Shown here one piece after another: positions 1-64,000 of a stretch of DNA of 64,000 nt. A model generated the notes under the pieces. It made no database searches and was not told where the DNA came from. It saw only the letters and a program-made list of their open reading frames with translations. The position numbers were made by a program, and so were the translations under genes. The stretch spans positions 372,001-436,000 of the forward strand of contig NZ_JAUSPQ010000008.1 of NCBI RefSeq assembly GCF_030655665.1, written 5' to 3'. Position 1 is the stretch's first letter. Every line of letters starts with the position of its first letter. This DNA comes from Methanocorpusculum sp. Lineage in GTDB: Archaea > Halobacteriota > Methanomicrobia > Methanomicrobiales > Methanocorpusculaceae.

Positions 1-295
1 GGATCATCTTCTTGTCTTTGACATTGGCCCACATATTCGCAAAAACCTGATAAAGAGAAGTCACCACCTCTCTTTCGCCGCCCTCACGCCACATCCAATG
101 ATGCGTGTAGTTATGAACAACCTCGCCGGCGATCGGGCGGCTGCCGTAGACCACGCCGCCGAGGAGAGTATGGCCTTCGCGAAATGCATTTACGGCAAGG
201 GAGGCGCCGGTCCGTTTCCTCCGGTCAGCCGGCGGCACGAATGCCTCCAGATCAAAAACGAGGAACTCCGTCAGTGAGGGGCTGAACATCACCAT
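1..295 (-). CDS. Hypothetical protein, N-terminal part only; possible RNase H-like exonuclease fold
   Basis: Reading leftward from an ATG at 295 there is an open frame of 98 codons that runs off the window edge, so only the N-terminus is visible. Residues 14-18 read FDLEA, which resembles the DxE motif of DEDD-type 3'-5' exonucleases, and the following segment is rich in V/G strands, as in an RNase H-like fold. This is a weak inference because the later motifs lie outside the window. The start lies two bases after the stop of the upstream marC-like gene, so the two are probably co-transcribed. An in-frame ATG at 289 is an alternative start. Confidence 0.55.
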   Translation of the reverse strand, partial: MVMFSPSLTEFLVFDLEAFVPPADRRKRTGASLAVNAFREGHTLLGGVVYGSRPIAGEVVHNYTHHWMWREGGEREVVTSLYQVFANMWANVKDKKMI

Positions 296-297
296 GA

Positions 298-933
298 TCA
301 GATGACCGAGATGGCGATCAGTCCGAGGATACCGGTCCAGATCGTGTGTACGGCGATCGCCGTCAGAAGAAGACCGACGATCTTGGAGAGGATCACGAGC
401 ACGGTTTCCCCGAGCAGTTTCTTGATCTGCGCCGAGAAGATCAGGATCAGCCAGATACAAAACAGGGCAAGGAGCACCGCGACGAGGGTCAGAAGAATAC
501 CGTTCTGCGCCCCAAGGATCATCACTGTCGTGATCGTTCCCGGCCCGCACATCACCGGCGTGCCGATGATGACGCCGGCCATCGACTTCTTCCCGATCCG
601 ATCCGAACTCTCCAGATTTTTGTGTCCTGCCGAGGAGCCGCCGATGTCCAGGCCAAGAACGATCTGCAGACCGAGAATAAAGAGGATTATACCTCCGGCG
701 ACCTTGAAACTCTCCAGCTCGATGCCGAGCATATCGAACAAAATATTATTGAATATCAGAAATGTCAGCATTAGAGCGCCGGCAACTCCGGTTGCAACGA
801 ACGCCTGCCTGATCATCTCGGGTTTTTGGAGATCCCGGGTCAGGTTGATGAACATCGAGACCGAGAGGAGAGGATCCAGAATAATGATCAGGGTAAACGC
901 GGCAGATATGACGGTCACCAGTAGTTCGAGCAT
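298..933 (-). CDS. MarC family integral membrane protein (UPF0056)
   Basis: A 211-residue hydrophobic protein with about six predicted membrane segments. The N-terminal LIIILDPLLSVSMF stretch and the GTPVMCGPGTITTVMILG motif in the middle are typical of the MarC/UPF0056 family (usual length 200-220). The family is membrane-embedded with no firmly established substrate; an older link to multiple antibiotic resistance in enteric bacteria is not supported. It heads a two-gene minus-strand unit with the partial gene at the window edge. The ATG at 933 is the first in frame and the length fits the family. Confidence 0.9.
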   Translation of the reverse strand: MLELLVTVISAAFTLIIILDPLLSVSMFINLTRDLQKPEMIRQAFVATGVAGALMLTFLIFNNILFDMLGIELESFKVAGGIILFILGLQIVLGLDIGGSSAGHKNLESSDRIGKKSMAGVIIGTPVMCGPGTITTVMILGAQNGILLTLVAVLLALFCIWLILIFSAQIKKLLGETVLVILSKIVGLLLTAIAVHTIWTGILGLIAISVI

Positions 934-1090
934 ATAAGTAGTATTGAGCGTTCCCGCATATTATACCTCGGCATGACTGACTTTTCTGCAGGAATCATGA
1001 TGAAACCTGAGTCAAGATCCGGGGTCGAAAAAAACCATATACCTCTTCTCCCGCAGTTGGTGAGGGAAAGCGCCTGCCGTCTCCCACAGA

Positions 1091-1098
1091 TATAAAAT
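1091..1098 (+). promoter_or_regulatory. TATA box of the pirin gene
   Basis: The string tataaaat lies about 26-33 bases before the ATG at 1124. Archaeal transcripts start about 25 bases after the TATA box, so the messenger would begin almost at that ATG (leaderless). This supports 1124, not 1314, as the ancestral start of the pirin gene. Confidence 0.6.
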
Positions 1099-1123
1099 AG
1101 ATGGGGGAGTTGTATTCTGATTA

Positions 1124-2168
1124 ATGGAAATGGCAGAGAAAGAAGATATCCGTATTGAGAAACTCGGATTTCCGTTTGAGACGGAAAACCCGTTTCTATT
1201 CTGTGCGCATCATAAGGACAGGTATCCAAAAGGGGAACGGGATCTCGGACCGGCAGTCACGCTCTCTGGTCGGAATCTGGGAAACGATTTTATCATAAAA
1301 AAACGGATTTCGGATGTATCACGGCCAGCGGATCCCGGGATTCCCAAAACATCCCCACCGGGGATTTGAGACGATCACGGTCACTCTTCAGGGATATGTG
1401 GACCATGCAGATTCGCTCGGGGCCGCGGGGAGATACTGTAACGGCGATGTTCAGTGGATGACCGCCGGGAGCGGCTGTCAGCATGCGGAGATGTTTCCGC
1501 TCGTGCATCAGGACCAGGAGAACCCGCTTGAACTTTTCCAGATATGGCTGAATCTTCCGGCTAAAGATAAATTCGCACAGCCGCATTACCGCATGCTCTG
1601 GGCCGAGGATATACCCGTCCTGACCTCCACGGACGCCCATGGGCGGGCGAGCACGGTCCGGCTGATCGCCGGTGAGTGGGACGGAGCAAAAGCGCCAGCC
1701 CCCTCACCCGCCTCATGGGCAAACGACCCGAACAACCATGTCCGGATCCTCCTCATCCGGATGGATCCGGGAGCCGAGATCCGGATCCCGGCCGTTACGC
1801 CAACGATCTCCCGGAACCTGTACTTCTACGAAGGGGATAAGATCAGGATCAGCGGAAAGGAGATCCTCCCCTATACACGGGCAGTACTCGCCGGGGATAG
1901 GGATCTCCGGATACAGGCCGGGAACGCCCAGTGTTTCCTTCTTCTCCTCGAAGGCGAACCGATCAATGAACCGATCGCGAAGTACGGGCCGTTTGTCATG
2001 AACACCTCTGAAGAGATCCAGGATGCCTACCGGGACTACCGGCAGACCGGATTCGGCGGATGGCCGTGGGACGCCCCCGACCCGGTCCATGACATCGGCG
2101 AGAACCGGTTCGCAAAGTACATCGACGGGCATGTTGAGGAACGCCGGTCGTATCATGATCCAACGTAG
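1124..2168 (+). pseudogene. Pirin family protein with a +1 frameshift
   Basis: Two overlapping frames together make one pirin-type bicupin. Codons from 1124 give the N-terminus (KLGFPFETENPFLFCAHHKD, then SGRNLGNDF). The rest (RMYHGQRIPGFP, HPHRGFET, then GDVQWMTAGSG) continues in a frame shifted by one base. The switch falls at a run of seven A (1297-1303); with six A the protein would read DFIIKNGFRMYHG without a break, as expected for pirins. The metal-binding His residues of the HPHRGFET and QHAEM motifs are in the second frame. Pirins are Fe-dependent cupins, some acting as quercetinases or regulators; the role here is unknown. It may be a sequencing error, a recent pseudogene, or slippage at the A-run. 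A truncated product from the ATG at 1314 is possible. Confidence 0.8.
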
Positions 2169-2336
2169 AAAGAGGGACAGGGTTTCCCGACAGAACACCC
2201 GGGTCCAAACTATTTTTTTTCCGTAATATGCAGGTATGTGCCCGCCGATTTTCCAAAACAGACGAGGATATTTCAGGGAAAGCATCCCTGTCACTAACGC
2301 GAAGTATTATGCTCCTCCATGCTCCATTTATTAAAG

Positions 2337-2903
2337 ATGGATGGGAAAACATACGCCTCTCTGAAGATTGAAAATATCGTCGCCTCCGGTGTAATCGCCG
2401 AAGCGATTGATCTTGCAGAGATATCTGAAAAAATTGACGGGTGTGAACTCAATACAAAACGTTTCCCCGGTGCAGTGTATCGTATAGACAATCCGAAAAT
2501 GGCATCGCTCATCTTCTCCTCAGGAAAAGTTGTGCTTACCGGAATCAGAAATGAAGCAGCGCTCGATGAGGGTCTCGCAAAGGTGCTTGCCTCTCTGAAA
2601 GAAGCCGGCGTCAAAGTGCTGGATGTCCCCCGGGTTGCCGTGACCAACATAGTATGTTCCTACGACATCGGCCGGTTCATCAATCTCAACCGTGTTGTCG
2701 CGACCCTTTCTCTCGAAGCGATCGAGTATGAGCCGGAACAATTCCCAGGTCTCGTATACCGGATCAAAGATCCAAAAATCGTGGCACTCCTCTTCTCGTC
2801 CGGAAAGATCATCCTGACCGGCGGCAAGAATCTTGATGATGTCCGAAGAGGTCTTGACTTCCTTGAAGAAAGCCTCAAGGATGTCCTGACAGAACAAAAA
2901 TAA
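2337..2903 (+). CDS. tbp: TATA-box-binding protein (TBP)
   Basis: General transcription factor that binds the TATA box and recruits TFB and RNA polymerase. The protein is 188 residues from the ATG at 2337 and shows the two-fold pseudo-repeat of TBP: LKIENIVASG ... FPGAVYRI ... LIFSSGKVVLTG in the first half, and VTNIVCSYDIG ... FPGLVYRI ... LLFSSGKIILTG in the second. The ATG at 2319 would add six residues. The later ATG fits the normal TBP length and a TATA-like tattat at 2304-2309, which would place the transcript start near 2333. It stands alone between convergent or unrelated neighbours. Confidence 0.96.
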   Translation: MDGKTYASLKIENIVASGVIAEAIDLAEISEKIDGCELNTKRFPGAVYRIDNPKMASLIFSSGKVVLTGIRNEAALDEGLAKVLASLKEAGVKVLDVPRVAVTNIVCSYDIGRFINLNRVVATLSLEAIEYEPEQFPGLVYRIKDPKIVALLFSSGKIILTGGKNLDDVRRGLDFLEESLKDVLTEQK

Positions 2904-2913
2904 TCAATCATCC

Positions 2914-2936
2914 TCTGTGAGATTCTCACATACATC
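2914..2936 (+). terminator. Hairpin after tbp
   Basis: The bases tgtgag-att-ctcaca just after the tbp stop form a perfect six-pair stem with a three-base loop, followed by a T-rich stretch. This is consistent with 3'-end formation, but archaeal terminators mostly depend on T-runs, so the assignment is tentative. Confidence 0.35.
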
Positions 2937-3148
2937 TTAATTTTAGGGGGATTTCAATTCAGAGATGCCTGCCTTATATCTTATATTTTTCTCAGTGTGC
3001 CTTGGATTGATTTATTCTATGATAATTCGACCATATCTCGTATTTTAAGAAAAACCAGTGACTTATAGATAGATATGCCTGGGATATTTTTGTTGAATAA
3101 CTCAAAAATAGCTTTTTCAGATAAATAAAAATGAGTTGATCTGGATTT

Positions 3149-3442
3149 TTATTCTTTCAGTGAGATATCAAGTCCGCCGAAGAGTTTGACAGTTTTGTTG
3201 TAGGCAATTGCGGAAATTGCCCCGACAATCATGCCGACGATAAATCCTGCGAGTGCGTAAACGATGAAGTAGGCGAGGATATCAACAACACCAAGACCAA
3301 ATCCAAGTGTGAATCCTATGTCAAACTGAAGATTAAACATCAGCAGGACACCTTTGATAATTCCAAGGATCGCCCAGAGGACAGCTAAAACTCCTCCCAC
3401 AACAAATGCTGCGGAAGATACACCAATATGCTCGATTTTCAT
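3149..3442 (-). CDS. Small membrane protein, DUF3566-like topology
   Basis: A 97-residue protein with two or three hydrophobic stretches (about residues 12-36 and 50-85) separated by a short polar loop, and a charged C-terminus. Glycine-rich segments such as GFTLGFGLGVVD and GFIVGMIVGAISA suggest tightly packed membrane helices. The layout resembles small two-helix membrane proteins of the DUF3566 type, but I do not recognise a definite family. It lies 14 bases after the stop of the mrfA-like helicase gene on the same strand and may be the last gene of that unit. Confidence 0.7.
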   Translation of the reverse strand: MKIEHIGVSSAAFVVGGVLAVLWAILGIIKGVLLMFNLQFDIGFTLGFGLGVVDILAYFIVYALAGFIVGMIVGAISAIAYNKTVKLFGGLDISLKE

Positions 3443-3456
3443 GGTTTAAACCTATA

Positions 3457-5664
3457 TTAAGAATTTACATCAGAATTATTTATAGACGACGGTTTTTTGG
3501 ATTCGCGTTCGAGGTGTCCCAGAAGGAAGACCGTGCCGGTTTTGTCCAGAGGCTGGTTGTTATTTCCGCATTTAGGTGAGTGGATGCAGGAAGGACAGCC
3601 ATTTTTACAGGGGCATCCTGTTACTATCTCACGGGCAAATGTGAGTATATCCGGGAAAATCTCCGTTGCTTTTTCTGCAAGACCTATGCCGCCGGCAACT
3701 CCGTCATAGATGAAGATCGTGGGGGCGGCAGTATCGCTGTGGAACGGCGTGGATACCCCGCCTATATCGGCTCTGTCACAAAGGACATAATGCGGCATCG
3801 CGGCAATCAGAGCATGTTCAACACCGTGAAGCGAACCGGCGAACGCTTCCGGTTTGATGCCGCATTCTTCGTCAATGGTTATCCAGCAGGCTTTCGTGGT
3901 AAATCTCCGCGGGGACACAGACAGTTCATGTGCTGCTATGATCTGATCATACTCAATCTCTGAGTAGCCAAGGATCTGGGATGAGACCATAACTTCGCCG
4001 TAATTTACCTGAAGATCATTGTGTCTTCTGGTTTTTTCTTTTGCAGTGATGGTGATTTCCGTCATTGAAATCGGTCTCGTGTGATAGAGATCTGATGTTT
4101 TTCTGACTCTGATGAGGCGATGTTCAGGTTCGATGGTTTCCACACGATAACGTTCACCCTGATGAAAGATGACTGCGCCCGGATATGCTTCCCTGTATGC
4201 CTGATTTTCATCCATGGTTTCAAGAATGGTTTTCCCGTTAAGTACTGACCAGGTTTTTCCTATTATCCCAAAGAACGGTGTGTTCTGTGCAGGATTTTCC
4301 ACGCCGCAGTAAACATATCCTTTCGAGGTGCTGGAAACGAGATGTTCGTTTTTGAGAACGGTGATTAAATCAGCAGCAGCATCCCCGAAGTATTTCTGGT
4401 CACGCTCGGGCTTGTACGGGAGTTCGGCTGCGGCACACTGGAGATGAGAGGAGAGAATATAGGGATTTTCGATGCCAAGGATTGCCTGTTCGCGCGGGGC
4501 ATCAAAAAATGCCTCAGGGTTTCTGGCATAATACTGATCGATCGGATTTTGTCCGGCAACAAATGTAATGACTGCGTCTTGTCCGTTTCTTCCTGCGCGT
4601 CCAGCCTGCTGAAGAACAGAGATCATAGATCCTGGAAATCCACTGATGACGACGGAGTCCAGACCGCCCACATCAATGCCGACCTCCAAAGCGTTGGTAC
4701 TGATGACCCCGGATACGTTCCCTGTTTTGAGCCTTGCTTCGATCTCTTTTCGTTCAGCCGGACGATATCCTCCGCGATAGGAGGCAATATTTCCAGCAGG
4801 CTGCTCCTCGCGGCATCGCATGGCTGTAATCTCTGCAGCATTTCTTGAACGGGTGAAGCACAATGTCTGCATTCCGGCTTTAATTTGGGAACTAACCAGT
4901 TCGGCGGTAGCAGAGATACTGCTTTTGTTTTCGGGAGAGTAGATCCGGAAGATCCGTTTTGCACGCGGTGATCCGTCACTGCTGATCTCCACAGACGGCA
5001 GACCGGTCAAGGTTTCTGCAAATGACACCGGATCCCCCAGAGTTGCCGATGATAAAATGAACTGTGGGTCTGCATCGTAAAAATTGCAGACACGCCGCAG
5101 TCTTCTCAAGAGAAGGGCCGTGTTGGATCCAAAAATACCCCGGTATCTGTGTGCCTCGTCAACAACTACAAATGAGAGATTTGTCCAAAAATCACCCCAT
5201 TTGGCTCGCCATCCAAGGATATGATGAAGTTCATACATATTTGTGAGAATGATGCGCGAGTCTGTACGGATCTTTGGCCGAAGCTCCTGTTTTGTATCGC
5301 CGTCATAGATCGCCGGTTTTGTTTTTGCATGAAGAGCAGAGTCAAATTCTGTAAAGAAGAGCAGCTGATCGCGAGTTAGGGCTTTTGTCGGATAGATGAA
5401 CAATGCGGTCGCATCTGGATCAGTGACGAGTCTTTCCAGAATGGGAAGGGAGTAGGCAAGGGTCTTCCCCGAAGCGGTCGGCGTTGTGATGATCACATTT
5501 TTTCCGTTCGATACCTGGTCAAATGTTTCTGCCTGATGAGCGTAGAGCCTGATGTTTCTCTCTGTAAGATACCGTGTGATCTTTTCGGAAATCGGAGATT
5601 TCGGTATCTGATATTTTGGAACTTGTGCCTCTTCGTATTTTATATACATATTTTTGTCATCCAT
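3457..5664 (-). CDS. mrfA: DEAD/DEAH-box helicase with DUF1998, MrfA-like
   Basis: Superfamily 2 helicase of about 735 residues. Visible motifs are Walker A TPTASGKT (61-68), DEAH box (169-172), LSSATLG motif III, and helicase C with a QQAGRAGRNG motif VI. The C-terminal DUF1998 region carries a four-cysteine cluster (CPCKNGCPSC ... KC). This architecture matches Bacillus MrfA, a 3'-5' helicase that with MrfB excises mitomycin adducts by a UvrABC-independent route. The start at 5664 is chosen because ATGGATGA makes it overlap the stop of the upstream mrfB-like gene, indicating translational coupling; the longer frame to 5721 lies inside mrfB. Function in this archaeon is inferred from family and pairing. 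Confidence 0.9.
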   Translation of the reverse strand: MDDKNMYIKYEEAQVPKYQIPKSPISEKITRYLTERNIRLYAHQAETFDQVSNGKNVIITTPTASGKTLAYSLPILERLVTDPDATALFIYPTKALTRDQLLFFTEFDSALHAKTKPAIYDGDTKQELRPKIRTDSRIILTNMYELHHILGWRAKWGDFWTNLSFVVVDEAHRYRGIFGSNTALLLRRLRRVCNFYDADPQFILSSATLGDPVSFAETLTGLPSVEISSDGSPRAKRIFRIYSPENKSSISATAELVSSQIKAGMQTLCFTRSRNAAEITAMRCREEQPAGNIASYRGGYRPAERKEIEARLKTGNVSGVISTNALEVGIDVGGLDSVVISGFPGSMISVLQQAGRAGRNGQDAVITFVAGQNPIDQYYARNPEAFFDAPREQAILGIENPYILSSHLQCAAAELPYKPERDQKYFGDAAADLITVLKNEHLVSSTSKGYVYCGVENPAQNTPFFGIIGKTWSVLNGKTILETMDENQAYREAYPGAVIFHQGERYRVETIEPEHRLIRVRKTSDLYHTRPISMTEITITAKEKTRRHNDLQVNYGEVMVSSQILGYSEIEYDQIIAAHELSVSPRRFTTKACWITIDEECGIKPEAFAGSLHGVEHALIAAMPHYVLCDRADIGGVSTPFHSDTAAPTIFIYDGVAGGIGLAEKATEIFPDILTFAREIVTGCPCKNGCPSCIHSPKCGNNNQPLDKTGTVFLLGHLERESKKPSSINNSDVNS

Positions 5665-6601
5665 AGATGGTCTCACATTCAGTTCGGAGAAGCAGAGCGA
5701 GATTTGCAACATCGAGTTCATTATGTTTCATGATCGGCGTGAGAATTGACGGGTCTCTGGTGCGGAGATAATTCTGATAATAAGCGGGGACCAGATATCC
5801 CGGCAGATCGTTCGATCTTGGCGTGTGAAGAACAAACTTTTCAACAGTACCTAAACAACAGTCAGGAATATCAGCTCCGTAAAGTCTTCTGGTGGGATAC
5901 AAAAGATCAAAATGCAGATCAGGACAGACCGTTCGCTCGCCATAATAGGATAGACGATTATTCAGATACGGCACATCAAACCCTTTCCCATTATAGGTGA
6001 CGACATGGGCATGTTTTCGAAAAGCCTGACCGGTCAGATAGAGAGCAGCAGGTTCGTCTTCGATATCACGGAGAAGATACTGAGTAACGGTAAGTTCGTT
6101 CCCTTTCCAGACACCGCACCCGAAAAGGATGATCGGGGACTGAAACATGCCAAGTGTCTCTATATCGAAATACAGAAGATCTTCTTTCGGAAGTGCATGG
6201 GAAAAACCCAGTAATAGTGGATCATTTCCTCTGTGAGCATCCTGAAAGATCCTGAAAATGTCTCCAGGATTCCCATTCTCGATAACATCTGCGATTTCAA
6301 ATGCAGATTCCCGCCGGCAGGTATGTCTTAGGTCGGTAAGATTCACCACGCCTTTTCTTCGGTACTCATAAGCACGTCTTGGACCTATCCCGGGCACCAA
6401 TGTCAGTTCACACATACACCGTTCGCGAATCCTCTCTTCTGAAATGAGATAATCCGGGTAGATCCGGGTAGTTTCCCTCGAAAGACACGTACCATCAGGT
6501 GTATCTATCTCAAAGGTACCGGGGATCTCTGCATTTCCCCTCCCACGTGTTTCTGTTTTCAGAAATACACTTTGTACGAATTCCTTACTGAGGACCTGCA
6601 T
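5657..6601 (-). CDS. mrfB: RNase H-like DEDD exonuclease, MrfB/YprB-like
   Basis: A 314-residue protein of the RNase_H_2/YprB family. A helix-hairpin-helix-like segment (about 68-92, LVPGIGPRRAYEY) precedes the nuclease domain. Catalytic acids are visible: D146 and E148 in YFDIET (Exo I), the VTYNGKGFDVPYL motif with D209 (Exo II), and HNELD with H293 and D297 (Exo III). MrfB is the metal-dependent exonuclease partner of the MrfA helicase in mitomycin-adduct repair. The ATG at 6601 is used; the frame extends to a TTG at 6616, but this has no better support. It overlaps mrfA by eight bases and lies eight bases after a small ORF, all probably expressed from the promoter at 6783-6818. Confidence 0.88.
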   Translation of the reverse strand: MQVLSKEFVQSVFLKTETRGRGNAEIPGTFEIDTPDGTCLSRETTRIYPDYLISEERIRERCMCELTLVPGIGPRRAYEYRRKGVVNLTDLRHTCRRESAFEIADVIENGNPGDIFRIFQDAHRGNDPLLLGFSHALPKEDLLYFDIETLGMFQSPIILFGCGVWKGNELTVTQYLLRDIEDEPAALYLTGQAFRKHAHVVTYNGKGFDVPYLNNRLSYYGERTVCPDLHFDLLYPTRRLYGADIPDCCLGTVEKFVLHTPRSNDLPGYLVPAYYQNYLRTRDPSILTPIMKHNELDVANLALLLRTECETIYG

Positions 6602-6609
6602 GAAGGGGA

Positions 6610-6762
6610 TCAGCAAATAAGGTAGTTCTGATCTTTTGTTGAGAGTGCATGTTCACTGTTGTCTGATGCAAACCAGCAGAGTTTGGAGAGCTGGTTTTTT
6701 CTCTGAACTACGGTGTATCCTTCTGCACGTTTTGCGATTGAGTTTAAAGCAATACTCGTCAT
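6610..6762 (-). CDS. Hypothetical 50-residue protein leading the mrf unit
   Basis: An ATG at 6762 opens 50 codons (beginning MTSIALNSIAKRAEGYTVVQ) that end with TGA at 6610-6612, eight bases before the mrfB start. It lies about 25 bases after the TATA box at 6783-6792, as expected for a leaderless first gene. A GGAG also stands 11 bases before the start. The product is mildly basic and polar with no signal peptide or known motif. I do not recognise the family. It could be a real small protein or a leader ORF; its position between the promoter and two repair genes makes it worth keeping. Confidence 0.5.
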   Translation of the reverse strand: MTSIALNSIAKRAEGYTVVQRKNQLSKLCWFASDNSEHALSTKDQNYLIC

Positions 6763-6782
6763 AAACAAAAATCAACTCCAGA

Positions 6783-6818
6783 GTATATATATCCCAAACC
6801 GCGCGGTGCGATAATGCC
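6783..6818 (-). promoter_or_regulatory. mrf promoter: TATA box plus 22-bp repair-gene element
   Basis: On the plus strand gtatatatat (6783-6792) is the TATA box read leftward for the mrf unit. Four bases upstream of it lies a 22-bp element at 6797-6818 containing ccgcgcggtgcgataatg. The identical 22 bases occur at 37690-37711, in the same orientation and at about the same distance from the TATA box of radA. The element contains the palindrome ccgcgcgg. It occupies the position of an upstream activator or a BRE-region operator. Confidence 0.65.
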
Positions 6819-7001
6819 TCCTCCCTCATTTAAAAATGTTATAAAATAGAATAATTTTTAGTTATTTTCAAAATCTAAGCTCAATATTGGTTTGGAATCG
6901 TGTGCAAAAAATCGAGATGAGCTGAGATATATTGTGGTTTTATCTTTACTCAAATACGCATCTTTACAATTACAGACGACAAAACAATTACGTGATTTTT
7001 C

Positions 7002-7730
7002 ATGCTTGAGATAGAAAACCTGCATGTGGAAGTTGGCGGACGCGAAGTTCTGCACGGGATATCTTTGATCGTGCCGGATGGACAGACCCATGTCCTCCTT
7101 GGCCCGAATGGGTCAGGAAAAACTACTCTTCTACGTACGATAATGGGCTTTGCCTCTTCGAAAGTAACCTCCGGGAAAATAATCTTTAATGGCGTTGATG
7201 TTACGCATAAACCGGTCCACGAACGTGCAAAACTAGGAATGGGGATCATGTTTCAGCGCCCGCCCACAATATCCGGCTTGAAACTCGGCAAATTCATCAA
7301 TGCAACAAATAACATCGATGAGGCACGGATCCCAATTATCGTGGAAAAACTGCACATGACCAAATTTCTTGACAGAGATGTCAATGCAGGATTCTCAGGC
7401 GGAGAAATAAAACGCAGTGAGATCCTGCAGCTTACCGTTCAGAATCCGTCATTTGTGATGCTGGATGAACCGGAAAGCGGAGTGGATGTGGAAAATATGG
7501 CCCTCCTCGGCGATGCCGCCGCCGCTCTTCTGGAAAAAGGGATCCATATGAAAAACCGTACCAAATCTGGACTGATCATCACACACACTGGATATATTCT
7601 TGATTATCTTGAGGCTGATGTCGGTTATGTATTGATCGACGGATCTCTCCAGTGCAGCGGAAACCCGCGTGAAATTCTCAAAAGTGTGAAAACATCAGGA
7701 TATAAGGACTGTCTATCATGCCGGAAATGA
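7002..7730 (+). CDS. sufC: SufC, Fe-S cluster assembly ATPase
   Basis: ABC-type cytoplasmic ATPase that powers the SufBC(D) scaffold for Fe-S cluster assembly. The 242 residues contain Walker A GPNGSGKT (34-41), a Q-loop region (FQRPPTISG), a signature-like FSGGEIKRSE (the SufC form of LSGGQ), and Walker B VMLDEPESGVDVEN. The short length and the EIKRSEILQ sequence after the signature distinguish SufC from transport ATPases. It overlaps sufB by 13 bases, so the two are translated together. No sufD, sufS or sufU follows; a cysteine desulfurase domain is encoded far away at 55.4 kb. Confidence 0.95.
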   Translation: MLEIENLHVEVGGREVLHGISLIVPDGQTHVLLGPNGSGKTTLLRTIMGFASSKVTSGKIIFNGVDVTHKPVHERAKLGMGIMFQRPPTISGLKLGKFINATNNIDEARIPIIVEKLHMTKFLDRDVNAGFSGGEIKRSEILQLTVQNPSFVMLDEPESGVDVENMALLGDAAAALLEKGIHMKNRTKSGLIITHTGYILDYLEADVGYVLIDGSLQCSGNPREILKSVKTSGYKDCLSCRK

Positions 7731-8827
7731 ATGGATTCTCGGGGATCAGCCCCGAAGATAAAGAACGCCTTGCCTTAACCGGGATCCACACCGATTCAAT
7801 GGAAGGACGCGCAGGAAGTTTCCTCCTCGTAAATGATCATATCCTTCACGCAGGTTCCCAAGCCGAAGGAGTAGAGGTGCTGATGATCGAAAAAGCACTC
7901 GAAAAATACGAGTGGCTCAAGGATTACTGCTGGAACCTTGTCCCGGCTGACAAAGATAAGTACACACAGTACGTCGCAGATCACCCTCAGAGAGGTTATG
8001 TCATAATCGCCCATAAAGGAACAAAAACCACCTTTCCCCTCCAGAGCTGTATGTTTCTCCAAGGCGACACGATTCAGACTGTGCACAACATCGTCATAGC
8101 CGAGGAAGGGTCCGAAGTCCATCTGATCGCAGGATGTGCAAGTTCTCTGAAAACAAAAGAGGGGGCACACTATGGGATCAACGAGATCTATGTTGGGAAA
8201 AATGCCAAAGTGACCTCGACCATGATCCATACGTGGGGAGAAGAGATCGAAGTCTTCCCGCGTACGGCGACCGTCGTCGAAGAAGGAGGAACGTTCCTTT
8301 CCAACTACGTCTGTATGCGCCCTACAAAAATGGTCCAGATGTATCCAACCGCTTTTCTCAAAGGTGAAGGCGCAGTCGCACGCTTTTCAAGTGTCATCGT
8401 CGCCGGAACCGGCTCATACATCGATGCAGGTTCGAGAGCCGTGCTTCAGGCGCCGAACACCAGCGCTGAATTGATAACCCGCGCTATTACAAACGGCGGA
8501 ACGATCATATCCCGCGGAGCTATAATTGCTGAAGTCCCTCAGACAAAAGGACACATCGAATGCCGCGGACTTATATTAAAAGACGGCATTATGCACGCGA
8601 TCCCTGAAATCGACGGACGTGTTGTTGACGTTGAACTGTCCCATGAGGCAGCGGTCGGCAAGATCGCGAGAGATGAGATTGAGTATCTCATGGCACGCGG
8701 ACTCTCGGAAGAAGAGGCTACTGCAACGATCATCCGCGGATTCCTGGATGTCAGGATCGAAGGTCTTCCGGATGCTCTCCAGAAGCAGATCGAAAATGCA
8801 ATCGATTCGGCTGATCACGGATTCTGA
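7718..8827 (+). CDS. sufB: SufB/SufD family Fe-S scaffold protein
   Basis: A 369-residue SufBD-type protein. It has the right-handed beta-helix core with the family's repeating GTIISRGAIIAEVPQTKGH and ECRGLILKDG segments, and a C-terminal helical SufC-binding region (GLSEEEATATIIRGFLD). It is the scaffold that receives sulfur and iron and works as a complex with SufC. Archaeal SufB is shorter than the roughly 470-residue bacterial protein, and methanogens commonly carry only SufC and one SufB, as here. The ATG at 7718 lies inside the sufC end; an alternative ATG is at 7727. The stop abuts the next gene (8828), extending the operon. Confidence 0.93.
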   Translation: MPEMNGFSGISPEDKERLALTGIHTDSMEGRAGSFLLVNDHILHAGSQAEGVEVLMIEKALEKYEWLKDYCWNLVPADKDKYTQYVADHPQRGYVIIAHKGTKTTFPLQSCMFLQGDTIQTVHNIVIAEEGSEVHLIAGCASSLKTKEGAHYGINEIYVGKNAKVTSTMIHTWGEEIEVFPRTATVVEEGGTFLSNYVCMRPTKMVQMYPTAFLKGEGAVARFSSVIVAGTGSYIDAGSRAVLQAPNTSAELITRAITNGGTIISRGAIIAEVPQTKGHIECRGLILKDGIMHAIPEIDGRVVDVELSHEAAVGKIARDEIEYLMARGLSEEEATATIIRGFLDVRIEGLPDALQKQIENAIDSADHGF

Positions 8828-9358
8828 ATGAAGATCTATGATGTGAGTGTCGGCCTGCATCCCGGGATGTATATATATCCCGGGGATCCGGAGTTTCTTT
8901 TGACCCCGCTGAAGGCAGGAAATGCTTACATCTCATCCATGTTTCTTGGGACACACACCGGCACCCACATCGATGCCCCCGCACATTATTTCCCGAATGA
9001 AAAAACCATTGACAGGATAGGATTGGATAATCTGATCATTCCTGTCGAGGTCGTAACCTCTCCCCTTTTGCCGACACAAAACTGCAAGGCAGTTTTTTTT
9101 AAAAATGCAGCACCGTTATCTATGGAAATGGCTGAAGTTCTCCTGCTCAAAGGTTTCAAAACAGTTGGTTGTGACACACCTTCGATAGGAGATGATGACG
9201 TTCATCGTTTTTTACTGAAAAATGAGATCGTCATCATCGAGATGCTGGACCTTTCGAAGATTTCGGATGGTGTTTATCAAATGATCGCTCTGCCTCTGAA
9301 AATCGAAGGGGCGGACGCTTCGCCTGCACGAGTTATTTTACTGGATGATATGTTATGA
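8828..9358 (+). CDS. Cyclase family protein (kynurenine formamidase-like)
   Basis: A 176-residue metal-dependent hydrolase of the cyclase/KynB family. The diagnostic HTGTHIDAPAH motif (about residues 41-51), which binds divalent metal, is complete, and the N-terminal DVSVGLHPGMYIYPGDP is the usual substrate-site opening. Other members hydrolyse formylkynurenine or isatin; the substrate here is unknown, since no tryptophan-catabolism genes are nearby. It starts directly after the sufB stop and ends in an ATGA overlap with the following gene, so it belongs to the suf operon by position. Confidence 0.88.
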   Translation: MKIYDVSVGLHPGMYIYPGDPEFLLTPLKAGNAYISSMFLGTHTGTHIDAPAHYFPNEKTIDRIGLDNLIIPVEVVTSPLLPTQNCKAVFFKNAAPLSMEMAEVLLLKGFKTVGCDTPSIGDDDVHRFLLKNEIVIIEMLDLSKISDGVYQMIALPLKIEGADASPARVILLDDML

Positions 9359-9945
9359 TATTACATGATGCCGTTAGAAAATTGCACGAAGTTGCTACAG
9401 GAATGGGTGTTGAAGACGGCGACCTTGTCTATATAAACCGCCCTGAGAATCACATATGCCAGTTCTGTTCCGGAAGTTGTCTTGAGGTATGTTTCGGCGG
9501 GAGGGTCGCCGAGATCTCATCTACTGAGCCATTTTGTGCAAAAATGCGGCTTGAAAATCTGTATGATGCCCCGCTGAAATCCCCAAAAACAAAAGCTGCC
9601 GCGGCAGGAGCTTTGACGGTGGTCACAGGTTTTCTCATGCTTATTCGAAAACTTGGTCCATGTCCAACAGTAAACTTTGAGGATTGCCATGAAGAACTGG
9701 TCCGGTATCTTGATGGAAAAAACGTCTACATTCTTGGCCGCGATATCCCAAAAATAAAACAGACATTACTTCTAGAAGATGCCGATGTTGTGGTCGTGAC
9801 CGGTGATGCATTGCAGGATAACGATCTTCTTGCCGAAATTGATGAAGCGATTCAACAGGAAAAGGAGCTGTTGTTTGTCGGCCCCACATGTGCGGGAGTG
9901 GCATCTCTTCTTGGAAAAAGGTCCTGGTGTCCCTATGGGACCTAA
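9355..9945 (+). CDS. Putative metal-chelating protein, DUF364-like
   Basis: A 196-residue protein starting in an ATGA overlap with the cyclase gene. Residues about 34-46 carry a four-cysteine cluster (CQFCSGSCLEVC), with more Cys later. The C-terminal half looks Rossmann-like: VYILGRDIP, then DVVVVTGDALQDNDLL, then LLFVGPTCAGVASLL. That order (VTG.AL.ND followed by VGPT) recalls the DUF364 putative heavy-metal chelation domain, but the match is by eye and moderate. With sufC-sufB in the same operon, a link to iron or Fe-S handling is a reasonable inference. Confidence 0.6.
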   Translation: MILHDAVRKLHEVATGMGVEDGDLVYINRPENHICQFCSGSCLEVCFGGRVAEISSTEPFCAKMRLENLYDAPLKSPKTKAAAAGALTVVTGFLMLIRKLGPCPTVNFEDCHEELVRYLDGKNVYILGRDIPKIKQTLLLEDADVVVVTGDALQDNDLLAEIDEAIQQEKELLFVGPTCAGVASLLGKRSWCPYGT

Positions 9946-9981
9946 TAATTTAACTCTCTTAAACACATAATTACAATCATT

Positions 9982-11241
9982 ATGCTTTTTGGCTCGTCCG
10001 GTATCAGACAGATGTTTGATCAGCGCCTCCTTTCCCTTGCTCCGATAGTTGGAGCGGCAGTTGCACAAAATGCAAAACACATTGTTTTTGGAACCGATTC
10101 GCGAACCAGCAGGGAAATCCTCGCAAACGCAGTGATTTCGGGACTGATCAGTAATGGGGCGGATGTTATCTACGGCGGGATATGTCCCACCCCGACCGTA
10201 GCTTTTTGTGCCGGATTTGCGGATGCAGGTGTTATGATAACGGCATCACATAACCCTGAGCCCTACAACGGGATCAAACTTTTCCGGTCTGACGGATCCT
10301 CTTATACGCTCGCTCAGCAAAAAGAGATCGAAGATGAGGTAGAACATCCTTCGTGGAGTAAGTGGGACGAACAGGGTGTATTAACTGATGCTGATCTTAT
10401 TACTCCGCATAAAGAAGCGATCCTTACATCAGTTTGTATTCCGGAAAACCTGACTGTGGTCGTGGATTGTGGTAACGGAGCCGGCGGACAGATCACGCCC
10501 AAGCTCTTTGAAGAATCGGGAGCAACCGTCATTTCTGTAAACTGTGATCCCGCAGGAAAGTTTGCGCGCCCGTCCGAACCGCTCGAAAAAAATCTTCTCC
10601 ACATCCCAAAGCTGATGAAAAAAATCGATGCTGACTGTGCAGTCGTGAATGACGGGGATGCCGACAGGATGATGGCGTTCGACAATTGGGGTAGATATAT
10701 TGACGGTGATCATCTGCTCATGCTTTTTGCGAAGTATCTGGATGCAAAACAGGTTGTTACAACCGTTGACGCTTCAATGGCGATCGAAGAGATCGCCGAG
10801 GTTCACCGAACTCCGGTTGGTGACAGTTTTGTTTCCGAGGAACTCATCTCATGGGGGACGTTCGGCGGTGAGCCGTCAGGAAGCTGGATCTTCCCGAAAC
10901 ACTCCCTTTGTCCCGATGGACCTTACGCTGCAGCACTTTTCGCCGAGATTTCGGGTGAATGGAATGTGGCAGAGGAGCTTGATGCGATGCCGCGATATAC
11001 CATCCTTCGTGATTCTTTGGAGACAAAGCATGGAAAAGAGATCCTTTCAGGGCTCGGCGCGGACAAGCCGACGGACGGGATCCGGCTCACTGAAGAAAAC
11101 GGATGGTGCCTGATCCGTGCAAGCGGGACCGAACCTAAGATCCGCTGTACAGCAGAAGGAAGAACAAGAGACGATGCAAAACGGATGCTGGATGCAGGAA
11201 TGACCAGGATCCGTAATGCCATTCATCAGATCAAGGAGTAA
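9982..11241 (+). CDS. glmM: Phosphoglucosamine mutase / phosphohexomutase
   Basis: A 419-residue alpha-D-phosphohexomutase. The phosphoserine loop is MITASHNPEPYNG (S89), the metal loop NDGDADRM (near residue 220), the sugar loop FGGEPSGS, and the C-terminal phosphate loop IRASGTEPKIR. It would convert glucosamine-6-phosphate to glucosamine-1-phosphate. The glmM assignment rather than phosphomannomutase rests on the next genes, which encode two GlmU-like enzymes and GlmS, a full UDP-GlcNAc route. The ATG at 9982 follows a T/A-rich promoter region. Three bases separate it from the next gene. Confidence 0.9.
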   Translation: MLFGSSGIRQMFDQRLLSLAPIVGAAVAQNAKHIVFGTDSRTSREILANAVISGLISNGADVIYGGICPTPTVAFCAGFADAGVMITASHNPEPYNGIKLFRSDGSSYTLAQQKEIEDEVEHPSWSKWDEQGVLTDADLITPHKEAILTSVCIPENLTVVVDCGNGAGGQITPKLFEESGATVISVNCDPAGKFARPSEPLEKNLLHIPKLMKKIDADCAVVNDGDADRMMAFDNWGRYIDGDHLLMLFAKYLDAKQVVTTVDASMAIEEIAEVHRTPVGDSFVSEELISWGTFGGEPSGSWIFPKHSLCPDGPYAAALFAEISGEWNVAEELDAMPRYTILRDSLETKHGKEILSGLGADKPTDGIRLTEENGWCLIRASGTEPKIRCTAEGRTRDDAKRMLDAGMTRIRNAIHQIKE

Positions 11242-11244
11242 TGT

Positions 11245-12444
11245 ATGCAGTGTGTAATTCTAGCCGCAGGTGAAGGATCCCGTATGCGACCTCTCACAAC
11301 GTCCCGCCCCAAGGTCATGTTGCCTTTAGCGGGAAAGCCGATGCTTGAACATCTTATCAGAAATGTGCGTGATGCCGGCATCACTGAAATAATTCTTGTT
11401 GTCGGATACCGTGAAGAAGCGATCCGAACATGGTTTGATGATGGTTCAAATTTTGGCGTGTCGATACACTACGTTGTTCAAAGAAAACAGATGGGGACGG
11501 CAGATGCCCTGAAAACGGTCGAACCGTTTATTCATGATATATTTCTGATGCTGAACGGCGACATGATCCTTGAAAGAGCTGATCTGGAAAAGATCACTGC
11601 TCTTCCAAGTCCGGTTATGGCCACCTCTACGACGATGCACCCGGAAAGTTTTGGGGTAGTAACTGTTGAAAATGATAAAATCACTACGCTGGAAGAAAAA
11701 TCCCTTCACCCGAAATCAAATATCATCAACGCCGGAGCCTATCTCTTCGATCCAGATATATTTGTCATTCTCAAAAAGCTTTCACCGTCAACCAGAGGGG
11801 AATACGAACTGACCGATGCTCTGACTGATTACATCTCGGAGGGAAAACTTACCGCTTATCCCCTCTCGATCTGGATGGACGTGGGATACCCCTGGGATAT
11901 GCTGAGTGCAAATGAACATCTCCTTGAGACTGTGGTCGGAGAGCAGAATGGAACTGTTGAGGAAAATGTGATGATCAAAGGTCAGCTGATTCTTGGAAAA
12001 GGATCCGTTATTAAATCCGGGACCTACATTGAAGGGCCCTGTATCATAGGTGAGAACACCGTTGTCGGGCCGAATGCATATCTCCGGTCGGGAACGACGA
12101 TCGGGAACAACTGTCACATAGGTCATGCCGTAGAAATCAAAAACTCCATTATCTTTGATGACACGAAGATCCCGCATTACAATTACATCGGAGACAGTGT
12201 GATCGGAAGCAGATGTAATTTTGGCGCTGGAACGAAGATCGCGAACCTTCGTCACGATCATGGACCGGTAAAAGTAGGCGGGATGTCCACAGGTCGAAAG
12301 AAGTTCGGGGCAGTCATCGGGGATGATGTAATGTTTGGGATCAACTGTTCCATAAATACCGGATCCTCGATCGGCAGCGGAACAAGAGTCGCACCCCACA
12401 CGCTCGTTTCAGGAATGATCGAAAACAAAACGGTGGTGAAGTAA
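11245..12444 (+). CDS. glmU: Bifunctional sugar-1-phosphate nucleotidylyltransferase/acetyltransferase, GlmU-like
   Basis: A 399-residue two-domain enzyme. The N-terminal nucleotidyltransferase shows LAAGEGSRMRPLT ... RPKVMLPLAGKP, with LNGDMIL as the metal/sugar site. From about residue 230 a left-handed beta-helix of hexapeptide repeats follows. The stretch KIPHYNYIGDSVIGSRCNFG parallels the GlmU acetyltransferase active-site region, where a His is catalytic. It would acetylate glucosamine-1-phosphate and attach UMP, giving UDP-GlcNAc. It lies between glmM and a paralogue of itself. Other sugars remain possible, since archaeal members of this family are broad in substrate. Confidence 0.87.
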   Translation: MQCVILAAGEGSRMRPLTTSRPKVMLPLAGKPMLEHLIRNVRDAGITEIILVVGYREEAIRTWFDDGSNFGVSIHYVVQRKQMGTADALKTVEPFIHDIFLMLNGDMILERADLEKITALPSPVMATSTTMHPESFGVVTVENDKITTLEEKSLHPKSNIINAGAYLFDPDIFVILKKLSPSTRGEYELTDALTDYISEGKLTAYPLSIWMDVGYPWDMLSANEHLLETVVGEQNGTVEENVMIKGQLILGKGSVIKSGTYIEGPCIIGENTVVGPNAYLRSGTTIGNNCHIGHAVEIKNSIIFDDTKIPHYNYIGDSVIGSRCNFGAGTKIANLRHDHGPVKVGGMSTGRKKFGAVIGDDVMFGINCSINTGSSIGSGTRVAPHTLVSGMIENKTVVK

Positions 12445-12445
12445 G

Positions 12446-13570
12446 ATGACGAAAATTCAGGCAGTTATCCTCGCAGCCGGAGAAGGGACCCGTCTTCGCC
12501 CTCTGACAAAAAACCGTCCGAAGGTCATGCTCCCTGTGGCAAACCGCCCCATCCTCGAACATGTTCTGAACTCGGTCGTTGCCGCAGGTATTCGTGATAT
12601 CACGGTGGTTGTCGGATACAAAAAGGAACAGGTGATGACGTTTCTGAATACCTATCCGGTTCCCGTGCAGGTGGTCGTTCAGGACAAACAGCTGGGAACA
12701 GCGCATGCTCTTTCTATGGCGAAGAAGTATGTCCATACAAAAACCCTCGTGCTTGCAGGAGACAACTATGTTGATCCTGAATCGCTGCGTTCAATACTGG
12801 ACAAAGAGAATGCCGTTTTGGTGGCCCCTCACTCATCTCCCGCCAATTTTGGCGTGATATCCAGCAATGACGGGATTTTGACTGGGATTGTGGAGAAACC
12901 GAAAGATGTTGAACCGGGGTCTCTCGTAAGCTGCGGTGTTTATATCTTTACACCGGAGTTTATCGGAAATATACGGGAGCGGACAATTCCCGAATCATTG
13001 GAGAAAAGCATCAAAGCGGGAATGAAGATCTCCATCGTTTCGGCAAACGACTGGCAGGATGCTGTCTATCCAAAAGATCTGCTTTCAGTAAACAAAAACC
13101 TGCTCAAACAGGTAAGAGAAAAAATTTCAGGCACGGTCGACAAAAGCGTTACTGTCCAGGGACACGTATCCATTGCAAAACACACCGTGATCGGCCCGGG
13201 TACGGTAATTCTCGGTCCGGCAGTTATCGGAGAGGGAAGCATAGTCGGGCCAAATGTATGCATAGGTCCAAACACCTCCATTGGATCCCGCGTCACGATT
13301 GAACCTTTTACCTACATCGAAAACAGTATTATCATGAATGACTGTATCATCGGATCTCACTCCCGGGTTGTAGATACGATTCTCGGAGAGGGTGGGATCT
13401 ACAGTAATCATCTCTCGACAGTGTCCAACGAGTTCGGTGCTGTATGCGGAGACCGCGTAAATATTGGCCCCTTCACTGTAATAAAAGGCGGAATAATTGG
13501 GAACAATGTCATTATCGAAGGCGGAAAAATCCTGGAAAAAGAGATTCCGGATAACGCTCAGGTGATCTGA
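12446..13570 (+). CDS. Sugar-1-phosphate nucleotidylyltransferase with hexapeptide domain, GlmU paralogue
   Basis: A 374-residue paralogue of the preceding gene, starting two bases after its stop. The nucleotidyltransferase domain has LAAGEGTRLRPLTKNRPKVM and LAGDNYVDP. The C-terminal hexapeptide repeats (GPGTVILGPAVIGEGSIVG) are present, but the His-containing acetyltransferase motif seen in the first copy is not obvious; instead the end reads GGIYSNHLSTVSNEFG. It may be a pyrophosphorylase for another sugar nucleotide (glucose or GlcNAc) feeding surface glycans. It sits in the glmM-glmU-glmS operon, one base before glmS. Confidence 0.83.
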   Translation: MTKIQAVILAAGEGTRLRPLTKNRPKVMLPVANRPILEHVLNSVVAAGIRDITVVVGYKKEQVMTFLNTYPVPVQVVVQDKQLGTAHALSMAKKYVHTKTLVLAGDNYVDPESLRSILDKENAVLVAPHSSPANFGVISSNDGILTGIVEKPKDVEPGSLVSCGVYIFTPEFIGNIRERTIPESLEKSIKAGMKISIVSANDWQDAVYPKDLLSVNKNLLKQVREKISGTVDKSVTVQGHVSIAKHTVIGPGTVILGPAVIGEGSIVGPNVCIGPNTSIGSRVTIEPFTYIENSIIMNDCIIGSHSRVVDTILGEGGIYSNHLSTVSNEFGAVCGDRVNIGPFTVIKGGIIGNNVIIEGGKILEKEIPDNAQVI

Positions 13571-13571
13571 G

Positions 13572-15314
13572 ATGTGCGGGATTGTGGGATATATCGGATA
13601 CCGTGAGGCCGCCGAGGTCTGTACATCCGGTCTTCTGCGCTTAGAGTACAGGGGTTATGATTCATACGGGCTAGCCACTCTTTCTCCATCACTTTCATCC
13701 TACAAGCATCTTGGAAAAATTTCAGAATCCGCCGAATCCGCCAAACATCTGAAAGGGACTGTTGGCATAGGTCACACACGCTGGGCGACCCATGGTGTTC
13801 CCAGCGAAACGAATGCCCATCCGCATCTTGATGAAAAGATGAAGATCGCCGTGGTTCATAACGGGATCATTGAAAATTATGCAGACCTCAGAAGAGGACT
13901 GGAAGACCGCGGTGTCGTTTTTACATCACAGACCGACACGGAAGTCATCCCCCATCTGATCGCAGAAAAGTATGCAGGAAATCTTTTTGCAGCAGTATCA
14001 AGTATCTTGCCCCTTCTCGAGGGTTCGTATGCGCTATTGATACTCGCTGAAGGAGAAGAGAAGGTGATCGCGGCACGACACGGAAGCCCTCTTGTTCTTG
14101 GTATCGGTGACGGCGAATTTATACTGGGATCCGATGCTCTTCCTCTTCTGGATTACACCCGGAAAGCTGTGTATTTCGAGGAGGGGGATGTTATGGAGAT
14201 AACGAAAAACGGTTTTACCATTCATAATGCTGGCTTACCTGTCTCACGCGGGGTCACTGAGATCGAGTGGAGTTTGGAAGAGGTCAAAAAAGGAGGGTTT
14301 CGGCATTTTATGCTCAAAGAGATCTTCGAACAGCCGGAAGCTTTTGCACATACCCTTTCTTCAATTAAACGCTGTACGAATGAGATGGATCTGATCAAAA
14401 ACGCGCACTTCATTACGGTTGTTGCCTGCGGGACCTCGGCAAACGCGTCACTGGTTTTTTCCTATCTGATGGAAAGCATATGTCATATCCCCACACGCGT
14501 GGTACTTGGATCAGAATTTAAGTACTTCCCGACACCGCACACGGATCTGGTGATCGGTGTTTCACAGTCAGGAGAAACGGCAGATACGATCTCAGCCCTG
14601 AAACTTGCAAAAAGTTTAGGTGCTCAGACACTGGCAATAACCAATGTTCTGGGAAGTTCCATTACAAGAGTAGCTTCATCCGTTCTCTATACGAGAGCAG
14701 GTCCTGAGATGAGTGTTGCAGCAACGAAGTCATTTCTCTCTCAGGTCGCCGCATTTATGCAGATAGTAAATCTGCTCTCTGATCATCAGCTGGATAGGGA
14801 GTTGACCGAGATCCAGCGGTATATTCCTGAGATCCTCAACACGGATATGTCGGATGCAGTCAAATTATGCAAAGATGCTTCCTCCCTTCTATACATTGGG
14901 AGAGGGATGTTTTATCCGGTAGCAATGGAAGGCGCGTTAAAGATGAAAGAGATCTCCTACATCCATGCAGAAGGCTATGCCGCCGGTGAACTGAAGCACG
15001 GACCTTTTGCATTACTTTCCCCGGAGACCCCGGTCATAGCGATGTGTGTTTCAAGCACTGTTTACCCGGTGATGATGTCAAACTTAAAAGAGATTAAAGC
15101 ACGGAGCGCTCCAATCATTGCGATCGGCAAAGACTGCGACAAAGATCTGGAAGATGTTGCTGACGTATGTATTCCGCTTCCTGCGGTTTCAGAATACGGG
15201 TCGGTCATCCTGTCTTCGATCATACTACAGCTGCTCGCATATCACACAGCAGTTTCTCTTGGGAGAGATGTTGATATGCCGAGAAATCTGGCAAAAAGTG
15301 TGACGGTAGAGTAA
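13572..15314 (+). CDS. glmS: Glutamine-fructose-6-phosphate aminotransferase (isomerizing)
   Basis: GlmS makes glucosamine-6-phosphate from fructose-6-phosphate and glutamine, the first step of UDP-GlcNAc synthesis. The 580 residues begin MCGIVGYIG, where Cys2 is the glutaminase nucleophile; HTRWATHGVP and HNGIIENY are further glutaminase signatures. Two SIS domains follow (VVACGTSANASLV; GRGMFYPVAMEGALKMKEIS), and the C-terminus LAKSVTVE is typical. It is the last gene of the glm operon. Its stop lies two bases from that of the convergent glycosyltransferase gene, across a palindromic terminator. Confidence 0.96.
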   Translation: MCGIVGYIGYREAAEVCTSGLLRLEYRGYDSYGLATLSPSLSSYKHLGKISESAESAKHLKGTVGIGHTRWATHGVPSETNAHPHLDEKMKIAVVHNGIIENYADLRRGLEDRGVVFTSQTDTEVIPHLIAEKYAGNLFAAVSSILPLLEGSYALLILAEGEEKVIAARHGSPLVLGIGDGEFILGSDALPLLDYTRKAVYFEEGDVMEITKNGFTIHNAGLPVSRGVTEIEWSLEEVKKGGFRHFMLKEIFEQPEAFAHTLSSIKRCTNEMDLIKNAHFITVVACGTSANASLVFSYLMESICHIPTRVVLGSEFKYFPTPHTDLVIGVSQSGETADTISALKLAKSLGAQTLAITNVLGSSITRVASSVLYTRAGPEMSVAATKSFLSQVAAFMQIVNLLSDHQLDRELTEIQRYIPEILNTDMSDAVKLCKDASSLLYIGRGMFYPVAMEGALKMKEISYIHAEGYAAGELKHGPFALLSPETPVIAMCVSSTVYPVMMSNLKEIKARSAPIIAIGKDCDKDLEDVADVCIPLPAVSEYGSVILSSIILQLLAYHTAVSLGRDVDMPRNLAKSVTVE

Positions 15315-15334
15315 CGTTACTCTCCGACTTTTTT
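15308..15334. terminator. Bidirectional terminator between glmS and glycosyltransferase gene
   Basis: A perfect 16-base palindrome, agagtaacgttactct (15308-15323), spans both stop codons of the convergent genes and is followed on the plus strand by a run of six T (15328-15333). The placement suits termination of both transcripts. Confidence 0.55.
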
Positions 15335-16447
15335 CGACGTGCTTTTCCATAGGACAGCATTATTCTTTCTTGAGTAGAAGCCGGCGAGAAGATAAAACTG
15401 ATTCGTGACAAAAGCAGTCATCAGATTTCCTTTTTTGATGACACTAAACAAAAGGAAGGCGATGAGAAGCGCTGTCAAGAGGAGCGGTAGATTGAGCAGT
15501 AATCCGATCGAAAAAATTATGCCGCCGATCAGAAGCATTGTCGGTGTAATCACATACATCCATAACCGAAGAGGGTAGAATATCCGGCAGAAGGGACGAT
15601 CTACTTCCAGCAGATCCCGGTTCGCGAGTGTTGTCTGGATGAGTCCTTTGGCCCGCCGCACTTTTTGGGTGTACTGTTTTTTGAGATTTTCCGGTAATTC
15701 TTCGTAGATAGCTGCCCGAGTTTCATAAAATGTCCGATACCCTTTCCGTATAGCTTCAAAAGCAAGATTAGCATCGTCTGCGCCGCTTGTCTCATTCACT
15801 CCGTCGACTATGCTTTTTCTCATGATCAAGAGGCAGCCGTTAAATGCCGGCGTGGCATCATGAGCAGATTCCCATTCAGCCATTCGACCAAAATAGGACC
15901 GGTATGTTTTTTCCATAGAGGTGACACGGTCAGCTCCGGGATTTGGCTGAAGATCGCCGGTTCCTGCAGCAAATTTATCATCAGCCAGTATCCTCCGAAC
16001 GAGATGCTCAACACTTGTGGTATCCCAGACTAAATCTGCATCTGTTGCGACAATCAGTTCGTTCGCAGTGAGACCGATCCCCGTGTTAAGTGAGGTGTTT
16101 TTCCCGAATCTCTGTTTGTTAACATATATTTTCCAGGAAAAGTCGACATTGACCAGTTCACTTCGAGCAACCTCTTCGGTTTTATCATCCGAATAGTCGA
16201 TAACAAGGACAACCTCCATCAACTCATTTGGATACGTGCAGGAGGAGATACTTTGGATTTTTCTGGCGATGGTTCTTTCTTCATTGTAAGCACAAATCAC
16301 AATGGAGATAGCCGGAAGAGTCTTCGCTATATCTAAGTCCATCTCTACGGGCTTTTTTCCGAAGGTCACGCCGAATAAATATACTATGTAGGGGATGACT
16401 GCAAGAAGTATGATTCCCGCCCCGACTGGAAGGAGATAAAGAAACAT
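15317..16447 (-). CDS. Family 2 glycosyltransferase with membrane anchors
   Basis: A 376-residue membrane glycosyltransferase. An N-terminal hydrophobic helix (about 3-28) is followed by a GT-A domain: ISIVICAYNEERTI at the nucleotide-binding end, ATDADLVWD as the DxD-type metal site, SGADDANLAFEA as the ED-like motif, and a KKQYTQKVRRAKG stretch resembling the QxxRW region of processive GT2 enzymes. Two to three membrane helices close the protein (about 290-350). It likely transfers sugar at the cytoplasmic face onto lipid or polysaccharide. Position between the UDP-GlcNAc operon and AglB suggests a role in N-glycan or surface polymer assembly. Confidence 0.86.
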   Translation of the reverse strand: MFLYLLPVGAGIILLAVIPYIVYLFGVTFGKKPVEMDLDIAKTLPAISIVICAYNEERTIARKIQSISSCTYPNELMEVVLVIDYSDDKTEEVARSELVNVDFSWKIYVNKQRFGKNTSLNTGIGLTANELIVATDADLVWDTTSVEHLVRRILADDKFAAGTGDLQPNPGADRVTSMEKTYRSYFGRMAEWESAHDATPAFNGCLLIMRKSIVDGVNETSGADDANLAFEAIRKGYRTFYETRAAIYEELPENLKKQYTQKVRRAKGLIQTTLANRDLLEVDRPFCRIFYPLRLWMYVITPTMLLIGGIIFSIGLLLNLPLLLTALLIAFLLFSVIKKGNLMTAFVTNQFYLLAGFYSRKNNAVLWKSTSKKVGE

Positions 16448-16572
16448 TATTTATTATTCATTGCGCTGATTCCATACTTAGAGATATTCATGATTGCGGG
16501 TTAGCTTTCCAATTATTTTATTGTTTAACAACGCTCAGATAATATATAGCTAATATCTACCCGTGATAGACT

Positions 16573-19179
16573 ATGGATTTTCAGAGTTTTTGGAACGATA
16601 AACGATATCGTTATGGCATTATCGGACTCGCCGTCCTAATATGTACTTTACTTGCTTTCTGGATACGAATAATCCCGATGGCCGTCCTAGCCGGCACCGG
16701 AAATATGATCGCAGGCCCGGATGCGTGGTATAACCTCCGGTTAGTTGAAGTGGCTCTTGCAAACAACTTTGGGTATATCTTCTTCGAACCAATGACGCTG
16801 TATCCTACCGGACAGGAAATCGTCTGGGGTCCGCTCTTTACCTACATTGCCTCGTTCTTTGCTCTTATCGCAGGGGCCGCAACACGGGTGGACATTATCA
16901 CGGCAGTATCCTGGACCCCGGCAGTTCTCGGTGCACTCATGGTTCCGGTCATGTTCTTCCTTGGAAAAAGGATCGGCGACTGGAAAACAGGTTTCATCTC
17001 CGCGCTCTTCATTGCAGTTATAGGGGGTCAATTCCTCTCCCGTTCGCTTTACGGACATTTTGATCACCACATTGCGGAAACATTATTCTCTAGTTTATTC
17101 TGTCTCTGCTATGTGCTCACTTTGTATGCACTCAGCGATCACAAGATCGATCTCAAACAATTTTCAACATTGAAACTGCCTTTACTCTACGGAGTTATCT
17201 GCGGTATCGCATACTTCCTTGGGCTCCTTACGATGACTACCATGGTTGTCTTTGGTATGTTTGTAGCCGTATTTACGCTGATCCAGTTCATTCTGAATCA
17301 ATATTCAGGCAAACCAACTGAGTATCTCCTCAGTTTGAACGTGGTCACGTTTATCATTGCTGCACTTGGATTACTGCTGTACGGCATTCGTAATTTCAGT
17401 TTCGGTTTCACCGATTATTCATTAGGTCTGTTCCTCGTACATTTGCTCCTTGTTCTCGGCACGGTCGTATTATATCTTATATCGCGCCTCGTAACAAAAT
17501 TCGAAAAACCCTGGTATTATTATCTGATTACGCTGGTCATACTGCTGGCTACAGGTTCACTGATCCTTGCCCTCGCTCTCCCAGATCTCTTCAACTCATT
17601 GATCGGAAATCTTGCCGGGTTCTTCGCAAACAATGCCACTGCTGCGACCGTTCAGGAGATGTCTTCCTGGTCTTTTACCAGCGCAGTTTCATCATATAAC
17701 TGGGGAATTCTTCTTGCGATCGGCGGATTTATCTGCCTCCTCTGGAATATCTGGAAGCATCAAACGCCCGGTGTCCTCTTTGTCGTTATCTGGTCTTTCT
17801 TCATGTTCTTTGCGACATGTGCTCACATACGCTGGGAGTATTACTTTGCCGCAAATGTCGCGTTACTCGCAGCTGTATTCGTAGGATGGGCGATCACCTT
17901 TGCAGAAAAAGATCTTGGTTTACTTATTGCAAAACGCACAGAATCACAAAAACCAACTGAACCTGCAAACAAAAAACAAGCCAAAAAATCCAAAACTCAG
18001 GAGAAATCTGCTTCAGGAAAACCGGATCCGATCAAACTGGGTATCTTTGTTGTTATCATGATCATCGCAGTCGTATTTGTAGGTTCTTCATCTGCATATG
18101 CAGTTGAATTAAGTTCAGCCTCTGCAAACGGGGGGACGACACAGGACTGGATCGACGCGTGCGAGTGGCTCTCTGTAAATACTCCTGACACCGGGGTGGA
18201 TTATCTGACGATCTATGATGAATCTACATTTACCTATCCGCCTGAGTCCTATGGTGTTCTCTCATGGTGGGACTACGGGCATTACATCACAACCATCGGT
18301 AAGAGGATTCCAAACAGCAATCCGTTCCAGGCGGGAGTTTCTGGAGAGTATGGTGTTGCTGCCGTATTAACAAATACAGATGAGGCGCAGATCATGGAAA
18401 AGCTGGATCATCTTGGTACAAAGTACGTAATGACCGATTATCTGATGGCAAACGGCATCTTTGGAGCAATGGCCATCTGGAATGACACTACATTACAAAC
18501 CACCCCTTACTACTACACCTTCCTTCAACAGGGCTCAGACGGGACCTATTCCTATGTTTCAGCCCCTACACCCGAATTCTACAACACTTTGACCGTCAGG
18601 CTACAGAATTTTGACGGCTCGATGACTGATGCAGGAAGTGTTTATGTCGTGATCACCGACTCGACTGCAGGATACGGTGCTCCGGTGATTACATCTACAA
18701 AAGTTTACACTGATGTTGATGAAGCATGGACTGCAGCTGAGAATTATAACGCCAACGCGACCAGCGGAAAATATGCCTACGTAATCTCAGCCCCAACCGA
18801 TCTTACCAACTACAATCTTCCAAGTGTCAAGGTACCCGCACTTCAGCACTTCCGCTTAACGTATGAATCAACGACCTATGTCGTTGGAGGCTATGTAACC
18901 GGAGCAAATGAAGGCGGAACTGCATATGTAAAGACCTTCGAATATGTTCCCGGAGCTGTCATCAAAGGAGAGGGGATCATCGAAGTAGACGTTATAACGA
19001 ACAACGGCCGGACCTTCACCTACCGTCAGGAAAGTGTGGACGGGCAGTTTATTGTCCCCTATGTCACCTCGGGAAGTTCTTCTGACGTAAAAACCACCGG
19101 ACTATACACCATTGTTGGAACCGGGCAGACCTTCGCAGTCTCTGAACAAGCAGTGCAGAATGGTCTGACTATCAACTAA
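16573..19179 (+). CDS. aglB: Oligosaccharyltransferase AglB (STT3 family)
   Basis: Transfers lipid-linked oligosaccharide to Asn in N-X-S/T sequons on the outer membrane face. The 868-residue protein has about 12-13 membrane helices in its first half. The first acidic motif is around D50 (GPDAWYN), a second is FDHHIAE, and the signature WWDYG lies at residues 565-569 (SWWDYGHYITTIG) in the extracellular C-terminal domain. A Lys-rich segment (about 455-480) is a cytosolic loop before the last helix. The TATA-like aatatatag at 16541 places transcription almost at the ATG. Confidence 0.96.
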   Translation: MDFQSFWNDKRYRYGIIGLAVLICTLLAFWIRIIPMAVLAGTGNMIAGPDAWYNLRLVEVALANNFGYIFFEPMTLYPTGQEIVWGPLFTYIASFFALIAGAATRVDIITAVSWTPAVLGALMVPVMFFLGKRIGDWKTGFISALFIAVIGGQFLSRSLYGHFDHHIAETLFSSLFCLCYVLTLYALSDHKIDLKQFSTLKLPLLYGVICGIAYFLGLLTMTTMVVFGMFVAVFTLIQFILNQYSGKPTEYLLSLNVVTFIIAALGLLLYGIRNFSFGFTDYSLGLFLVHLLLVLGTVVLYLISRLVTKFEKPWYYYLITLVILLATGSLILALALPDLFNSLIGNLAGFFANNATAATVQEMSSWSFTSAVSSYNWGILLAIGGFICLLWNIWKHQTPGVLFVVIWSFFMFFATCAHIRWEYYFAANVALLAAVFVGWAITFAEKDLGLLIAKRTESQKPTEPANKKQAKKSKTQEKSASGKPDPIKLGIFVVIMIIAVVFVGSSSAYAVELSSASANGGTTQDWIDACEWLSVNTPDTGVDYLTIYDESTFTYPPESYGVLSWWDYGHYITTIGKRIPNSNPFQAGVSGEYGVAAVLTNTDEAQIMEKLDHLGTKYVMTDYLMANGIFGAMAIWNDTTLQTTPYYYTFLQQGSDGTYSYVSAPTPEFYNTLTVRLQNFDGSMTDAGSVYVVITDSTAGYGAPVITSTKVYTDVDEAWTAAENYNANATSGKYAYVISAPTDLTNYNLPSVKVPALQHFRLTYESTTYVVGGYVTGANEGGTAYVKTFEYVPGAVIKGEGIIEVDVITNNGRTFTYRQESVDGQFIVPYVTSGSSSDVKTTGLYTIVGTGQTFAVSEQAVQNGLTIN

Positions 19180-19224
19180 CTTTTTCCCACACTTTTATCA
19201 TAAACCACCTTCCATGTACTAATC

Positions 19225-19506
19225 ATGAGTACGTTCAAAGTTGGAGAGACCGTACGTTACGGTCGGACCGGCACTGTCGGAAAAATCGTGTCGTTTATGG
19301 AAGAAAGGGGAGACACTTTCGCCGAACTTGACAGCACTGGTATGTACTACCGAATAGATCAGCTCACCGTGATTAAAGAAGGGAGACATCATGTGACAAA
19401 ATCACATGACTTCAAGAAAGATTTCAAAGAGGAACAGGAAAAAATACAGGATATGCAGGAAAATGCCTGGCAAAATACCGATCAGAGTTGTGAAGGCGGA
19501 GGATAA
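19225..19506 (+). CDS. DUF2098 family protein
   Basis: A 93-residue acidic protein. The first 55 residues ([20 protein letters not shown] ... [19 protein letters not shown]) form the small beta-barrel-like DUF2098 domain, which is largely confined to methanogens. The remaining 35 residues are charged and glutamine-rich, probably an extended helix. Its function is unknown; the barrel resembles SH3-like KOW-type folds (inference). It is monocistronic, 60 bases before the aIF2 gamma gene. Confidence 0.8.
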
Positions 19507-19565
19507 ATCCGGTATCACACACATATATCAGTGTTGAAGTCAACTATATAGGGTTAGAGGAGGTT

Positions 19566-20810
19566 TTGGTTTCTTTGCATGATCCTACAATACCAAACGT
19601 AAATATCGGCGTAGTTGGTCACGTTGACCATGGCAAGACTACATTAGTCAGCCAGCTTACCGGCTCGTGGACAGACCGCCACAGTGAAGAACTGAAGCGC
19701 GGGATCTCGATCCGGCTTGGGTACGCCGACGCAACGTTTTATAAATGTCCAAAATGCGGGGGTGCAGATCTCTATACAAATACAGAGGTATGCCCCACCT
19801 GCGGTGAAAAACTTGAAGCAGTCAGATCTGTTTCATTCGTAGATGCACCGGGTCATGAAACACTCATGGCAACGATGCTCTCAGGCTCTGCCATCATGGA
19901 CGGCGCGATGCTCGTTATTGCGGCAAATGAGCCGTGTCCGCAGCCTCAGACCAAAGAACATCTTATGGCTCTGGAGCTGACCGGCATCAAAAACATCGTC
20001 ATAGTTCAGAATAAGATCGATGTTGTTCCGCAAAAAAAGGCGCTGGAAAACTATAAACAGATCAAAGCATTTGTAAAAGGAACGGTCGCTGAAAATGCAC
20101 CGATCATTCCGGTCTCTGCACAGAAAAGGATAAACTTCGGCATGCTTCTGGATGCGCTGAATTCCACCATCCCTGATGTTGAGCGCGAGTCCGATGTCAC
20201 GCCGACCATGCTGATTGCACGGTCATTTGATGTTAACCGTCCGGGCAGTTCCTGGAAAGATATCAAAGGCGGCGTTATCGGAGGTTCACTTATTCGCGGC
20301 GAGTTCCACGAAGGTGATGATATTGAAATCCGTCCCGGCAGACAATACATGTCGGAGAACAAAGCAAAGTGGGAACCGATCACAACCAGGATCACCTCGA
20401 TGAACAAGGCATCCCATAAGGTCCTCACGGCAACGCCCGGTGGACTGGCAGCGATCGGCACGAAACTCGATCCGGCCATCACCAAAAGTGACACGCTTGT
20501 TGGACAGGTTGCCGGCATGGCGGGATCACTGCCGCCCGTGTGGGAAAAACTCAGGTTCGATGTCACGCTCATGGAGCGTGTAGTCGGTTCATCAGCTGAA
20601 CTGAACATCGAGCCGCTCAAACTCAAAGAGCCGCTGATGCTTTCTGTTGGAACAGCTGTAACTGTGGGAATCGTTCTTGCAGCGAAGAAAAACCAGGCTG
20701 AAGTCATGCTGAAACGTCCGGTCTGCGCCGAAGTAGGTTCCAGGATCGCAATCAGCCGTCAGGTAGGGGGCAGATGGCGTTTGATCGGCATGGGTCTTCT
20801 GACCGAGTAA
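19566..20810 (+). CDS. eif2g: Translation initiation factor aIF2 subunit gamma
   Basis: The GTPase subunit of aIF2, which carries initiator Met-tRNA to the small ribosomal subunit. The 414 residues show G1 [10 protein letters not shown], a zinc knuckle (CPKCGGADL ... CPTCG), G3 DAPGHE, and G4 NKID, with beta-barrel domains II and III after residue 210. There is no ATG at the N-terminus: the frame opens with TTG at 19566 or TTG at 19575. A strong gaggagg at 19557-19563 precedes them; spacing is two bases to the first and eleven to the second. It heads the cluster that runs to L40e. Confidence 0.95.
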
Positions 20811-21187
20811 CGGTCATCTTAGACACAAATGCCCTGATGATGCCTGCACAGTTCAACGTTGACCTTTTCGAAGGTCTGCGTGAACTCCTGGGCGCCTATG
20901 ACGCGCTCGTGCCTGCTGAGGTGGTGTACGAACTGCGCGGTCTTTCGATGGGACGGGGAAAGGATGCGGCAGCTGCGCGATTTGGTTTGACCGTTCTAAC
21001 CCGCTGCACTGTCCTTTCGGAACTGGCAGAAAATATCCCTGTTGATGACAAAGTCATCCGCACAGCAGAGATGTTTAATGCTGTAGTAGTTACCAATGAT
21101 AGAGAATTGAGAAATCGTCTGAAACAACACCGTATCCCGGTCGTTGTTCTCAGATCACGCTGCAAACTAGAACTAATTGGAAAATAA
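20774..21187 (+). CDS. PIN-domain nuclease, Fcf1/VapC9-like
   Basis: A 137-residue PIN-domain protein. [11 protein letters not shown] supplies the first acidic residue, EVVYELRGL the second, and [23 protein letters not shown] the last acidic cluster. This arrangement matches the archaeal Fcf1/Utp24-like PIN proteins implicated in rRNA processing. It overlaps the end of the aIF2 gamma gene by 37 bases and is followed by the rpo7 gene, a common archaeal order, so it is probably a housekeeping RNase and not a toxin; no antitoxin gene is adjacent. Confidence 0.87.
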
Positions 21188-21210
21188 GCAAAACAGGCGA
21201 GGAGACAAAT

Positions 21211-21783
21211 ATGTATTATAAGCTGAAACTAAACGACAAAGTCAGAGTCCCCCCGGAACGCATGGGTGAAGATCTCAACACCGTTATTCTTGACGTCCTG
21301 CAGGAACAGTTTGAAGGGAGTGTTGACAAAGAGATGGGTATTTTCATCGCAGTGACCAGCGTTGACCGTGTTGGCGATGGAGAGATCATCTACAGTGATG
21401 GAGGCGTGTATTACGACGTTGACTTTATCGCTGTTGTACTCCGCTTATCCCTCCAGGAAATAATCGAAGGAGTTGTCGTCGAGACAACAAGCTTTGGGGC
21501 ATTCGTGTCTCTCGGTCCGATCGATGCCATGCTTCACATGAGTCAGATATCCGATGAATACATCGATTATGATGAGAAAAACTCACGCCTTGTCTGTAAA
21601 GACAGCGGCAGAACGATTGGCGTTGGCGACAGTCTGCGCGCAAGAGTTGTTGCTCTCTCCTTAAACGAACGTGATCCCCGTGAATCAAAGATCGGTCTGA
21701 CGATGCGTCAGCCGGGCCTCGGCACTCTTGCATGGATCGAAGAGGACATGAACAAAGAGAAAGCTGAGAAGGAATCGAAGTAA
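21211..21783 (+). CDS. rpo7: DNA-directed RNA polymerase subunit E' (Rpo7)
   Basis: Stalk subunit of RNA polymerase, homologue of eukaryotic Rpb7. The 190 residues comprise an N-terminal RNP-like domain (MYYKLKLNDKVRVPPERMG) and a C-terminal S1 domain (EGVVVETTSFGAFVSLGPID, then HMSQISDEYI), which binds the emerging transcript. A GGCGAGGAG sits ahead of the start. Its stop and the start of spt4 overlap by one base (taatg). It normally pairs with Rpo4, which is not in this window. Confidence 0.96.
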   Translation: MYYKLKLNDKVRVPPERMGEDLNTVILDVLQEQFEGSVDKEMGIFIAVTSVDRVGDGEIIYSDGGVYYDVDFIAVVLRLSLQEIIEGVVVETTSFGAFVSLGPIDAMLHMSQISDEYIDYDEKNSRLVCKDSGRTIGVGDSLRARVVALSLNERDPRESKIGLTMRQPGLGTLAWIEEDMNKEKAEKESK

Positions 21784-22001
21784 TGGCAGCAAAACGTTCC
21801 ACACAAAAGAAACTCCTGCAGGCATGCCGAAACTGTCACAAAATCCTTGAAGCGGATAAAACTGTCTGTCCCGAATGTCAGGGTAATGCCCTGACGCCTG
21901 AATGGTTCGGGTACCTCGTGATCATCGACTCGCGCCACTCTGATGTTGCAGAGAAGATGAACATAGAATTTAACGGCAGATACGCAATCAAGGTACGATA
22001 A
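21783..22001 (+). CDS. spt4: Transcription elongation factor Spt4 (RpoE'')
   Basis: A 72-residue zinc-ribbon protein with CRNCHKIL and CPECQG as the two metal-binding knuckles, followed by PEWFGYLVIIDS, the Spt5-binding part. Spt4 forms a processivity factor with Spt5, clamping RNA polymerase. Its length and its position immediately after rpo7 are standard in Euryarchaeota. The next gene starts at the base following its stop. Confidence 0.95.
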   Translation: MAAKRSTQKKLLQACRNCHKILEADKTVCPECQGNALTPEWFGYLVIIDSRHSDVAEKMNIEFNGRYAIKVR

Positions 22002-22487
22002 ATGCTAACGCTCCCGCCAGAGAACCGGTGGCTCTTCAGAGAGCCGTTCGGTACTGTTTTTTCTGATTTTTCCATGGTCATTCCTTATCTTGAAGGAAAG
22101 ATATTCTGTACTGTCGGGGATGTTGTCACTCACAATGCATTATCCGCAGGTCTTATCCCGTCGATAGGGGTCATTGACGGATTTACCAAACGTTCTCCCT
22201 ATCTCAGAATGCCGGAGATCCGTGGACATATCCTGCATGTGACAAACCCCGCAGGAACGATCACGGATGAACTCGTTTCCGCGCTCCGTGAAGCACAGGG
22301 AAAAATGCCCTGTGTGGTCATGGTCAGGGGCGAAGAGGATCTTGCCGTCCTTCCGCTCACAGAAATCCTGCCGGATGGCGCCGTAATTCTGTACGGTCAG
22401 CCGGAAGAGGGACTTGTTGTCTGCGAAGTAAACAAAAAGCTTCGTGCCGATGCAAAAAAACTGTTGACCTATTTTGTCAGTCTATGA
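22002..22487 (+). CDS. GTP-dependent dephospho-CoA kinase (DUF359)
   Basis: A 161-residue protein of the DUF359 family, shown in Thermococcus to phosphorylate dephospho-CoA with GTP, the last step of archaeal coenzyme A synthesis. Conserved stretches are EPFGTVFSD, TVGDVVTHN, PSIGVIDGFTKR, NPAGTITDEL, MVRGEEDLAVLP, and YGQPEEGLVV. The length is usual for the family. It is translationally packed between spt4 and rps24e, as in many euryarchaeal genomes; the biosynthetic role comes from the family, not from this context. Confidence 0.93.
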   Translation: MLTLPPENRWLFREPFGTVFSDFSMVIPYLEGKIFCTVGDVVTHNALSAGLIPSIGVIDGFTKRSPYLRMPEIRGHILHVTNPAGTITDELVSALREAQGKMPCVVMVRGEEDLAVLPLTEILPDGAVILYGQPEEGLVVCEVNKKLRADAKKLLTYFVSL

Positions 22488-22531
22488 CGCCAGTATTAAA
22501 TATACTGCATTCCAATAATTGTGGGATATCG

Positions 22532-22825
22532 ATGGAGATTAAGATTACCTCTAATACCAGGAACGAGCTTTTAAGCCGTAACGAGCTTGCATTCAACGCA
22601 AGTTATGAAGGTCCAACCCCGGCCCGTTCTGACATCGGCGCAAAAATTGCCGCGATGCACAATGCCCCTGTTGAAAACCTGATCCTCTCCCCGTTAAAGG
22701 GGCGCTTTGGAACGAAAGCAGTGACCGGTGTAGCCCGCATTTACGACACCCCGGAAGCACTCAAATCCACTGAACGCGAGTTTCTGATTATACGCGGACA
22801 GCCCAAAGCAGAAAAGGAGGAGTAA
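22532..22825 (+). CDS. rps24e: 30S ribosomal protein S24e
   Basis: A 97-residue ribosomal protein of the archaeal/eukaryotic S24e family. The start [14 protein letters not shown] is standard, and the core has [18 protein letters not shown], and [17 protein letters not shown]. The frame is open back to 22484, overlapping the DUF359 gene, but the ATG at 22532 gives the family length and N-terminus. A GGAGATT-like region overlaps the start; a clear RBS is not seen. Two bases separate its stop from rps27ae. Confidence 0.95.
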
Positions 22826-22827
22826 AA

Positions 22828-23010
22828 ATGGCAGCAAAGAAGGTAGTAAAAGCAACCCCGAAACGCAGCGAACTTTACACCGTTGACGGACAGGGAAAAG
22901 CAACTACTGCTCACCGTACATGCCCGCGCTGTGGAGCCGGTGTCTTTATGGGTGAACACTCAGACCGATTTACCTGCGGAAAGTGCGGGTACACCGAGTT
23001 TAAGCAATAA
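22828..23010 (+). CDS. rps27ae: 30S ribosomal protein S27ae
   Basis: A 60-residue zinc-binding ribosomal protein. The C-terminal CPRCG ... CGKCGYTEF supplies four Cys ligands. The basic N-terminus ([15 protein letters not shown]) is expected, and the ubiquitin fusion of eukaryotes is absent, as in all archaea. An AAAGGAGGAGTAAAA segment directly before the ATG is a strong RBS that lies in the end of rps24e. Confidence 0.96.
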
Positions 23011-23023
23011 TATACATTACATT

Positions 23024-24601
23024 ATGCCCGAAAAAAGGGTCATCGGCATTGAAGGAACAGCATGGAACTTCAGTGCCGCTGTTTTTGCGGAAGATTTAGT
23101 TTGTCTTCATTCCTCACCCTACGCTCCGCCAACAGGCGGTATCCATCCGCGTGAGGCTGCTCAGCATCATGCTTCTGTTGCATCCGATGTTATCAGAAAA
23201 GCTCTGGATGAAGCAGGAGGCAGGATCGATGCCGTTGCATTTTCAATTGGTCCCGGACTTGGACCGTCACTCAGGATAGCGGCGACCACGGCACGGACCC
23301 TTGCGCTCAAACTTGGCGTACCACTGATCGGCGTGAATCACTGTGTCGCCCATGTGGAGATCGGCAGATGGTACACAAAGTTTGCCGACCCGATCGTGCT
23401 CTACGCATCCGGTGCAAACACCCAGGTCCTTGGATTTCTGAATGGGAAATACCGTATCTTTGGCGAAACGCTGGATATTGGGCTTGGCAATGCTCTCGAC
23501 AAGTTTGCGCGGAGTCACGACCTTCCTCACCCCGGGGGTCCCATCATCGAGAACCTGGCGAAGAACGGATCATACATCCCTCTTCCCTACACCGTGAAAG
23601 GAATGGATCTCGCGTTCTCCGGGCTGATGAGTGCCGCAAAGGAAGCGACCATGCGCGGTGCATCCATGGAAGATGTCTGTTTCAGTTTTCAGGAAACGGC
23701 ATTTGCCATGTGTGTTGAAGTGACCGAACGGGCCCTCGCCCACACGGGAAAGGATGAGGTCATCTTGGTCGGCGGCGTCGGGGCAAATGCACGCCTGCAG
23801 GAAATGCTTGGGATCATGTGTGCAGAACGCGGAGCGAAGTTCATGGCGCCCCCGCGAACGTATATGGGGGACAACGGCGCGATGATCGCCTACACCGGGA
23901 AAATCATGCTGGAAGCCGGATCCACCATCCCAATCGCTGACTCAGTCGTGAATCCCGGATTCCGCTCGGATCAGGTCGAAGTGACGTGGCGGCTCGATGC
24001 TGGCCTGCTCTTCGCACCTGGTCAGTCGAAAACTGCTGAGCGCGGCGCAGAGGCATCGGTGAACCTCACGGATAAGGATGTGGTAAAAACACGTTTGTCC
24101 AAAGGATACCGGGTACCTGAACTCGATCAGCATCTGATCATCGAACGGACACGTGCCGAAGCGCGTTCCATCTCTGCTGCGAGACGCGCCGGGGTCCCGG
24201 TCCCGGTGATCCGTGATGTTACCGACCACGAGATCGTCATGGAAAAACTCGACGGCGATGTGCTCAAATACGTCATGAATGAAGATTACGCTCATGGTGC
24301 GGGGATCACGGTTGGAAAACTGCACAAAGCAGGCATAACCCACGGTGATCTGACGACCTCCAACATGATCTGGCACAACGGTCGTATCTATCTCATCGAC
24401 TTTGGTCTCTCACAGATCACCGGGGAGATCGAACCGCGCGGAGTCGATCTTCATGTTCTGTTCCAGACACTGGAAAGCACGACAGAAGATCCGGAATCTC
24501 TGAAAAATGCATTCATCGAAGGATACTGCGCGGCGTTTCCTGATGCCGCGAGCGTGATCCTGCGCGAACACGAGATCGAACTTCGCGGGAGATACTTATG
24601 A
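23024..24601 (+). CDS. kae1-bud32: KEOPS complex Kae1-Bud32 fusion protein
   Basis: A 525-residue fusion. The first 325 residues are Kae1 (TsaD family), the threonylcarbamoyl transferase for t6A37 of tRNA, with the iron-binding NHCVAHVEIG motif, GPGLGPSLR, and GGVGANARLQ. The last 190 residues are Bud32, a small atypical kinase/ATPase, with THGDLTTSNMIWHNG (catalytic loop) and LIDFGLSQ (DFG). Fusion occurs in many euryarchaea. The ATG at 23024 gives the conserved MPEKRVIGIEGTAWNFS; the longer open frame overlaps rps27ae and is not used. The stop overlaps the next start as ATGA. Confidence 0.96.
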   Translation: MPEKRVIGIEGTAWNFSAAVFAEDLVCLHSSPYAPPTGGIHPREAAQHHASVASDVIRKALDEAGGRIDAVAFSIGPGLGPSLRIAATTARTLALKLGVPLIGVNHCVAHVEIGRWYTKFADPIVLYASGANTQVLGFLNGKYRIFGETLDIGLGNALDKFARSHDLPHPGGPIIENLAKNGSYIPLPYTVKGMDLAFSGLMSAAKEATMRGASMEDVCFSFQETAFAMCVEVTERALAHTGKDEVILVGGVGANARLQEMLGIMCAERGAKFMAPPRTYMGDNGAMIAYTGKIMLEAGSTIPIADSVVNPGFRSDQVEVTWRLDAGLLFAPGQSKTAERGAEASVNLTDKDVVKTRLSKGYRVPELDQHLIIERTRAEARSISAARRAGVPVPVIRDVTDHEIVMEKLDGDVLKYVMNEDYAHGAGITVGKLHKAGITHGDLTTSNMIWHNGRIYLIDFGLSQITGEIEPRGVDLHVLFQTLESTTEDPESLKNAFIEGYCAAFPDAASVILREHEIELRGRYL

Positions 24602-25155
24602 TAACCGTCGTTACCGGAAACAAAAACAAAGCTGCCGAAGTCGCCGCATTCTTTCACGGGATCGCGGACGTCTCGCATATCTCCTTTGACTGCATCGAAC
24701 CGCAGTCGGACGATATTGCAGAGATCGCCCGGGCAAAAGCAGAGCAGGCCTATGCTGCCCTTAAGATCCCGCTGATCGTTGACGACACCGGACTCTTCAT
24801 CGAAGCATTATCCGGATTTCCCGGCCCGTACGCTGCATACATTCAGGATACCCTTGGAAACGCCGGTGTTCTGCGCCTTATGGGGGGTATCACCAACCGC
24901 CGTGCTTATTTCGCCACCTCGATCGCCTATATTGATGAAACCGGCGTGCAGACCTTTGAAGGCAGGGTCGAGGGTGAGATCACCGACGCTCCCCGCGGAA
25001 CGGATGGATTTGGCTACGACCCGATATTTTCCGTTCAGGGACGCACCCTTGCCGAGATGGATATGCACGAGAAAAACACCGTTTCCCATCGCGCCCGTGC
25101 CCTTTTCGCCTTTCGTGAATGGTATATTTCAGCACGGTCTGAACGGAATCGTTAA
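24598..25155 (+). CDS. rdgB: Non-canonical purine NTP pyrophosphatase (RdgB/HAM1)
   Basis: Hydrolyses dITP, XTP and similar damaged nucleotides to monophosphates, cleaning the NTP pool. The 185 residues show TGNKNKAAEV at the N-terminus, then DIAEIARAKA, VDDTGLFIEAL (acidic active site), GFPGPYAAY, and GTDGFGYDPIF. It is coupled to kae1-bud32 by an ATGA overlap, a frequent archaeal pairing. The length matches the family. Confidence 0.95.
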   Translation: MITVVTGNKNKAAEVAAFFHGIADVSHISFDCIEPQSDDIAEIARAKAEQAYAALKIPLIVDDTGLFIEALSGFPGPYAAYIQDTLGNAGVLRLMGGITNRRAYFATSIAYIDETGVQTFEGRVEGEITDAPRGTDGFGYDPIFSVQGRTLAEMDMHEKNTVSHRARALFAFREWYISARSERNR

Positions 25156-25205
25156 TATGAACAAGAGCATACATACTAGAACTCAATATACGGGGTTATT
25201 CATAG

Positions 25206-25349
25206 ATGAGATTCCCAGAAGCAGAAGCCAGACTTCTTAATGTTAAAGTTTGCATGAAATGCAACGCACGTAACGCTGTTCGCGCAACGACCTGCCGCAA
25301 ATGCGGTTCATCGTCCCTTCGCCCGAAGAATAAAGAACGCAAAGCATAA
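25206..25349 (+). CDS. rpl40e: 50S ribosomal protein L40e
   Basis: A 47-residue protein, ATG at 25206 to TAA at 25347-25349. Four cysteines in CMKCN and CRKCG form the zinc site of L40e, the start reads [16 protein letters not shown], and the C-terminus is basic (RPKNKERKA). No ubiquitin domain is present, as expected for archaea. It lies 50 bases after rdgB at the end of the translation cluster. Confidence 0.93.
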
Positions 25350-25435
25350 TCTTTCGCATAGTTTTGGTGCGGGATTTTGCACCGTCCCATTTTTTTGCAT
25401 GAAAGTATCGTTCCTGAAATAAAGAGCACACCGAC

Positions 25436-25984
25436 ATGAAACCATCATTTTCTGATTTGACAATGTGGATTCTCTCCATCTGTGTTTTTGCAGCTGTTTT
25501 TATCTGTATTATCTGTAATCTGGCACTCACAAATACCGTCGGCTGGCTGGTCTATCCGGTCTGCTCATTGTTGTTCGGCTGGCTTGTCCTGATGCCCCTG
25601 CTCTATTACAAAAAGAGAGGGCTGAAAATGTCTCTCGGCATCATCACGGCATTACTTCTGCCGTTTCTCCTGATACTCGATCAGTTCAGCGGGGATACTA
25701 ACTGGTTCCTGCCTATCGGCGTGCCGGTTTCAGCCACGGGAATCGTCTTCATGTGGCTCGTATACGGTCTGCTGATCAAACCGCGGAGCATATGGTTTAC
25801 TGTCCCTGCAATCATTTTCCTCAGCGGTCTCCTTTGTATCTGCATTGACCTGATCATCAAAAACGCGCTTGGCGAGGCAGGATTTCCCTGGGGATATCTT
25901 GTTGCCAGTAGTACCTGTCTTCTGGCGATCGTGATCTCTGTTATAGGCTTTGTAATAAAAAAGAGAAGTACTCAGACCGAGTAA
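25436..25984 (+). CDS. Hypothetical multi-pass membrane protein
   Basis: A 182-residue protein with about six hydrophobic segments separated by short basic loops (YYKKRGLK; IKPRSIW; VIKKRSTQ). No family is recognised. Positive residues at loop ends suggest an ordinary inner-membrane topology. Its 3' end overlaps the convergent DUF1917-like gene by 13 bases. It follows rpl40e by 86 bases and may have its own promoter. Confidence 0.72.
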   Translation: MKPSFSDLTMWILSICVFAAVFICIICNLALTNTVGWLVYPVCSLLFGWLVLMPLLYYKKRGLKMSLGIITALLLPFLLILDQFSGDTNWFLPIGVPVSATGIVFMWLVYGLLIKPRSIWFTVPAIIFLSGLLCICIDLIIKNALGEAGFPWGYLVASSTCLLAIVISVIGFVIKKRSTQTE

Positions 25985-26646
25985 TACGCAACGCGTTTAC
26001 CTTTTTCTCGGTATTCGCCGGCGTAGGTATCCAGATTTCGTTTGTATCCTATTCTGTCGACAAATCCGAGTTCTTTGAGTTCTGCACGGATTCGCATGAC
26101 ATCCGGTTCATCCGCCCAGTCAGAGGTGAAAACATAGATCACTTTCCGGTCATCATACGCGTCCTCATTGTCCTTTGCCGTACTTACTTTTGCCCCGATG
26201 CCAAGCCGTCCTGCGATCGTGGCATCACGGACTTTTTGCCAGGCAGCATCCACCTCTTCTGGCCCGACAAAGATCAGCCATTTTCCTGCTTCTTCCGCCC
26301 CGGAAGCGCCGGTAGTTGATCCCGGCTTATCCTGCTGGATCCAGTATGACTTTACCGTTTTTGATGGGATGATGCCTTCACCAAAACGATAGAGGTCGGC
26401 AATTTCCTGCGCGGTCCCAAAACGCTGGAGAGGGTCGGCGAGGGGGGCATATTCGGATGAAAACTCCTGCATAAGTTTTAGACAAAGCCCATCGATATCC
26501 CCGCCGGATTCCACCTCGCGGAAAAGAAACGATCCTTGTGATTCCTGATGTTTTTCGATGAAGATGGTGAACATTCCAAATGCCAGATCGGCAAGTTCGT
26601 CGGCGGGGAACTCCTCTTCGATTATTTCGAAATCATCTGCAGTCAT
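25972..26646 (-). CDS. Bles03/DUF1917-like protein (putative phosphothreonine-lyase-like domain)
   Basis: A 224-residue acidic protein. The second half carries the pattern GKWLIFVGPEEVDAAWQKVR, then GRLGIGAKVSTAK, then VIYVFTSDWAD, then IRAELKELGF. This is the arrangement I associate with the DUF1917/Bles03 family, found in a few archaea and in eukaryotes (human C11orf68). A W-x-QQ-KPG motif (SYWIQQDKPG) precedes it. No enzyme activity is established for archaeal members. Recognition is by eye and moderate. It is convergent and overlapping with the membrane protein gene. Confidence 0.62.
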   Translation of the reverse strand: MTADDFEIIEEEFPADELADLAFGMFTIFIEKHQESQGSFLFREVESGGDIDGLCLKLMQEFSSEYAPLADPLQRFGTAQEIADLYRFGEGIIPSKTVKSYWIQQDKPGSTTGASGAEEAGKWLIFVGPEEVDAAWQKVRDATIAGRLGIGAKVSTAKDNEDAYDDRKVIYVFTSDWADEPDVMRIRAELKELGFVDRIGYKRNLDTYAGEYREKGKRVAYYSV

Positions 26647-26740
26647 TATTCATTATTGTGTCCTTCATGTAGTTTATATTTCGGATTGACTCTGCAGGGT
26701 CAGGAAACCTATTATTCCGGAATTATCCATACTAAGTACA

Positions 26741-27655
26741 ATGATTTGGAAACGTGACTGGGGCTTGGTTGGTCGTCAGGTTATAGCCTGGATGATCATG
26801 CTCCTGTTGTATCTGGTAATACTGACAGTGGTCATGGTGTTCCTGAAAGGAACGATGATGTACTTCCTGATAGGGCTGGTATTCGTCATGGCATTTGTGC
26901 AGTACTTCTTCTCCGACAAACTCGTGCAGAGGAGTATGAAGGTAATGCTGGTCGATGAGGATGAGGAGCCTAAGCTTTATGCAATGGTTCGCCGGCTTGC
27001 CGACGAAGCAGGTCTTCCCATGCCGAAAGTGGGGATCATTCAGCACAGAGCAATGGCAAACATCCCCAATGCATTTGCGACCGGCAGAAGCCCGAGAAAA
27101 GCCGTAGTGGCCGTGACGCCGAATATTCGGTATCTGCTGACCGATGACGAACTGGAGGCTGTCTTGGCGCATGAAATGGCTCACGTGAAGAACCGTGACA
27201 TGCTGACGATGACGGTCGGCAGTTTTGCGGTGATGGTTGCGTCAATCATTCTGAATAATGCCTTTATCATGGCACTGTTCGGCGGGAACAGGGACAGTGA
27301 AAACGGCGGCGGGATCGTTATCTTCATCGCGGCAATGGCCCTGACTTTTGTGGTCTATCTCGTCGGAACGATCGTGACAATGGCAATTTCCCGGTACCGG
27401 GAGTTCTCCGCAGACCGCGGGAGTGCCTATCTCACCCGGGATCCGGATGCGCTTATCCGCGCTCTGAATAAGATCAGCAACGGGATGAATGCTGCGTCTC
27501 CCGATGCAAAACGAGAGGTTTCCGGGACAAACTCGTTCTTCATCATCCCGGCGATCTCAGGCGAGTCCGTTATGGAGTTATTTTCCACCCACCCGTCCCT
27601 GGAAAAGAGGATCGCCAATCTGGAAAAAGTTCGTTCAGAAATCAGAGGATACTGA
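26741..27655 (+). CDS. htpX: HtpX-like zinc metalloprotease (M48 family)
   Basis: Membrane-bound metalloprotease for quality control of membrane proteins. The 304 residues contain two N-terminal membrane helices (about 10-55), the zinc motif HEMAHVKNRD (about 144-153), two further helices (about 160-220), and the third ligand region YREFSADRGSAYLT. The length and layout match HtpX (280-310). The catalytic side faces the cytoplasm in characterised members. It starts at ATG 26741 and is followed by two tRNA genes. Confidence 0.93.
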   Translation: MIWKRDWGLVGRQVIAWMIMLLLYLVILTVVMVFLKGTMMYFLIGLVFVMAFVQYFFSDKLVQRSMKVMLVDEDEEPKLYAMVRRLADEAGLPMPKVGIIQHRAMANIPNAFATGRSPRKAVVAVTPNIRYLLTDDELEAVLAHEMAHVKNRDMLTMTVGSFAVMVASIILNNAFIMALFGGNRDSENGGGIVIFIAAMALTFVVYLVGTIVTMAISRYREFSADRGSAYLTRDPDALIRALNKISNGMNAASPDAKREVSGTNSFFIIPAISGESVMELFSTHPSLEKRIANLEKVRSEIRGY

Positions 27656-27717
27656 ACCCCAATATTTTTTCGACAGGTTTAATTAGGTCAAATAGAAACA
27701 TATGTGACGCAAAGCAT

Positions 27718-27788
27718 GCACTGATGGTCTAGAGGTATGACTTTGGCCTTCCAAGCCAATAGCCCGGGTTCGATTCCCGGTCGGTGCA
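27718..27788 (+). tRNA. tRNA-Gly (anticodon TCC)
   Basis: A full cloverleaf can be drawn: acceptor gcactga with tcggtgc, D arm gtc/gac, anticodon stem ttggc/gccaa with loop cttccaa (anticodon TCC), variable taGCC, and T arm ccggg/cccgg with loop ttcgatt. The discriminator base is A, and CCA is not encoded in full. No intron is seen. Confidence 0.94.
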
Positions 27789-27806
27789 CTTTCATCCTTT
27801 TTGAAT

Positions 27807-27880
27807 GGATTCGTGGTCTAGGTGGTTATGACGTCGCCTTCACATGGCGGAGGTCTTGGGTTCGAATCCCAACGGATCCA
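27807..27880 (+). tRNA. tRNA-Val (anticodon CAC)
   Basis: Acceptor ggattcg pairs with cggatcc (one G-T), the anticodon stem tcgcc/ggcgg encloses loop ttcacat (anticodon CAC, Val), and the T arm is ttggg/cccaa with loop ttcgaat. The discriminator is A. It lies 18 bases after tRNA-Gly, so the two are probably co-transcribed and then processed. Confidence 0.93.
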
Positions 27881-28060
27881 CTGTCTTCTCAGCTCTTTTA
27901 CAAAACTTCGCTAGACGGTGCTTGTGATCCATCAACCGAATGGATGAAAAATTCCTGAAAAAAATGGGTCATACATAACGTCTTTTTGAGGGGTTCCGTC
28001 CTCATTATCGAAAATGTCCTTTTCACTCGGGTTTATGTTGTTCCCGCGTAATGATACCAT

Positions 28061-28348
28061 ATGAAAAAAATTTTCGTAATACTAACTTTAATTTTTCTTT
28101 GTGCAGCAACGTCTTTTGCTGCCGGATGTACCTATCTTGATCCAGTGGTGGGAACGTGGGAAAGCTCGCTTGGGACTACCACCTATGATCTGTCGGGAAA
28201 TGGCGAAGGTCTGATAACAGTAATGGGATTCAGTGACGCTATTACGTGGGAGAATCTGGGTAACGGGGTCTATACTATTGGCGGTACAAGATATACGCTG
28301 AACGGGAACACCCTTGAAGGACCACTTACCTCTTTCCATAAAGTCTGA
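28061..28348 (+). CDS. Small secreted lipoprotein
   Basis: A 95-residue protein with an N-terminal signal peptide (MKKIFVILTLIFLCAATSFA) ending in a lipobox-like SFAAGC, so Cys22 or a near site would be lipid-modified. The mature part is Gly/Thr-rich with short predicted strands (VGTWESS, TTYDLSGNGEG, GVYTIGGTRYTLNG), like small calycin-type or META-like beta domains (inference). It stands alone downstream of the tRNA pair, before the repeat field. Confidence 0.7.
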   Translation: MKKIFVILTLIFLCAATSFAAGCTYLDPVVGTWESSLGTTTYDLSGNGEGLITVMGFSDAITWENLGNGVYTIGGTRYTLNGNTLEGPLTSFHKV

Positions 28349-28810
28349 GTCCGGTATGTGTGTTTATTTAAACAAATAAACATACTGCAGAAAGCTACGG
28401 GGTGTCGTCACCCCCAAATACCCCCCTCTGGATTTTTTTATCGTTTATTTCTTTCATAATTAGTTTGAATACACTGTTCACCGTCCACCCATACAGATCC
28501 CAATGTAGGGTGGTGAAGGGTTGATGTAGGGTGAGGTGTAGGGTAAAAACCCATTATATTCGGCAGAATGCAAAAATAAGCAGGATATTGGCTTGGTGTA
28601 GGGTATGTAGGATAAAATGAAATCCATCAACCCCGGTACACAAATCTCTATAGTATCTCTATAGTTTTACTACTCCCTTGCCTCCTGAACGAAAAACACC
28701 CTACAACCCTACACCACTATCTAAATCTAGCTTAAAATCAAAAAAGGAATCGTATTAATCGGTAAAAGGATGTAGGACAACCCTACATCCATCCTACACA
28801 CCCTACACCC
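28349..28810. repeat. Intergenic iteron field: opposed TGTAGGGT arrays
   Basis: This 460-base non-coding stretch between two convergent genes holds copies of the octamer tgtagggt or one-mismatch forms. Forward copies start at 28504, 28525, 28537, 28597, 28606 (tgtaggat) and 28771 (tgtaggac). Reverse-complement copies (accctaca) start at 28698, 28706, 28780, 28791 (atcctaca) and 28800. The five leftmost are forward and most on the right are reversed, so the field can fold on itself. Between them is an A/T-rich core with a doubled ctctatag. Because both flanking genes end here, the field is not an ordinary promoter. Confidence 0.75.
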
Positions 28811-29650
28811 TTACCCGAAACAGACCCAGCGGTCGTAGATCGGATCACGGGTATTTTCCATGATATCCAGCGTCTTCCCAACATCTTTCGCCCAATCCCT
28901 CACCCAGCGAGCTTCTTCTTCTGTCGCTACCGTGATGAGCGTGTTTTCCGTGATCCCGGCAAGCTCCTCAACGATTGGCCGCCAGATATCCTGCGTATAT
29001 CCATACATCTGCCCGAACATTATCCCGACACCGTACTTCGCATCAGGAAGATACGCTGACGCGATCCGTGCATCGATACAGGCCAGACGCGTTGGTGCAA
29101 TTCTGCCTGACGAAAGACCCAGTGCCAGAAGCTCAGGATCGTTGTCATACGCGATAGGGCTTGCTCCCATCTCATTAAGGAGCATTGAACCGATTCCTGA
29201 CCCGGCACAGGCGTCCAGCGCGATTCCTGAGATCGAGGGCCCCCACACCTCATGAAGAAGATCACGGACCTTTCCGATCCTGTCGGCGGTGAGATCATCT
29301 CCTGCCGGCGGGATCGCCGTCCGGATGATCTCCGCATAATATGCCCGGCATGCATCCTCCACCTTTTCGCGCTCCTCCTGATAGATATCTCCGTCAGCTG
29401 CTTCGAACAGAGAAAATTCACCGGCGGTCGGCGACCGGAAAAGCCAGGACGTTCCGCACCATTCGTTCCCGCTCTTCACCGCAAACAGCAGTGGGCTCTC
29501 ATCTTCATCGATCAGAAGCCTGGCCCCCTTTGGGACCGGTTCTGCGTCACAGATCAAAACACCCGGCTCTCCATTATTCACCAGCGATGCATAATCCGGT
29601 TCGAGAAGCCTGAACTTATCCACCTCCAAAATTGCTGAAAGTAACGACAT
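28811..29650 (-). CDS. SAM-dependent methyltransferase-like protein
   Basis: A 279-residue protein whose second half has a Rossmann methyltransferase start: ALDACAGSGIGSMLL (motif I), then SPIAYDNDPELLALGL (motif II acidic residue). Motif IV would be near YGVGIMFGQMYG, but the usual N/DPPY is absent, so the target cannot be inferred. The first 120 residues are not recognised. It begins directly after the stop of the bactofilin-like gene (no gap), suggesting a two-gene operon. Confidence 0.7.
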   Translation of the reverse strand: MSLLSAILEVDKFRLLEPDYASLVNNGEPGVLICDAEPVPKGARLLIDEDESPLLFAVKSGNEWCGTSWLFRSPTAGEFSLFEAADGDIYQEEREKVEDACRAYYAEIIRTAIPPAGDDLTADRIGKVRDLLHEVWGPSISGIALDACAGSGIGSMLLNEMGASPIAYDNDPELLALGLSSGRIAPTRLACIDARIASAYLPDAKYGVGIMFGQMYGYTQDIWRPIVEELAGITENTLITVATEEEARWVRDWAKDVGKTLDIMENTRDPIYDRWVCFG

Positions 29651-30712
29651 TTATTTTCCATCCGTATGTCCGATGGTAAGCCCATCGGTAGCTTTGATCA
29701 CGCCGCTCACCCGTGCATCCTCATGCAGCCAGACTGTCCTGCCGGCGACATCGCCCAGAACATCTGCTCCGCGCTCGACCCGGATATTCTGTCCGACGAC
29801 ATCTCCGTGGATCGCCGTTCGCGGCCCGAGTTTTATCCGCTGGGTCGCCTGAATACTGCCAAAGAGCGTCGTGTCTTTGCGGACCTTCACTGACTGTGCC
29901 CTGATGTTTCCGTGCAGACGACAGTTCGCTCCAATTTCCATCGGCGTGGGGACCGAGAAGTAGCGAAGATCCATCGTGGTCTTCGGTGGAAGCACAAGAG
30001 GGGAAGCGTTCACTTCAGAGATAAGATTCTCCACCCGTTTTCTCGCGGCTTCCTCTCCCTCCAGATGCAGCATGGTTATTACATAGAGCAGGAGATACAA
30101 AACAACCGGCATCGGATTTCTGATCGCGATATCCCCGTACGCCTTGAACTCCTTATCGATCACCACATTGTCCCCGATATCCAGATTGCCGCCGACATTC
30201 AGTTTGCCATGGATCTTGACGCCTTCGCCAAGATAGGCATCTCCGTTGCAAAGGACCGTTCCGTGAACTTCACAGAAGTTATCGATACGGAGATCGCCTT
30301 CAGCGACGATATCGCCGTGCATAGTGGAGAGTTCGCTGATAACAATGTCATCTCCATACAGACCATAGCCGATATCACAGTGATCCCCGATCAGGATATC
30401 ATGTTTTGTTTTGAGGTTGCGTTCCTGCAGTTCGGTTTTATCGGGGAGATAACAGGTTTTGAACAGTTCGGAGGAGGATAATACCATTGAGGCAGTATCC
30501 TCATCGACTTCGGAAATATTCAGATCAAGGAGCTTTTTCTGCTCAGGAGTCACCTCGGAGAACAGCGGTTCGGGGTTATCCCCGATATCCTCTGATGCCT
30601 GTTCCTCAAGTTCCTTCTCCTCTTCAGGTGTGAGTTCGGGTAAGGTCAGGAACTTTTCTTCCTCCTCAGGCAGTGATTCAGCTATAATTATCCGTTTTTT
30701 ATCCTCAACCAT
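29651..30712 (-). CDS. Bactofilin-like polymer-forming beta-helix protein
   Basis: A 353-residue protein. A very acidic N-terminus (EESLPEEEE..., residues 1-75) is followed by beta-helical turns typical of polymer-forming bactofilin domains (GDIVAEGDLRIDN, GTVLCNGDAYLGEG, GKLNVGGNLDIGDN). A hydrophobic stretch, PVVLYLLLYVITMLHL, sits near residue 205-222, and a second beta-helical block ends the protein (HGNIRAQSVKVRKDT, GDVVGQNIRVERG). It may polymerise at the membrane as a scaffold; this is inference from the fold. It is upstream of the methyltransferase-like gene in one unit. Confidence 0.75.
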   Translation of the reverse strand: MVEDKKRIIIAESLPEEEEKFLTLPELTPEEEKELEEQASEDIGDNPEPLFSEVTPEQKKLLDLNISEVDEDTASMVLSSSELFKTCYLPDKTELQERNLKTKHDILIGDHCDIGYGLYGDDIVISELSTMHGDIVAEGDLRIDNFCEVHGTVLCNGDAYLGEGVKIHGKLNVGGNLDIGDNVVIDKEFKAYGDIAIRNPMPVVLYLLLYVITMLHLEGEEAARKRVENLISEVNASPLVLPPKTTMDLRYFSVPTPMEIGANCRLHGNIRAQSVKVRKDTTLFGSIQATQRIKLGPRTAIHGDVVGQNIRVERGADVLGDVAGRTVWLHEDARVSGVIKATDGLTIGHTDGK

Positions 30713-30738
30713 TCTCCACCACGTGTATTAGTATATCG

Positions 30739-31959
30739 TTATGCTCCGTACTTATGGGTTTTGTCAATAAGGTCCAGGAGGATCGGCATCAGACTGCCTC
30801 CGGATATCCGGCAAAGACCCCCTGCAGCACAGGAGATCTCGTCGTATCGGGTGACCGTATCGATACGTGTCCCGTCTCCGTGAAGGATCAGCGGAACAGG
30901 GTCGGCACTGTGATCTTTGATCGTGCAGGGGGTCGAGTGATCGCCGCAGACGGCGATCATCAGGTCGGGAATGTCAAAGAACGGCAGAAGGGCCGCATCG
31001 GCCTCTTCAAGGTATTTCATCTTCTCGACCGCTTTTCCGTCGTGTCCATACTCGTCAGCTGCCTTCAGGTTAAAGAGAACGAAATCCTTTCTCTCCAGCT
31101 CGCTGCAGACCAGTTTTACCTGTTCGGCGAGAGGGGTAGTTGGAAGGACAGGGATGCGTTCAAGGCCGACCGAACTGCCGATCCCGGCGATCAATGCCGC
31201 GGCCGCGACCACACTGCCGGAAAGTTCATGCTTCTCTTCGAAGGTCTCATAGACGCCCATTTCTCCTGCTCCCCGGATCAGAACGACATTTGCCGGATAT
31301 TCGCCGCGTGCTTTGCGCTCAAGGTTGACCGGATGATTATTGAGGATCTCGGCTGCTTGGCGCGAGAACTCATTACAGACCTCAGCGGTAAATGCCGCCT
31401 CTTTACTGTCATCTTCCGGAAGAATTGTCTGCGGCAGGACGCCGGTCTTCTTCGGATCGTTGGATGATACCGCTGCGCTGAGTCCTTTTCCTTTCAGAGC
31501 GAGGGCTGCACGGTGACCGGTTCCGGGAGCGAACTCGATCACGACCCCGAATTTTGCAAGATCGACCCCGTTTTTCACGGCTGCGGTGATCTCGGTCGTG
31601 TCGGCGATCCGGCCTGCCCGGCGGTCGATCACGCGTCCTTCTTCATCGACTGTGGCGTAGTTTGCCCGAAATCCAATCATGCCGGGTTCCATTTGGATAC
31701 CGCATCCTGCCGCCTCGAGGGGTCCTCTGCCGGTATAATAGATATGAGGATCGTAGCCGAGAAGGCTGAGATGGGATGTGTCGGAACCCCCACGGATCCC
31801 AGGAGCGATCGGATCCATGATCCCGCAGATACCTTCTGCGGCAAGTCGGTCAAGGTTCGGGAGAGAAGCGGCTTCGAGCGGGGTTTTATTTCCCAGGATC
31901 TTGCACGGTCTGTCCCCCACACCATCAATAATGAGGAGAAGAATTTTTGATGCTGTCAT
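30739..31959 (-). CDS. apgM: 2,3-bisphosphoglycerate-independent phosphoglycerate mutase, archaeal type
   Basis: Interconverts 3- and 2-phosphoglycerate in glycolysis and gluconeogenesis. The 406 residues belong to the alkaline-phosphatase superfamily: LLIIDGVGDRP (metal site), GGSDTSHLSLLGYDP (catalytic Ser region), then DEYGHDG and CGDHSTPC (metal-binding His/Asp). Archaeal ApgM is about 400-410 residues, shorter than bacterial GpmI. It is monocistronic, with a 195-base non-coding region upstream. Confidence 0.95.
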   Translation of the reverse strand: MTASKILLLIIDGVGDRPCKILGNKTPLEAASLPNLDRLAAEGICGIMDPIAPGIRGGSDTSHLSLLGYDPHIYYTGRGPLEAAGCGIQMEPGMIGFRANYATVDEEGRVIDRRAGRIADTTEITAAVKNGVDLAKFGVVIEFAPGTGHRAALALKGKGLSAAVSSNDPKKTGVLPQTILPEDDSKEAAFTAEVCNEFSRQAAEILNNHPVNLERKARGEYPANVVLIRGAGEMGVYETFEEKHELSGSVVAAAALIAGIGSSVGLERIPVLPTTPLAEQVKLVCSELERKDFVLFNLKAADEYGHDGKAVEKMKYLEEADAALLPFFDIPDLMIAVCGDHSTPCTIKDHSADPVPLILHGDGTRIDTVTRYDEISCAAGGLCRISGGSLMPILLDLIDKTHKYGA

Positions 31960-32154
31960 TATCAGAATTATTTGATTGAATACCTCTTAGTGTATTCTGT
32001 TCGGGAGGTCACACAAAAGCAAGCGTATATGCAAAACATCTGCGCGTCGTGGAAAGAGTCCTCGAAAAAAATCTGCCATATTCCTGCTGCTTTGCGTATC
32101 TTTGACGCGGAGCTCCAGCTCGAAATTCTGACATGATAAAAAGAGAATGATCGT

Positions 32155-32832
32155 TCAGTACAGGACGCGGTATTCGGTGACCATATTAGAGCCGTACATT
32201 TTCGTATTCATCAGCTCAAGTTTTATCATGTCGTTTTCCGAGTTGATCTGCATCCCGCCGACCAAAGACGGCGTATCGCTTCCGCCGACGATGAACGGCA
32301 TGTGGATCAGTCTGATCTCATCAACGAGATCATGGTGAAGCATATGCCAGTTGAGGGTCGGCCCTCCCTCGATGATGAGTTTTTTGATCTGGTATTTGGT
32401 GTATAGGATATCCATCAGCTTTGGAAAATCCACCCGGTCTTCCCCGCAGACGACAACATCGACCCCTTTTGCGGTGAATGCATCGACACGTTCTTTGGGC
32501 GCCGCTTTCGAAACGGCGAGGATCGTCCGGGCATTCGTCGTGTTGAAGACGTTCGCGTCGAGCGGCAGATCGGCAAGGCTGTTTGGGATAACACGGAGTG
32601 GGTTCTCTCCCTCGACCATTCTGACGGTCAGAAAGGAGTTGTCGATGCGTATGGTAGATGAACCAACCATGATAGCGTCATACTCGGCACGCGTCTCGTG
32701 GAGAAGGATCTCAGCTTCATGGGACATATGTTTCATCAGTATTTTACTGGAAACACCTTTGCCAAGAGTGAGTTTCCCGTCAACTGTGATCTCTGAAATC
32801 ATCAGCACGTGTGGTTTATGTAATGTATCCAT
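32155..32832 (-). CDS. arfC: 2,5-diamino-6-(ribosylamino)-4(3H)-pyrimidinone 5'-phosphate reductase
   Basis: NADPH-dependent reductase of the RibD C-terminal family, early in archaeal riboflavin and F420 synthesis. The 225-residue product shows HVLMISEITVDGKLTLGKG, DAIMVGSSTIRIDNSFLTVR, and LIIEGGPTLNWHML, all typical. The start at 32832 is preferred because GAAGGA lies nine bases ahead; the open frame continues to 32886 without a better start. It is divergent from the lipid synthase gene at 32913. Confidence 0.93.
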   Translation of the reverse strand: MDTLHKPHVLMISEITVDGKLTLGKGVSSKILMKHMSHEAEILLHETRAEYDAIMVGSSTIRIDNSFLTVRMVEGENPLRVIPNSLADLPLDANVFNTTNARTILAVSKAAPKERVDAFTAKGVDVVVCGEDRVDFPKLMDILYTKYQIKKLIIEGGPTLNWHMLHHDLVDEIRLIHMPFIVGGSDTPSLVGGMQINSENDMIKLELMNTKMYGSNMVTEYRVLY

Positions 32833-32912
32833 GGAGTTTCCTTCTGATTCATATAGCTTGACGATGTATAGATATTTAGCACACACCGATAAATGATTTT
32901 ACCTCTATATCC

Positions 32913-33560
32913 ATGAATATCACATCACTCAGGTATAAACTCACGGGATGGCTCGACCCGGTTGTCAGACTTTTTGTGAAGACAGGAATGACTCCCAACC
33001 AGATCACGCTTCTCTCGCTTTTCTTCGGGATAGGGGCAGCTGTCTGTTACTTCTGTCAGTCGTTTATCGTGGGGAGCATTCTTCTGCTGATCTCAGGTAT
33101 TCTGGATCTGACAGACGGCTCAGTCGCACGGATAACCGGGAAGAAGAGCGATTTTGGGGCTATCAGTGACTGGATCGTTGATAAATATGTTGATGGGATC
33201 GTGCTTCTCGCAATCGGACTTTCAGGGATCCCCATCATTTCTCAGTTCACGGGTTTTGCGCCGACAGCAGATATGCTGATCGCCGGACTCGCTGTTATCG
33301 GGTCGATCATGAACACGTTCGTGAAACCGGTGACCTATGCGGAAATCGGCTATACCTGCAAAGAGGATGGAAAAATCTCGGATCCGCTGGAGGGGATCGG
33401 GTTCTTCGGCAGACCCGAGACGATGATCTCTCTGGTATTTTTCGGTATTATCGGACAGATCTGGATCGCCGTGATCCTTGTTGCCGTTTGCACGAATCTT
33501 TCAGCATTCCAGAGATTATGGTATCTCTGGAGAAAACACGGCGAGTATAAAAAAGACTGA
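32913..33560 (+). CDS. CDP-alcohol phosphatidyltransferase, archaetidylinositol phosphate synthase-like
   Basis: A 215-residue integral membrane enzyme with about six helices. The catalytic motif is complete: DLTDGSVARITG followed by DFGAISDWIVDKYVD (D-x2-DG-x2-AR-x8-G-x3-D-x3-D), binding the CDP-lipid and Mg2+. In archaea this family makes archaetidylinositol phosphate from CDP-archaeol. The exact alcohol substrate cannot be read from sequence alone. Its promoter faces arfC on the other strand. Confidence 0.88.
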   Translation: MNITSLRYKLTGWLDPVVRLFVKTGMTPNQITLLSLFFGIGAAVCYFCQSFIVGSILLLISGILDLTDGSVARITGKKSDFGAISDWIVDKYVDGIVLLAIGLSGIPIISQFTGFAPTADMLIAGLAVIGSIMNTFVKPVTYAEIGYTCKEDGKISDPLEGIGFFGRPETMISLVFFGIIGQIWIAVILVAVCTNLSAFQRLWYLWRKHGEYKKD

Positions 33561-33642
33561 AATATCAAACTCCTTTTTTACGCATGGATGAATCTTCGGG
33601 CCATGCAAAATACCTTATGAAATTAAAAAAAAAGTTGCCGGA

Positions 33643-34665
33643 TCAGAAGTCTGTTTCCGTATCCAGTCTTGCCCCGTGCCGCCGTATCTCCGGCATAGGT
33701 ATTTCGGCGCGGATATCGACCGTCTCTTCCACCTTCAGTTCTTCACGGAGACGGAGAAGTTCTGCAAGGACCTCGTCAACACCTTCACCGGAAACGGTGG
33801 ACATGTTGAAGAATCCTTCAACGGTCTTTACATCTGATTTGTTTACGACAGAGATCATCGGAACTGAAATGATCGATTCGATCTCCTCGCGGAGTTTCAA
33901 TTGTGCCTCGTACGAGTATCCGCAGCTCTCACTTGCATCGATGATGAACAGGACCAGATCGGCCACGTAGACCAGAGCATTGAGCGCCTGCTTTTCGATG
34001 ACGTTTCTCTCCTCATCGGCACGGTCAAGAAGACCGGGGGTGTCGATGAACTGGATCTTGCGTCTTCGTTCGGCATTTCTGTGACCGACGATAACGCCTT
34101 TGGTCGTAAACGGATAGGAGGCGACCTCGGGTTCACCGCTGGAGACCAGACGGATGAAGGAGGATTTGCCCACGTTGGGGTATCCGGCGACCACGATCGT
34201 AAATTCATCGGTGCTGATCACGGGCAGTTTTCGAAGAACGTTTCTGACATCGTTGAGATACCGAAGAGAGTCATCCGCACGGTGAACGATCGAGGCGATT
34301 CGTGCGACGGCACGTCTTCTTTCGACCTGCGTGTCGGTCCAGCGCATTCCCTTGGTGATGCTGTTTCCCACATCACGCACATTCTTTGCTGCCCAGCCCA
34401 CCATGCCCAGATTTATCTTTAAGGCATCCATCCCAAATAAGATATCACAAAGATCCCGGTAAAAGGGCGGGAGCTCTTCAAACTCGGGGAAACTCTGGAT
34501 AATTACCACCAGTTTGTCATGCGTCGCCTGGGTGATCGCCCGGACGAAATCCTCATTTGCATGACGTTTACTTGTTTTTTCCCGCATCTTCTTGGAGGCA
34601 CGGCGGAAACTGCGGTCAAGCAGCTCGTCTGCTGTTGGAACTGTCGGGATTTTATCGAAGTACAT
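33643..34665 (-). CDS. Nog1-type GTPase (OBG family)
   Basis: A 340-residue GTPase of the archaeal/eukaryotic NOG1 group involved in large-subunit ribosome assembly. An N-terminal helical NOGN domain (about 1-150) precedes the G domain: GYPNVGKSSF (G1), YPFTTKG (G2), DTPGLLDR (G3), NKSD (G4), then TVSGEGVDEV (G5). A short C-terminal tail follows, without the extended eukaryotic extension. It is divergent from the CBS regulator gene, with start codons 56 bases apart. Confidence 0.93.
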   Translation of the reverse strand: MYFDKIPTVPTADELLDRSFRRASKKMREKTSKRHANEDFVRAITQATHDKLVVIIQSFPEFEELPPFYRDLCDILFGMDALKINLGMVGWAAKNVRDVGNSITKGMRWTDTQVERRRAVARIASIVHRADDSLRYLNDVRNVLRKLPVISTDEFTIVVAGYPNVGKSSFIRLVSSGEPEVASYPFTTKGVIVGHRNAERRRKIQFIDTPGLLDRADEERNVIEKQALNALVYVADLVLFIIDASESCGYSYEAQLKLREEIESIISVPMISVVNKSDVKTVEGFFNMSTVSGEGVDEVLAELLRLREELKVEETVDIRAEIPMPEIRRHGARLDTETDF

Positions 34666-34720
34666 TTTTCATCCAATCCATTTGGTTTATTACTATAGCA
34701 ATCAGAAAGAATCAGTAAGT

Positions 34721-35599
34721 ATGGATTTATCACTAATTCAAAAAGATATCCTTATTACTCTTATCTCGCTTTATCATCAATATTCGCATCCAATCAAGAG
34801 TGAGGTCATTGCCGATATCATCCGAAGAAACCCCGGAACGGTCAGAAATCAGATGCTCGCACTGAAAGTACTTGGATTAGTTGACGGCATTCCGGGTCCG
34901 AAAGGCGGATATCAGCCCACAGCGCGCGCATATTCTGAACTGAACGTATCTTCGGATTACTCTGAGAGTGAAGTAATGATCCAGAAAAACGGTGAGAAGG
35001 TTGAGGGGGTGCGCGTGAATGAGATCGCCTTTACTACACTCACGCATGCGGATCTTTGTCATGCCCTCATTAAAATCATCGGCAATGTGCGGGCGTTTGA
35101 TGTCGGCGACAAGATCACTATCGGACCGACCCCGGTAAACAAATTGCTGATCAAAGGTGAGGTGTTTGGAAAGGATGAGATCAACAGTGCCCTTCTGGTC
35201 TCGACCTCGGAGATGACCTCTCTGCCGAAAAAACAGATCCGGGAGTATATGAGTACACCGCTGATCTCGCTTGAGCCGGATATGACTCTTGCGTATGTGA
35301 TGAAGACCTTTCTCCAGAGACGGATCCACGGTGCGCCGGTTGTCGAGAACGGAACGCTTCTTGGGATCTTGACTCAAACCGATATTGTTTCGGCACTGGA
35401 TCGTGAGCTTCCCACAACGACCCTCATTTCTGAAGTGATGGTTACAAACGTGATAACGATGCCGATGGATATGCGGCTGTACGAAGTCATCAAACAGTTC
35501 AAGGAACAGGATGTTGGGAGAGTTATCGTTACTGAGGATGGAAAACCTGTGGGCATCCTGACCCATTCGGATATCATCCGGGTGTTTCCCTCTCTGTAA
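34721..35599 (+). CDS. HTH regulator with paired CBS domains
   Basis: A 292-residue protein. Residues 1-70 form a winged helix (HPIKSEVIADIIRRNPGTVR is the recognition part), the middle 70-165 is an unassigned alpha/beta domain, and two CBS motifs close the protein (YMSTPLISLEPDMTLAYV ... TQTDIVSAL; then VMVTNVITMPMDMRLYEV ... THSDIIRVF). CBS pairs usually bind adenosyl ligands such as AMP, ATP or SAM, so it is likely a ligand-responsive transcription regulator; the target is unknown. The ATG at 34721 gives the HTH start; the open frame upstream overlaps nog1 antisense. Confidence 0.88.
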   Translation: MDLSLIQKDILITLISLYHQYSHPIKSEVIADIIRRNPGTVRNQMLALKVLGLVDGIPGPKGGYQPTARAYSELNVSSDYSESEVMIQKNGEKVEGVRVNEIAFTTLTHADLCHALIKIIGNVRAFDVGDKITIGPTPVNKLLIKGEVFGKDEINSALLVSTSEMTSLPKKQIREYMSTPLISLEPDMTLAYVMKTFLQRRIHGAPVVENGTLLGILTQTDIVSALDRELPTTTLISEVMVTNVITMPMDMRLYEVIKQFKEQDVGRVIVTEDGKPVGILTHSDIIRVFPSL

Positions 35600-35657
35600 T
35601 GCGTAACTTATACAAACGGATAAATACTAGCTTGTCAAACTTAAAAGTTGATTAATC

Positions 35658-35909
35658 ATGCAGAGTGAGCAGTTTACCCATAATATCCGTAGAAAGCGCG
35701 TGATGAGTACCGATGGTAAGATCATCGGACAGATCAGGAACATTTCCTTTGATGCGCCGACCGGGCAGTTGAAGGCACTTCTCATCCGCCCTGATGCTGG
35801 TTTTGATGCGACCGGTTATAAACTCGAAAATGAGGCGATCACCTTGCCGTTTGAAGCAGTGAAGGACATAACGGACTTCATTGTGGTCGACAGGTATATG
35901 CTTCGCTGA
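35658..35909 (+). CDS. PRC-barrel domain protein
   Basis: An 83-residue protein consisting of a single PRC-barrel (RKRVMSTDGKIIGQIRNISFD ... LPFEAVKDITDFIVVD). Small single PRC-barrel proteins are abundant in euryarchaea; links to RNA processing or to a CdvB-independent cell division apparatus have been suggested for some. A TATA-like ggataaatac lies 35 bases ahead of the ATG. Confidence 0.88.
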   Translation: MQSEQFTHNIRRKRVMSTDGKIIGQIRNISFDAPTGQLKALLIRPDAGFDATGYKLENEAITLPFEAVKDITDFIVVDRYMLR

Positions 35910-35936
35910 ACGATCTCAATAACTCACTCAATTTTT

Positions 35937-36617
35937 TTAAAAGTATTTTCGGAGAGCGTCGGCTGTTCCTTCGCCGTACGTTTTGTCCATTACCATATCG
36001 GCGGCTTGTTTTGCTTCTGGAGAGGCGTTTGCCGGAGCAATTGAAATTCCGCCGAGTTTCAGCATCGACACATCGTTGACAGAGTCTCCCGCGACCAGAA
36101 AGTCTGCGGGAGTGAGTCCCATCAGCTCTGCCAGTTTTTCGAAGGCTGCACCTTTGGTGATGTCGGGGATCTGAAGGTGAATGGCAAATCCTGTGTCGAT
36201 GACGTTGACCGGCATGTCTTTGAGTATGTCTTTTATGATCTCGGTAGGAGCATCACGGGAAAATGCGATATCTGATTCCCGGTATTTGGGGCTGAAAAGA
36301 CGCAGTTCGTCACCTTTCGGCTGAAGTTCCGCTACGATCTTTTCATAGGCAGCACGACAGATTTCCTGGTTGCCGGCAATTTGTTTTCGGCCGAGATATC
36401 CCAGACGGTACACACCGCCGTTCTCGGCGATTACGGTCCCATCCGTTCCGATCATGTGGGAGAAGGCGTCCAGAAAACAGAGGGTGTTTCCTGATGCAAG
36501 TATGATCGGGATCCCATCATCGAGGATCCTGCGCATCTCATCGACAACTTCAGTCGAAAGTCTGCGGCGTTCGTCTGTTAAGGTTCCGTCAATATCGGTG
36601 ATGAATGCCTTGGGCAT
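35937..36617 (-). CDS. Phosphoglycolate phosphatase, archaeal HAD type
   Basis: A 226-residue HAD-superfamily phosphatase that hydrolyses 2-phosphoglycolate, possibly formed during repair of 3'-phosphoglycolate ends. Motif I DIDGTLTDE (nucleophile Asp8), motif II LASGN, and motif III/IV VAGDSVNDVSML are visible, with a small cap domain between. The start MPKAFITDIDGTLT at 36617 fits the family; the longer frame overlaps radA. It lies 19 bases downstream of radA on the same strand, so co-transcription is likely. Confidence 0.88.
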   Translation of the reverse strand: MPKAFITDIDGTLTDERRRLSTEVVDEMRRILDDGIPIILASGNTLCFLDAFSHMIGTDGTVIAENGGVYRLGYLGRKQIAGNQEICRAAYEKIVAELQPKGDELRLFSPKYRESDIAFSRDAPTEIIKDILKDMPVNVIDTGFAIHLQIPDITKGAAFEKLAELMGLTPADFLVAGDSVNDVSMLKLGGISIAPANASPEAKQAADMVMDKTYGEGTADALRKYF

Positions 36618-36636
36618 GATTAAAATAGTATTGGGG

Positions 36637-37626
36637 TCAGCAGGGTTTGATACCTGCGGTTTCGACCATGAACGTTGCTTCGCCGTCGGGGAGGTTTGGA
36701 CTGTCCACAAGTCTTGCAATACGTTTGCCGGCTTTACTCTTTCTGAGATACACGCGGTAGGTGGCATTATGTCCTACAATGTTTCCACCGATCGGTTTGG
36801 TCGGGTCGCCGAAGAGAAGGCCAGGGTTTGACATGACCTGATTTGTTACTAAGGCAACCGCATTCAGATCGTCGACCAGTTTGAAGAGGTCGTGCATGTG
36901 CCGGTTGAGTTTCTGCTGTCTTCCGGCAAGGGTCCCGCGGCCGGCATACTCTGACCGGAAGAGACTGGTCAGTGAATCGATGATGATGAGCTTGACCGGA
37001 AGGCCGGATGCCGTGAGCTCATTGGAGAGTTCGCGGGCAGCGTCGATCAGAAGCATCTGGTGATCTGAAGAGTGGGCGCGTGCCACGTGGATATTTGCCA
37101 GAAACTCGTCAGGCGTCGGAATGGTATATCCTTCCGGGAGATCTGCGAGTTCGAGCCCTTCTGCCATCTGCTCTATACGTTCGGGACGGAAGGTATTCTC
37201 GGTGTCGATGTAGAGGCAACTTCCGCCAAGTCCGCCAAGTTCCTGCGGGAGCTGGCAGTTTATCGCGAGCTGATGTGCGATCTGAGACTTTCCTGAACCA
37301 AATTCACCGTAGAGTTCGGTGATCGCCTGGGATTCAAGACCGCCGCCGAATAAATCATCGATCTCGGGGACAAGGACCTTCAGTTTGAGAATATCCTGTC
37401 TGCGTGCAAGGATATCTGTCCCGGTTTTGAATCCACCGATGTCGGCCATTTCCCGGGCAGCTTTGATGATTTTCTTTGTGGTGGACTCACCGAGTTCTGC
37501 CGCCTCAGCGAGATCAACCGGCGTAGCGGTCGCAATACTTTCGACGGTGATGTAGCCTGCATCACGGAGCCGGTCAGCTGTTGCCGGTCCGACTCCCGGG
37601 ATGTCTTCAATGTCAAGTGCTGTCAT
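36637..37626 (-). CDS. radA: DNA repair and recombination protein RadA
   Basis: Archaeal RecA/Rad51-family recombinase that polymerises on single-stranded DNA and drives strand exchange. The 329 residues start with a helix-hairpin-helix domain ([19 protein letters not shown]), then a polymerisation segment (GFKTGTDIL) and the ATPase core with Walker [10 protein letters not shown] and Walker [14 protein letters not shown] sits nine bases before the ATG. Its TATA box lies at 37677-37684 and is preceded by the same 22-bp element as the mrf promoter. Confidence 0.96.
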
Positions 37627-37676
37627 ATCTTCTCTTACTCCTGTATTTCAGATATACTAATACATCAACACTGAGC

Positions 37677-37711
37677 CTTATAAACCCCTAACCGCGCGGT
37701 GCGATAATGCC
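37677..37711 (-). promoter_or_regulatory. radA promoter: TATA box plus 22-bp repair-gene element
   Basis: Read leftward, tttataagg (37677-37685) is the TATA box about 50 bases ahead of the radA start. The 22-bp element at 37690-37711 (core ccgcgcggtgcgataatg) lies about five bases upstream of it. It is base-for-base identical to 6797-6818 ahead of the mrf genes, in the same orientation. Confidence 0.65.
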
Positions 37712-37830
37712 CCGTGAACATCCAAAAATACCACTCTCACTCAGAGAGATGCCTTACCATTTTTTTCACTTCGCCCCGGAATTTTTACTGATCCGATATC
37801 CTTATACCCGTCTTTGACCCATGTATCGGT

Positions 37831-38016
37831 ATGGTAGAAAAAAATAACCCCGAATACAAAAACGCTCTTCTTGAAATGGCAGGCGAAATCGGAAATAATC
37901 CCCTTGTGAAGCCCATCATCGACCAGCTCGTCTATGATTTTATACGGTCTCCGGAATGCAAAAAGGCGTTTGGCGAATATGCCAAACGAAAGATCACCGA
38001 TAAACTCGGATTATAA
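37831..38016 (+). CDS. Hypothetical 61-residue helical protein
   Basis: A small, mostly helical and charged protein, with VKPIIDQLVYDFIRSPECKK in the middle. No family is recognised. It starts with ATG at 37831 and its last six bases overlap the end of the RPA gene on the other strand. It is divergent from radA, with about 205 bases between starts that also hold the radA control element, so it could share that control region. Confidence 0.6.
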   Translation: MVEKNNPEYKNALLEMAGEIGNNPLVKPIIDQLVYDFIRSPECKKAFGEYAKRKITDKLGL

Positions 38017-39285
38017 AAGAGATCCAAGCCTGTGAATGAGTGGGTCAGCATCGATAGGGTTTGATACGAGGTTTGTGACCTCTATCCGTCCATTTCGGCA
38101 GATCCCCTCGACATCAACAGTTGTCCCGGGAACCGGACTTTCATTGGTAAGTAGGATCCAGACCTCTTTTCCGTCATCAAGCGAAAGACCCTCGGGTCTT
38201 GGGATAATAATTCCGGTCAGGGAGACACTCTTTCCGGGGAGATTTATCGTTCTGATTGCCGACCCGCGGCCTACGGAGAGTTCCAGCTCCCCGTAACGGT
38301 TCAGCTTCGCGGCGGCATTAATCACCTGCACAGGGTCTCCCGGCAAAAACAACGCATCTGCCGCATCTCCCCATATAGCGACATTCACTCCGCTTTTCTT
38401 TGATGAGCTTTGGACGCTCACATTTCTCACACGTGATTCGGTCCCGCGTCGGGTGGTAAAGGTCCTGACATCGGAGACCGACGATACAATACCGGTCACA
38501 ACCGGATTTTGGCCCTCGGTCACATCGGCTGCATCCCGGGTGAGGGCTCCGATCTCATCAGGGAGGATGCGGATCTCTGCGGAGTCTGAGACAACATACT
38601 CAACGATGCCCTCATCCTCCTTTCTCTGCACTCCATCTATCGAGATGGATGCTCCCTCATCCACATCAGCAAACAGATCGGGGGCCCAGCAGACAAGCCG
38701 TGCCGTTCCGGAAGCATCCCCTATGATGAACTCCTGCACGAATGAGGGTGTCCCGTCACGACGAATGATCTCTCGTATCTCGGATGCCGCAAGGATCTTT
38801 GCCGTGAGGGGGGCGGCCATTACCTCGGACTTTGGTGGTTTTTTTGTCTCAACAATGGTCACATTGCTTTCCCGAAGGGCAAGACAGGTCACCTCCTTCT
38901 TTCCCGGGCGTGGCTTGGCGATCACTTCGATCACTGAGCCGACCTCCAACTCGGATGTGGCCTCTGCCCGATCGTCCCAGAGACTCATCGTCACCGTTCC
39001 TGTGGGGTCTCCGAGGACGACAGATGCTACAAGTCCCGGAGGTTCGCCTTCGCGGGTAAATTCACGCGGAGGTTTGATCTCGAGGATCTTGCCGAAAAAA
39101 GAGACGATAGAGGTCTGAGCAGACGGGATGTCGCCGATTTTTATATGGCTTCGTCCCAGCTCATCGACGACCAGCATTGCCGCCGTGACCTCGTCGACGA
39201 GGCCACCGAGAGACTCGGCTTTCTTTTCCACACGCTCATCGAACGCTTCTTTTGTGAGCAGGTCTGAGACGAGCGCGTAATGCAT
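38011..39285 (-). CDS. rpa: Replication protein A-like OB-fold protein
   Basis: A 424-residue single-stranded-DNA-binding protein with several OB-folds. OB segments can be seen at about residues 60-150 (GLVASVVLGDPTGTVTMSLWDD), 170-255 (VQEFIIGDASGTARLVCWAPD), and 270-355 (RVRNVSVQSSSKKSG ... VAIWGD), with a less clear fourth unit after them. No C-terminal zinc finger is visible. It protects ssDNA in replication and repair. It lies three bases after lysA, at the end of a dapL-lysA-rpa unit. Confidence 0.88.
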   Translation of the reverse strand: MHYALVSDLLTKEAFDERVEKKAESLGGLVDEVTAAMLVVDELGRSHIKIGDIPSAQTSIVSFFGKILEIKPPREFTREGEPPGLVASVVLGDPTGTVTMSLWDDRAEATSELEVGSVIEVIAKPRPGKKEVTCLALRESNVTIVETKKPPKSEVMAAPLTAKILAASEIREIIRRDGTPSFVQEFIIGDASGTARLVCWAPDLFADVDEGASISIDGVQRKEDEGIVEYVVSDSAEIRILPDEIGALTRDAADVTEGQNPVVTGIVSSVSDVRTFTTRRGTESRVRNVSVQSSSKKSGVNVAIWGDAADALFLPGDPVQVINAAAKLNRYGELELSVGRGSAIRTINLPGKSVSLTGIIIPRPEGLSLDDGKEVWILLTNESPVPGTTVDVEGICRNGRIEVTNLVSNPIDADPLIHRLGSLL

Positions 39286-39288
39286 TCC

Positions 39289-40590
39289 TTATTTCCTGTG
39301 CCAGGAAGGAGTGACGACGCAGCCGGTCATTTCCTCATAGGTTTCGGCACGGCGCATGAGTTCTGCCTTGTCGCCGTTTACTAAAACCTCGGGACACCGG
39401 GGACGCGAGTTGTACTGGGAAGACATGGCATATCCATAGGCTCCCGTATCCAAGACTGCGATGAGATCGCCGGCAACGACCGTGGGCAGAGCGCGGTCTG
39501 CCGCGAAAATATCTCCAGTTTCACAGATGGGGCCGGTAACCGTATAGGTTCCTTGTGCCGGCTGACCTGCTTTGTTGGCTACAACGACTTCATGCCAGGA
39601 GTCATACATCGCCGGACGGATCAGCAGGTTGAATCCTGCATCAACGTTCACGAAGGTCTTGTGGACCTTTTTCACGGAGTTGACTCGGGCCAGAAGGACC
39701 GTCGACTCGCCGACCATCCATCTTCCGGGCTCGACCCAGAATGCCGGGGAGATCCCTGCCTTTTTACATCCTTCAAGGAATACCGGCATTACGGCTGCCG
39801 CGTACTCTTCAGGGGTCGGGGCCTTGTCAACGGTTCCTTCACGGTGATACGGGATGCCAAGGCCTCCGCCGAAATCGACGAACTCGAGTTTTACGCCGAT
39901 CTTGGTGATCTCGTCGGCCACTTTCATGATGACTCCGCAGGCGATAGCAAAAGGTCCTACTTCGAGGATCTGGGAACCGATATGACAGTGCATGCCGACC
40001 GGGATCACATATTCCATGGAAAGGGCTTCACTGTATGCTTCCAGAATCATTTCGGCAGGGATGCCGAACTTGCTGTTTTTGATACCTGTGGCGATCTTTG
40101 GATGGGTCGGTACAACGATCTCGGGGTTCACGCGGAAACCGATCTTGACGGTCTTCTTCAACTCTTTCGAGATTGTATCGATCTGGCGAAGCTCATCGAC
40201 AGAGTCGACCGAGATTTTTATGCCCTTTTCGATCGCAGCACGAAGATCTGCTTCGGTCTTTGAACTGCCGTTAAAGAGAAGGATCTCTGCCGGGATGCCG
40301 GCTTCGAGGGCTGCACGCATCTCGCCGAGCGAGAAGACGTCTGCTCCTGCACCTTCGCGTGCAAGCGACTGGATGATCACTGGATTCTCATTTGCCTTTG
40401 CAGCATAGAGAAGCTGGACATTGTCTGTGTACTTCTTCAGTGCTGCTTCATAGCGTCTGAAGTTTCCGGTCACGTGATTTTCGTTCGTGACATACAGCGG
40501 GGTCCCGTACTTTTCTGCAAGGGCAACGCAGTCTGCGCCCCCGCAGAAAAGGTGACCTCCGCTGACTGAGAGTGATTCGGGAAGGTTCAT
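39289..40590 (-). CDS. lysA: Diaminopimelate decarboxylase
   Basis: PLP enzyme converting meso-diaminopimelate to lysine, the last step of the pathway. The 433 residues show the PLP-lysine stretch LLYAAKANENP, the glycine loop FVDFGGGLGIPYH, WVEPGRWMVGES, and the substrate/dimer motif CETGDIFAADR near the C-terminus. The length is typical. It begins one base after dapL and ends three bases before rpa. Confidence 0.96.
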   Translation of the reverse strand: MNLPESLSVSGGHLFCGGADCVALAEKYGTPLYVTNENHVTGNFRRYEAALKKYTDNVQLLYAAKANENPVIIQSLAREGAGADVFSLGEMRAALEAGIPAEILLFNGSSKTEADLRAAIEKGIKISVDSVDELRQIDTISKELKKTVKIGFRVNPEIVVPTHPKIATGIKNSKFGIPAEMILEAYSEALSMEYVIPVGMHCHIGSQILEVGPFAIACGVIMKVADEITKIGVKLEFVDFGGGLGIPYHREGTVDKAPTPEEYAAAVMPVFLEGCKKAGISPAFWVEPGRWMVGESTVLLARVNSVKKVHKTFVNVDAGFNLLIRPAMYDSWHEVVVANKAGQPAQGTYTVTGPICETGDIFAADRALPTVVAGDLIAVLDTGAYGYAMSSQYNSRPRCPEVLVNGDKAELMRRAETYEEMTGCVVTPSWHRK

Positions 40591-40591
40591 G

Positions 40592-41746
40592 TTATCCTCG
40601 GATACCGCATTCGTTCATGCGGACTATTGCTTCTTTGATTCTATCGACCGGGCGGGTAATGGCAAAGCGGATGTATCCTGCTCCGGATGTGCCGAATCCT
40701 GTACCTGGTGTAACAACGATTCCTGCCTCGTTGATCATTCTTGCAACGAACTCGACCGAGTCTGGGACCTTCATCCATACATAGAAGGAGGCTTTCGGTG
40801 AAGTTATTTCAAAACCAAGTGACCGAAGACCGGTGACAAGGGCGTCGCGGCGTTCCTGATACACAGCACAGGCCTGATCAACACAGTCCTGAGGTCCGGT
40901 AAGAGCAGTGATCGCAGCACGCTGGATCGCGTCGAATACACCTGAGTCGATGTTGGTTTTGACTCTGCCGAATGCCTCAATGAGACCAGCATTTCCAACA
41001 CACATACCGATACGCCAGCCGGTCATGTTATAGGTTTTGGAAAGTGAGTGGGTCTCAAGTCCGACATCCATGGCACCTTTTGCCTCAAGGAAGGAAGGTG
41101 ATTTGTAGCCGTCGAAGGAGATCTCCGAGTAGGCGTTGTCGTGGACGACAATGATGTCATTGTCCTTCGCAAATTCAACTGTCTCTTCGAAAAATTCCAT
41201 GGGGGCAACTGCTCCAGTCGGGTTGTTCGGGTACCCGATGAACATGAGTTTTGCACCTTTGAGAACATCCTTCGGGATAGCGGAGTAGTCCGGGAGGTAG
41301 TTGTTCTTCTCCAGAAGCGGCATTGGGTGGCATTTTCCCTCTGCAAAGAGCGTAGAGGTCTTGTAAACTGGGTATCCTGGATCGGACACTAGGACATAAT
41401 CTCCAGGATTCACGAATGCTTCTGGTATGTGAGCAATACCCTCTTTGGATCCGATCAGGGCAAGGACTTCTTTTTTCGGATCGAGCTTCACACCGAAACG
41501 TCTGTCATACCAAGTGGCTACTGCTTTTCGGTACTCAAGCATTCCCAGGTAATCGGGATAATGGTGCGTTGCAGGATCCCGAGCGGCTTCACATAACGCA
41601 TCAACAATATGCTTCGGCGTCGGTAAATCCGGGTCCCCCACACCAAGATCAATCAAATCAACACCCTCGGCACGCTTCTGTGCCTTCAATGCATCTATCT
41701 GGGCAAAAAGATACGGAGGTAAATTGTCAAGCCGTTTTGCATACAT
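40592..41746 (-). CDS. dapL: LL-diaminopimelate aminotransferase
   Basis: Class I/II aminotransferase that makes LL-diaminopimelate directly from tetrahydrodipicolinate, the DapL shortcut used by methanogens. The 384 residues have the N-terminal LPPYLFAQIDALKAQKRAEG, GVGDPDLPTP, YPNNPTGAVAP, and the PLP lysine motif HSLSKTYNMTGWRIG. The next gene encodes lysA, which supports the lysine role over other aminotransferases. No dapF epimerase is in the window. Confidence 0.94.
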   Translation of the reverse strand: MYAKRLDNLPPYLFAQIDALKAQKRAEGVDLIDLGVGDPDLPTPKHIVDALCEAARDPATHHYPDYLGMLEYRKAVATWYDRRFGVKLDPKKEVLALIGSKEGIAHIPEAFVNPGDYVLVSDPGYPVYKTSTLFAEGKCHPMPLLEKNNYLPDYSAIPKDVLKGAKLMFIGYPNNPTGAVAPMEFFEETVEFAKDNDIIVVHDNAYSEISFDGYKSPSFLEAKGAMDVGLETHSLSKTYNMTGWRIGMCVGNAGLIEAFGRVKTNIDSGVFDAIQRAAITALTGPQDCVDQACAVYQERRDALVTGLRSLGFEITSPKASFYVWMKVPDSVEFVARMINEAGIVVTPGTGFGTSGAGYIRFAITRPVDRIKEAIVRMNECGIRG

Positions 41747-41801
41747 CGCATTAATATTGAACGTGCAAATAAATTAAGACGTTTGTCGGTGTGAGTTCCT
41801 A

Positions 41802-41816
41802 TTGTTTGGCAAACAA
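41802..41816. promoter_or_regulatory. Palindrome upstream of dapL
   Basis: The 15-base inverted repeat ttgttt-ggc-aaacaa lies about 55-70 bases before the dapL start, upstream of an A/T-rich stretch that could serve as its TATA box (ttaatttattt near 41770). It could be an operator for the lysine operon. The regulator is unknown. Confidence 0.35.
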
Positions 41817-41985
41817 AGAAAAGAGTGTACAAACAGGGAATAATGCACGAAAGACGGGTGCCTTTTTTCAGGACATTATGATTAACTGAATCGACCGACA
41901 CAGGTGGGAAAAATTCGGTCAAACGACTCGAAAAAAGAAAAATGTGAGTTTGTGAGGTGTATTCTTGAGGGAGATACGTGAGACT

Positions 41986-42225
41986 TCAGGCCGAGGCGTG
42001 ACTCGGAGTTGCAGTCATCTTTGGCATGTAGATTGCCTGGCGTGCATCACGGAAGTTGAACTTCTCGATGATGAGACCATTTTCCTTCAGACGTCTGAGC
42101 GCATAACGGACCGTGCGTGGCGCAAGTCCTGTGCTTAAGACAATATCTTTGTGCGTCTGAGAACCGGTGCGTTCCAGTAATTGGAAGATCGTGAGACACG
42201 ACTTGGGCATGTTTGTTCTCTGCAT
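41986..42225 (-). CDS. Winged-helix transcription regulator, MarR-like
   Basis: A 79-residue protein, almost entirely a winged helix: LTIFQLLERTGSQTHKDIVL, then STGLAPRTVRYALRRLKENG (recognition helix) and EKFNFRDARQAIYMP (wing). Such one-domain regulators are common in Methanomicrobiales. The ATG at 42225 or 42210 could be the start. A TATA-like tattatatac just upstream implies a leaderless message. No target operator can be named. Confidence 0.82.
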   Translation of the reverse strand: MQRTNMPKSCLTIFQLLERTGSQTHKDIVLSTGLAPRTVRYALRRLKENGLIIEKFNFRDARQAIYMPKMTATPSHASA

Positions 42226-42339
42226 ACAAGATAATTGACTTAAAAGTATATAATAATTTCCTACACTTGTTCGTGATATTTTGAACCAACTGATGTTTTA
42301 CAGAATTATGTTCGAGACGTTTCGAACTAAAAACACCCC

Positions 42340-42777
42340 ATGACAAGCCCTTTTGGGGAAAACGGACCGCAGACGAAGATTAATCAGTTCCGGGTTACAT
42401 ACACACAAATCAGTATGCTTACCTGTCCTGAACGCCGCGCGGTAGGGATCATGATCGTCGTGATTCTGCTGCTTGCCGTACTGTATATTGGGACGATATA
42501 CCTGTTTCCGGACGGAGGCGCAGTCCCTTATCAGGATGACAGACAGGATGGAGCATTGGTCTATTTAGAGGGTTTCGTCCTTGATACAAAAATCACCAGT
42601 ACCGGCGGTCATCTGATCGTGAATGTCTCGGGCGTTGATGTATTCGTCCCAAATGGGGGCAGTGAACTCATTCTTTTGCCGGGAGATTATATCAGAGTGG
42701 TAGGAAAAGTTGACACCTATGCCGGAAAAAAGGAGATCGTCACAAACGGGATATCGGACATCAGGATACTGGTGTGA
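42340..42777 (+). CDS. Membrane-anchored OB-fold-like protein
   Basis: A 145-residue protein (or 120 from the ATG at 42415, MLTCPERRAVG) with one membrane helix (about 37-56, IMIVVILLLAVLYIGTIYLF) followed by a small beta domain: GFVLDTKITSTGGHLIVNVS ... ILLPGDYIRVVGKVDTYAGK. This resembles the OB-fold nucleic-acid-binding domains found in small archaeal proteins. The beta part would face outside if the helix is a signal anchor. Function unknown. Confidence 0.68.
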   Translation: MTSPFGENGPQTKINQFRVTYTQISMLTCPERRAVGIMIVVILLLAVLYIGTIYLFPDGGAVPYQDDRQDGALVYLEGFVLDTKITSTGGHLIVNVSGVDVFVPNGGSELILLPGDYIRVVGKVDTYAGKKEIVTNGISDIRILV

Positions 42778-42801
42778 TCTTAATATTTTCAACCGACATA
42801 C

Positions 42802-43212
42802 ATGACTGGTATGACAGATCTTCCCGAACCAGGTGAACTGATCGATCTGCTGAAACTCCGGGAGATCCGGCAGCGTGACCGGATCAATGTGTATCTCTAC
42901 ATGGATGAAGAGATCGCAAAGACCTCGAATGTCATGGATGATGTGGATAAATACCGGATGGTCGATCCGGATTACCGGCCGGTCCTTGAGATCGAGGATT
43001 GGTTGAAAAATATGCAGAAGCATATGAAACAGATCGAAGGTCCGGGAGCAAACGTTGAAAAAATGTTGAAAGAACAGCCGCTCACCGCAGAGATCCTGGA
43101 GACCGGGACGATGCAGACTGCTGTCGGCCCGCGTGGATATATCAAAGCCCTCCTTCCCTATCTTGATGAAATGGAAGAGATGGAGGTCAGGGAAGCGAAG
43201 GGATTCAAATAA
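42802..43212 (+). CDS. Hypothetical protein, highly charged
   Basis: A 136-residue protein (133 from the ATG at 42811). It is rich in Asp, Glu, Lys and Met, with predicted helices (ELIDLLKLREIRQRDRINVY; EIEDWLKNMQKHMKQIEG) and no membrane segment or signal. No family is recognised. It lies 24 bases after the membrane-anchored gene in the same direction, so the two may be one unit. Confidence 0.65.
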   Translation: MTGMTDLPEPGELIDLLKLREIRQRDRINVYLYMDEEIAKTSNVMDDVDKYRMVDPDYRPVLEIEDWLKNMQKHMKQIEGPGANVEKMLKEQPLTAEILETGTMQTAVGPRGYIKALLPYLDEMEEMEVREAKGFK

Positions 43213-43314
43213 ATATGTGGGATCGGGTCTCTAATCAGACCCGCCATCTCGTTCACGGCAACTTCACATTGATCTGATACTTGTAATATTATTTCATCGT
43301 TGGATATGTCGTGG

Positions 43315-44967
43315 TTATCTTCTCCGATAGATCAGGATGCCGATCAAAAGAATTGCAATGCCCCCGGCAAGCAGAAACCGGACGTCAAAACCGATTCCGG
43401 CGGAGAGCGGATCTTTCTCATAGTCTCCATTCCAATCAAAGGTAAAGACTGCTGTATAATACTCGGCAGCCTCTGTGCTTTGTATGATCAGTCCGGCTTC
43501 ACGGTTGTTGTTCGGCGAGTTGTAGTTCCAGTTGATCGAACTGATCAGAACATACTCGCCGTCAACGATCACTCCTTTGTTGTGCAGTTTGGTAAGATAT
43601 GCGCTCGGTGAGAGCAGTTTTGCAGAAACGGCATTGCCGTATCTGTTCAGCGTTGCCACCAGTTCATCATTGTCCGCATCATCTTCAGTATTATAATACA
43701 TGCCGTCCAGCATCACTCGGATTTCAGCTCCACGGTCCGCTGCATCAAGGACTGCGGAGAGCCAGGTATTTTCACCATCGGGATACGGCGAGATATAGGC
43801 CTGCTGAATATCAATGGAGTTGGTCGCTGATCGAATAAGTTCAGGAACAAGGCTGCTGGTGTCCGGTGAGATGACCGGCGTTATGTTCACGTTATAGAGA
43901 GTCAGCTCAGAAAAATACGGAGTTATCTTTTCATCGGCCCAAGTCTCCGGCAGAGGTTCTGTTCCGGGGATGTAGGGATAAATGTCGTAGCCGGAAATGT
44001 CGGCGGTGAACACATCCGTGAAGTAATCGGCGATCTCTGCATCCCGGACAACTGCTCCCCATCCTCTGTTTCCTTTGGTTCCTGTGAGGGGTATGCCGCT
44101 TGGTTTGAAGTTTTCCGAAAGAACGACCGTTACGTAATCATCCGCCACCATATATTTTGCATGCAGATATAGGTACCTCGCGGGGAGGTTTCCCTCACTT
44201 TCGATCGTACTGACGGAGACGCCGTTTTCTGTCAGATAGTTCATCACGCCTTTTTCTTCATCAGAGATGCCGCCCACCGGACCTCCTTCGAGAAGGAGTG
44301 TTACCTCAACACCCCGATCTACAGCTGAGGCGATCTCACGGGCGATTTCCGGATGCGTAAACTCGTACATGGAGATCAGCAGGGTTTCGCTCGAGTCACG
44401 GATCACGCCGGTTACTGCAGAATATGACGAGTCCGGTGAGACGAACAGTGTCACCGAGTCTGCGATGAATGTTTCTGGAGAGAATCTGCTCTGCCCGATC
44501 TTATAGACCCGCTCGTCCCAGACCCCGTTTGTGTACACATGGACCAAACCATTCGATGCTGCAAGTTCATTTGGCCAGGAGACTGTCTGCACGGTTTGTC
44601 CCTGCAAAAGAATCGAGAGGTCATCACCGGTGTTCGCCAGTTGGAATCTTCCGCTCTGCAGGACGTTTGGTGTCGCCCCGCTCTCCAGGATCTCATAATC
44701 CGGGAGTGTGCCGTGGATCTGATTATATGCTGCGGCACTTCGGGCAACAACTATGCGCCCTCCGGAAACAGTCCCGGCAGGAAAAGAGATCGTTCCTTCA
44801 CCGTCGGAGACGGTCCATCCTGCGAGACTGCCAGTCCCTTCCAAAACAAAATACTCATCTCCGTCTCCGGAGGCATATCCATCAGGGCAGAACTCAGTGA
44901 GAACGAAAGCTGAGACGGGGGATATGCAGATGGTGAGGAGCAAAAGTGTGAGAAGCAACCTTTTCAT
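43315..44967 (-). CDS. Exported lamin-tail domain plus phospholipase D-like protein
   Basis: A 550-residue surface protein. A signal peptide (MKRLLLTLLLLTICISPVSA) precedes a lamin-tail domain (about 25-150: LTEFCPDGYASGDGDEYFVL, then WTVSDGEGTISFP). Two PLD-type HKD regions follow: HAKYMVADDYVTVVLSENF and HNKGVIVDGEYVLISSINWN, both with H-x-K intact. A C-terminal membrane helix and a basic tail (LLIGILIYRRR) anchor it. PLD enzymes of this type act as phospholipases or nucleases outside the cell; which one cannot be told. It is monocistronic. Confidence 0.86.
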   Translation of the reverse strand: MKRLLLTLLLLTICISPVSAFVLTEFCPDGYASGDGDEYFVLEGTGSLAGWTVSDGEGTISFPAGTVSGGRIVVARSAAAYNQIHGTLPDYEILESGATPNVLQSGRFQLANTGDDLSILLQGQTVQTVSWPNELAASNGLVHVYTNGVWDERVYKIGQSRFSPETFIADSVTLFVSPDSSYSAVTGVIRDSSETLLISMYEFTHPEIAREIASAVDRGVEVTLLLEGGPVGGISDEEKGVMNYLTENGVSVSTIESEGNLPARYLYLHAKYMVADDYVTVVLSENFKPSGIPLTGTKGNRGWGAVVRDAEIADYFTDVFTADISGYDIYPYIPGTEPLPETWADEKITPYFSELTLYNVNITPVISPDTSSLVPELIRSATNSIDIQQAYISPYPDGENTWLSAVLDAADRGAEIRVMLDGMYYNTEDDADNDELVATLNRYGNAVSAKLLSPSAYLTKLHNKGVIVDGEYVLISSINWNYNSPNNNREAGLIIQSTEAAEYYTAVFTFDWNGDYEKDPLSAGIGFDVRFLLAGGIAILLIGILIYRRR

Positions 44968-45003
44968 ACTGATTTTTCTTTATTTACGTCATAGTATTAG
45001 TGT

Positions 45004-45516
45004 ATGACGGACGGGACGGTGATAAAATTCGGCGGGAGTCTGATGGATATTGCAGGAGAGATACTTTCCGAGCTCCCGGTATCACCGATCCTTATCGTTC
45101 CAGGCGGCGGGATTTTTGCGGATTTTGTTCGGGCTGAGGAGATCGACGATGATGCCGCGCACTGGAAAGCGATCGATGCGATGGAAAAATACGGCAGGTT
45201 TCTTTCCACTTTCGGATATCCGGTCACGAGTGAACTCGTGATCCCAAAGGAACCTACGATATTTCTCCCAAAACGTCTTCTCCAAAGAGAAGACCCGCTC
45301 CCTCACACATGGGACATCACCTCCGACTCGATCTCGGCATGGATCGCTGGGGTCATCAAATGCCGTCTTCTGGTCATAAAATCAGCCGATTCAGAGACGG
45401 ATCTTCTAGATTCCTCGTTTCTATCCGTTCTTGCAGGAAGCGGCGTGTCTGCGGAGATCATCAACGGAAGGATCATTGGGAGTGTCCGGCATTACTTTGA
45501 AGCCACACGTTTATAA
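45004..45516 (+). CDS. Amino acid kinase family protein, MfnE-like
   Basis: A 170-residue amino-acid-kinase-fold protein: VIKFGGSLMD (nucleotide-binding start), ILIVPGGGIFADFVR, and a C-terminal LLVIKSADSETDL. It is shorter than most family members. Methanogen proteins of this group include MfnE, which phosphorylates 5-(aminomethyl)-3-furanmethanol phosphate in methanofuran synthesis; this is the most likely role but is not proven by the sequence. The ATG follows a TATA-like stretch by about 20 bases, implying a leaderless transcript. Confidence 0.7.
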   Translation: MTDGTVIKFGGSLMDIAGEILSELPVSPILIVPGGGIFADFVRAEEIDDDAAHWKAIDAMEKYGRFLSTFGYPVTSELVIPKEPTIFLPKRLLQREDPLPHTWDITSDSISAWIAGVIKCRLLVIKSADSETDLLDSSFLSVLAGSGVSAEIINGRIIGSVRHYFEATRL

Positions 45517-45551
45517 TAATCGGACGCCAATTAACTAAGGAGTTTGATCGT

Positions 45552-45713
45552 ATGGCAACTATAAAATGTACATCATGCAATGCCCCGCTCGCAGAGCGCG
45601 GTGCTACCGAGTTTAAATGCCCGGACTGTGGAGAGGTAATTTACCGCTGTGCACGCTGCAGAAAACAGAGTGTTAAATACACCTGCCCGAAGTGCGGATT
45701 CCAGGGGCTCTGA
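45552..45713 (+). CDS. Small zinc-ribbon protein, HVO_2753-like
   Basis: A 53-residue protein with four CxxC motifs: CTSC, CPDC, CARC, and CPKC, two zinc ribbons. The pattern ATIKCTSCNAPLAERG ... FKCPDCG is conserved across euryarchaea next to the EF-1beta gene, as here (start eight bases later). The function is unresolved; related haloarchaeal proteins affect motility and biofilm growth. A GGAG lies about eight bases ahead of the ATG. Confidence 0.88.
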   Translation: MATIKCTSCNAPLAERGATEFKCPDCGEVIYRCARCRKQSVKYTCPKCGFQGL

Positions 45714-45720
45714 ATAGTCA

Positions 45721-45981
45721 ATGGGTGAAGTTGTTGTTATTCTGAAAATCATGCCGGAATCCCCGGAAGTTGATCTTGAGAAACTTCAGGCAGACATCAG
45801 AGCAACAGTAGCCGGTATCGAAGATATGAAAATTGAACCGATCGGATTTGGTCTGTCTGCAATCAAGATTGCAATGATCACCGAAGATGATGAAGGAGCA
45901 GGCGACAAGATCGAAGCTCTATTCTCCCAGATCCCGGGCATCGACCGTGCAGAGATCGAATCTCTGAATCGGTTACTCTAA
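45721..45981 (+). CDS. ef1b: Elongation factor 1-beta (aEF-1beta)
   Basis: The GTP-exchange factor for aEF-1alpha. The 86-residue protein has the archaeal core EVVVILKIMPESPEVDLEKL and IEPIGFGLSAIKIAMI, the region that contacts EF-1alpha. It is translated downstream of the zinc-ribbon gene; the usual order in euryarchaea is the same. Confidence 0.95.
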   Translation: MGEVVVILKIMPESPEVDLEKLQADIRATVAGIEDMKIEPIGFGLSAIKIAMITEDDEGAGDKIEALFSQIPGIDRAEIESLNRLL

Positions 45982-45983
45982 AT

Positions 45984-46000
45984 ATCTTTTTTTTTCTTTT
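45984..46000 (+). terminator. T-run terminator after EF-1beta
   Basis: Immediately after the EF-1beta stop lies a long T tract (atcttttttttttctttt), the usual signal for intrinsic termination in archaea. Confidence 0.55.
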
Positions 46001-46374
46001 CAGAATGTTATTGACCGCATGATTCACCGATAATGATTTTACTGTTTTCACAGCAGGATATGGTGCAGAGTGTGGAATTGATCGAGTCACTAAAGGTGAA
46101 CACTTCATCTATGATTTGATGTGTTTTTTGTCCTTGTCTTTCGCCCGGTATTTTGTGAAAAAATTTGCACGATTTTCTCAATACTTTCAGGGGCGCATCG
46201 CCTGAAATGGCGTATTTTTTTTATTCGCGTTTAATCGTGCCGATTTTGATTTTGTGACCTATAATGGGTCGAAATCGATTTTCATGCCAAAATAGGTCGC
46301 AGATGACGAAAATAAGGAAAATAAGTCAGCAGAAAGCGAATCAGGCAATTTTGCGGGGATTTTTTTAAGGGAAA
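46001..46374. other. Non-coding stretch between EF-1beta and the AdoMetDC-like gene
   Basis: About 370 A/T-rich bases without a convincing gene on either strand. The short frames here are unsupported by codon pattern. Apart from the upstream promoter region of the next gene, I see no repeat or structured element that I can defend. Confidence 0.5.
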
Positions 46375-46385
46375 GATTTAAATGC
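46375..46385 (+). promoter_or_regulatory. TATA box of the AdoMetDC-like gene
   Basis: The bases gatttaaatgc resemble an archaeal TATA box. Transcription would begin near 46405, leaving an untranslated leader of about 155 bases, unusual for this organism whose messages are otherwise near-leaderless. Confidence 0.45.
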
Positions 46386-46404
46386 TCAACTGCTGACATA
46401 TTAT

Positions 46405-46560
46405 TATCCAACGTGTGCTGTATAGAGTAAATAAGCCGGGTTCCAAAACTGGAAAATACGGTGCTAAACCTCATAGATGAAGCCCCAGGCAGATTGTGTG
46501 TCTGAGGCGGTATGCAGCCTTTTAAGGTTGCAGGCACGCCACGATGGAAGGACTTTATCT
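46405..46560 (+). ncRNA. Structured 5' leader of the AdoMetDC-like gene
   Basis: The leader can form several hairpins: ttcca-aaac-tggaa (46441-46454), tcat-ag-atga (46471-46480), caga ... tctg (46490-46504), and a longer stem in which gcagcc/ggttgc (46514-46531) is extended by ggcg (46506-46509) pairing with cgcc (46537-46540). The last stem ends just ahead of the ribosome-binding site ggaagga (46545-46551). It matches no riboswitch class I recognise. An in-frame open reading stretch crosses the leader from 46477. Confidence 0.4.
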
Positions 46561-46977
46561 ATGAAACAGATGACAGCAAACCACCTGACCGACGCAGAGG
46601 TCATTGCAGAGTTTAAGAAAGAAGACTGCTGGGGTCTTTGCACCTCTATCGACCTGAAAGAGTGTGACCCGGCAACGATCCGTGATGCAGAAAAGATCCA
46701 CCAGTTCGTACTGGAACTTGCTGACCTGATCGATATGAAACGCTTCGGCGAACCACAGATCATCCACTTCGGCCCAAATGACAGAGTCGCCGGTTACTCA
46801 ATGACCCAGCTCATCGAGACTTCCCTCCTCTCTGCTCACTTTGCGAATGACACCAACGCAGCCTATATCGATATCTTCAGCTGCAAAGAGTATGTCCCCT
46901 CGGTCGCCGCAGCATTCTGTAAGAAGTTCTTCGGCGCAAAGGGAATGAACAACACTGTGTTCTTCCGCACCATCTAA
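46561..46977 (+). CDS. S-adenosylmethionine decarboxylase-like protein
   Basis: A 138-residue protein of the SpeH/AdoMetDC fold: MTQLIETSLLSAHFANDTNA followed by AYIDIFSCKEYVP corresponds to the pyruvoyl-site and beta-sheet region of class I prokaryotic AdoMetDC. The family's self-cleavage site is normally Glu-Ser-His; here the local sequence is ETSLLSAH, so processing and substrate are uncertain. True AdoMetDC makes the aminopropyl donor for spermidine. Relatives with altered active sites have been found to be other decarboxylases. The ATG at 46561 has the RBS ggaagga nine bases ahead; the ATG at 46477 lies inside the structured leader. Confidence 0.75.
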   Translation: MKQMTANHLTDAEVIAEFKKEDCWGLCTSIDLKECDPATIRDAEKIHQFVLELADLIDMKRFGEPQIIHFGPNDRVAGYSMTQLIETSLLSAHFANDTNAAYIDIFSCKEYVPSVAAAFCKKFFGAKGMNNTVFFRTI

Positions 46978-46998
46978 GTGCGTTCTCCGCCCTCCAAT

Positions 46999-47007
46999 AT
47001 TTTTTTT
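46999..47007 (+). terminator. T-run terminator after the AdoMetDC-like gene
   Basis: A run of eight T (atatttttttta) about 25 bases after the stop codon is consistent with archaeal intrinsic termination. Confidence 0.5.
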
Positions 47008-47318
47008 AGTTTCTCCTTTTAGATTCGATCTATTATGGAGACCGTTTGCCGTTTTTTCCTGCGCCCCTGAAGATGAATTTTAGGGTGTGATGTGAGTGGG
47101 TCCCACGCCGGATCGATATAATCATCGTCTGCAGACCTATTTTTTTATATGCAGGTAAAACCACACTATACTATCTCACGCGCTTTTGATTCCCGCGGCG
47201 ACCCCTTACCCGGGTATTTCTGAGGTATCACCCGCCATTTTGTATGCCTGAGTGACAATGCTTATAACTCCGTAAACACTCACCACAAATGTACTAATTT
47301 GCAAAAGGATATCCAATC
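47008..47318. other. Intergenic region before gatC with hairpins and gatC promoter
   Basis: No gene is convincing. An 11-base palindrome gtgggtcccac lies at 47096-47106. A second palindrome, gtctgcagac at 47127-47136, followed by a T-run (47140-47146), looks like a terminator with no annotated gene upstream. The gatC TATA box is cttataact (47261-47269), with the ribosome site aaaggat at 47304-47310. Confidence 0.5.
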
Positions 47319-47588
47319 ATGGTCAAAGAAAACGAAGTACTCCATATCGCCGAACTAGCAGATATCGGCATTTCATCCTCAGAACTCGGTAAATTTACCG
47401 AACATTTCAATGCAATTCTCGAATATTTCGACATTCTCGATACTTTAGAGGCCACTGGCCCTCTCGAGCGCCAACTCGTCAATATCTTCCGTGAGGATGA
47501 GGTTCGGCCATGCATTTCCCAGGAGGACGCCCTCCGAAACTCACACAATCCGGAAGACGGCTATATCCGTGCCCCGAAGGTGATCTGA
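47319..47588 (+). CDS. gatC: Asp/Glu-tRNA amidotransferase subunit GatC
   Basis: Small 89-residue subunit that stabilises GatA-GatB. The HIAELADIGISSSELGKF start, with later FNAILEYFDILDTLE and LRNSHNPEDGYIRAPKVI, is characteristic. In archaea GatCAB amidates misacylated Asp-tRNA(Asn). The stop of gatC is one base before the gatA start, so expression is coupled. The gene begins the operon gatC-gatA-gatB-topA-GGGPS. Confidence 0.95.
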   Translation: MVKENEVLHIAELADIGISSSELGKFTEHFNAILEYFDILDTLEATGPLERQLVNIFREDEVRPCISQEDALRNSHNPEDGYIRAPKVI

Positions 47589-47589
47589 A

Positions 47590-48864
47590 ATGAACGATAC
47601 CTACAATGCATATCTGAATACGACCGAAATTCCCGGGACCGGCTCCGGTATCCTTTCAGGGATCCGGGTTTCAATAAAAGACAATATCTCCACAAAAGAC
47701 ATCGAGACGACCTGTGCATCCAAAATACTCAAAGGATACATACCGCCCTATGATGCACACGCGGTCACTCTTCTGAAAGCGGCCGGTGCAGTTATCGCCG
47801 GTAAAACGAATATGGACGAGTTCGGTATGGGTTCAACTACCGAAAACAGTGCATTCGGTCCGACATTGAATCCGCGTGACACGACCCGCGTTCCCGGAGG
47901 AAGTTCCGGAGGTTCGGCGGCCGCGATCGCCGGGGGTCTAGTCCCCATGGCTCTTGGAAGCGACACCGGCGGATCCATCCGCTGTCCGGCTGCATGGTGC
48001 GGGATCGTTGGTCTGAAACCATCCTATGGCAGAGTCAGCCGATTTGGTCTGATCGCCTATGCCAACTCGTTTGAACAGATCGGTCCGTTGGCGGCCAATG
48101 TTCGTGATACGGCAAAACTCTTTTCCGTCATTGCCGGTCACGACAAAAAAGACTCGACGAGCGTCAACAAACCCTACGATGGGAACGTAGTTCCCGATAT
48201 CTGCGGGAAAACGATCGGTATCCCGAAGGAATATTTCGGAGAGGGAGTTGATGCAGATGTCGAAGCACAGGTCCGTCTCGCAATCAATAAGCTCGAAGAA
48301 CTCGGAGCAAAAACCACTGAGGTTTCACTCCCGTCCATGAAGTATGCCCTTCCGGCCTATTACGTTACCTGTACCTGCGAGGCAAGTTCCAATCTTGACC
48401 GATTCGACGGTGTCAGATTCGGTCCCGAACCGGAGATGAACCTCCCCTGGCACGATGCTTACACGAAAGTCCGTGAAGCAGGATTCGGGGCAGAAGTCAA
48501 ACGCAGGATCCTTCTTGGAACATTCGCTCTCACGGCAGGATACTACGGAAAATACTATGTGAAAGCCCAGCATGCAAGACAGCTCATTGCAAAAGATTTC
48601 GCTGCGGCTCTGCAGACCTGCGATCTCCTCGCAGGTCCGACGATGCCGAACGTGGCGCCGAAGATCGGCGAACTCACTGCCGACCCTCTTCAGATGTATC
48701 TGGCTGATATCCTGACCGTTCCGGCAAACATTGCCGGCATACCTGCGATCTCCATTCCCTGCGGAACTGCACACGGTATGCCAGTTGGTCTCCAGCTGAT
48801 GGGAAGAATGTTTGGCGAAGAGACCATTTTGAATGCTGCTCTGGCTTATGAGGAGGCGGTTTAA
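47590..48864 (+). CDS. gatA: Asp/Glu-tRNA amidotransferase subunit GatA
   Basis: Amidase-signature subunit that hydrolyses glutamine and supplies ammonia to GatB. The 424 residues carry VSIKDNI (catalytic Lys), GGSSGGSAAAIAGG (cis-Ser region), and GSDTGGSIRCPAAWCG (nucleophile Ser), followed by GLKPSYGRVSRFG. The length is slightly below the 450-490 of bacterial GatA, as in related methanogens. The stop abuts gatB. Confidence 0.96.
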   Translation: MNDTYNAYLNTTEIPGTGSGILSGIRVSIKDNISTKDIETTCASKILKGYIPPYDAHAVTLLKAAGAVIAGKTNMDEFGMGSTTENSAFGPTLNPRDTTRVPGGSSGGSAAAIAGGLVPMALGSDTGGSIRCPAAWCGIVGLKPSYGRVSRFGLIAYANSFEQIGPLAANVRDTAKLFSVIAGHDKKDSTSVNKPYDGNVVPDICGKTIGIPKEYFGEGVDADVEAQVRLAINKLEELGAKTTEVSLPSMKYALPAYYVTCTCEASSNLDRFDGVRFGPEPEMNLPWHDAYTKVREAGFGAEVKRRILLGTFALTAGYYGKYYVKAQHARQLIAKDFAAALQTCDLLAGPTMPNVAPKIGELTADPLQMYLADILTVPANIAGIPAISIPCGTAHGMPVGLQLMGRMFGEETILNAALAYEEAV

Positions 48865-50298
48865 ATGGCGGAAGAAAACTACGTCGTCGTGATCGGACTT
48901 GAGGTCCACTGTCAACTTGATACCGCATCGAAACTCTTCTGCGGATGCTCGGCTGATTTCCGTGCCGACGCACCGAACACACACGTATGTCCGGTATGTC
49001 TTGGTCTTCCGGGAGCACTTCCTGTCTTAAACAAAAAGGCGATCGAATACGCACTTAAAGTCGCGAAGGCTCTTAACTGCCGGATCCCCGAAGAGGGTGA
49101 GTTCTGCAGAAAGAATTACTTCTACCCGGATCTCGTCAAAGCATACCAGATCACGATGGGAGACAACCCGCTTGCACTTGGCGGCTACATTGAGATCGAA
49201 GACGACGCCGGAAATCCGAAGGTCGTCAACCTCACGAGAATCCATGTCGAAGAAGACCCGGGCAGACTTGTTCATATGGGGAATAAGGAACGCGGGCACT
49301 ACACTCTCGTCGACTATAACAGATCAGGTATTCCCCTGATCGAAATGGTCACCGAGCCCGAGCTTTGCTCCCCGAAAGAGGCACGCCGTCTCTTAAATAA
49401 ACTGCGGGCTACGCTCGAGTATCTCGACGTCTTCGATCCGGAAAAGGAAGGAAGCATCCGTGTCGATGCAAACATCTCCATCAAAGGACACGAGCGTGTT
49501 GAGATCAAGAACATCTCCTCGTACAAAGGGGTGGAGAAAGCTCTGACCTTTGAGATCACGAGACAGAAAAATCTGATCAGAAGGGGCGGTACGATCTCCC
49601 GCGAGACTCGTCATTTCCAGGAAGGAAAAGGCACAACCACCTCTGCACGATCAAAAGAGACCGCGAATGACTATCGGTACTTCCCTGAACCGGATCTGCC
49701 GGTCATTCGGGTGGCGAACTGGATCGACAACATCGCACTTCCCGAACTTCCGGATGCACGCCGCGACCGGTTCATGTCCCAGTACGGTATCGCCGTCAAT
49801 CATGCGAGAACGCTGACGGGAGATCTGCACTTAGCCGAGTTTTATGAACTCGTCGCTCCTGTAGGGGCGCAGATCGCTGCATCCTGGATCGCCGACATCC
49901 TGATCGGCGAACTCAACTACCGCGACATGCCGTTATCAAAGATAACCTCTCATGCCGGGCAGTTCAAAGAACTCATCGTCCTCGTCCGTGACCAGAAGAT
50001 CACCGACAAAGCAGGTGTCGAAGTTCTCCGTGTCTGGCTCGATTCCCTGGGCCAGGGTGAAAAGATCGAGTCTCCCGGTGCGATCGTGGAACGCCTCGGT
50101 CTTACCCGCGAGTCCGGAGAAAGTTTCCGCGGGATCGTCGAAACGATCCTGGCAAACAATCCCCAGCCGGTTGCTGACCATAAAGCCGGCAAAAAAGGTG
50201 CGTTGAACTTTATCGTCGGTCAGGTCCTGAAGGAAACCAAAGGAAAATCCGATCCCCGTGAAATTCATGCGATGATTGCAGAAATTCTCGGAGAGTAA
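48865..50298 (+). CDS. gatB: Asp/Glu-tRNA amidotransferase subunit GatB
   Basis: Kinase-type subunit that phosphorylates the side chain of the misacylated aminoacyl-tRNA and transfers ammonia to it. The 477 residues show IGLEVHCQLDTASKLFCGC, NTHVCPVCLGLPGALPVLNK, RKNYFYPDLVKAYQITM, HVEEDPGRL, and a C-terminal YqeY-like tail (NFIVGQVLKETKGKSDP). Four Cys in the N-terminal part may bind zinc. It is followed two bases later by topA. Confidence 0.96.
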   Translation: MAEENYVVVIGLEVHCQLDTASKLFCGCSADFRADAPNTHVCPVCLGLPGALPVLNKKAIEYALKVAKALNCRIPEEGEFCRKNYFYPDLVKAYQITMGDNPLALGGYIEIEDDAGNPKVVNLTRIHVEEDPGRLVHMGNKERGHYTLVDYNRSGIPLIEMVTEPELCSPKEARRLLNKLRATLEYLDVFDPEKEGSIRVDANISIKGHERVEIKNISSYKGVEKALTFEITRQKNLIRRGGTISRETRHFQEGKGTTTSARSKETANDYRYFPEPDLPVIRVANWIDNIALPELPDARRDRFMSQYGIAVNHARTLTGDLHLAEFYELVAPVGAQIAASWIADILIGELNYRDMPLSKITSHAGQFKELIVLVRDQKITDKAGVEVLRVWLDSLGQGEKIESPGAIVERLGLTRESGESFRGIVETILANNPQPVADHKAGKKGALNFIVGQVLKETKGKSDPREIHAMIAEILGE

Positions 50299-50300
50299 GC

Positions 50301-53108
50301 ATGCATCTCATTATCGCCGAAAAGAACATCGTTGCGGAAAGGATCGCCGCATTTCTTGCAGGCAAAGAAAAGGTTCAGATCACCAGAGACGGTGCCGCGG
50401 CGCATTACGTCTTCGATGACACGGTCGTGATGGGTCTTCGGGGTCACGTGGTCGAGGTCGACTTTGTGGATGGGTACAACAACTGGCGCAGCGTCGAGCA
50501 CCCGCCCAAGTCTCTGATAAATGCAGAGATCATCAAGAAACCGACCGAGAAGAAGATCGTCGGGGTCCTCCAGAAGTTTGCAAAAAAAGCGACCCGCGTT
50601 ACGATCGCGACCGACTATGATACCGAAGGAGAACTGATCGGAAAGGAGGCATTTGAACTCATCCGGGCAGTTAACACAAAAGTCCCGGTCGACCGTGCAA
50701 GATTCTCGGCGATCACCAAAGACGAGATCGTCAAATCGATCGAGGAGGCGACCTCACTCGATTTCAATCTTGCAGCTGCCGGCGAGTCACGTCAGATCAT
50801 CGATCTTGTATGGGGGGCTTCACTTACCCGTTTTCTTTCGATAACAGCTCACCGCGGAGCGGACAGTATCCTTTCCGTAGGAAGGGTGCAGAGCCCCACC
50901 CTTGCAATGATCGTTGACCGGGAACGCGAGATCGAAGCGTTCGTTCCGACGAAGTACTGGGTCCTCTCCCTAGCTTCAGAAAAGGCAGGAGTCGCTGTGG
51001 AGGCACGCCATGTTCACGGAAGGTTCACTGACTCTGCCGAGGCGAAGTCTGCGTATGACGCGACGAAGGAACCCGTCAAGGTAACGGACGTCATAACCGG
51101 CCACAAGGTTGATCGTGCTCCGGCTCCTCTCGACACCACCGCGTTAATCGTCGGTGCAAGCAGACTGGGCATCTCGGCATCGTATGCCATGAATCGTGCC
51201 GAAGATCTCTATATGCGCGGATTCATCTCATACCCGAGGACCGACAATACCACCTATCCAAAGAGTCTGAAAATCGGAGAGCAGCTTGAGATATTTGCGC
51301 ACGGCGCCTTCACCAAAGAAGCCGCCTATGTCAAAGGTCACCTGCGTTCTGTTCCGACCCGCGGCAAAAAAGAGACGACCGACCACCCGCCGATCTACCC
51401 GACTTCCCTTGCGAACCGCGAGGAGATCGGTGACGACGTCTCTTGGAAACTGTATGAGTTCATCGTAAGACGATTCTTTGCGACGATCTGTATCGACGCG
51501 GAATGGGAGACGATGAAGGTGAATATGTCGGCAGGGTCCGAACCCTATACGATCACGGGCGGCCGGATCCTTGAACCCGGCTGGCGCGGGATCTATCCTT
51601 ACAGTAAAGCCGAGGAAAACATCCTGCCGGTGTTCGCTGTAGGCGACACCCTGCCTCTTCTCTCGAAAAACTCCGAGGAAAAGGAGACCCAGCCTCCTGC
51701 ACGCTACTCCCAGAGCCGGCTCATCCAGAGGATGGAAGAGCTCGGACTTGGAACGAAAAGTACCCGCCACGAGGTCATCAGCAAACTGTCCGGCCGCAAA
51801 TACATCGAAGGGAACCCGATGAAACCGACGATCGTCGGTCGTGCGGTGACCGAATCGCTCGAAGAGTTTGCCGGGACCATCACCGAACCGACGATGACGA
51901 AGACGCTCGAAGAGCACATGACCGATATCGCTGCCGGGACAAAAACCATCAATGCGGTCCTTTCCGAGTCCAGAAATATGCTCTCCGGCATCTTCGAAGC
52001 TCTCGAAAAGAACGAGGCCGCGATCGGCAGAGATCTGATGGAGCGGACCCGTGAGGAGCAGACCATCGGTCCCTGCCCCGTATGCGGCAAACCTCTTCGG
52101 ATCAAACGGGTCGGCAGCTCTCAGTTTATCGGCTGTTCAGGATATCCTGACTGTACGTTCAACGCAGGGTTGCCGCCGGCGACCTGGGGTAACGCCATCA
52201 AAATGGATGAGGTGTGCGAGACCCACGGCCTGAACCATGTCCAGCTGCTTCGTAAAGGAGCTCCTGCATGGAAGATCGGCTGCCCGCTCTGTTCCCACAT
52301 CAAATCGAACACCGATGCCTTCCTCCTTCTTCCGGGAATGACTGAGGCGGGGATCCGGAAACTCAATGCGGTCCACATTTACACCATCTCCGAGCTGATA
52401 TCCCGCGGTCCGGATGTACTTGCAAAGAACCTCGGTCTTTCAACATCCGCGGCGGAAAAGCTCATCCGGGAGGCCGAAGGCGTGCTTGCTCTCCTGAAAA
52501 AACGAACCGAACTCAAGAAGTTTATTTCGGCCCATGTCGCCCCGAAACGCGGGCGCGGTCACTCGAAAGTGAGCGCGGCCATGATCTCTATGGGCGTTAC
52601 GGATGTCGAGGCCCTGTCCCGGGCAGATCCCGTGACTCTTCTTGAGGCGAAACTCAGCGAAGCAGAAGCCGCATCACTTGTGGCCGAGGCAAAGACCACG
52701 ATCAACATTTCCCGCATGAAGGAGTATGGGGTTCCCGCGATCACGCTGAAAAAATATGTCAATGCCGGATTCGATGATCCGGAGAAGTTCGTCGCGGTCC
52801 ACCCGGCTGGTCTGTCTCTTGCGACCGGGGTGTCGGTCACGACGATCTGCAATCACCAGAAACAGGTCGCCGAAAAACTTTGCCGGCCGTGCCCGGAAAA
52901 GATCAGTAAGGCCGCATTCGAGGAAGGCATCGCCCCCCTCAGGAAAAAAGCTGATCTTGAACTTCTCACTCCGCTTGCGCTTGCGGGAGTTTACAGCCCG
53001 GAACTTCTCGTGAAGGCGGATGTCAAGACCCTCGCGAAGGTGACCGGCATCGAGGAGAAGCTGATCGCCGATCTGCAGAAATATTCAAAAAAGGTGGCAG
53101 AAAAATGA
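50301..53108 (+). CDS. topA: DNA topoisomerase I (type IA) with zinc and HhH tail
   Basis: Type IA topoisomerase of 935 residues that relaxes negative supercoils. A TOPRIM domain opens the protein ([14 protein letters not shown], then [10 protein letters not shown]), and the active-site tyrosine is Y311 in [11 protein letters not shown] zinc finger (CPVCGKP ... CSGYPDC) begins near residue 592, and a second Cys cluster follows (CETHG ... CPLCSH). The last 260 residues are helix-hairpin-helix-like repeats ([44 protein letters not shown]). It overlaps the GGGP synthase gene by four bases. Confidence 0.95.
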
Positions 53109-53785
53109 GATGGCAAACCTGGCGTCATATCACGAAACTTGACCCTGATAAGGTCCTAAACAAAGAAGAGATCGCAGAGATCGCGGCGAGTGAAACGGAC
53201 GCTCTCATGCTTTCCGGCACGCTCGACGTAACTCCTGAAAACCTCGCCCTGCTCTATGACAACGTCAGGGATGCTGGACTCCCGCTCACGGTCGAGCCGG
53301 CCGATCCCTCCTGTGCCAGATTTGAGGGTATCGACTTTGTGTTTGTACCGACCGTGTTCAATGCAGGTCATCCGGCATTCATAACCGGTCTCCACAAAGA
53401 ATGGGCACTGCACGCCGAGATCCAATGGGATAAAGTGGTCCAGGAAGCCTATGTTGTTCTGAATCCGAACTCATCAGTGGGAAAACTCACCCGCGCCAAA
53501 TGCGATCTGAGCCCTGCTGAGGTGGCTGCCTACGCGGTGATCGCCGAGAAGTATTACTCAATGCCGGTGTTTTACATCGAGTACAGCGGGATGTATGGTG
53601 ACCCCTCCGTCACCAGGGCGGTCTCTGAAGCCGTTTCACAGACCCGGGTATTTTACGGCGGAGGGATCAACTCCGGCGAAAAAGCTGCAGAGATGGGGCA
53701 GTATGCTGATACGATTATAGTTGGTAATGCGGTCTATGAAGCCGGCCCTGCTGTTCTGAAAAAGACGGTGAAGGCGGTCAAATAA
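53105..53785 (+). CDS. Geranylgeranylglyceryl phosphate synthase
   Basis: Couples geranylgeranyl diphosphate to sn-glycerol-1-phosphate, the first committed ether bond of archaeal lipids. The 226-residue TIM barrel has [50 protein letters not shown], and [12 protein letters not shown], all hallmarks of the PcrB/GGGPS family. It is the last gene of the operon and starts inside the topA stop (ATGA). Confidence 0.95.
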
Positions 53786-53930
53786 CAACCTTCCCCTCTC
53801 AAAGAATATATTTTGCTTTTTGAATGATTTTTGCTTTGTTCGCAGTAGATTCTTCTGGAAAAATATCCTCCCTCGCGGTCTCTTTGTATTCTCTTGCCAA
53901 ATCCCGCAAAAAAGTGTGATATAAAATAGA

Positions 53931-55274
53931 TTACAGTGTACAGTACGGTGCAAGTTTTCTGATCAGATTCTCCACCTGCACGCCTGCAAGACCCGCATAG
54001 GTCTCAGGCTGCAGAAGTCTTCCGATCTCCTCAGCCGAGACATACGAAGTGATCTGGGGCTTTGCTGAAAGAATTTCCGCAAGCGGCAACTTCGCCGCAA
54101 GTGCCTCCATACTTGCCTCGCGAATGATCTCGTGGGCATCCTGACGCTTCATTCCCCGTTTCGTCAGCTCGATCATCACCGACTCTGCAAGATTGATTCC
54201 ATGCAGATACTGCAGATTGCGGGTGACAGCCTCGGTGTTGATCCTCAGATTTTCCACGACCCCGGTCATCACCTGAAGACAGTGATCACACAGAATGCTG
54301 GTCTCAGGGAACGTGATCCTCTCGGCGGATGAGTTCGTCAGATCACGCTCATCCCAGAGAGTATTGTTCAGCAGTGCCGGTTCGACCATGGCGCGAACGA
54401 TCCGTGCAAGACCGCAGACCTGCTCGCTCTTGATCGGGTTCCTCTTATGGGGCATCGTCGACGAACCGACCTGTTTCTTCGAGAACGACTCCTCGACCTC
54501 GCCGATCTCAGTTCTCTGCAGAGACCTGACCTCGATACCGATCTTGTCCAGAGTTGTTGCGATGTTTGCGAGCAGGAAGATGTACTCGGCATATCTATCG
54601 CGGGAAATCACCTGGGATGAGACATCCACCGATCCGATATCCAGATACTTCATCATCTCTGTCTGAACCTCGATACCATGTTCACCCATAGCGGCCATCG
54701 TTCCAACTGCCCCGGTCATCTTACCGATGACGACACGCGGTCTGCTCTCTCTCAACCGAAGGAGATGCCGAGAAACCTCTGACGCCCAGATCGCGAACCG
54801 AAGTCCGTAGGTCGTCGGCACGCCCTGCTGACCGTGTGTTCTCCCGATACAGATCAGATTCTTGGTTTCCTCAGCACGTTTCAGAAGCACGTCCATCAGC
54901 GTTTCAAGTTTATTCTCGAACAGGTCATATGCCTCTTTAAGCTGAAGTCCGGTCGCAGTATCCAGGATATCATTCGACGTAGCTCCAAAATGGATCCAGC
55001 GTCCCGCGTCCCCACAAACTTCGGCAACTGCCCGGGTTATAGCCATCGTATCATGACTTATCTCTGCCTCTATCTCTTTCGCACGAATGCGTGAAGCCGA
55101 TAGGGCATTCTTTTCAATGATCTCTGCATCCTCAATCGGGATCATCCCGACGATTCCCTGGGCGTGCGAAAGGGCGATTTCAGCGCGGACGATACAGGTG
55201 AATCGGTTCTCCTCACTCCATACACGTTTCATTTCTGGAGTTCCATACCGGAAATCTATCGGATGTATTGCCAT
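53931..55274 (-). CDS. purB: Adenylosuccinate lyase
   Basis: Cleaves fumarate from SAICAR and adenylosuccinate in purine synthesis. The 447 residues contain TSNDILDTATGLQLK, RTHGQQGVPTTYG, and the signature GSSTMPHKRNPIKSE with the mobile catalytic loop. The start MAIHPIDFRYGTPEMKRVWS is normal for the family. It is monocistronic, divergent from the fusion gene at 55387. Confidence 0.96.
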   Translation of the reverse strand: MAIHPIDFRYGTPEMKRVWSEENRFTCIVRAEIALSHAQGIVGMIPIEDAEIIEKNALSASRIRAKEIEAEISHDTMAITRAVAEVCGDAGRWIHFGATSNDILDTATGLQLKEAYDLFENKLETLMDVLLKRAEETKNLICIGRTHGQQGVPTTYGLRFAIWASEVSRHLLRLRESRPRVVIGKMTGAVGTMAAMGEHGIEVQTEMMKYLDIGSVDVSSQVISRDRYAEYIFLLANIATTLDKIGIEVRSLQRTEIGEVEESFSKKQVGSSTMPHKRNPIKSEQVCGLARIVRAMVEPALLNNTLWDERDLTNSSAERITFPETSILCDHCLQVMTGVVENLRINTEAVTRNLQYLHGINLAESVMIELTKRGMKRQDAHEIIREASMEALAAKLPLAEILSAKPQITSYVSAEEIGRLLQPETYAGLAGVQVENLIRKLAPYCTL

Positions 55275-55386
55275 AGTAAATCTAGTATTGGTTTTCTTTG
55301 GTTATGAGTTTGTCCTGTGAAGGCGAAGATACACAGTTGCCGCGGGGCAGTTCTTTTTCTCTCTAAAAAACCAATAGATAGGCATC

Positions 55387-58158
55387 GTGCCGCACGAATA
55401 TAAGAAACCGCATTTTAGAAAGAAAGCAGATAAGCCAGTCCGTGTACGGGGAGAAAAGAAACCTGTTCCAAAAAAGGAGATCAAGCCGGGGTATTTTATC
55501 AAAGAGACCGACGACTTCGTGACCAAATTCCTTTACTGGTGTCCTGCATGCAACATCCCTCTGCTGGCAAAGACCTGTTCCTGTGATAAGGAGAGCATAA
55601 AAATCTCTCTGCAGCAGCCGTATGATATCAGGCCGGCCTTAAAAACCGATCATGATCTCATATCTTCTCTCATAAAAACCCGGTTCGGCGACAACGTCAC
55701 CGTCCCGAAGATCCTCGTTCTGAACAAAGCAGGAGGGCTTGACCGGAACGACCTCATCATCGCAAACGGTGTAAGATTTGCGTGGCTTTGGTTCGACCCG
55801 GTCGCACGAAGATTCAATCTCGATCTTGAGGCAGAGGCATTGCCTTACCTGATCGGCAAAATAGATAAGGGTATTATCGATCTCGAAAAGGAGGCAGTAG
55901 GTCTGCCGGAAGGACGGCTTGGCGGGAAGAAGGTCATAGTCACTACGACCGGGATCACCGACGGGGTCGTCATTCTCCGATATAAAAATAAATACGGGAC
56001 CGGTATCCTCAAAGAAGGAGCTGTCAGGATAAAAGAGCTCAACAGCATCTCTCCGATAAAATCCAGACCGAACCCGTCGTGGGATGAAGCGGTCGAAAAG
56101 AATGCGTTCCACATCAAAAACATGGAACGCAATGCGGTCCGTGAGATCAGACAGAATGCCCCCCTCAAACCGAGGGTCAACTGTTCATTTTCCGGAGGAA
56201 AAGACAGCACAGCCGTCTGGAGCATCGCGAAAAAAGCCGGCGTGACCGAAGCGTTCTTTATTGACACAGGCCTCGAGTTCCCTGAGACCGTTGAGTTTGT
56301 GAAGTCCGAGGGTGTCGAGATCATTCAGAAAGCCGGTGATTTCTGGCAGGCAGTGGAAAAAGCAGGACCGCCGGGAAAGGATCACCGCTGGTGCTGCAAA
56401 CTGCTCAAACTCAATCCGCTCAAAGTCCATCTGGCAGAGACCGGAGAGTGCCTGACGATCCAGGGAAACCGCTGGTATGAGTCCTGGAGCCGGGCGTCGC
56501 TCGAAGCACTGAGTCAGAACCCGACAAATCCCCTGCAGCTGAACCTCTCGCCGATTCGTTCATGGAGAGCTCTTGATGTGTTCTTCTATCTTTGGCTCAG
56601 AGAACTGCCCTACAATTCGCTCTACGAACGAGGATATGAACGCATCGGCTGCTACCTTTGTCCGGCAATGCTCGAGTCAGAGCTTGAGACGCTTCACGTT
56701 ACCCACCCGGAAATGGCAGACCGCTGGGAAGAATTTCTCGTGAGATGGGCAGATGAACGAGGTCTTCCGCCTGAGTTCGTCACCTGGGGTCTCTGGCGCT
56801 GGAAGGAGCTTCCCCCGAAAATGCTGGAGCTTGTCAAAGAAGCAGGTCTTGATCTGACGGAAAAAAAGACCAAAAGAAGCACGCCCGCCTCGGTTGCCCA
56901 CCTTATGCCGGAAGGCAAAACAACAGATATCGTCGAGGATCGTGTCCAGACAGAGCCCGAACCGGTAAAAATACCAGAGCCGGACTGGGAAGCTCTTCGC
57001 GCCGAGTTCCCTATGATGGGGGACCTGATGTACTTCGACAACGGAGCGACGACCTGGTCTCCTGAGTGCGTGCTTGCGGCGACGGATGAGTTCGAAAGAC
57101 AGTATCGTGCGAATGTCGGTCGGGGTGTCCACCGGCTGACGAGGATCGCGACCCAGAAATACTGGCATGCTCACGAAAAGGTCGCCGCGTTCATCAACGG
57201 ATCTGCAGGAACTACCGTGTTTGTGAAAAACACGACCGAAGCGATCAACACGATCGCCCGCGGTCTTTCGTTTAAGAAAGGGGACGTGATCGTAACTACT
57301 ATCCTCGAACACCACTCAAATCTTCTGCCTTGGAGAGCATTGGAGGCCCAGGGCGTCGAGCTTCGCATCGTCGGACTCAATGATGATCTGACCCTTGACA
57401 TGGCTGCATTCGAAGCAGCGATGGATGCATCGGTCCGGCTCGTCGCCGTGACCCATGCCTCGAATGTCACGGGTACCATCACACCAATCAGAGAGATCTC
57501 AAAGTTGTGTAAAAAGTACGGCGCACTTCTCGCGGTGGATGCAGCACAGTCTGTTCCGCGAATGCCCGTTGATGTCGAGGCACTTGGCGTGGACTTCCTC
57601 TCCTTCTCTGGCCACAAGATGTTTGGACCTATGGGGACCGGCGTTCTCTGGATGAGAGAACCGATCCTTGAACCTCTTCTCCTTGGCGGTGGGATGATCG
57701 CAAGCGTCAACGACGACGGATATGTTCCGGCGGACGGGTATCAGAAATACGAAGCCGGCACGCCAAACATCTCCGGAGGCATCGGGCTCGGCGCCGCGGT
57801 GGAGTTCCTGACCGGCATCGGTATGGAGCAGATCGAAGCACATGAACGAAAACTCACCGACCTGCTGATCAACGGACTTTCGAAGATCCCGGGCGTTACC
57901 CTTTACTCATGCAGAGATCAGAATAGCCGTATCGGCGTTGTGTCTTTCACGATCGAAGGTTTTGCACCTCATGAGATCGCGGAGTGGCTGGATGATGAGC
58001 ACGGGATCGAGATCAGATCCGGGGTTCACTGTGCTGAACCCCTTATGCGGTATCTTTCTGCAGAAAAAGGAGCGGCACGAGCATGCATTTCCTTTTATAA
58101 CACCGAAAGCGAGGTCAACACCCTCGTCGCGGTGATTAGAGAACTTGCCGGCAATTGA
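55387..58158 (+). CDS. PAPS reductase-like PP-loop protein fused to cysteine desulfurase
   Basis: A 923-residue fusion starting at GTG. A zinc-ribbon-like CPACN ... CSCD and a PUA-like domain (about 150-225) lead to a PP-loop domain of the PAPS-reductase family with FSGGKDST (269-274 SGGKDS), CCKLLK, and a late GCYLCPAML. From about residue 540 a class V aminotransferase follows: YFDNGATTWSPE, HHSNLLPW, VDAAQSVPR, PLP lysine K744 in SGHKMFGP, and the sulfur-carrying C882 in RSGVHCAEPLM. The desulfurase half would release sulfur from cysteine as persulfide; the PP-loop half would activate a substrate with ATP. The product (thiolated tRNA, Fe-S sulfur or another) is not determined. Confidence 0.92.
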   Translation: MPHEYKKPHFRKKADKPVRVRGEKKPVPKKEIKPGYFIKETDDFVTKFLYWCPACNIPLLAKTCSCDKESIKISLQQPYDIRPALKTDHDLISSLIKTRFGDNVTVPKILVLNKAGGLDRNDLIIANGVRFAWLWFDPVARRFNLDLEAEALPYLIGKIDKGIIDLEKEAVGLPEGRLGGKKVIVTTTGITDGVVILRYKNKYGTGILKEGAVRIKELNSISPIKSRPNPSWDEAVEKNAFHIKNMERNAVREIRQNAPLKPRVNCSFSGGKDSTAVWSIAKKAGVTEAFFIDTGLEFPETVEFVKSEGVEIIQKAGDFWQAVEKAGPPGKDHRWCCKLLKLNPLKVHLAETGECLTIQGNRWYESWSRASLEALSQNPTNPLQLNLSPIRSWRALDVFFYLWLRELPYNSLYERGYERIGCYLCPAMLESELETLHVTHPEMADRWEEFLVRWADERGLPPEFVTWGLWRWKELPPKMLELVKEAGLDLTEKKTKRSTPASVAHLMPEGKTTDIVEDRVQTEPEPVKIPEPDWEALRAEFPMMGDLMYFDNGATTWSPECVLAATDEFERQYRANVGRGVHRLTRIATQKYWHAHEKVAAFINGSAGTTVFVKNTTEAINTIARGLSFKKGDVIVTTILEHHSNLLPWRALEAQGVELRIVGLNDDLTLDMAAFEAAMDASVRLVAVTHASNVTGTITPIREISKLCKKYGALLAVDAAQSVPRMPVDVEALGVDFLSFSGHKMFGPMGTGVLWMREPILEPLLLGGGMIASVNDDGYVPADGYQKYEAGTPNISGGIGLGAAVEFLTGIGMEQIEAHERKLTDLLINGLSKIPGVTLYSCRDQNSRIGVVSFTIEGFAPHEIAEWLDDEHGIEIRSGVHCAEPLMRYLSAEKGAARACISFYNTESEVNTLVAVIRELAGN

Positions 58159-58288
58159 TTATCCTCATTGCAATACAAATTCTTTTCATATTTTTTCGAC
58201 CGCATTCATTATCCGTGAAAAGGCTACTGGATGTATTTTGCTTTCAAGACGTCAGCTATATCCTATGTTACTGTCAATAATACCTCAT

Positions 58289-59302
58289 ATGGCAGATTCA
58301 TCTCTGATTCTGAGTGCCAAAGATAAAACCGTTCTTCATGAATATGATGCAGCACAGCAGCTCTATCGCACGTATCTGAAAGAAGATCCGGCCAATGCTG
58401 CAGTCTGGATATTACTGGGTGATGTCCTTACCACCCAGGAAAACTTCTATGATGCGATCGATGCATATGATTCGGCTCTGAATTCTGATCCGGAAAATCC
58501 TGAATATCTTGTGGCTCTTGGCTCGGCTTATGCAAAGATCCATCAGTTTTCTGATGCGAAGATACTCTTTGAAAAGGCTGCGACCTCATCGGGGGATCTG
58601 CGCCATCAGTATCTGGTTGGAGATATGCTTGGGTATCTTGGAAAATATGATGAGGCCCTTGTTCTGTATACGCTCCTTGCTTTGAAACACCCGGATGAAC
58701 CCGGACTCTATAAACGTATGGCGACCGTCCATCATCATCTCAACAGATTTGCTGAGGAGATGATGTCCACCAATAAAGAATTGATGCTGCGTAAAAAAAT
58801 GGTTGAAGAGCATCCTGATGCATCTAACTGGTTCAAATATGCCCATGTTCTTTTCCGGTGCGAACGGTATGATGAAGCGAAAGATGCGTTTTTACAGACA
58901 CTTTCTTTTGAAGATAATGCCCAAATCCATCTGCATCTCGGAGAGACCCTCTATAAATTGAATGATACATCCGGAGCACTCGAGCAGTTTGCTCAGGCAG
59001 CACGGTTTGATTCGCGTGATTTCGCATTTCTTTCGCAGATGGCGGGTCATCTCACGGATCTTGGTTTATATGACGCTTCGATCACCTATTATACTCAGGC
59101 TCTTGAACTCAGAAGTGTCCACGCCGATACATGGGTTGGGATCGCCTACAGTCTGCTGAAACTTGGTCGTCTTGAGGAGGCAAATGCATTTTTTGAGATG
59201 GCAAAGGCGTCTGCTGCGGTGCGTGAACTTCCCTGGTCGGACAAACTGCATAAAAGTCAGAAGACCGCTGCACTTGATGCGACATTCCCCTCCTCGCTCT
59301 AA
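58289..59302 (+). CDS. Tetratricopeptide repeat protein
   Basis: A 337-residue protein built of about eight TPR units (for example ANAAVWILLGDVLTTQENFY; NPEYLVALGSAYAKIHQFSD; ADTWVGIAYSLLKLGRLEEA). No enzymatic domain, signal or membrane segment is seen, so it is probably a cytoplasmic adaptor. ATGs at 58265 and 58289 are both possible; the latter starts MADSSLILSAKD. The frame stays open further upstream, into the end of the fusion gene. Confidence 0.83.
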   Translation: MADSSLILSAKDKTVLHEYDAAQQLYRTYLKEDPANAAVWILLGDVLTTQENFYDAIDAYDSALNSDPENPEYLVALGSAYAKIHQFSDAKILFEKAATSSGDLRHQYLVGDMLGYLGKYDEALVLYTLLALKHPDEPGLYKRMATVHHHLNRFAEEMMSTNKELMLRKKMVEEHPDASNWFKYAHVLFRCERYDEAKDAFLQTLSFEDNAQIHLHLGETLYKLNDTSGALEQFAQAARFDSRDFAFLSQMAGHLTDLGLYDASITYYTQALELRSVHADTWVGIAYSLLKLGRLEEANAFFEMAKASAAVRELPWSDKLHKSQKTAALDATFPSSL

Positions 59303-59376
59303 GGTATTTTCTGCCGGTCCGGCAGAAAGAAAGACACAATACTGATAATCCTTCCCTGCAAATACTACCACTACAC

Positions 59377-60354
59377 ATGCCGGAAAAAGATATATATGCA
59401 ACGCTTGCCAGTATGGCAGACCCGAAGAACTTCCCCAAGGATCTGGCGGTGATTTTGGTTTGGGTCGTGCTTACGGTAGCTATGATCTATGTTCCGGTAT
59501 TGAATGAGACGTTTCTGCGGGTGATATTTGCGGTCCCGGTGATCCTGTTTATCCCGGGATATGTTCTGATCGCTGCATTGTTTCCTGAGAAGAAGTCGAT
59601 CGACGGTATCGAACGATTTGCTTTGTCGGTCGGTCTTTCGATAGCGGTGGTGCCGCTGATCGGGCTTGTTCTGAATTATACCCCGTTTGGGATCCGGCTC
59701 GATCCGATCGTTACCTCCCTTGTGATCTTCATTCTCGTGATGATGCTTATCACGGTGTACAGACGTGCTTCTGTTCCTGGAGAGGAGCGGTTTGCCGTGC
59801 CGTTTGAGCAGGTGAAGCCTGCGCTGAAGACAGAATTTTTCCCAAAGAACAGTTCAAAGCTGGACAAGGCGCTATCCTGGATCCTGATTGCGGCAATTTT
59901 GATTGCAGCAGTCACGACCGTATATGTAATAGCATTTCCGAAAGAAGGGGAGAAGTTTACCGAGTTCTATATATTGGGAGCGGATAAGATGGCAGACGAC
60001 TATCCTGAGAAGTTTTTTACAGGTACCGAGCAGTTTGTCTGGGTTGGGATCGGGAACCATGAGTATCGGGATGTAACGTATACTGTGGAAACTTTGCTTT
60101 TGAATGCGGAGTGGGACTCGGCAACGAACTCATCGGTGATCTATTCGTCTAAGGTTCTTGACCGGTATTCGGTCCAAGTCGCCGACAACACGACGTATCT
60201 GGAGATGTATAATTTTACTGTGTATGATACCGACTATAACCGTCTGGAGTTCCTGTTGTATAATGAAACGGTACCGGATATCGGAGCATCTGCCGAGGAT
60301 AAGATGGCGGCAGCTTACCGTGATCTCCATCTGTGGATCAAAGTGATTTCATAA
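59377..60354 (+). CDS. DUF1616 family membrane protein
   Basis: A 325-residue protein with four membrane helices in the first 200 residues (about 23-45, 50-72, 85-108, 112-130) and one near 168-190, then an extracellular beta-rich domain (YPEKFFTGTEQFVWVGIGNH) with several N-x-T/S sequons (NSSV, NTTY, NFTV, NETV), which AglB could glycosylate. This is the DUF1616 layout found in euryarchaeal surface proteins. The role is unknown. Confidence 0.86.
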   Translation: MPEKDIYATLASMADPKNFPKDLAVILVWVVLTVAMIYVPVLNETFLRVIFAVPVILFIPGYVLIAALFPEKKSIDGIERFALSVGLSIAVVPLIGLVLNYTPFGIRLDPIVTSLVIFILVMMLITVYRRASVPGEERFAVPFEQVKPALKTEFFPKNSSKLDKALSWILIAAILIAAVTTVYVIAFPKEGEKFTEFYILGADKMADDYPEKFFTGTEQFVWVGIGNHEYRDVTYTVETLLLNAEWDSATNSSVIYSSKVLDRYSVQVADNTTYLEMYNFTVYDTDYNRLEFLLYNETVPDIGASAEDKMAAAYRDLHLWIKVIS

Positions 60355-60475
60355 AAACTGAATGATGTATTTTTTTTGAGGGTTGATCCGGGACGATTCT
60401 CTGATATCATTCCGTCACAATTCTCTCTTCAGGACATACTAAATCAAAATACATCTTGTAAAAAAAAGAATATCA

Positions 60476-60982
60476 TCAGTCACTTTTTGCGATCTGCTGC
60501 ATCCGTTCGATCCCGTGGATCTCCCGGATCACCGAGACGACTTCCTCCGGGACACACCCTTCCCATGCATCTCCGGCAAACATTTTTTTCCTGACCGCAG
60601 TTCCCGAGAGACTCTCCCGTAGATACATCGGTGGTGACATGACTGGGATACCTGCTTCTGCGAAGAGCTGGATCACCAGCGGGTTGGAGGTATACACCGT
60701 ATCAAACGGCGGCACCATCGATTTGACATGAGCCACCCAGAGGGCATTTCTTTTGACATCCTCTAGAGGGATTACATAGAATGGGATCTCGAGACCATTC
60801 AATGCCCGGGTGATCATCAGGACCCGCTCGCCCGCAGTAAACGGATGTCGGATGTCATGGCTGATATCTGCACTGCCGATACCGATGATCAGCTCATCGA
60901 CCTCTTTTGCAAGGCCGTCGATCACCGCTTTATGACCATTATGGAACGGCTGAAACCGTCCGACGTATAATCCCCGCTTCAT
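60476..60982 (-). CDS. nadM: Nicotinamide-nucleotide adenylyltransferase
   Basis: A 168-residue HIGH-superfamily nucleotidyltransferase that adenylates NMN or nicotinate mononucleotide to give NAD or Na[19 protein letters not shown] is the nucleotide-binding motif, and the C-terminal [12 protein letters not shown] corresponds to the ISGTxVR motif. The start [16 protein letters not shown] at 60982 overlaps the end of larB as ATGA; the longer frame lies inside larB. Confidence 0.94.
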
Positions 60983-61755
60983 TGTTTTCCTCCAATCAGT
61001 GCCGCGATCCTGGCCGCAAATGCCCCTGCGGTGAACCCTGCATCGATATTCACTACAGTGATAACTGCACATGATTGAAGCATGCTTGCGAGAGCCGCCG
61101 CTCCCTGTCCCATATATCCGTAACCGGTACTTACCGGGACGCCGATCACCGGTTTGTCGACCAGCCCCGCAACCACAGAGGGCAGTGTCCCTTCCCGCCC
61201 TGCGCAGACCACATATACATCCGCCTCCCGAAGTTTTTCCAGAGCCGGGATCAGCCGGTGGATTCCTGCCACACCTACATCGAACGAGGTGATGACCCTT
61301 GCGCCCATCTCCTCAGCAATCGACCGTGCCTCTTCTGCAACCCGGATATCGGATGTCCCGGCGGTCATGATCCCGACAGTACCCCCAGATGGGATGGGAA
61401 GGGTTCCGTCCGAAAGTATCAGGATCCCTCCTGGTTCTCTGACCTCCGGGGTGATACCGGCCGGGAGGTTTTCACATACCGCTTTCACCTGTTCCTGGGT
61501 GATGCGTGAAGCTACGCATCGCCCTGATGCCAGTACATAACTGTGCATGATCTTAACGAGCGAGTCGGTATCTTTCCCTTCTGCCAGGACGACTTCGGGC
61601 ATCCCGCACCTGCTGCATCGTTCCATATCCAGATTTGCCACATCGCCGACCCGGGTCACTGCCATGGCCGTCAGCCTCTTTTCTGCAGTCACCGGGTCAA
61701 GTGTTCCATCTCTTACCTGATTCAGGATATCAGAAACATGTGGATGCTCATTCAT
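60979..61755 (-). CDS. larB: Nickel pincer cofactor biosynthesis protein LarB
   Basis: Carboxylates and hydrolyses nicotinic acid adenine dinucleotide in making the nickel-pincer nucleotide cofactor. The 258 residues have an N-terminal LarB-specific part ([20 protein letters not shown]) and a PurE-like AIR-carboxylase domain ([20 protein letters not shown], then [20 protein letters not shown], then [14 protein letters not shown]). The ATG at 61755 fits the family; the frame extends further into an A/T-rich region without support. It is coupled to nadM. larC and larE are not in the window. Confidence 0.93.
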
Positions 61756-62029
61756 TATTCTATGAGTTTGGTTGCCTGAGGTGAAATAGTATGTCCTCCT
61801 CATGAGCGCTGGATTTTTATTTATTTTTATTAGTCGATCATAATCTCGGTTTGGGTGTTTTCGAGTATACTCTAAATGTATTTTCCAATCTATTTTCTCA
61901 CACAGATAATGGAAATTATCCAAAATAAAAGATTATACTAAATTTAATTGAATGATATTGACTTAATATAAGATGATTTAATATGGATTATCTATATATA
62001 GATTTTATGATCTTCATGGTGGTGATTTA
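61756..62029. other. A/T-rich junction before the Abi gene
   Basis: This 274-base stretch is markedly more A/T-rich than the left-hand flank and holds no gene. It marks the left edge of a likely acquired segment. A 14-base perfect palindrome, atctatatatagat, lies at 61990-62003 and may serve as TATA/operator for the next gene; ggtggtgat at 62018-62026 is its ribosome site. Confidence 0.5.
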
Positions 62030-62479
62030 ATGGATAAGAGCGACTTTCAAGTTTTAAGAAATAAAGATATTTTAGCTATTCTTGATGGTGATAAAAAATT
62101 TGGTAAATTTGATAATTGTAATGGTGTCTCTGGAACCGTCCAAAACATAAATATTGCAATGCCTTATCTATCCGGTACAGAAATCTGTAAAATATCTGTC
62201 CTCTTTGGAAATTCAGTTAAATATCCATCGTCAGGTGGTGCACTTAGTAGATGGCAATACCTTGATAATCTTTTAATATTTTGCATTAAAGAAAATAAAA
62301 TATCAGAACTTCTTGGTTTTCTCTTTGCAAAAGATAAATTTACTAACTCGTTATCTGATTTATTACCAAATGATAAAGATAAGGCGTACGAAACAATTGT
62401 TCTGAAAATATTGGAAGAAATCAATATTTTGCTTCACATTAGTGGGAATGAACTTTATCGCAAAGGTGAAATATTTTAG
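62030..62479 (+). CDS. N-terminal half of an abortive-infection family protein (ends at an in-frame UAG)
   Basis: Codons 1-149 of a longer frame. The sequence reads like the N-terminal domain found ahead of Abi_C in abortive-infection family proteins: NINIAMPYLSGTEICKISVL, then GGALSRWQYLDNLLIFCIKE, then ILEEINILLHISGNELYRKG. It is strongly A/T-rich, unlike the neighbours, suggesting horizontal gain. It stops at TAG (62477-62479); the same frame continues immediately after into the C-terminal half. The start is ATG 62030 with ggtggtgat ahead. Confidence 0.7.
   Translation: MDKSDFQVLRNKDILAILDGDKKFGKFDNCNGVSGTVQNINIAMPYLSGTEICKISVLFGNSVKYPSSGGALSRWQYLDNLLIFCIKENKISELLGFLFAKDKFTNSLSDLLPNDKDKAYETIVLKILEEINILLHISGNELYRKGEIF
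62477..62479 (+). other. In-frame UAG codon between the two halves of the Abi gene
   Basis: Codon 150 of a 309-codon frame (62030-62959) is TAG. No other stop interrupts the frame, and both sides read in the same phase with family-like sequence. It is the only lesion seen. It could be an inactivating point mutation, a sequencing error or a read-through codon. Confidence 0.75.
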
Positions 62480-62494
62480 GTCAAAAAAATAAAT

Positions 62495-62959
62495 TTGGTT
62501 GTATCTGTTGAGGCTCCTGCGACTAAAGTGATTGATCGTAAATACATTCTGGATCTTTCCGAAAGAGCTTGTAGAGATATCGATGATGGTAATTACGATA
62601 GTGCAATTACCAAGTCAAGAACCATTCTCGAAGAAACTTTCTTTTTTGTCATCGAAAAAAAAGATGATGTCCCATCTGCTAGTGGGGATATCAACAAACT
62701 CTACACACAAGTCAAAAATCTATATGATATGCATGGAGATAAAAATTTAGATAAAAGAATCAATATGTTGCTCTCGGGATTAGAGAAGATTATTTCGGCT
62801 ATTGCAGAAATGAGAAATAATCATAGCGATTCACATGGCGTTGGAAGTAAACGGATAGACATTTTTGATTATCACGCTCGATTATTCGTGAATTCGTCTG
62901 TCGCAATGTCTGACTTCATTCTTTCAGTCTATCTTAATAGTATTAAGAAAACTGGATAA
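62495..62959 (+). CDS. C-terminal half of an abortive-infection protein (Abi_C domain)
   Basis: A 154-residue frame starting at TTG 62495, in phase with the upstream half. The domain reads RACRDIDDGNYDSAITKSRT, then LYTQVKNLYDMH, then AEMRNNHSDSHGVGSKRIDI, then HARLFVNSSVAMSDFIL, a good match by eye to the Abi_C domain of phage-exclusion proteins, in which R-N-x-x-x-D-x-HG is the conserved centre. No ribosome site precedes the TTG, so independent translation is doubtful. The function as a defence protein is inferred from the family. Confidence 0.75.
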   Translation: MVVSVEAPATKVIDRKYILDLSERACRDIDDGNYDSAITKSRTILEETFFFVIEKKDDVPSASGDINKLYTQVKNLYDMHGDKNLDKRINMLLSGLEKIISAIAEMRNNHSDSHGVGSKRIDIFDYHARLFVNSSVAMSDFILSVYLNSIKKTG

Positions 62960-63061
62960 TCATGGGTTATGTCTCTAAACAAGGATGGCTGTTCTTCTTC
63001 TCTCGAAGTGTCCATCACGCGAAGGCTTATACTTTTTTCACACGCATATATATGGAATATC

Positions 63062-64000
63062 ATGGATCCAATATCAATAGACCCCGGACTTTTGCAGTTG
63101 ACCGAGATCGTTCTTACCGCAGAAGTGGTGAACACCAATCCTGCTTTAGAAGTCAATGACCTCCCCGTATCAATCCGGCAGATGTTCTGCACCGAATCTC
63201 CCGGTATCATCGCCCGCCCTGTTGTAATAAAAGAAGGAGTTTTAAAATCCTATCTTCCGACCCTTGCCGCCCGCCGTATAATTCAGGATGAGAAGAACTC
63301 GTATCTCTTATGCAATGATCTTGGCCAGTTCTCTGTCACCGCCTTCACTCCGGCACTGAAATGGTATTACCGTCATGTCGGTCCTGCCAAACTTATGCAG
63401 AACCCTGCCCTCACCCTCGCTCTGGAAACCGCAGGAGAAACCGATATCAACTATAAAAAATCCCGTGCCAATATTCCGATCTTCGAGGATACCACCGCAT
63501 ATCTGACCGGCAGACTTGCCGCGATCACCGAAAAATCTGAGTCGTTCAAAGAAGCTGCTGACCTTGTGGTCCCGTATGCCCCGGAAGAGATCGAATTTTC
63601 TCTTTCGGATCTTGTATGCACCCCTGACCAGCTTGCCATCGTGAGAAAAGTACAGATCTCTCTGGAGAATCAGGAGTTCCTCAGAAGTCACCGTATCTAT
63701 GAACTTGGCAGGATCCTTCTGGTTGGACCGCCGGGAACCGGTAAAACTTCATTTGCCCTTGCGCTTTCGCGGTCTGTCCACATGCCGGTCTTAGAAGTCC
63801 GGCTTTCGATGATCACCTCCCAGTATCTTGGCGAGACCTCCAAGAACATCGACCGGATCTTCGATCTTGCAAAGAAGATCGCTCCGTGTATCCTTTTCAT
63901 CGATGAATTCGACTACATCGCAAAGACCCGTATTTCCGATGACAACGGCACGATGAAACGCGGGGTCAACACCCTTCTCAAATGTATCGACCACATAAAT
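63062..64000 (+). CDS. AAA family ATPase, partial
   Basis: The frame opens with ATG at 63062 and runs off the window edge (313 codons visible). An unrecognised N-terminal part of about 215 residues precedes an AAA module: Walker A GPPGTGKT (222-229), then LSMITSQYLGETSKNIDRIF, then Walker B ILFIDEFDYIAKT. This resembles the ATPase core of proteasome-activating or Cdc48-like proteins, but the N-terminal domain is different. Base composition is back to normal here, so it lies outside the A/T-rich island. The out-of-frame ATG at 63052 is not used. Confidence 0.88.
   Translation, partial: MDPISIDPGLLQLTEIVLTAEVVNTNPALEVNDLPVSIRQMFCTESPGIIARPVVIKEGVLKSYLPTLAARRIIQDEKNSYLLCNDLGQFSVTAFTPALKWYYRHVGPAKLMQNPALTLALETAGETDINYKKSRANIPIFEDTTAYLTGRLAAITEKSESFKEAADLVVPYAPEEIEFSLSDLVCTPDQLAIVRKVQISLENQEFLRSHRIYELGRILLVGPPGTGKTSFALALSRSVHMPVLEVRLSMITSQYLGETSKNIDRIFDLAKKIAPCILFIDEFDYIAKTRISDDNGTMKRGVNTLLKCIDHIN

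Follow-up and report, generated by a model that had tools for sequence, protein, structure and literature searches.

An 18-bp sequence at a fixed distance upstream of the TATA box was identified in front of radA, an mrfAB-like unit and further genes of Methanocorpusculum sp. (genome G000). Judged by its sequence context, it is almost certainly a real promoter element of a repair-centred regulon. A response of this element to DNA damage is likely.

Results

The window, i.e. the whole stretch of 64,000 nucleotides that was analysed, contains the 22-mer AACCGCGCGGTGCGATAATGCC at 6797-6818 and at 37690-37711. The exact identity of both sites, described in an earlier sequence-only reading, was confirmed. 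In promoter orientation the 18-bp core reads CATTATCGCACCGCGCGG (6799..6816 and 37692..37709). Both copies lie on the minus strand in the order element, 7-bp spacer, TATA box and gene. Chance identity had been judged very unlikely, and this holds: with up to 3 mismatches two core matches were found in the window, compared to a mean of 0.03 and never two in 100 shuffles. The same orientation at both promoters was also correctly described; the distance to the TATA box, given as four to five bases, amounts to 7 bases from the 18-bp core.

At the mrf promoter, the core is separated from the TATA box TATATATA (6784..6791) by the spacer TTTGGGA (6792-6798), without a canonical A-rich BRE. The first cistron is a small ORF of 50 amino acids (MTSIALNSIAKRAEGYTVVQRKNQLSKLCWFASDNSE..., 6610..6762), whose end overlaps the start of the gene for an mrfB-like exonuclease with RNase_H_2 fold (5657..6616). 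The DEAD-box helicase mrfA with the MrfA Zn-binding domain (3457..5721) is encoded behind it, all on the minus strand. The small ORF was found at the same place in six other genomes (G003, G007, G013, G014, G016 and G018), and its ATG follows the first base of the TATA box at a distance of about 29 bp. It probably encodes an unannotated small protein, and the transcript is probably leaderless.

At the radA promoter, the spacer TTAGGGG (37685-37691) and the TATA box TTTATAA (37678..37684) precede the radA recombinase gene (36637..37626; TIGR02236, 458 bits), likewise on the minus strand. A HAD-type phosphatase (35937..36767, minus strand), whose true start is inside the listed ORF, lies behind radA in relatives too, as its operon partner. 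Upstream of the core, CTCTCACTCAGAGAG (37734..37748) is part of a second element, CTCTCTGAGTGAGAG / CTCACTCACTGAGCACC, which was seen about 28-44 bp upstream of the core in many copies (window 37734-37748, L107-L117) of the CATTATC clade only. This may be the site of a second regulator or the upstream part of the main site.

In the complete genome G000 (1.81 Mb) the exact core occurs 13 times, the reversed-pattern control 0 times. At least 15 promoter copies were counted (13 exact, one with 1 mismatch at RPA, one with 3 mismatches in the same context), and two of them are located in the window. Many copies at unrelated positions, which the earlier reading had named as evidence against a regulon, were not observed. 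The copies stand at promoters, with a core-to-TATA distance of exactly 7 bp in 73 of the 76 retrieved copies whose TATA box could be recognised. The profile over the copies is GG-CA[TC]T[AT]TCGCACCGCGCGGTNNGGG[GA]-TTTATAT. By a rule given for Sulfolobus (PMC5817253), position -3 of a strong archaeal BRE is A and position -6 is A or G; the spacer has GGGG at this place. Hence, the BRE looks weak, with GGGG in place of the A-rich sequence. The palindrome CCGCGCGG, highlighted in the earlier reading, proved not to be the conserved part, as relatives carry CCGCACGG, CTCCGGGG and others. Conserved in the radA promoters of relatives are ACTTTCRC and the distance to the TATA box.

Among the target genes, repair genes are prominent, in line with the earlier reading. 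In G000 the element precedes radA, the 50-aa ORF followed by mrfB and mrfA, an RPA-like OB-fold protein and a radical-SAM protein (rSAM). The latter resembles TIGR03916 (putative DNA modification/repair), scoring below the cut-off of this model. In relatives Mre11-Rad50, MutS, RPA, rSAM and an XPD-like helicase are among the targets, and HsdM and HNH genes also lie downstream. Further targets in G000 are a CorA-type transporter, a DUF5677 protein, a membrane protein, a YhcG/DUF1016 nuclease behind a small RHH-like protein, and two more RHH-like small proteins; the RHH label is a reading of the sequences, for which Pfam gave no match. Four or five copies precede no clear ORF but a structured RNA. 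The regulon extends beyond repair, since roughly half of the G000 copies stand at accessory genes or non-coding RNAs. Restriction-modification genes and further genes of defence type (HsdM, Dcm with Vsr, YhcG nuclease) were seen under or beside the element at L104, L160/L182, L163, L308 and L113. Some restriction-modification or defence loci with the element sit on contigs binned as other taxa.

Directly behind three G000 copies an RNA of about 175 nt is located (L111:2822-2998, minus strand; L108:2804-2978, minus strand; L107:8644-8819, plus strand). Outside G000, one copy each was seen in G003, G013 and G016; the loci L063, L085 and L077 also carry the RNA. This RNA has two hairpins and a terminator-like hairpin with a T run, and its first 103 nt fold with a z of -3.5. 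The family is restricted to the CATTATC clade, with a cousin at L109, L053 and L080. In a covariation analysis of the family, double changes were found in just 2 of 38 pairs; thus, the fold is plausible but unproven. Possibly this RNA is a small RNA induced by damage. A second conserved and possibly structured RNA (GGCAGGGGCUAGCCCGGAGCACGAGUCCUGCGGGACGGC...) was seen downstream of the element ahead of an RHH-like gene (L115, L050, L058, L082); its fold is no better than that of shuffles (z -0.8). Either a regulatory function or an origin from an IS605/TnpB-type element is conceivable for this RNA. No match to the RNAs downstream of the element was found in Rfam.

Within Methanocorpusculum, all copies of one genome share one spelling, and the spelling differs between the clades of the genus. 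The spelling CATTATCGC is found in G000, G003, G013, G014, G016 and G086, CACTTTCGC in G002, G007, G010, G011 and G018, CACTTTCAC in G004 and G008, and CATTAACGC in G009. In the clade of G000 itself, ACTTTC is derived to ATTATC. Since unlinked sites change jointly, a single trans-acting factor is indicated.

Outside the genus the ancestral form is ACTTTCRCNCYGCRCGG. A relaxed scan with this form (1 mismatch) was positive in all 30 genomes scanned, and the control gave hardly any matches. Behind the element, radA, RPA, Mre11-Rad50 or SbcCD, radical SAM, XPD-like helicase, Xer-type recombinase and Orc1/Cdc6 paralog genes were found, as well as a cytosine methyltransferase island and several IS605-type TnpB genes; these names are readings of the sequences. 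Some matches lie inside ORFs or ahead of genes without clear function. The TnpB genes with the element in their promoters belong to the f5 genomes G056 and G091 (L278, L281, L283, L284, L286, L326), as if this transposon were tied to the damage response of its host.

Conservation in relatives, a check named in the sequence-only reading, was observed: the radA copy is kept throughout the order, with a version at the radA promoter in all six families, and in the majority of families of the phylum. With a strict rule (first base of ACTTTC, or of the derived form of the genus, 23-27 bp before the TATA box), 49 of 73 genomes of the phylum, methanogens and haloarchaea, were positive at radA. About 11 more genomes of the order have the hexanucleotide at radA with a TATA box that this rule missed. 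Outside the order the radA element is present in f7, f8, f11, f13, f14, f17, f19, f21, f22 and f23, and absent at the radA promoter in f9, f10, f12, f16 and f18. A scan of eight haloarchaeal genomes with the full footprint (3 mismatches allowed) detected radA in 8 of 8 and no other target. No match to the element was found in viral contigs.

As candidate regulator, an Orc protein was considered. Every tested genome of the order possesses the initiator Cdc6/Orc1 and, as second paralog, the divergent Orc2 (NF001624, 508 bits). In Methanocorpusculum just these two Orc proteins were found, so an Orc regulator would be either Orc2 or the initiator. The candidate Orc2 gene is located at G000:C7:25281-26219, consistent with the earlier suggestion that the regulator is not in the window. 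Orc2 is a non-initiator Orc1/Cdc6 paralog with AAA+ and winged-helix domains, can be aligned to 2qby and 2v1u along almost the entire protein, and scores well apart from the initiators. It was found in every tested family with a regular radA element and is missing in most tested families without one. Outside the order 24 genomes have both Orc2 and the radA element, 7 have neither and 4 are discordant (Fisher p=0.00017); as this test ignores phylogeny, few independent events are behind the co-occurrence. Among the discordant genomes, G216 and G243 carry ACTTTC without Orc2, and G218 and G242 carry Orc2 without the element. In G228 and G236 (f9) the Orc2-like protein is divergent and the element is absent; if these two are counted too, p=0.0009.

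Of 21 accessory Orc paralogs, 18 have the box upstream of the paralog gene itself (with at most 4 mismatches in 18 positions); for 17 of these the distance to the start codon is 54-58 bp. The divergence of this box is 0.33 versus 0.67 and 0.54 in the flanks. At the promoter of the universal orc2 gene of Methanocorpusculum the element is absent. Four accessory paralogs were seen in G060 (L403-L406), with differently spelled boxes (two alike) 56-57 bp before the starts; possibly they form a self-regulating set with diverged specificity.

Two Orc2 residues, placed by sequence alignment to solved Orc structures, differ between Methanocorpusculum clades with different boxes, which represents few independent events. 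Position 333 in the recognition helix is N in the two CATTA clades and elsewhere mostly Y, or S or V. Position 357 in the wing is occupied by K, Q or R in combination with a TCGC box; the TCAC clade has T, I or L at this position. An acceleration specific to the winged helix of Orc2 was not detected in Methanocorpusculum with the initiator as control; the whole protein evolves fast. For 18 accessory Orcs, box and winged helix showed no correlation beyond ancestry in a partial Mantel test (partial r=-0.01).

Discussion

The element, its fixed geometry, the target genes, the joint change per genome and the phylum-wide ACTTTC core at radA are demonstrated at the level of sequence. Promoter geometry, repair targets and conservation also support the DNA-damage regulon proposed in the sequence-only reading. 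The element would be the putative binding site of a trans-acting regulator controlling a regulon of recombination-repair. The bound protein would most likely be an activator helping to recruit TFB/TBP, because the promoter directly downstream of the element has a weak TFB recognition sequence (GGGG). By analogy, the regulator would most likely be Orc2, working like Orc1-2 of the Sulfolobales on ACTTTC. Damage induction, activation over repression and Orc2 as binder are what we infer; the full mechanism, a DNA-damage regulon controlled by Orc2, is the reading that we favour with moderate confidence.

The same damage regulon might have another direct binder, e.g. a winged-helix regulator or a TFB paralog, with the Orc paralogs as targets only. 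In favour of this, the accessory Orcs are targets, unlike the universal orc2, a special TFB could match the non-canonical GGGG at the BRE, and the co-evolution tests with the winged helix were negative. However, Orc2 tracks the element across families, and in the Sulfolobales the same hexanucleotide is the target of an Orc paralog (PMC9738581). Hence, we regard another binder as unlikely, yet worth considering. An Orc-type regulator would also fit an element linked to growth or replication in an S-phase-like manner and bound by Orc, without a damage response, since RPA, Orc paralogs and RadA all serve replication. This is rather improbable, as mrfAB, MutS, rSAM_link_UDG, Mre11-Rad50 and the restriction-modification genes are not replication genes, and radA1 and RPA are induced by UV in Halobacterium (PMC1224876).

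A dispersed repeat such as the end of a transposon, with a promoter on it by coincidence, has next to no probability. Some copies precede TnpB genes and accessory islands, and a few share a longer non-coding stretch (the sRNA-type copies, in the downstream sequence only). But the radA, RPA, mrfAB and rSAM copies share the promoter block alone with different flanks, and the same genes carry the element in other families with other spellings. For the core copies the reading as repeat or mobile element was rejected on account of their orthologous positions across families.

For the control of repair genes in euryarchaea, an element, its position, its target genes and a candidate regulator can thereby be named. 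No published radA motif was found in the literature searched on methanogens and haloarchaea. As haloarchaea and Methanosarcina are genetically tractable, element, targets and candidate regulator are all testable. Moreover, the Orc1-2 response of the Sulfolobales is tied to a second phylum, which suggests that relatives of replication initiators took on the role of damage regulators at an early stage of archaeal evolution. Tentatively, and with slightly less than even confidence, a damage circuit of Orc1/Cdc6 paralog and ACTTTC may be ancestral to archaea, from the Sulfolobales (Thermoproteota) to methanogens and haloarchaea (Halobacteriota). It would be the archaeal counterpart of SOS. Within Halobacteriota its most constant target would be radA, and within Methanocorpusculum new spellings would have evolved in concert.

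UV induction in Sulfolobus requires ACTTTC/ATTTTC, which is located at -44 to -39 from the TSS and is followed by a weak BRE (PMC5817253). In the Sulfolobales the ANTTTC element is bound by Orc1-2, a non-initiator Orc paralog, which also binds its own promoter (PMC9738581). Comparable to this system (DDRE), a non-palindromic ACTTTC is located upstream of a weak BRE and TATA box, a predicted non-initiator Orc1/Cdc6 paralog is present beside the initiator, and orc paralog genes carry the element, here the accessory ones and not the universal orc2 of Methanocorpusculum. In contrast, the box described here has about 18 bp with a GC-rich second half, and its ACTTTC starts 23-27 bp before the TATA box; the Sulfolobus motif is probably closer. 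The regulon seems to be centred on radA, RPA, Mre11-Rad50 and mrfAB, whereas that of the Sulfolobales is centred on pili and DNA transfer.

Archaea were reported to lack a LexA system (PMC1224876). As in the bacterial SOS response, recombinase, repair, mobile and defence genes stand under one short promoter element. The LexA operator is palindromic and lies over the promoter, whereas the element described here is asymmetric (ACTTTCRC) and upstream of the TATA box, a geometry which suggests activation. For Halobacterium NRC-1 under UV, 7-fold induction of radA1 and induction of RPA were reported, but neither a motif nor an SOS-like response (PMC1224876). The leading targets are the same, and all haloarchaeal radA promoters examined carry ACTTTC, although the haloarchaeal full footprint was detected at radA only. 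By analogy, this UV induction of radA1 and RPA is the nearest experimental anchor for a damage response of the element.
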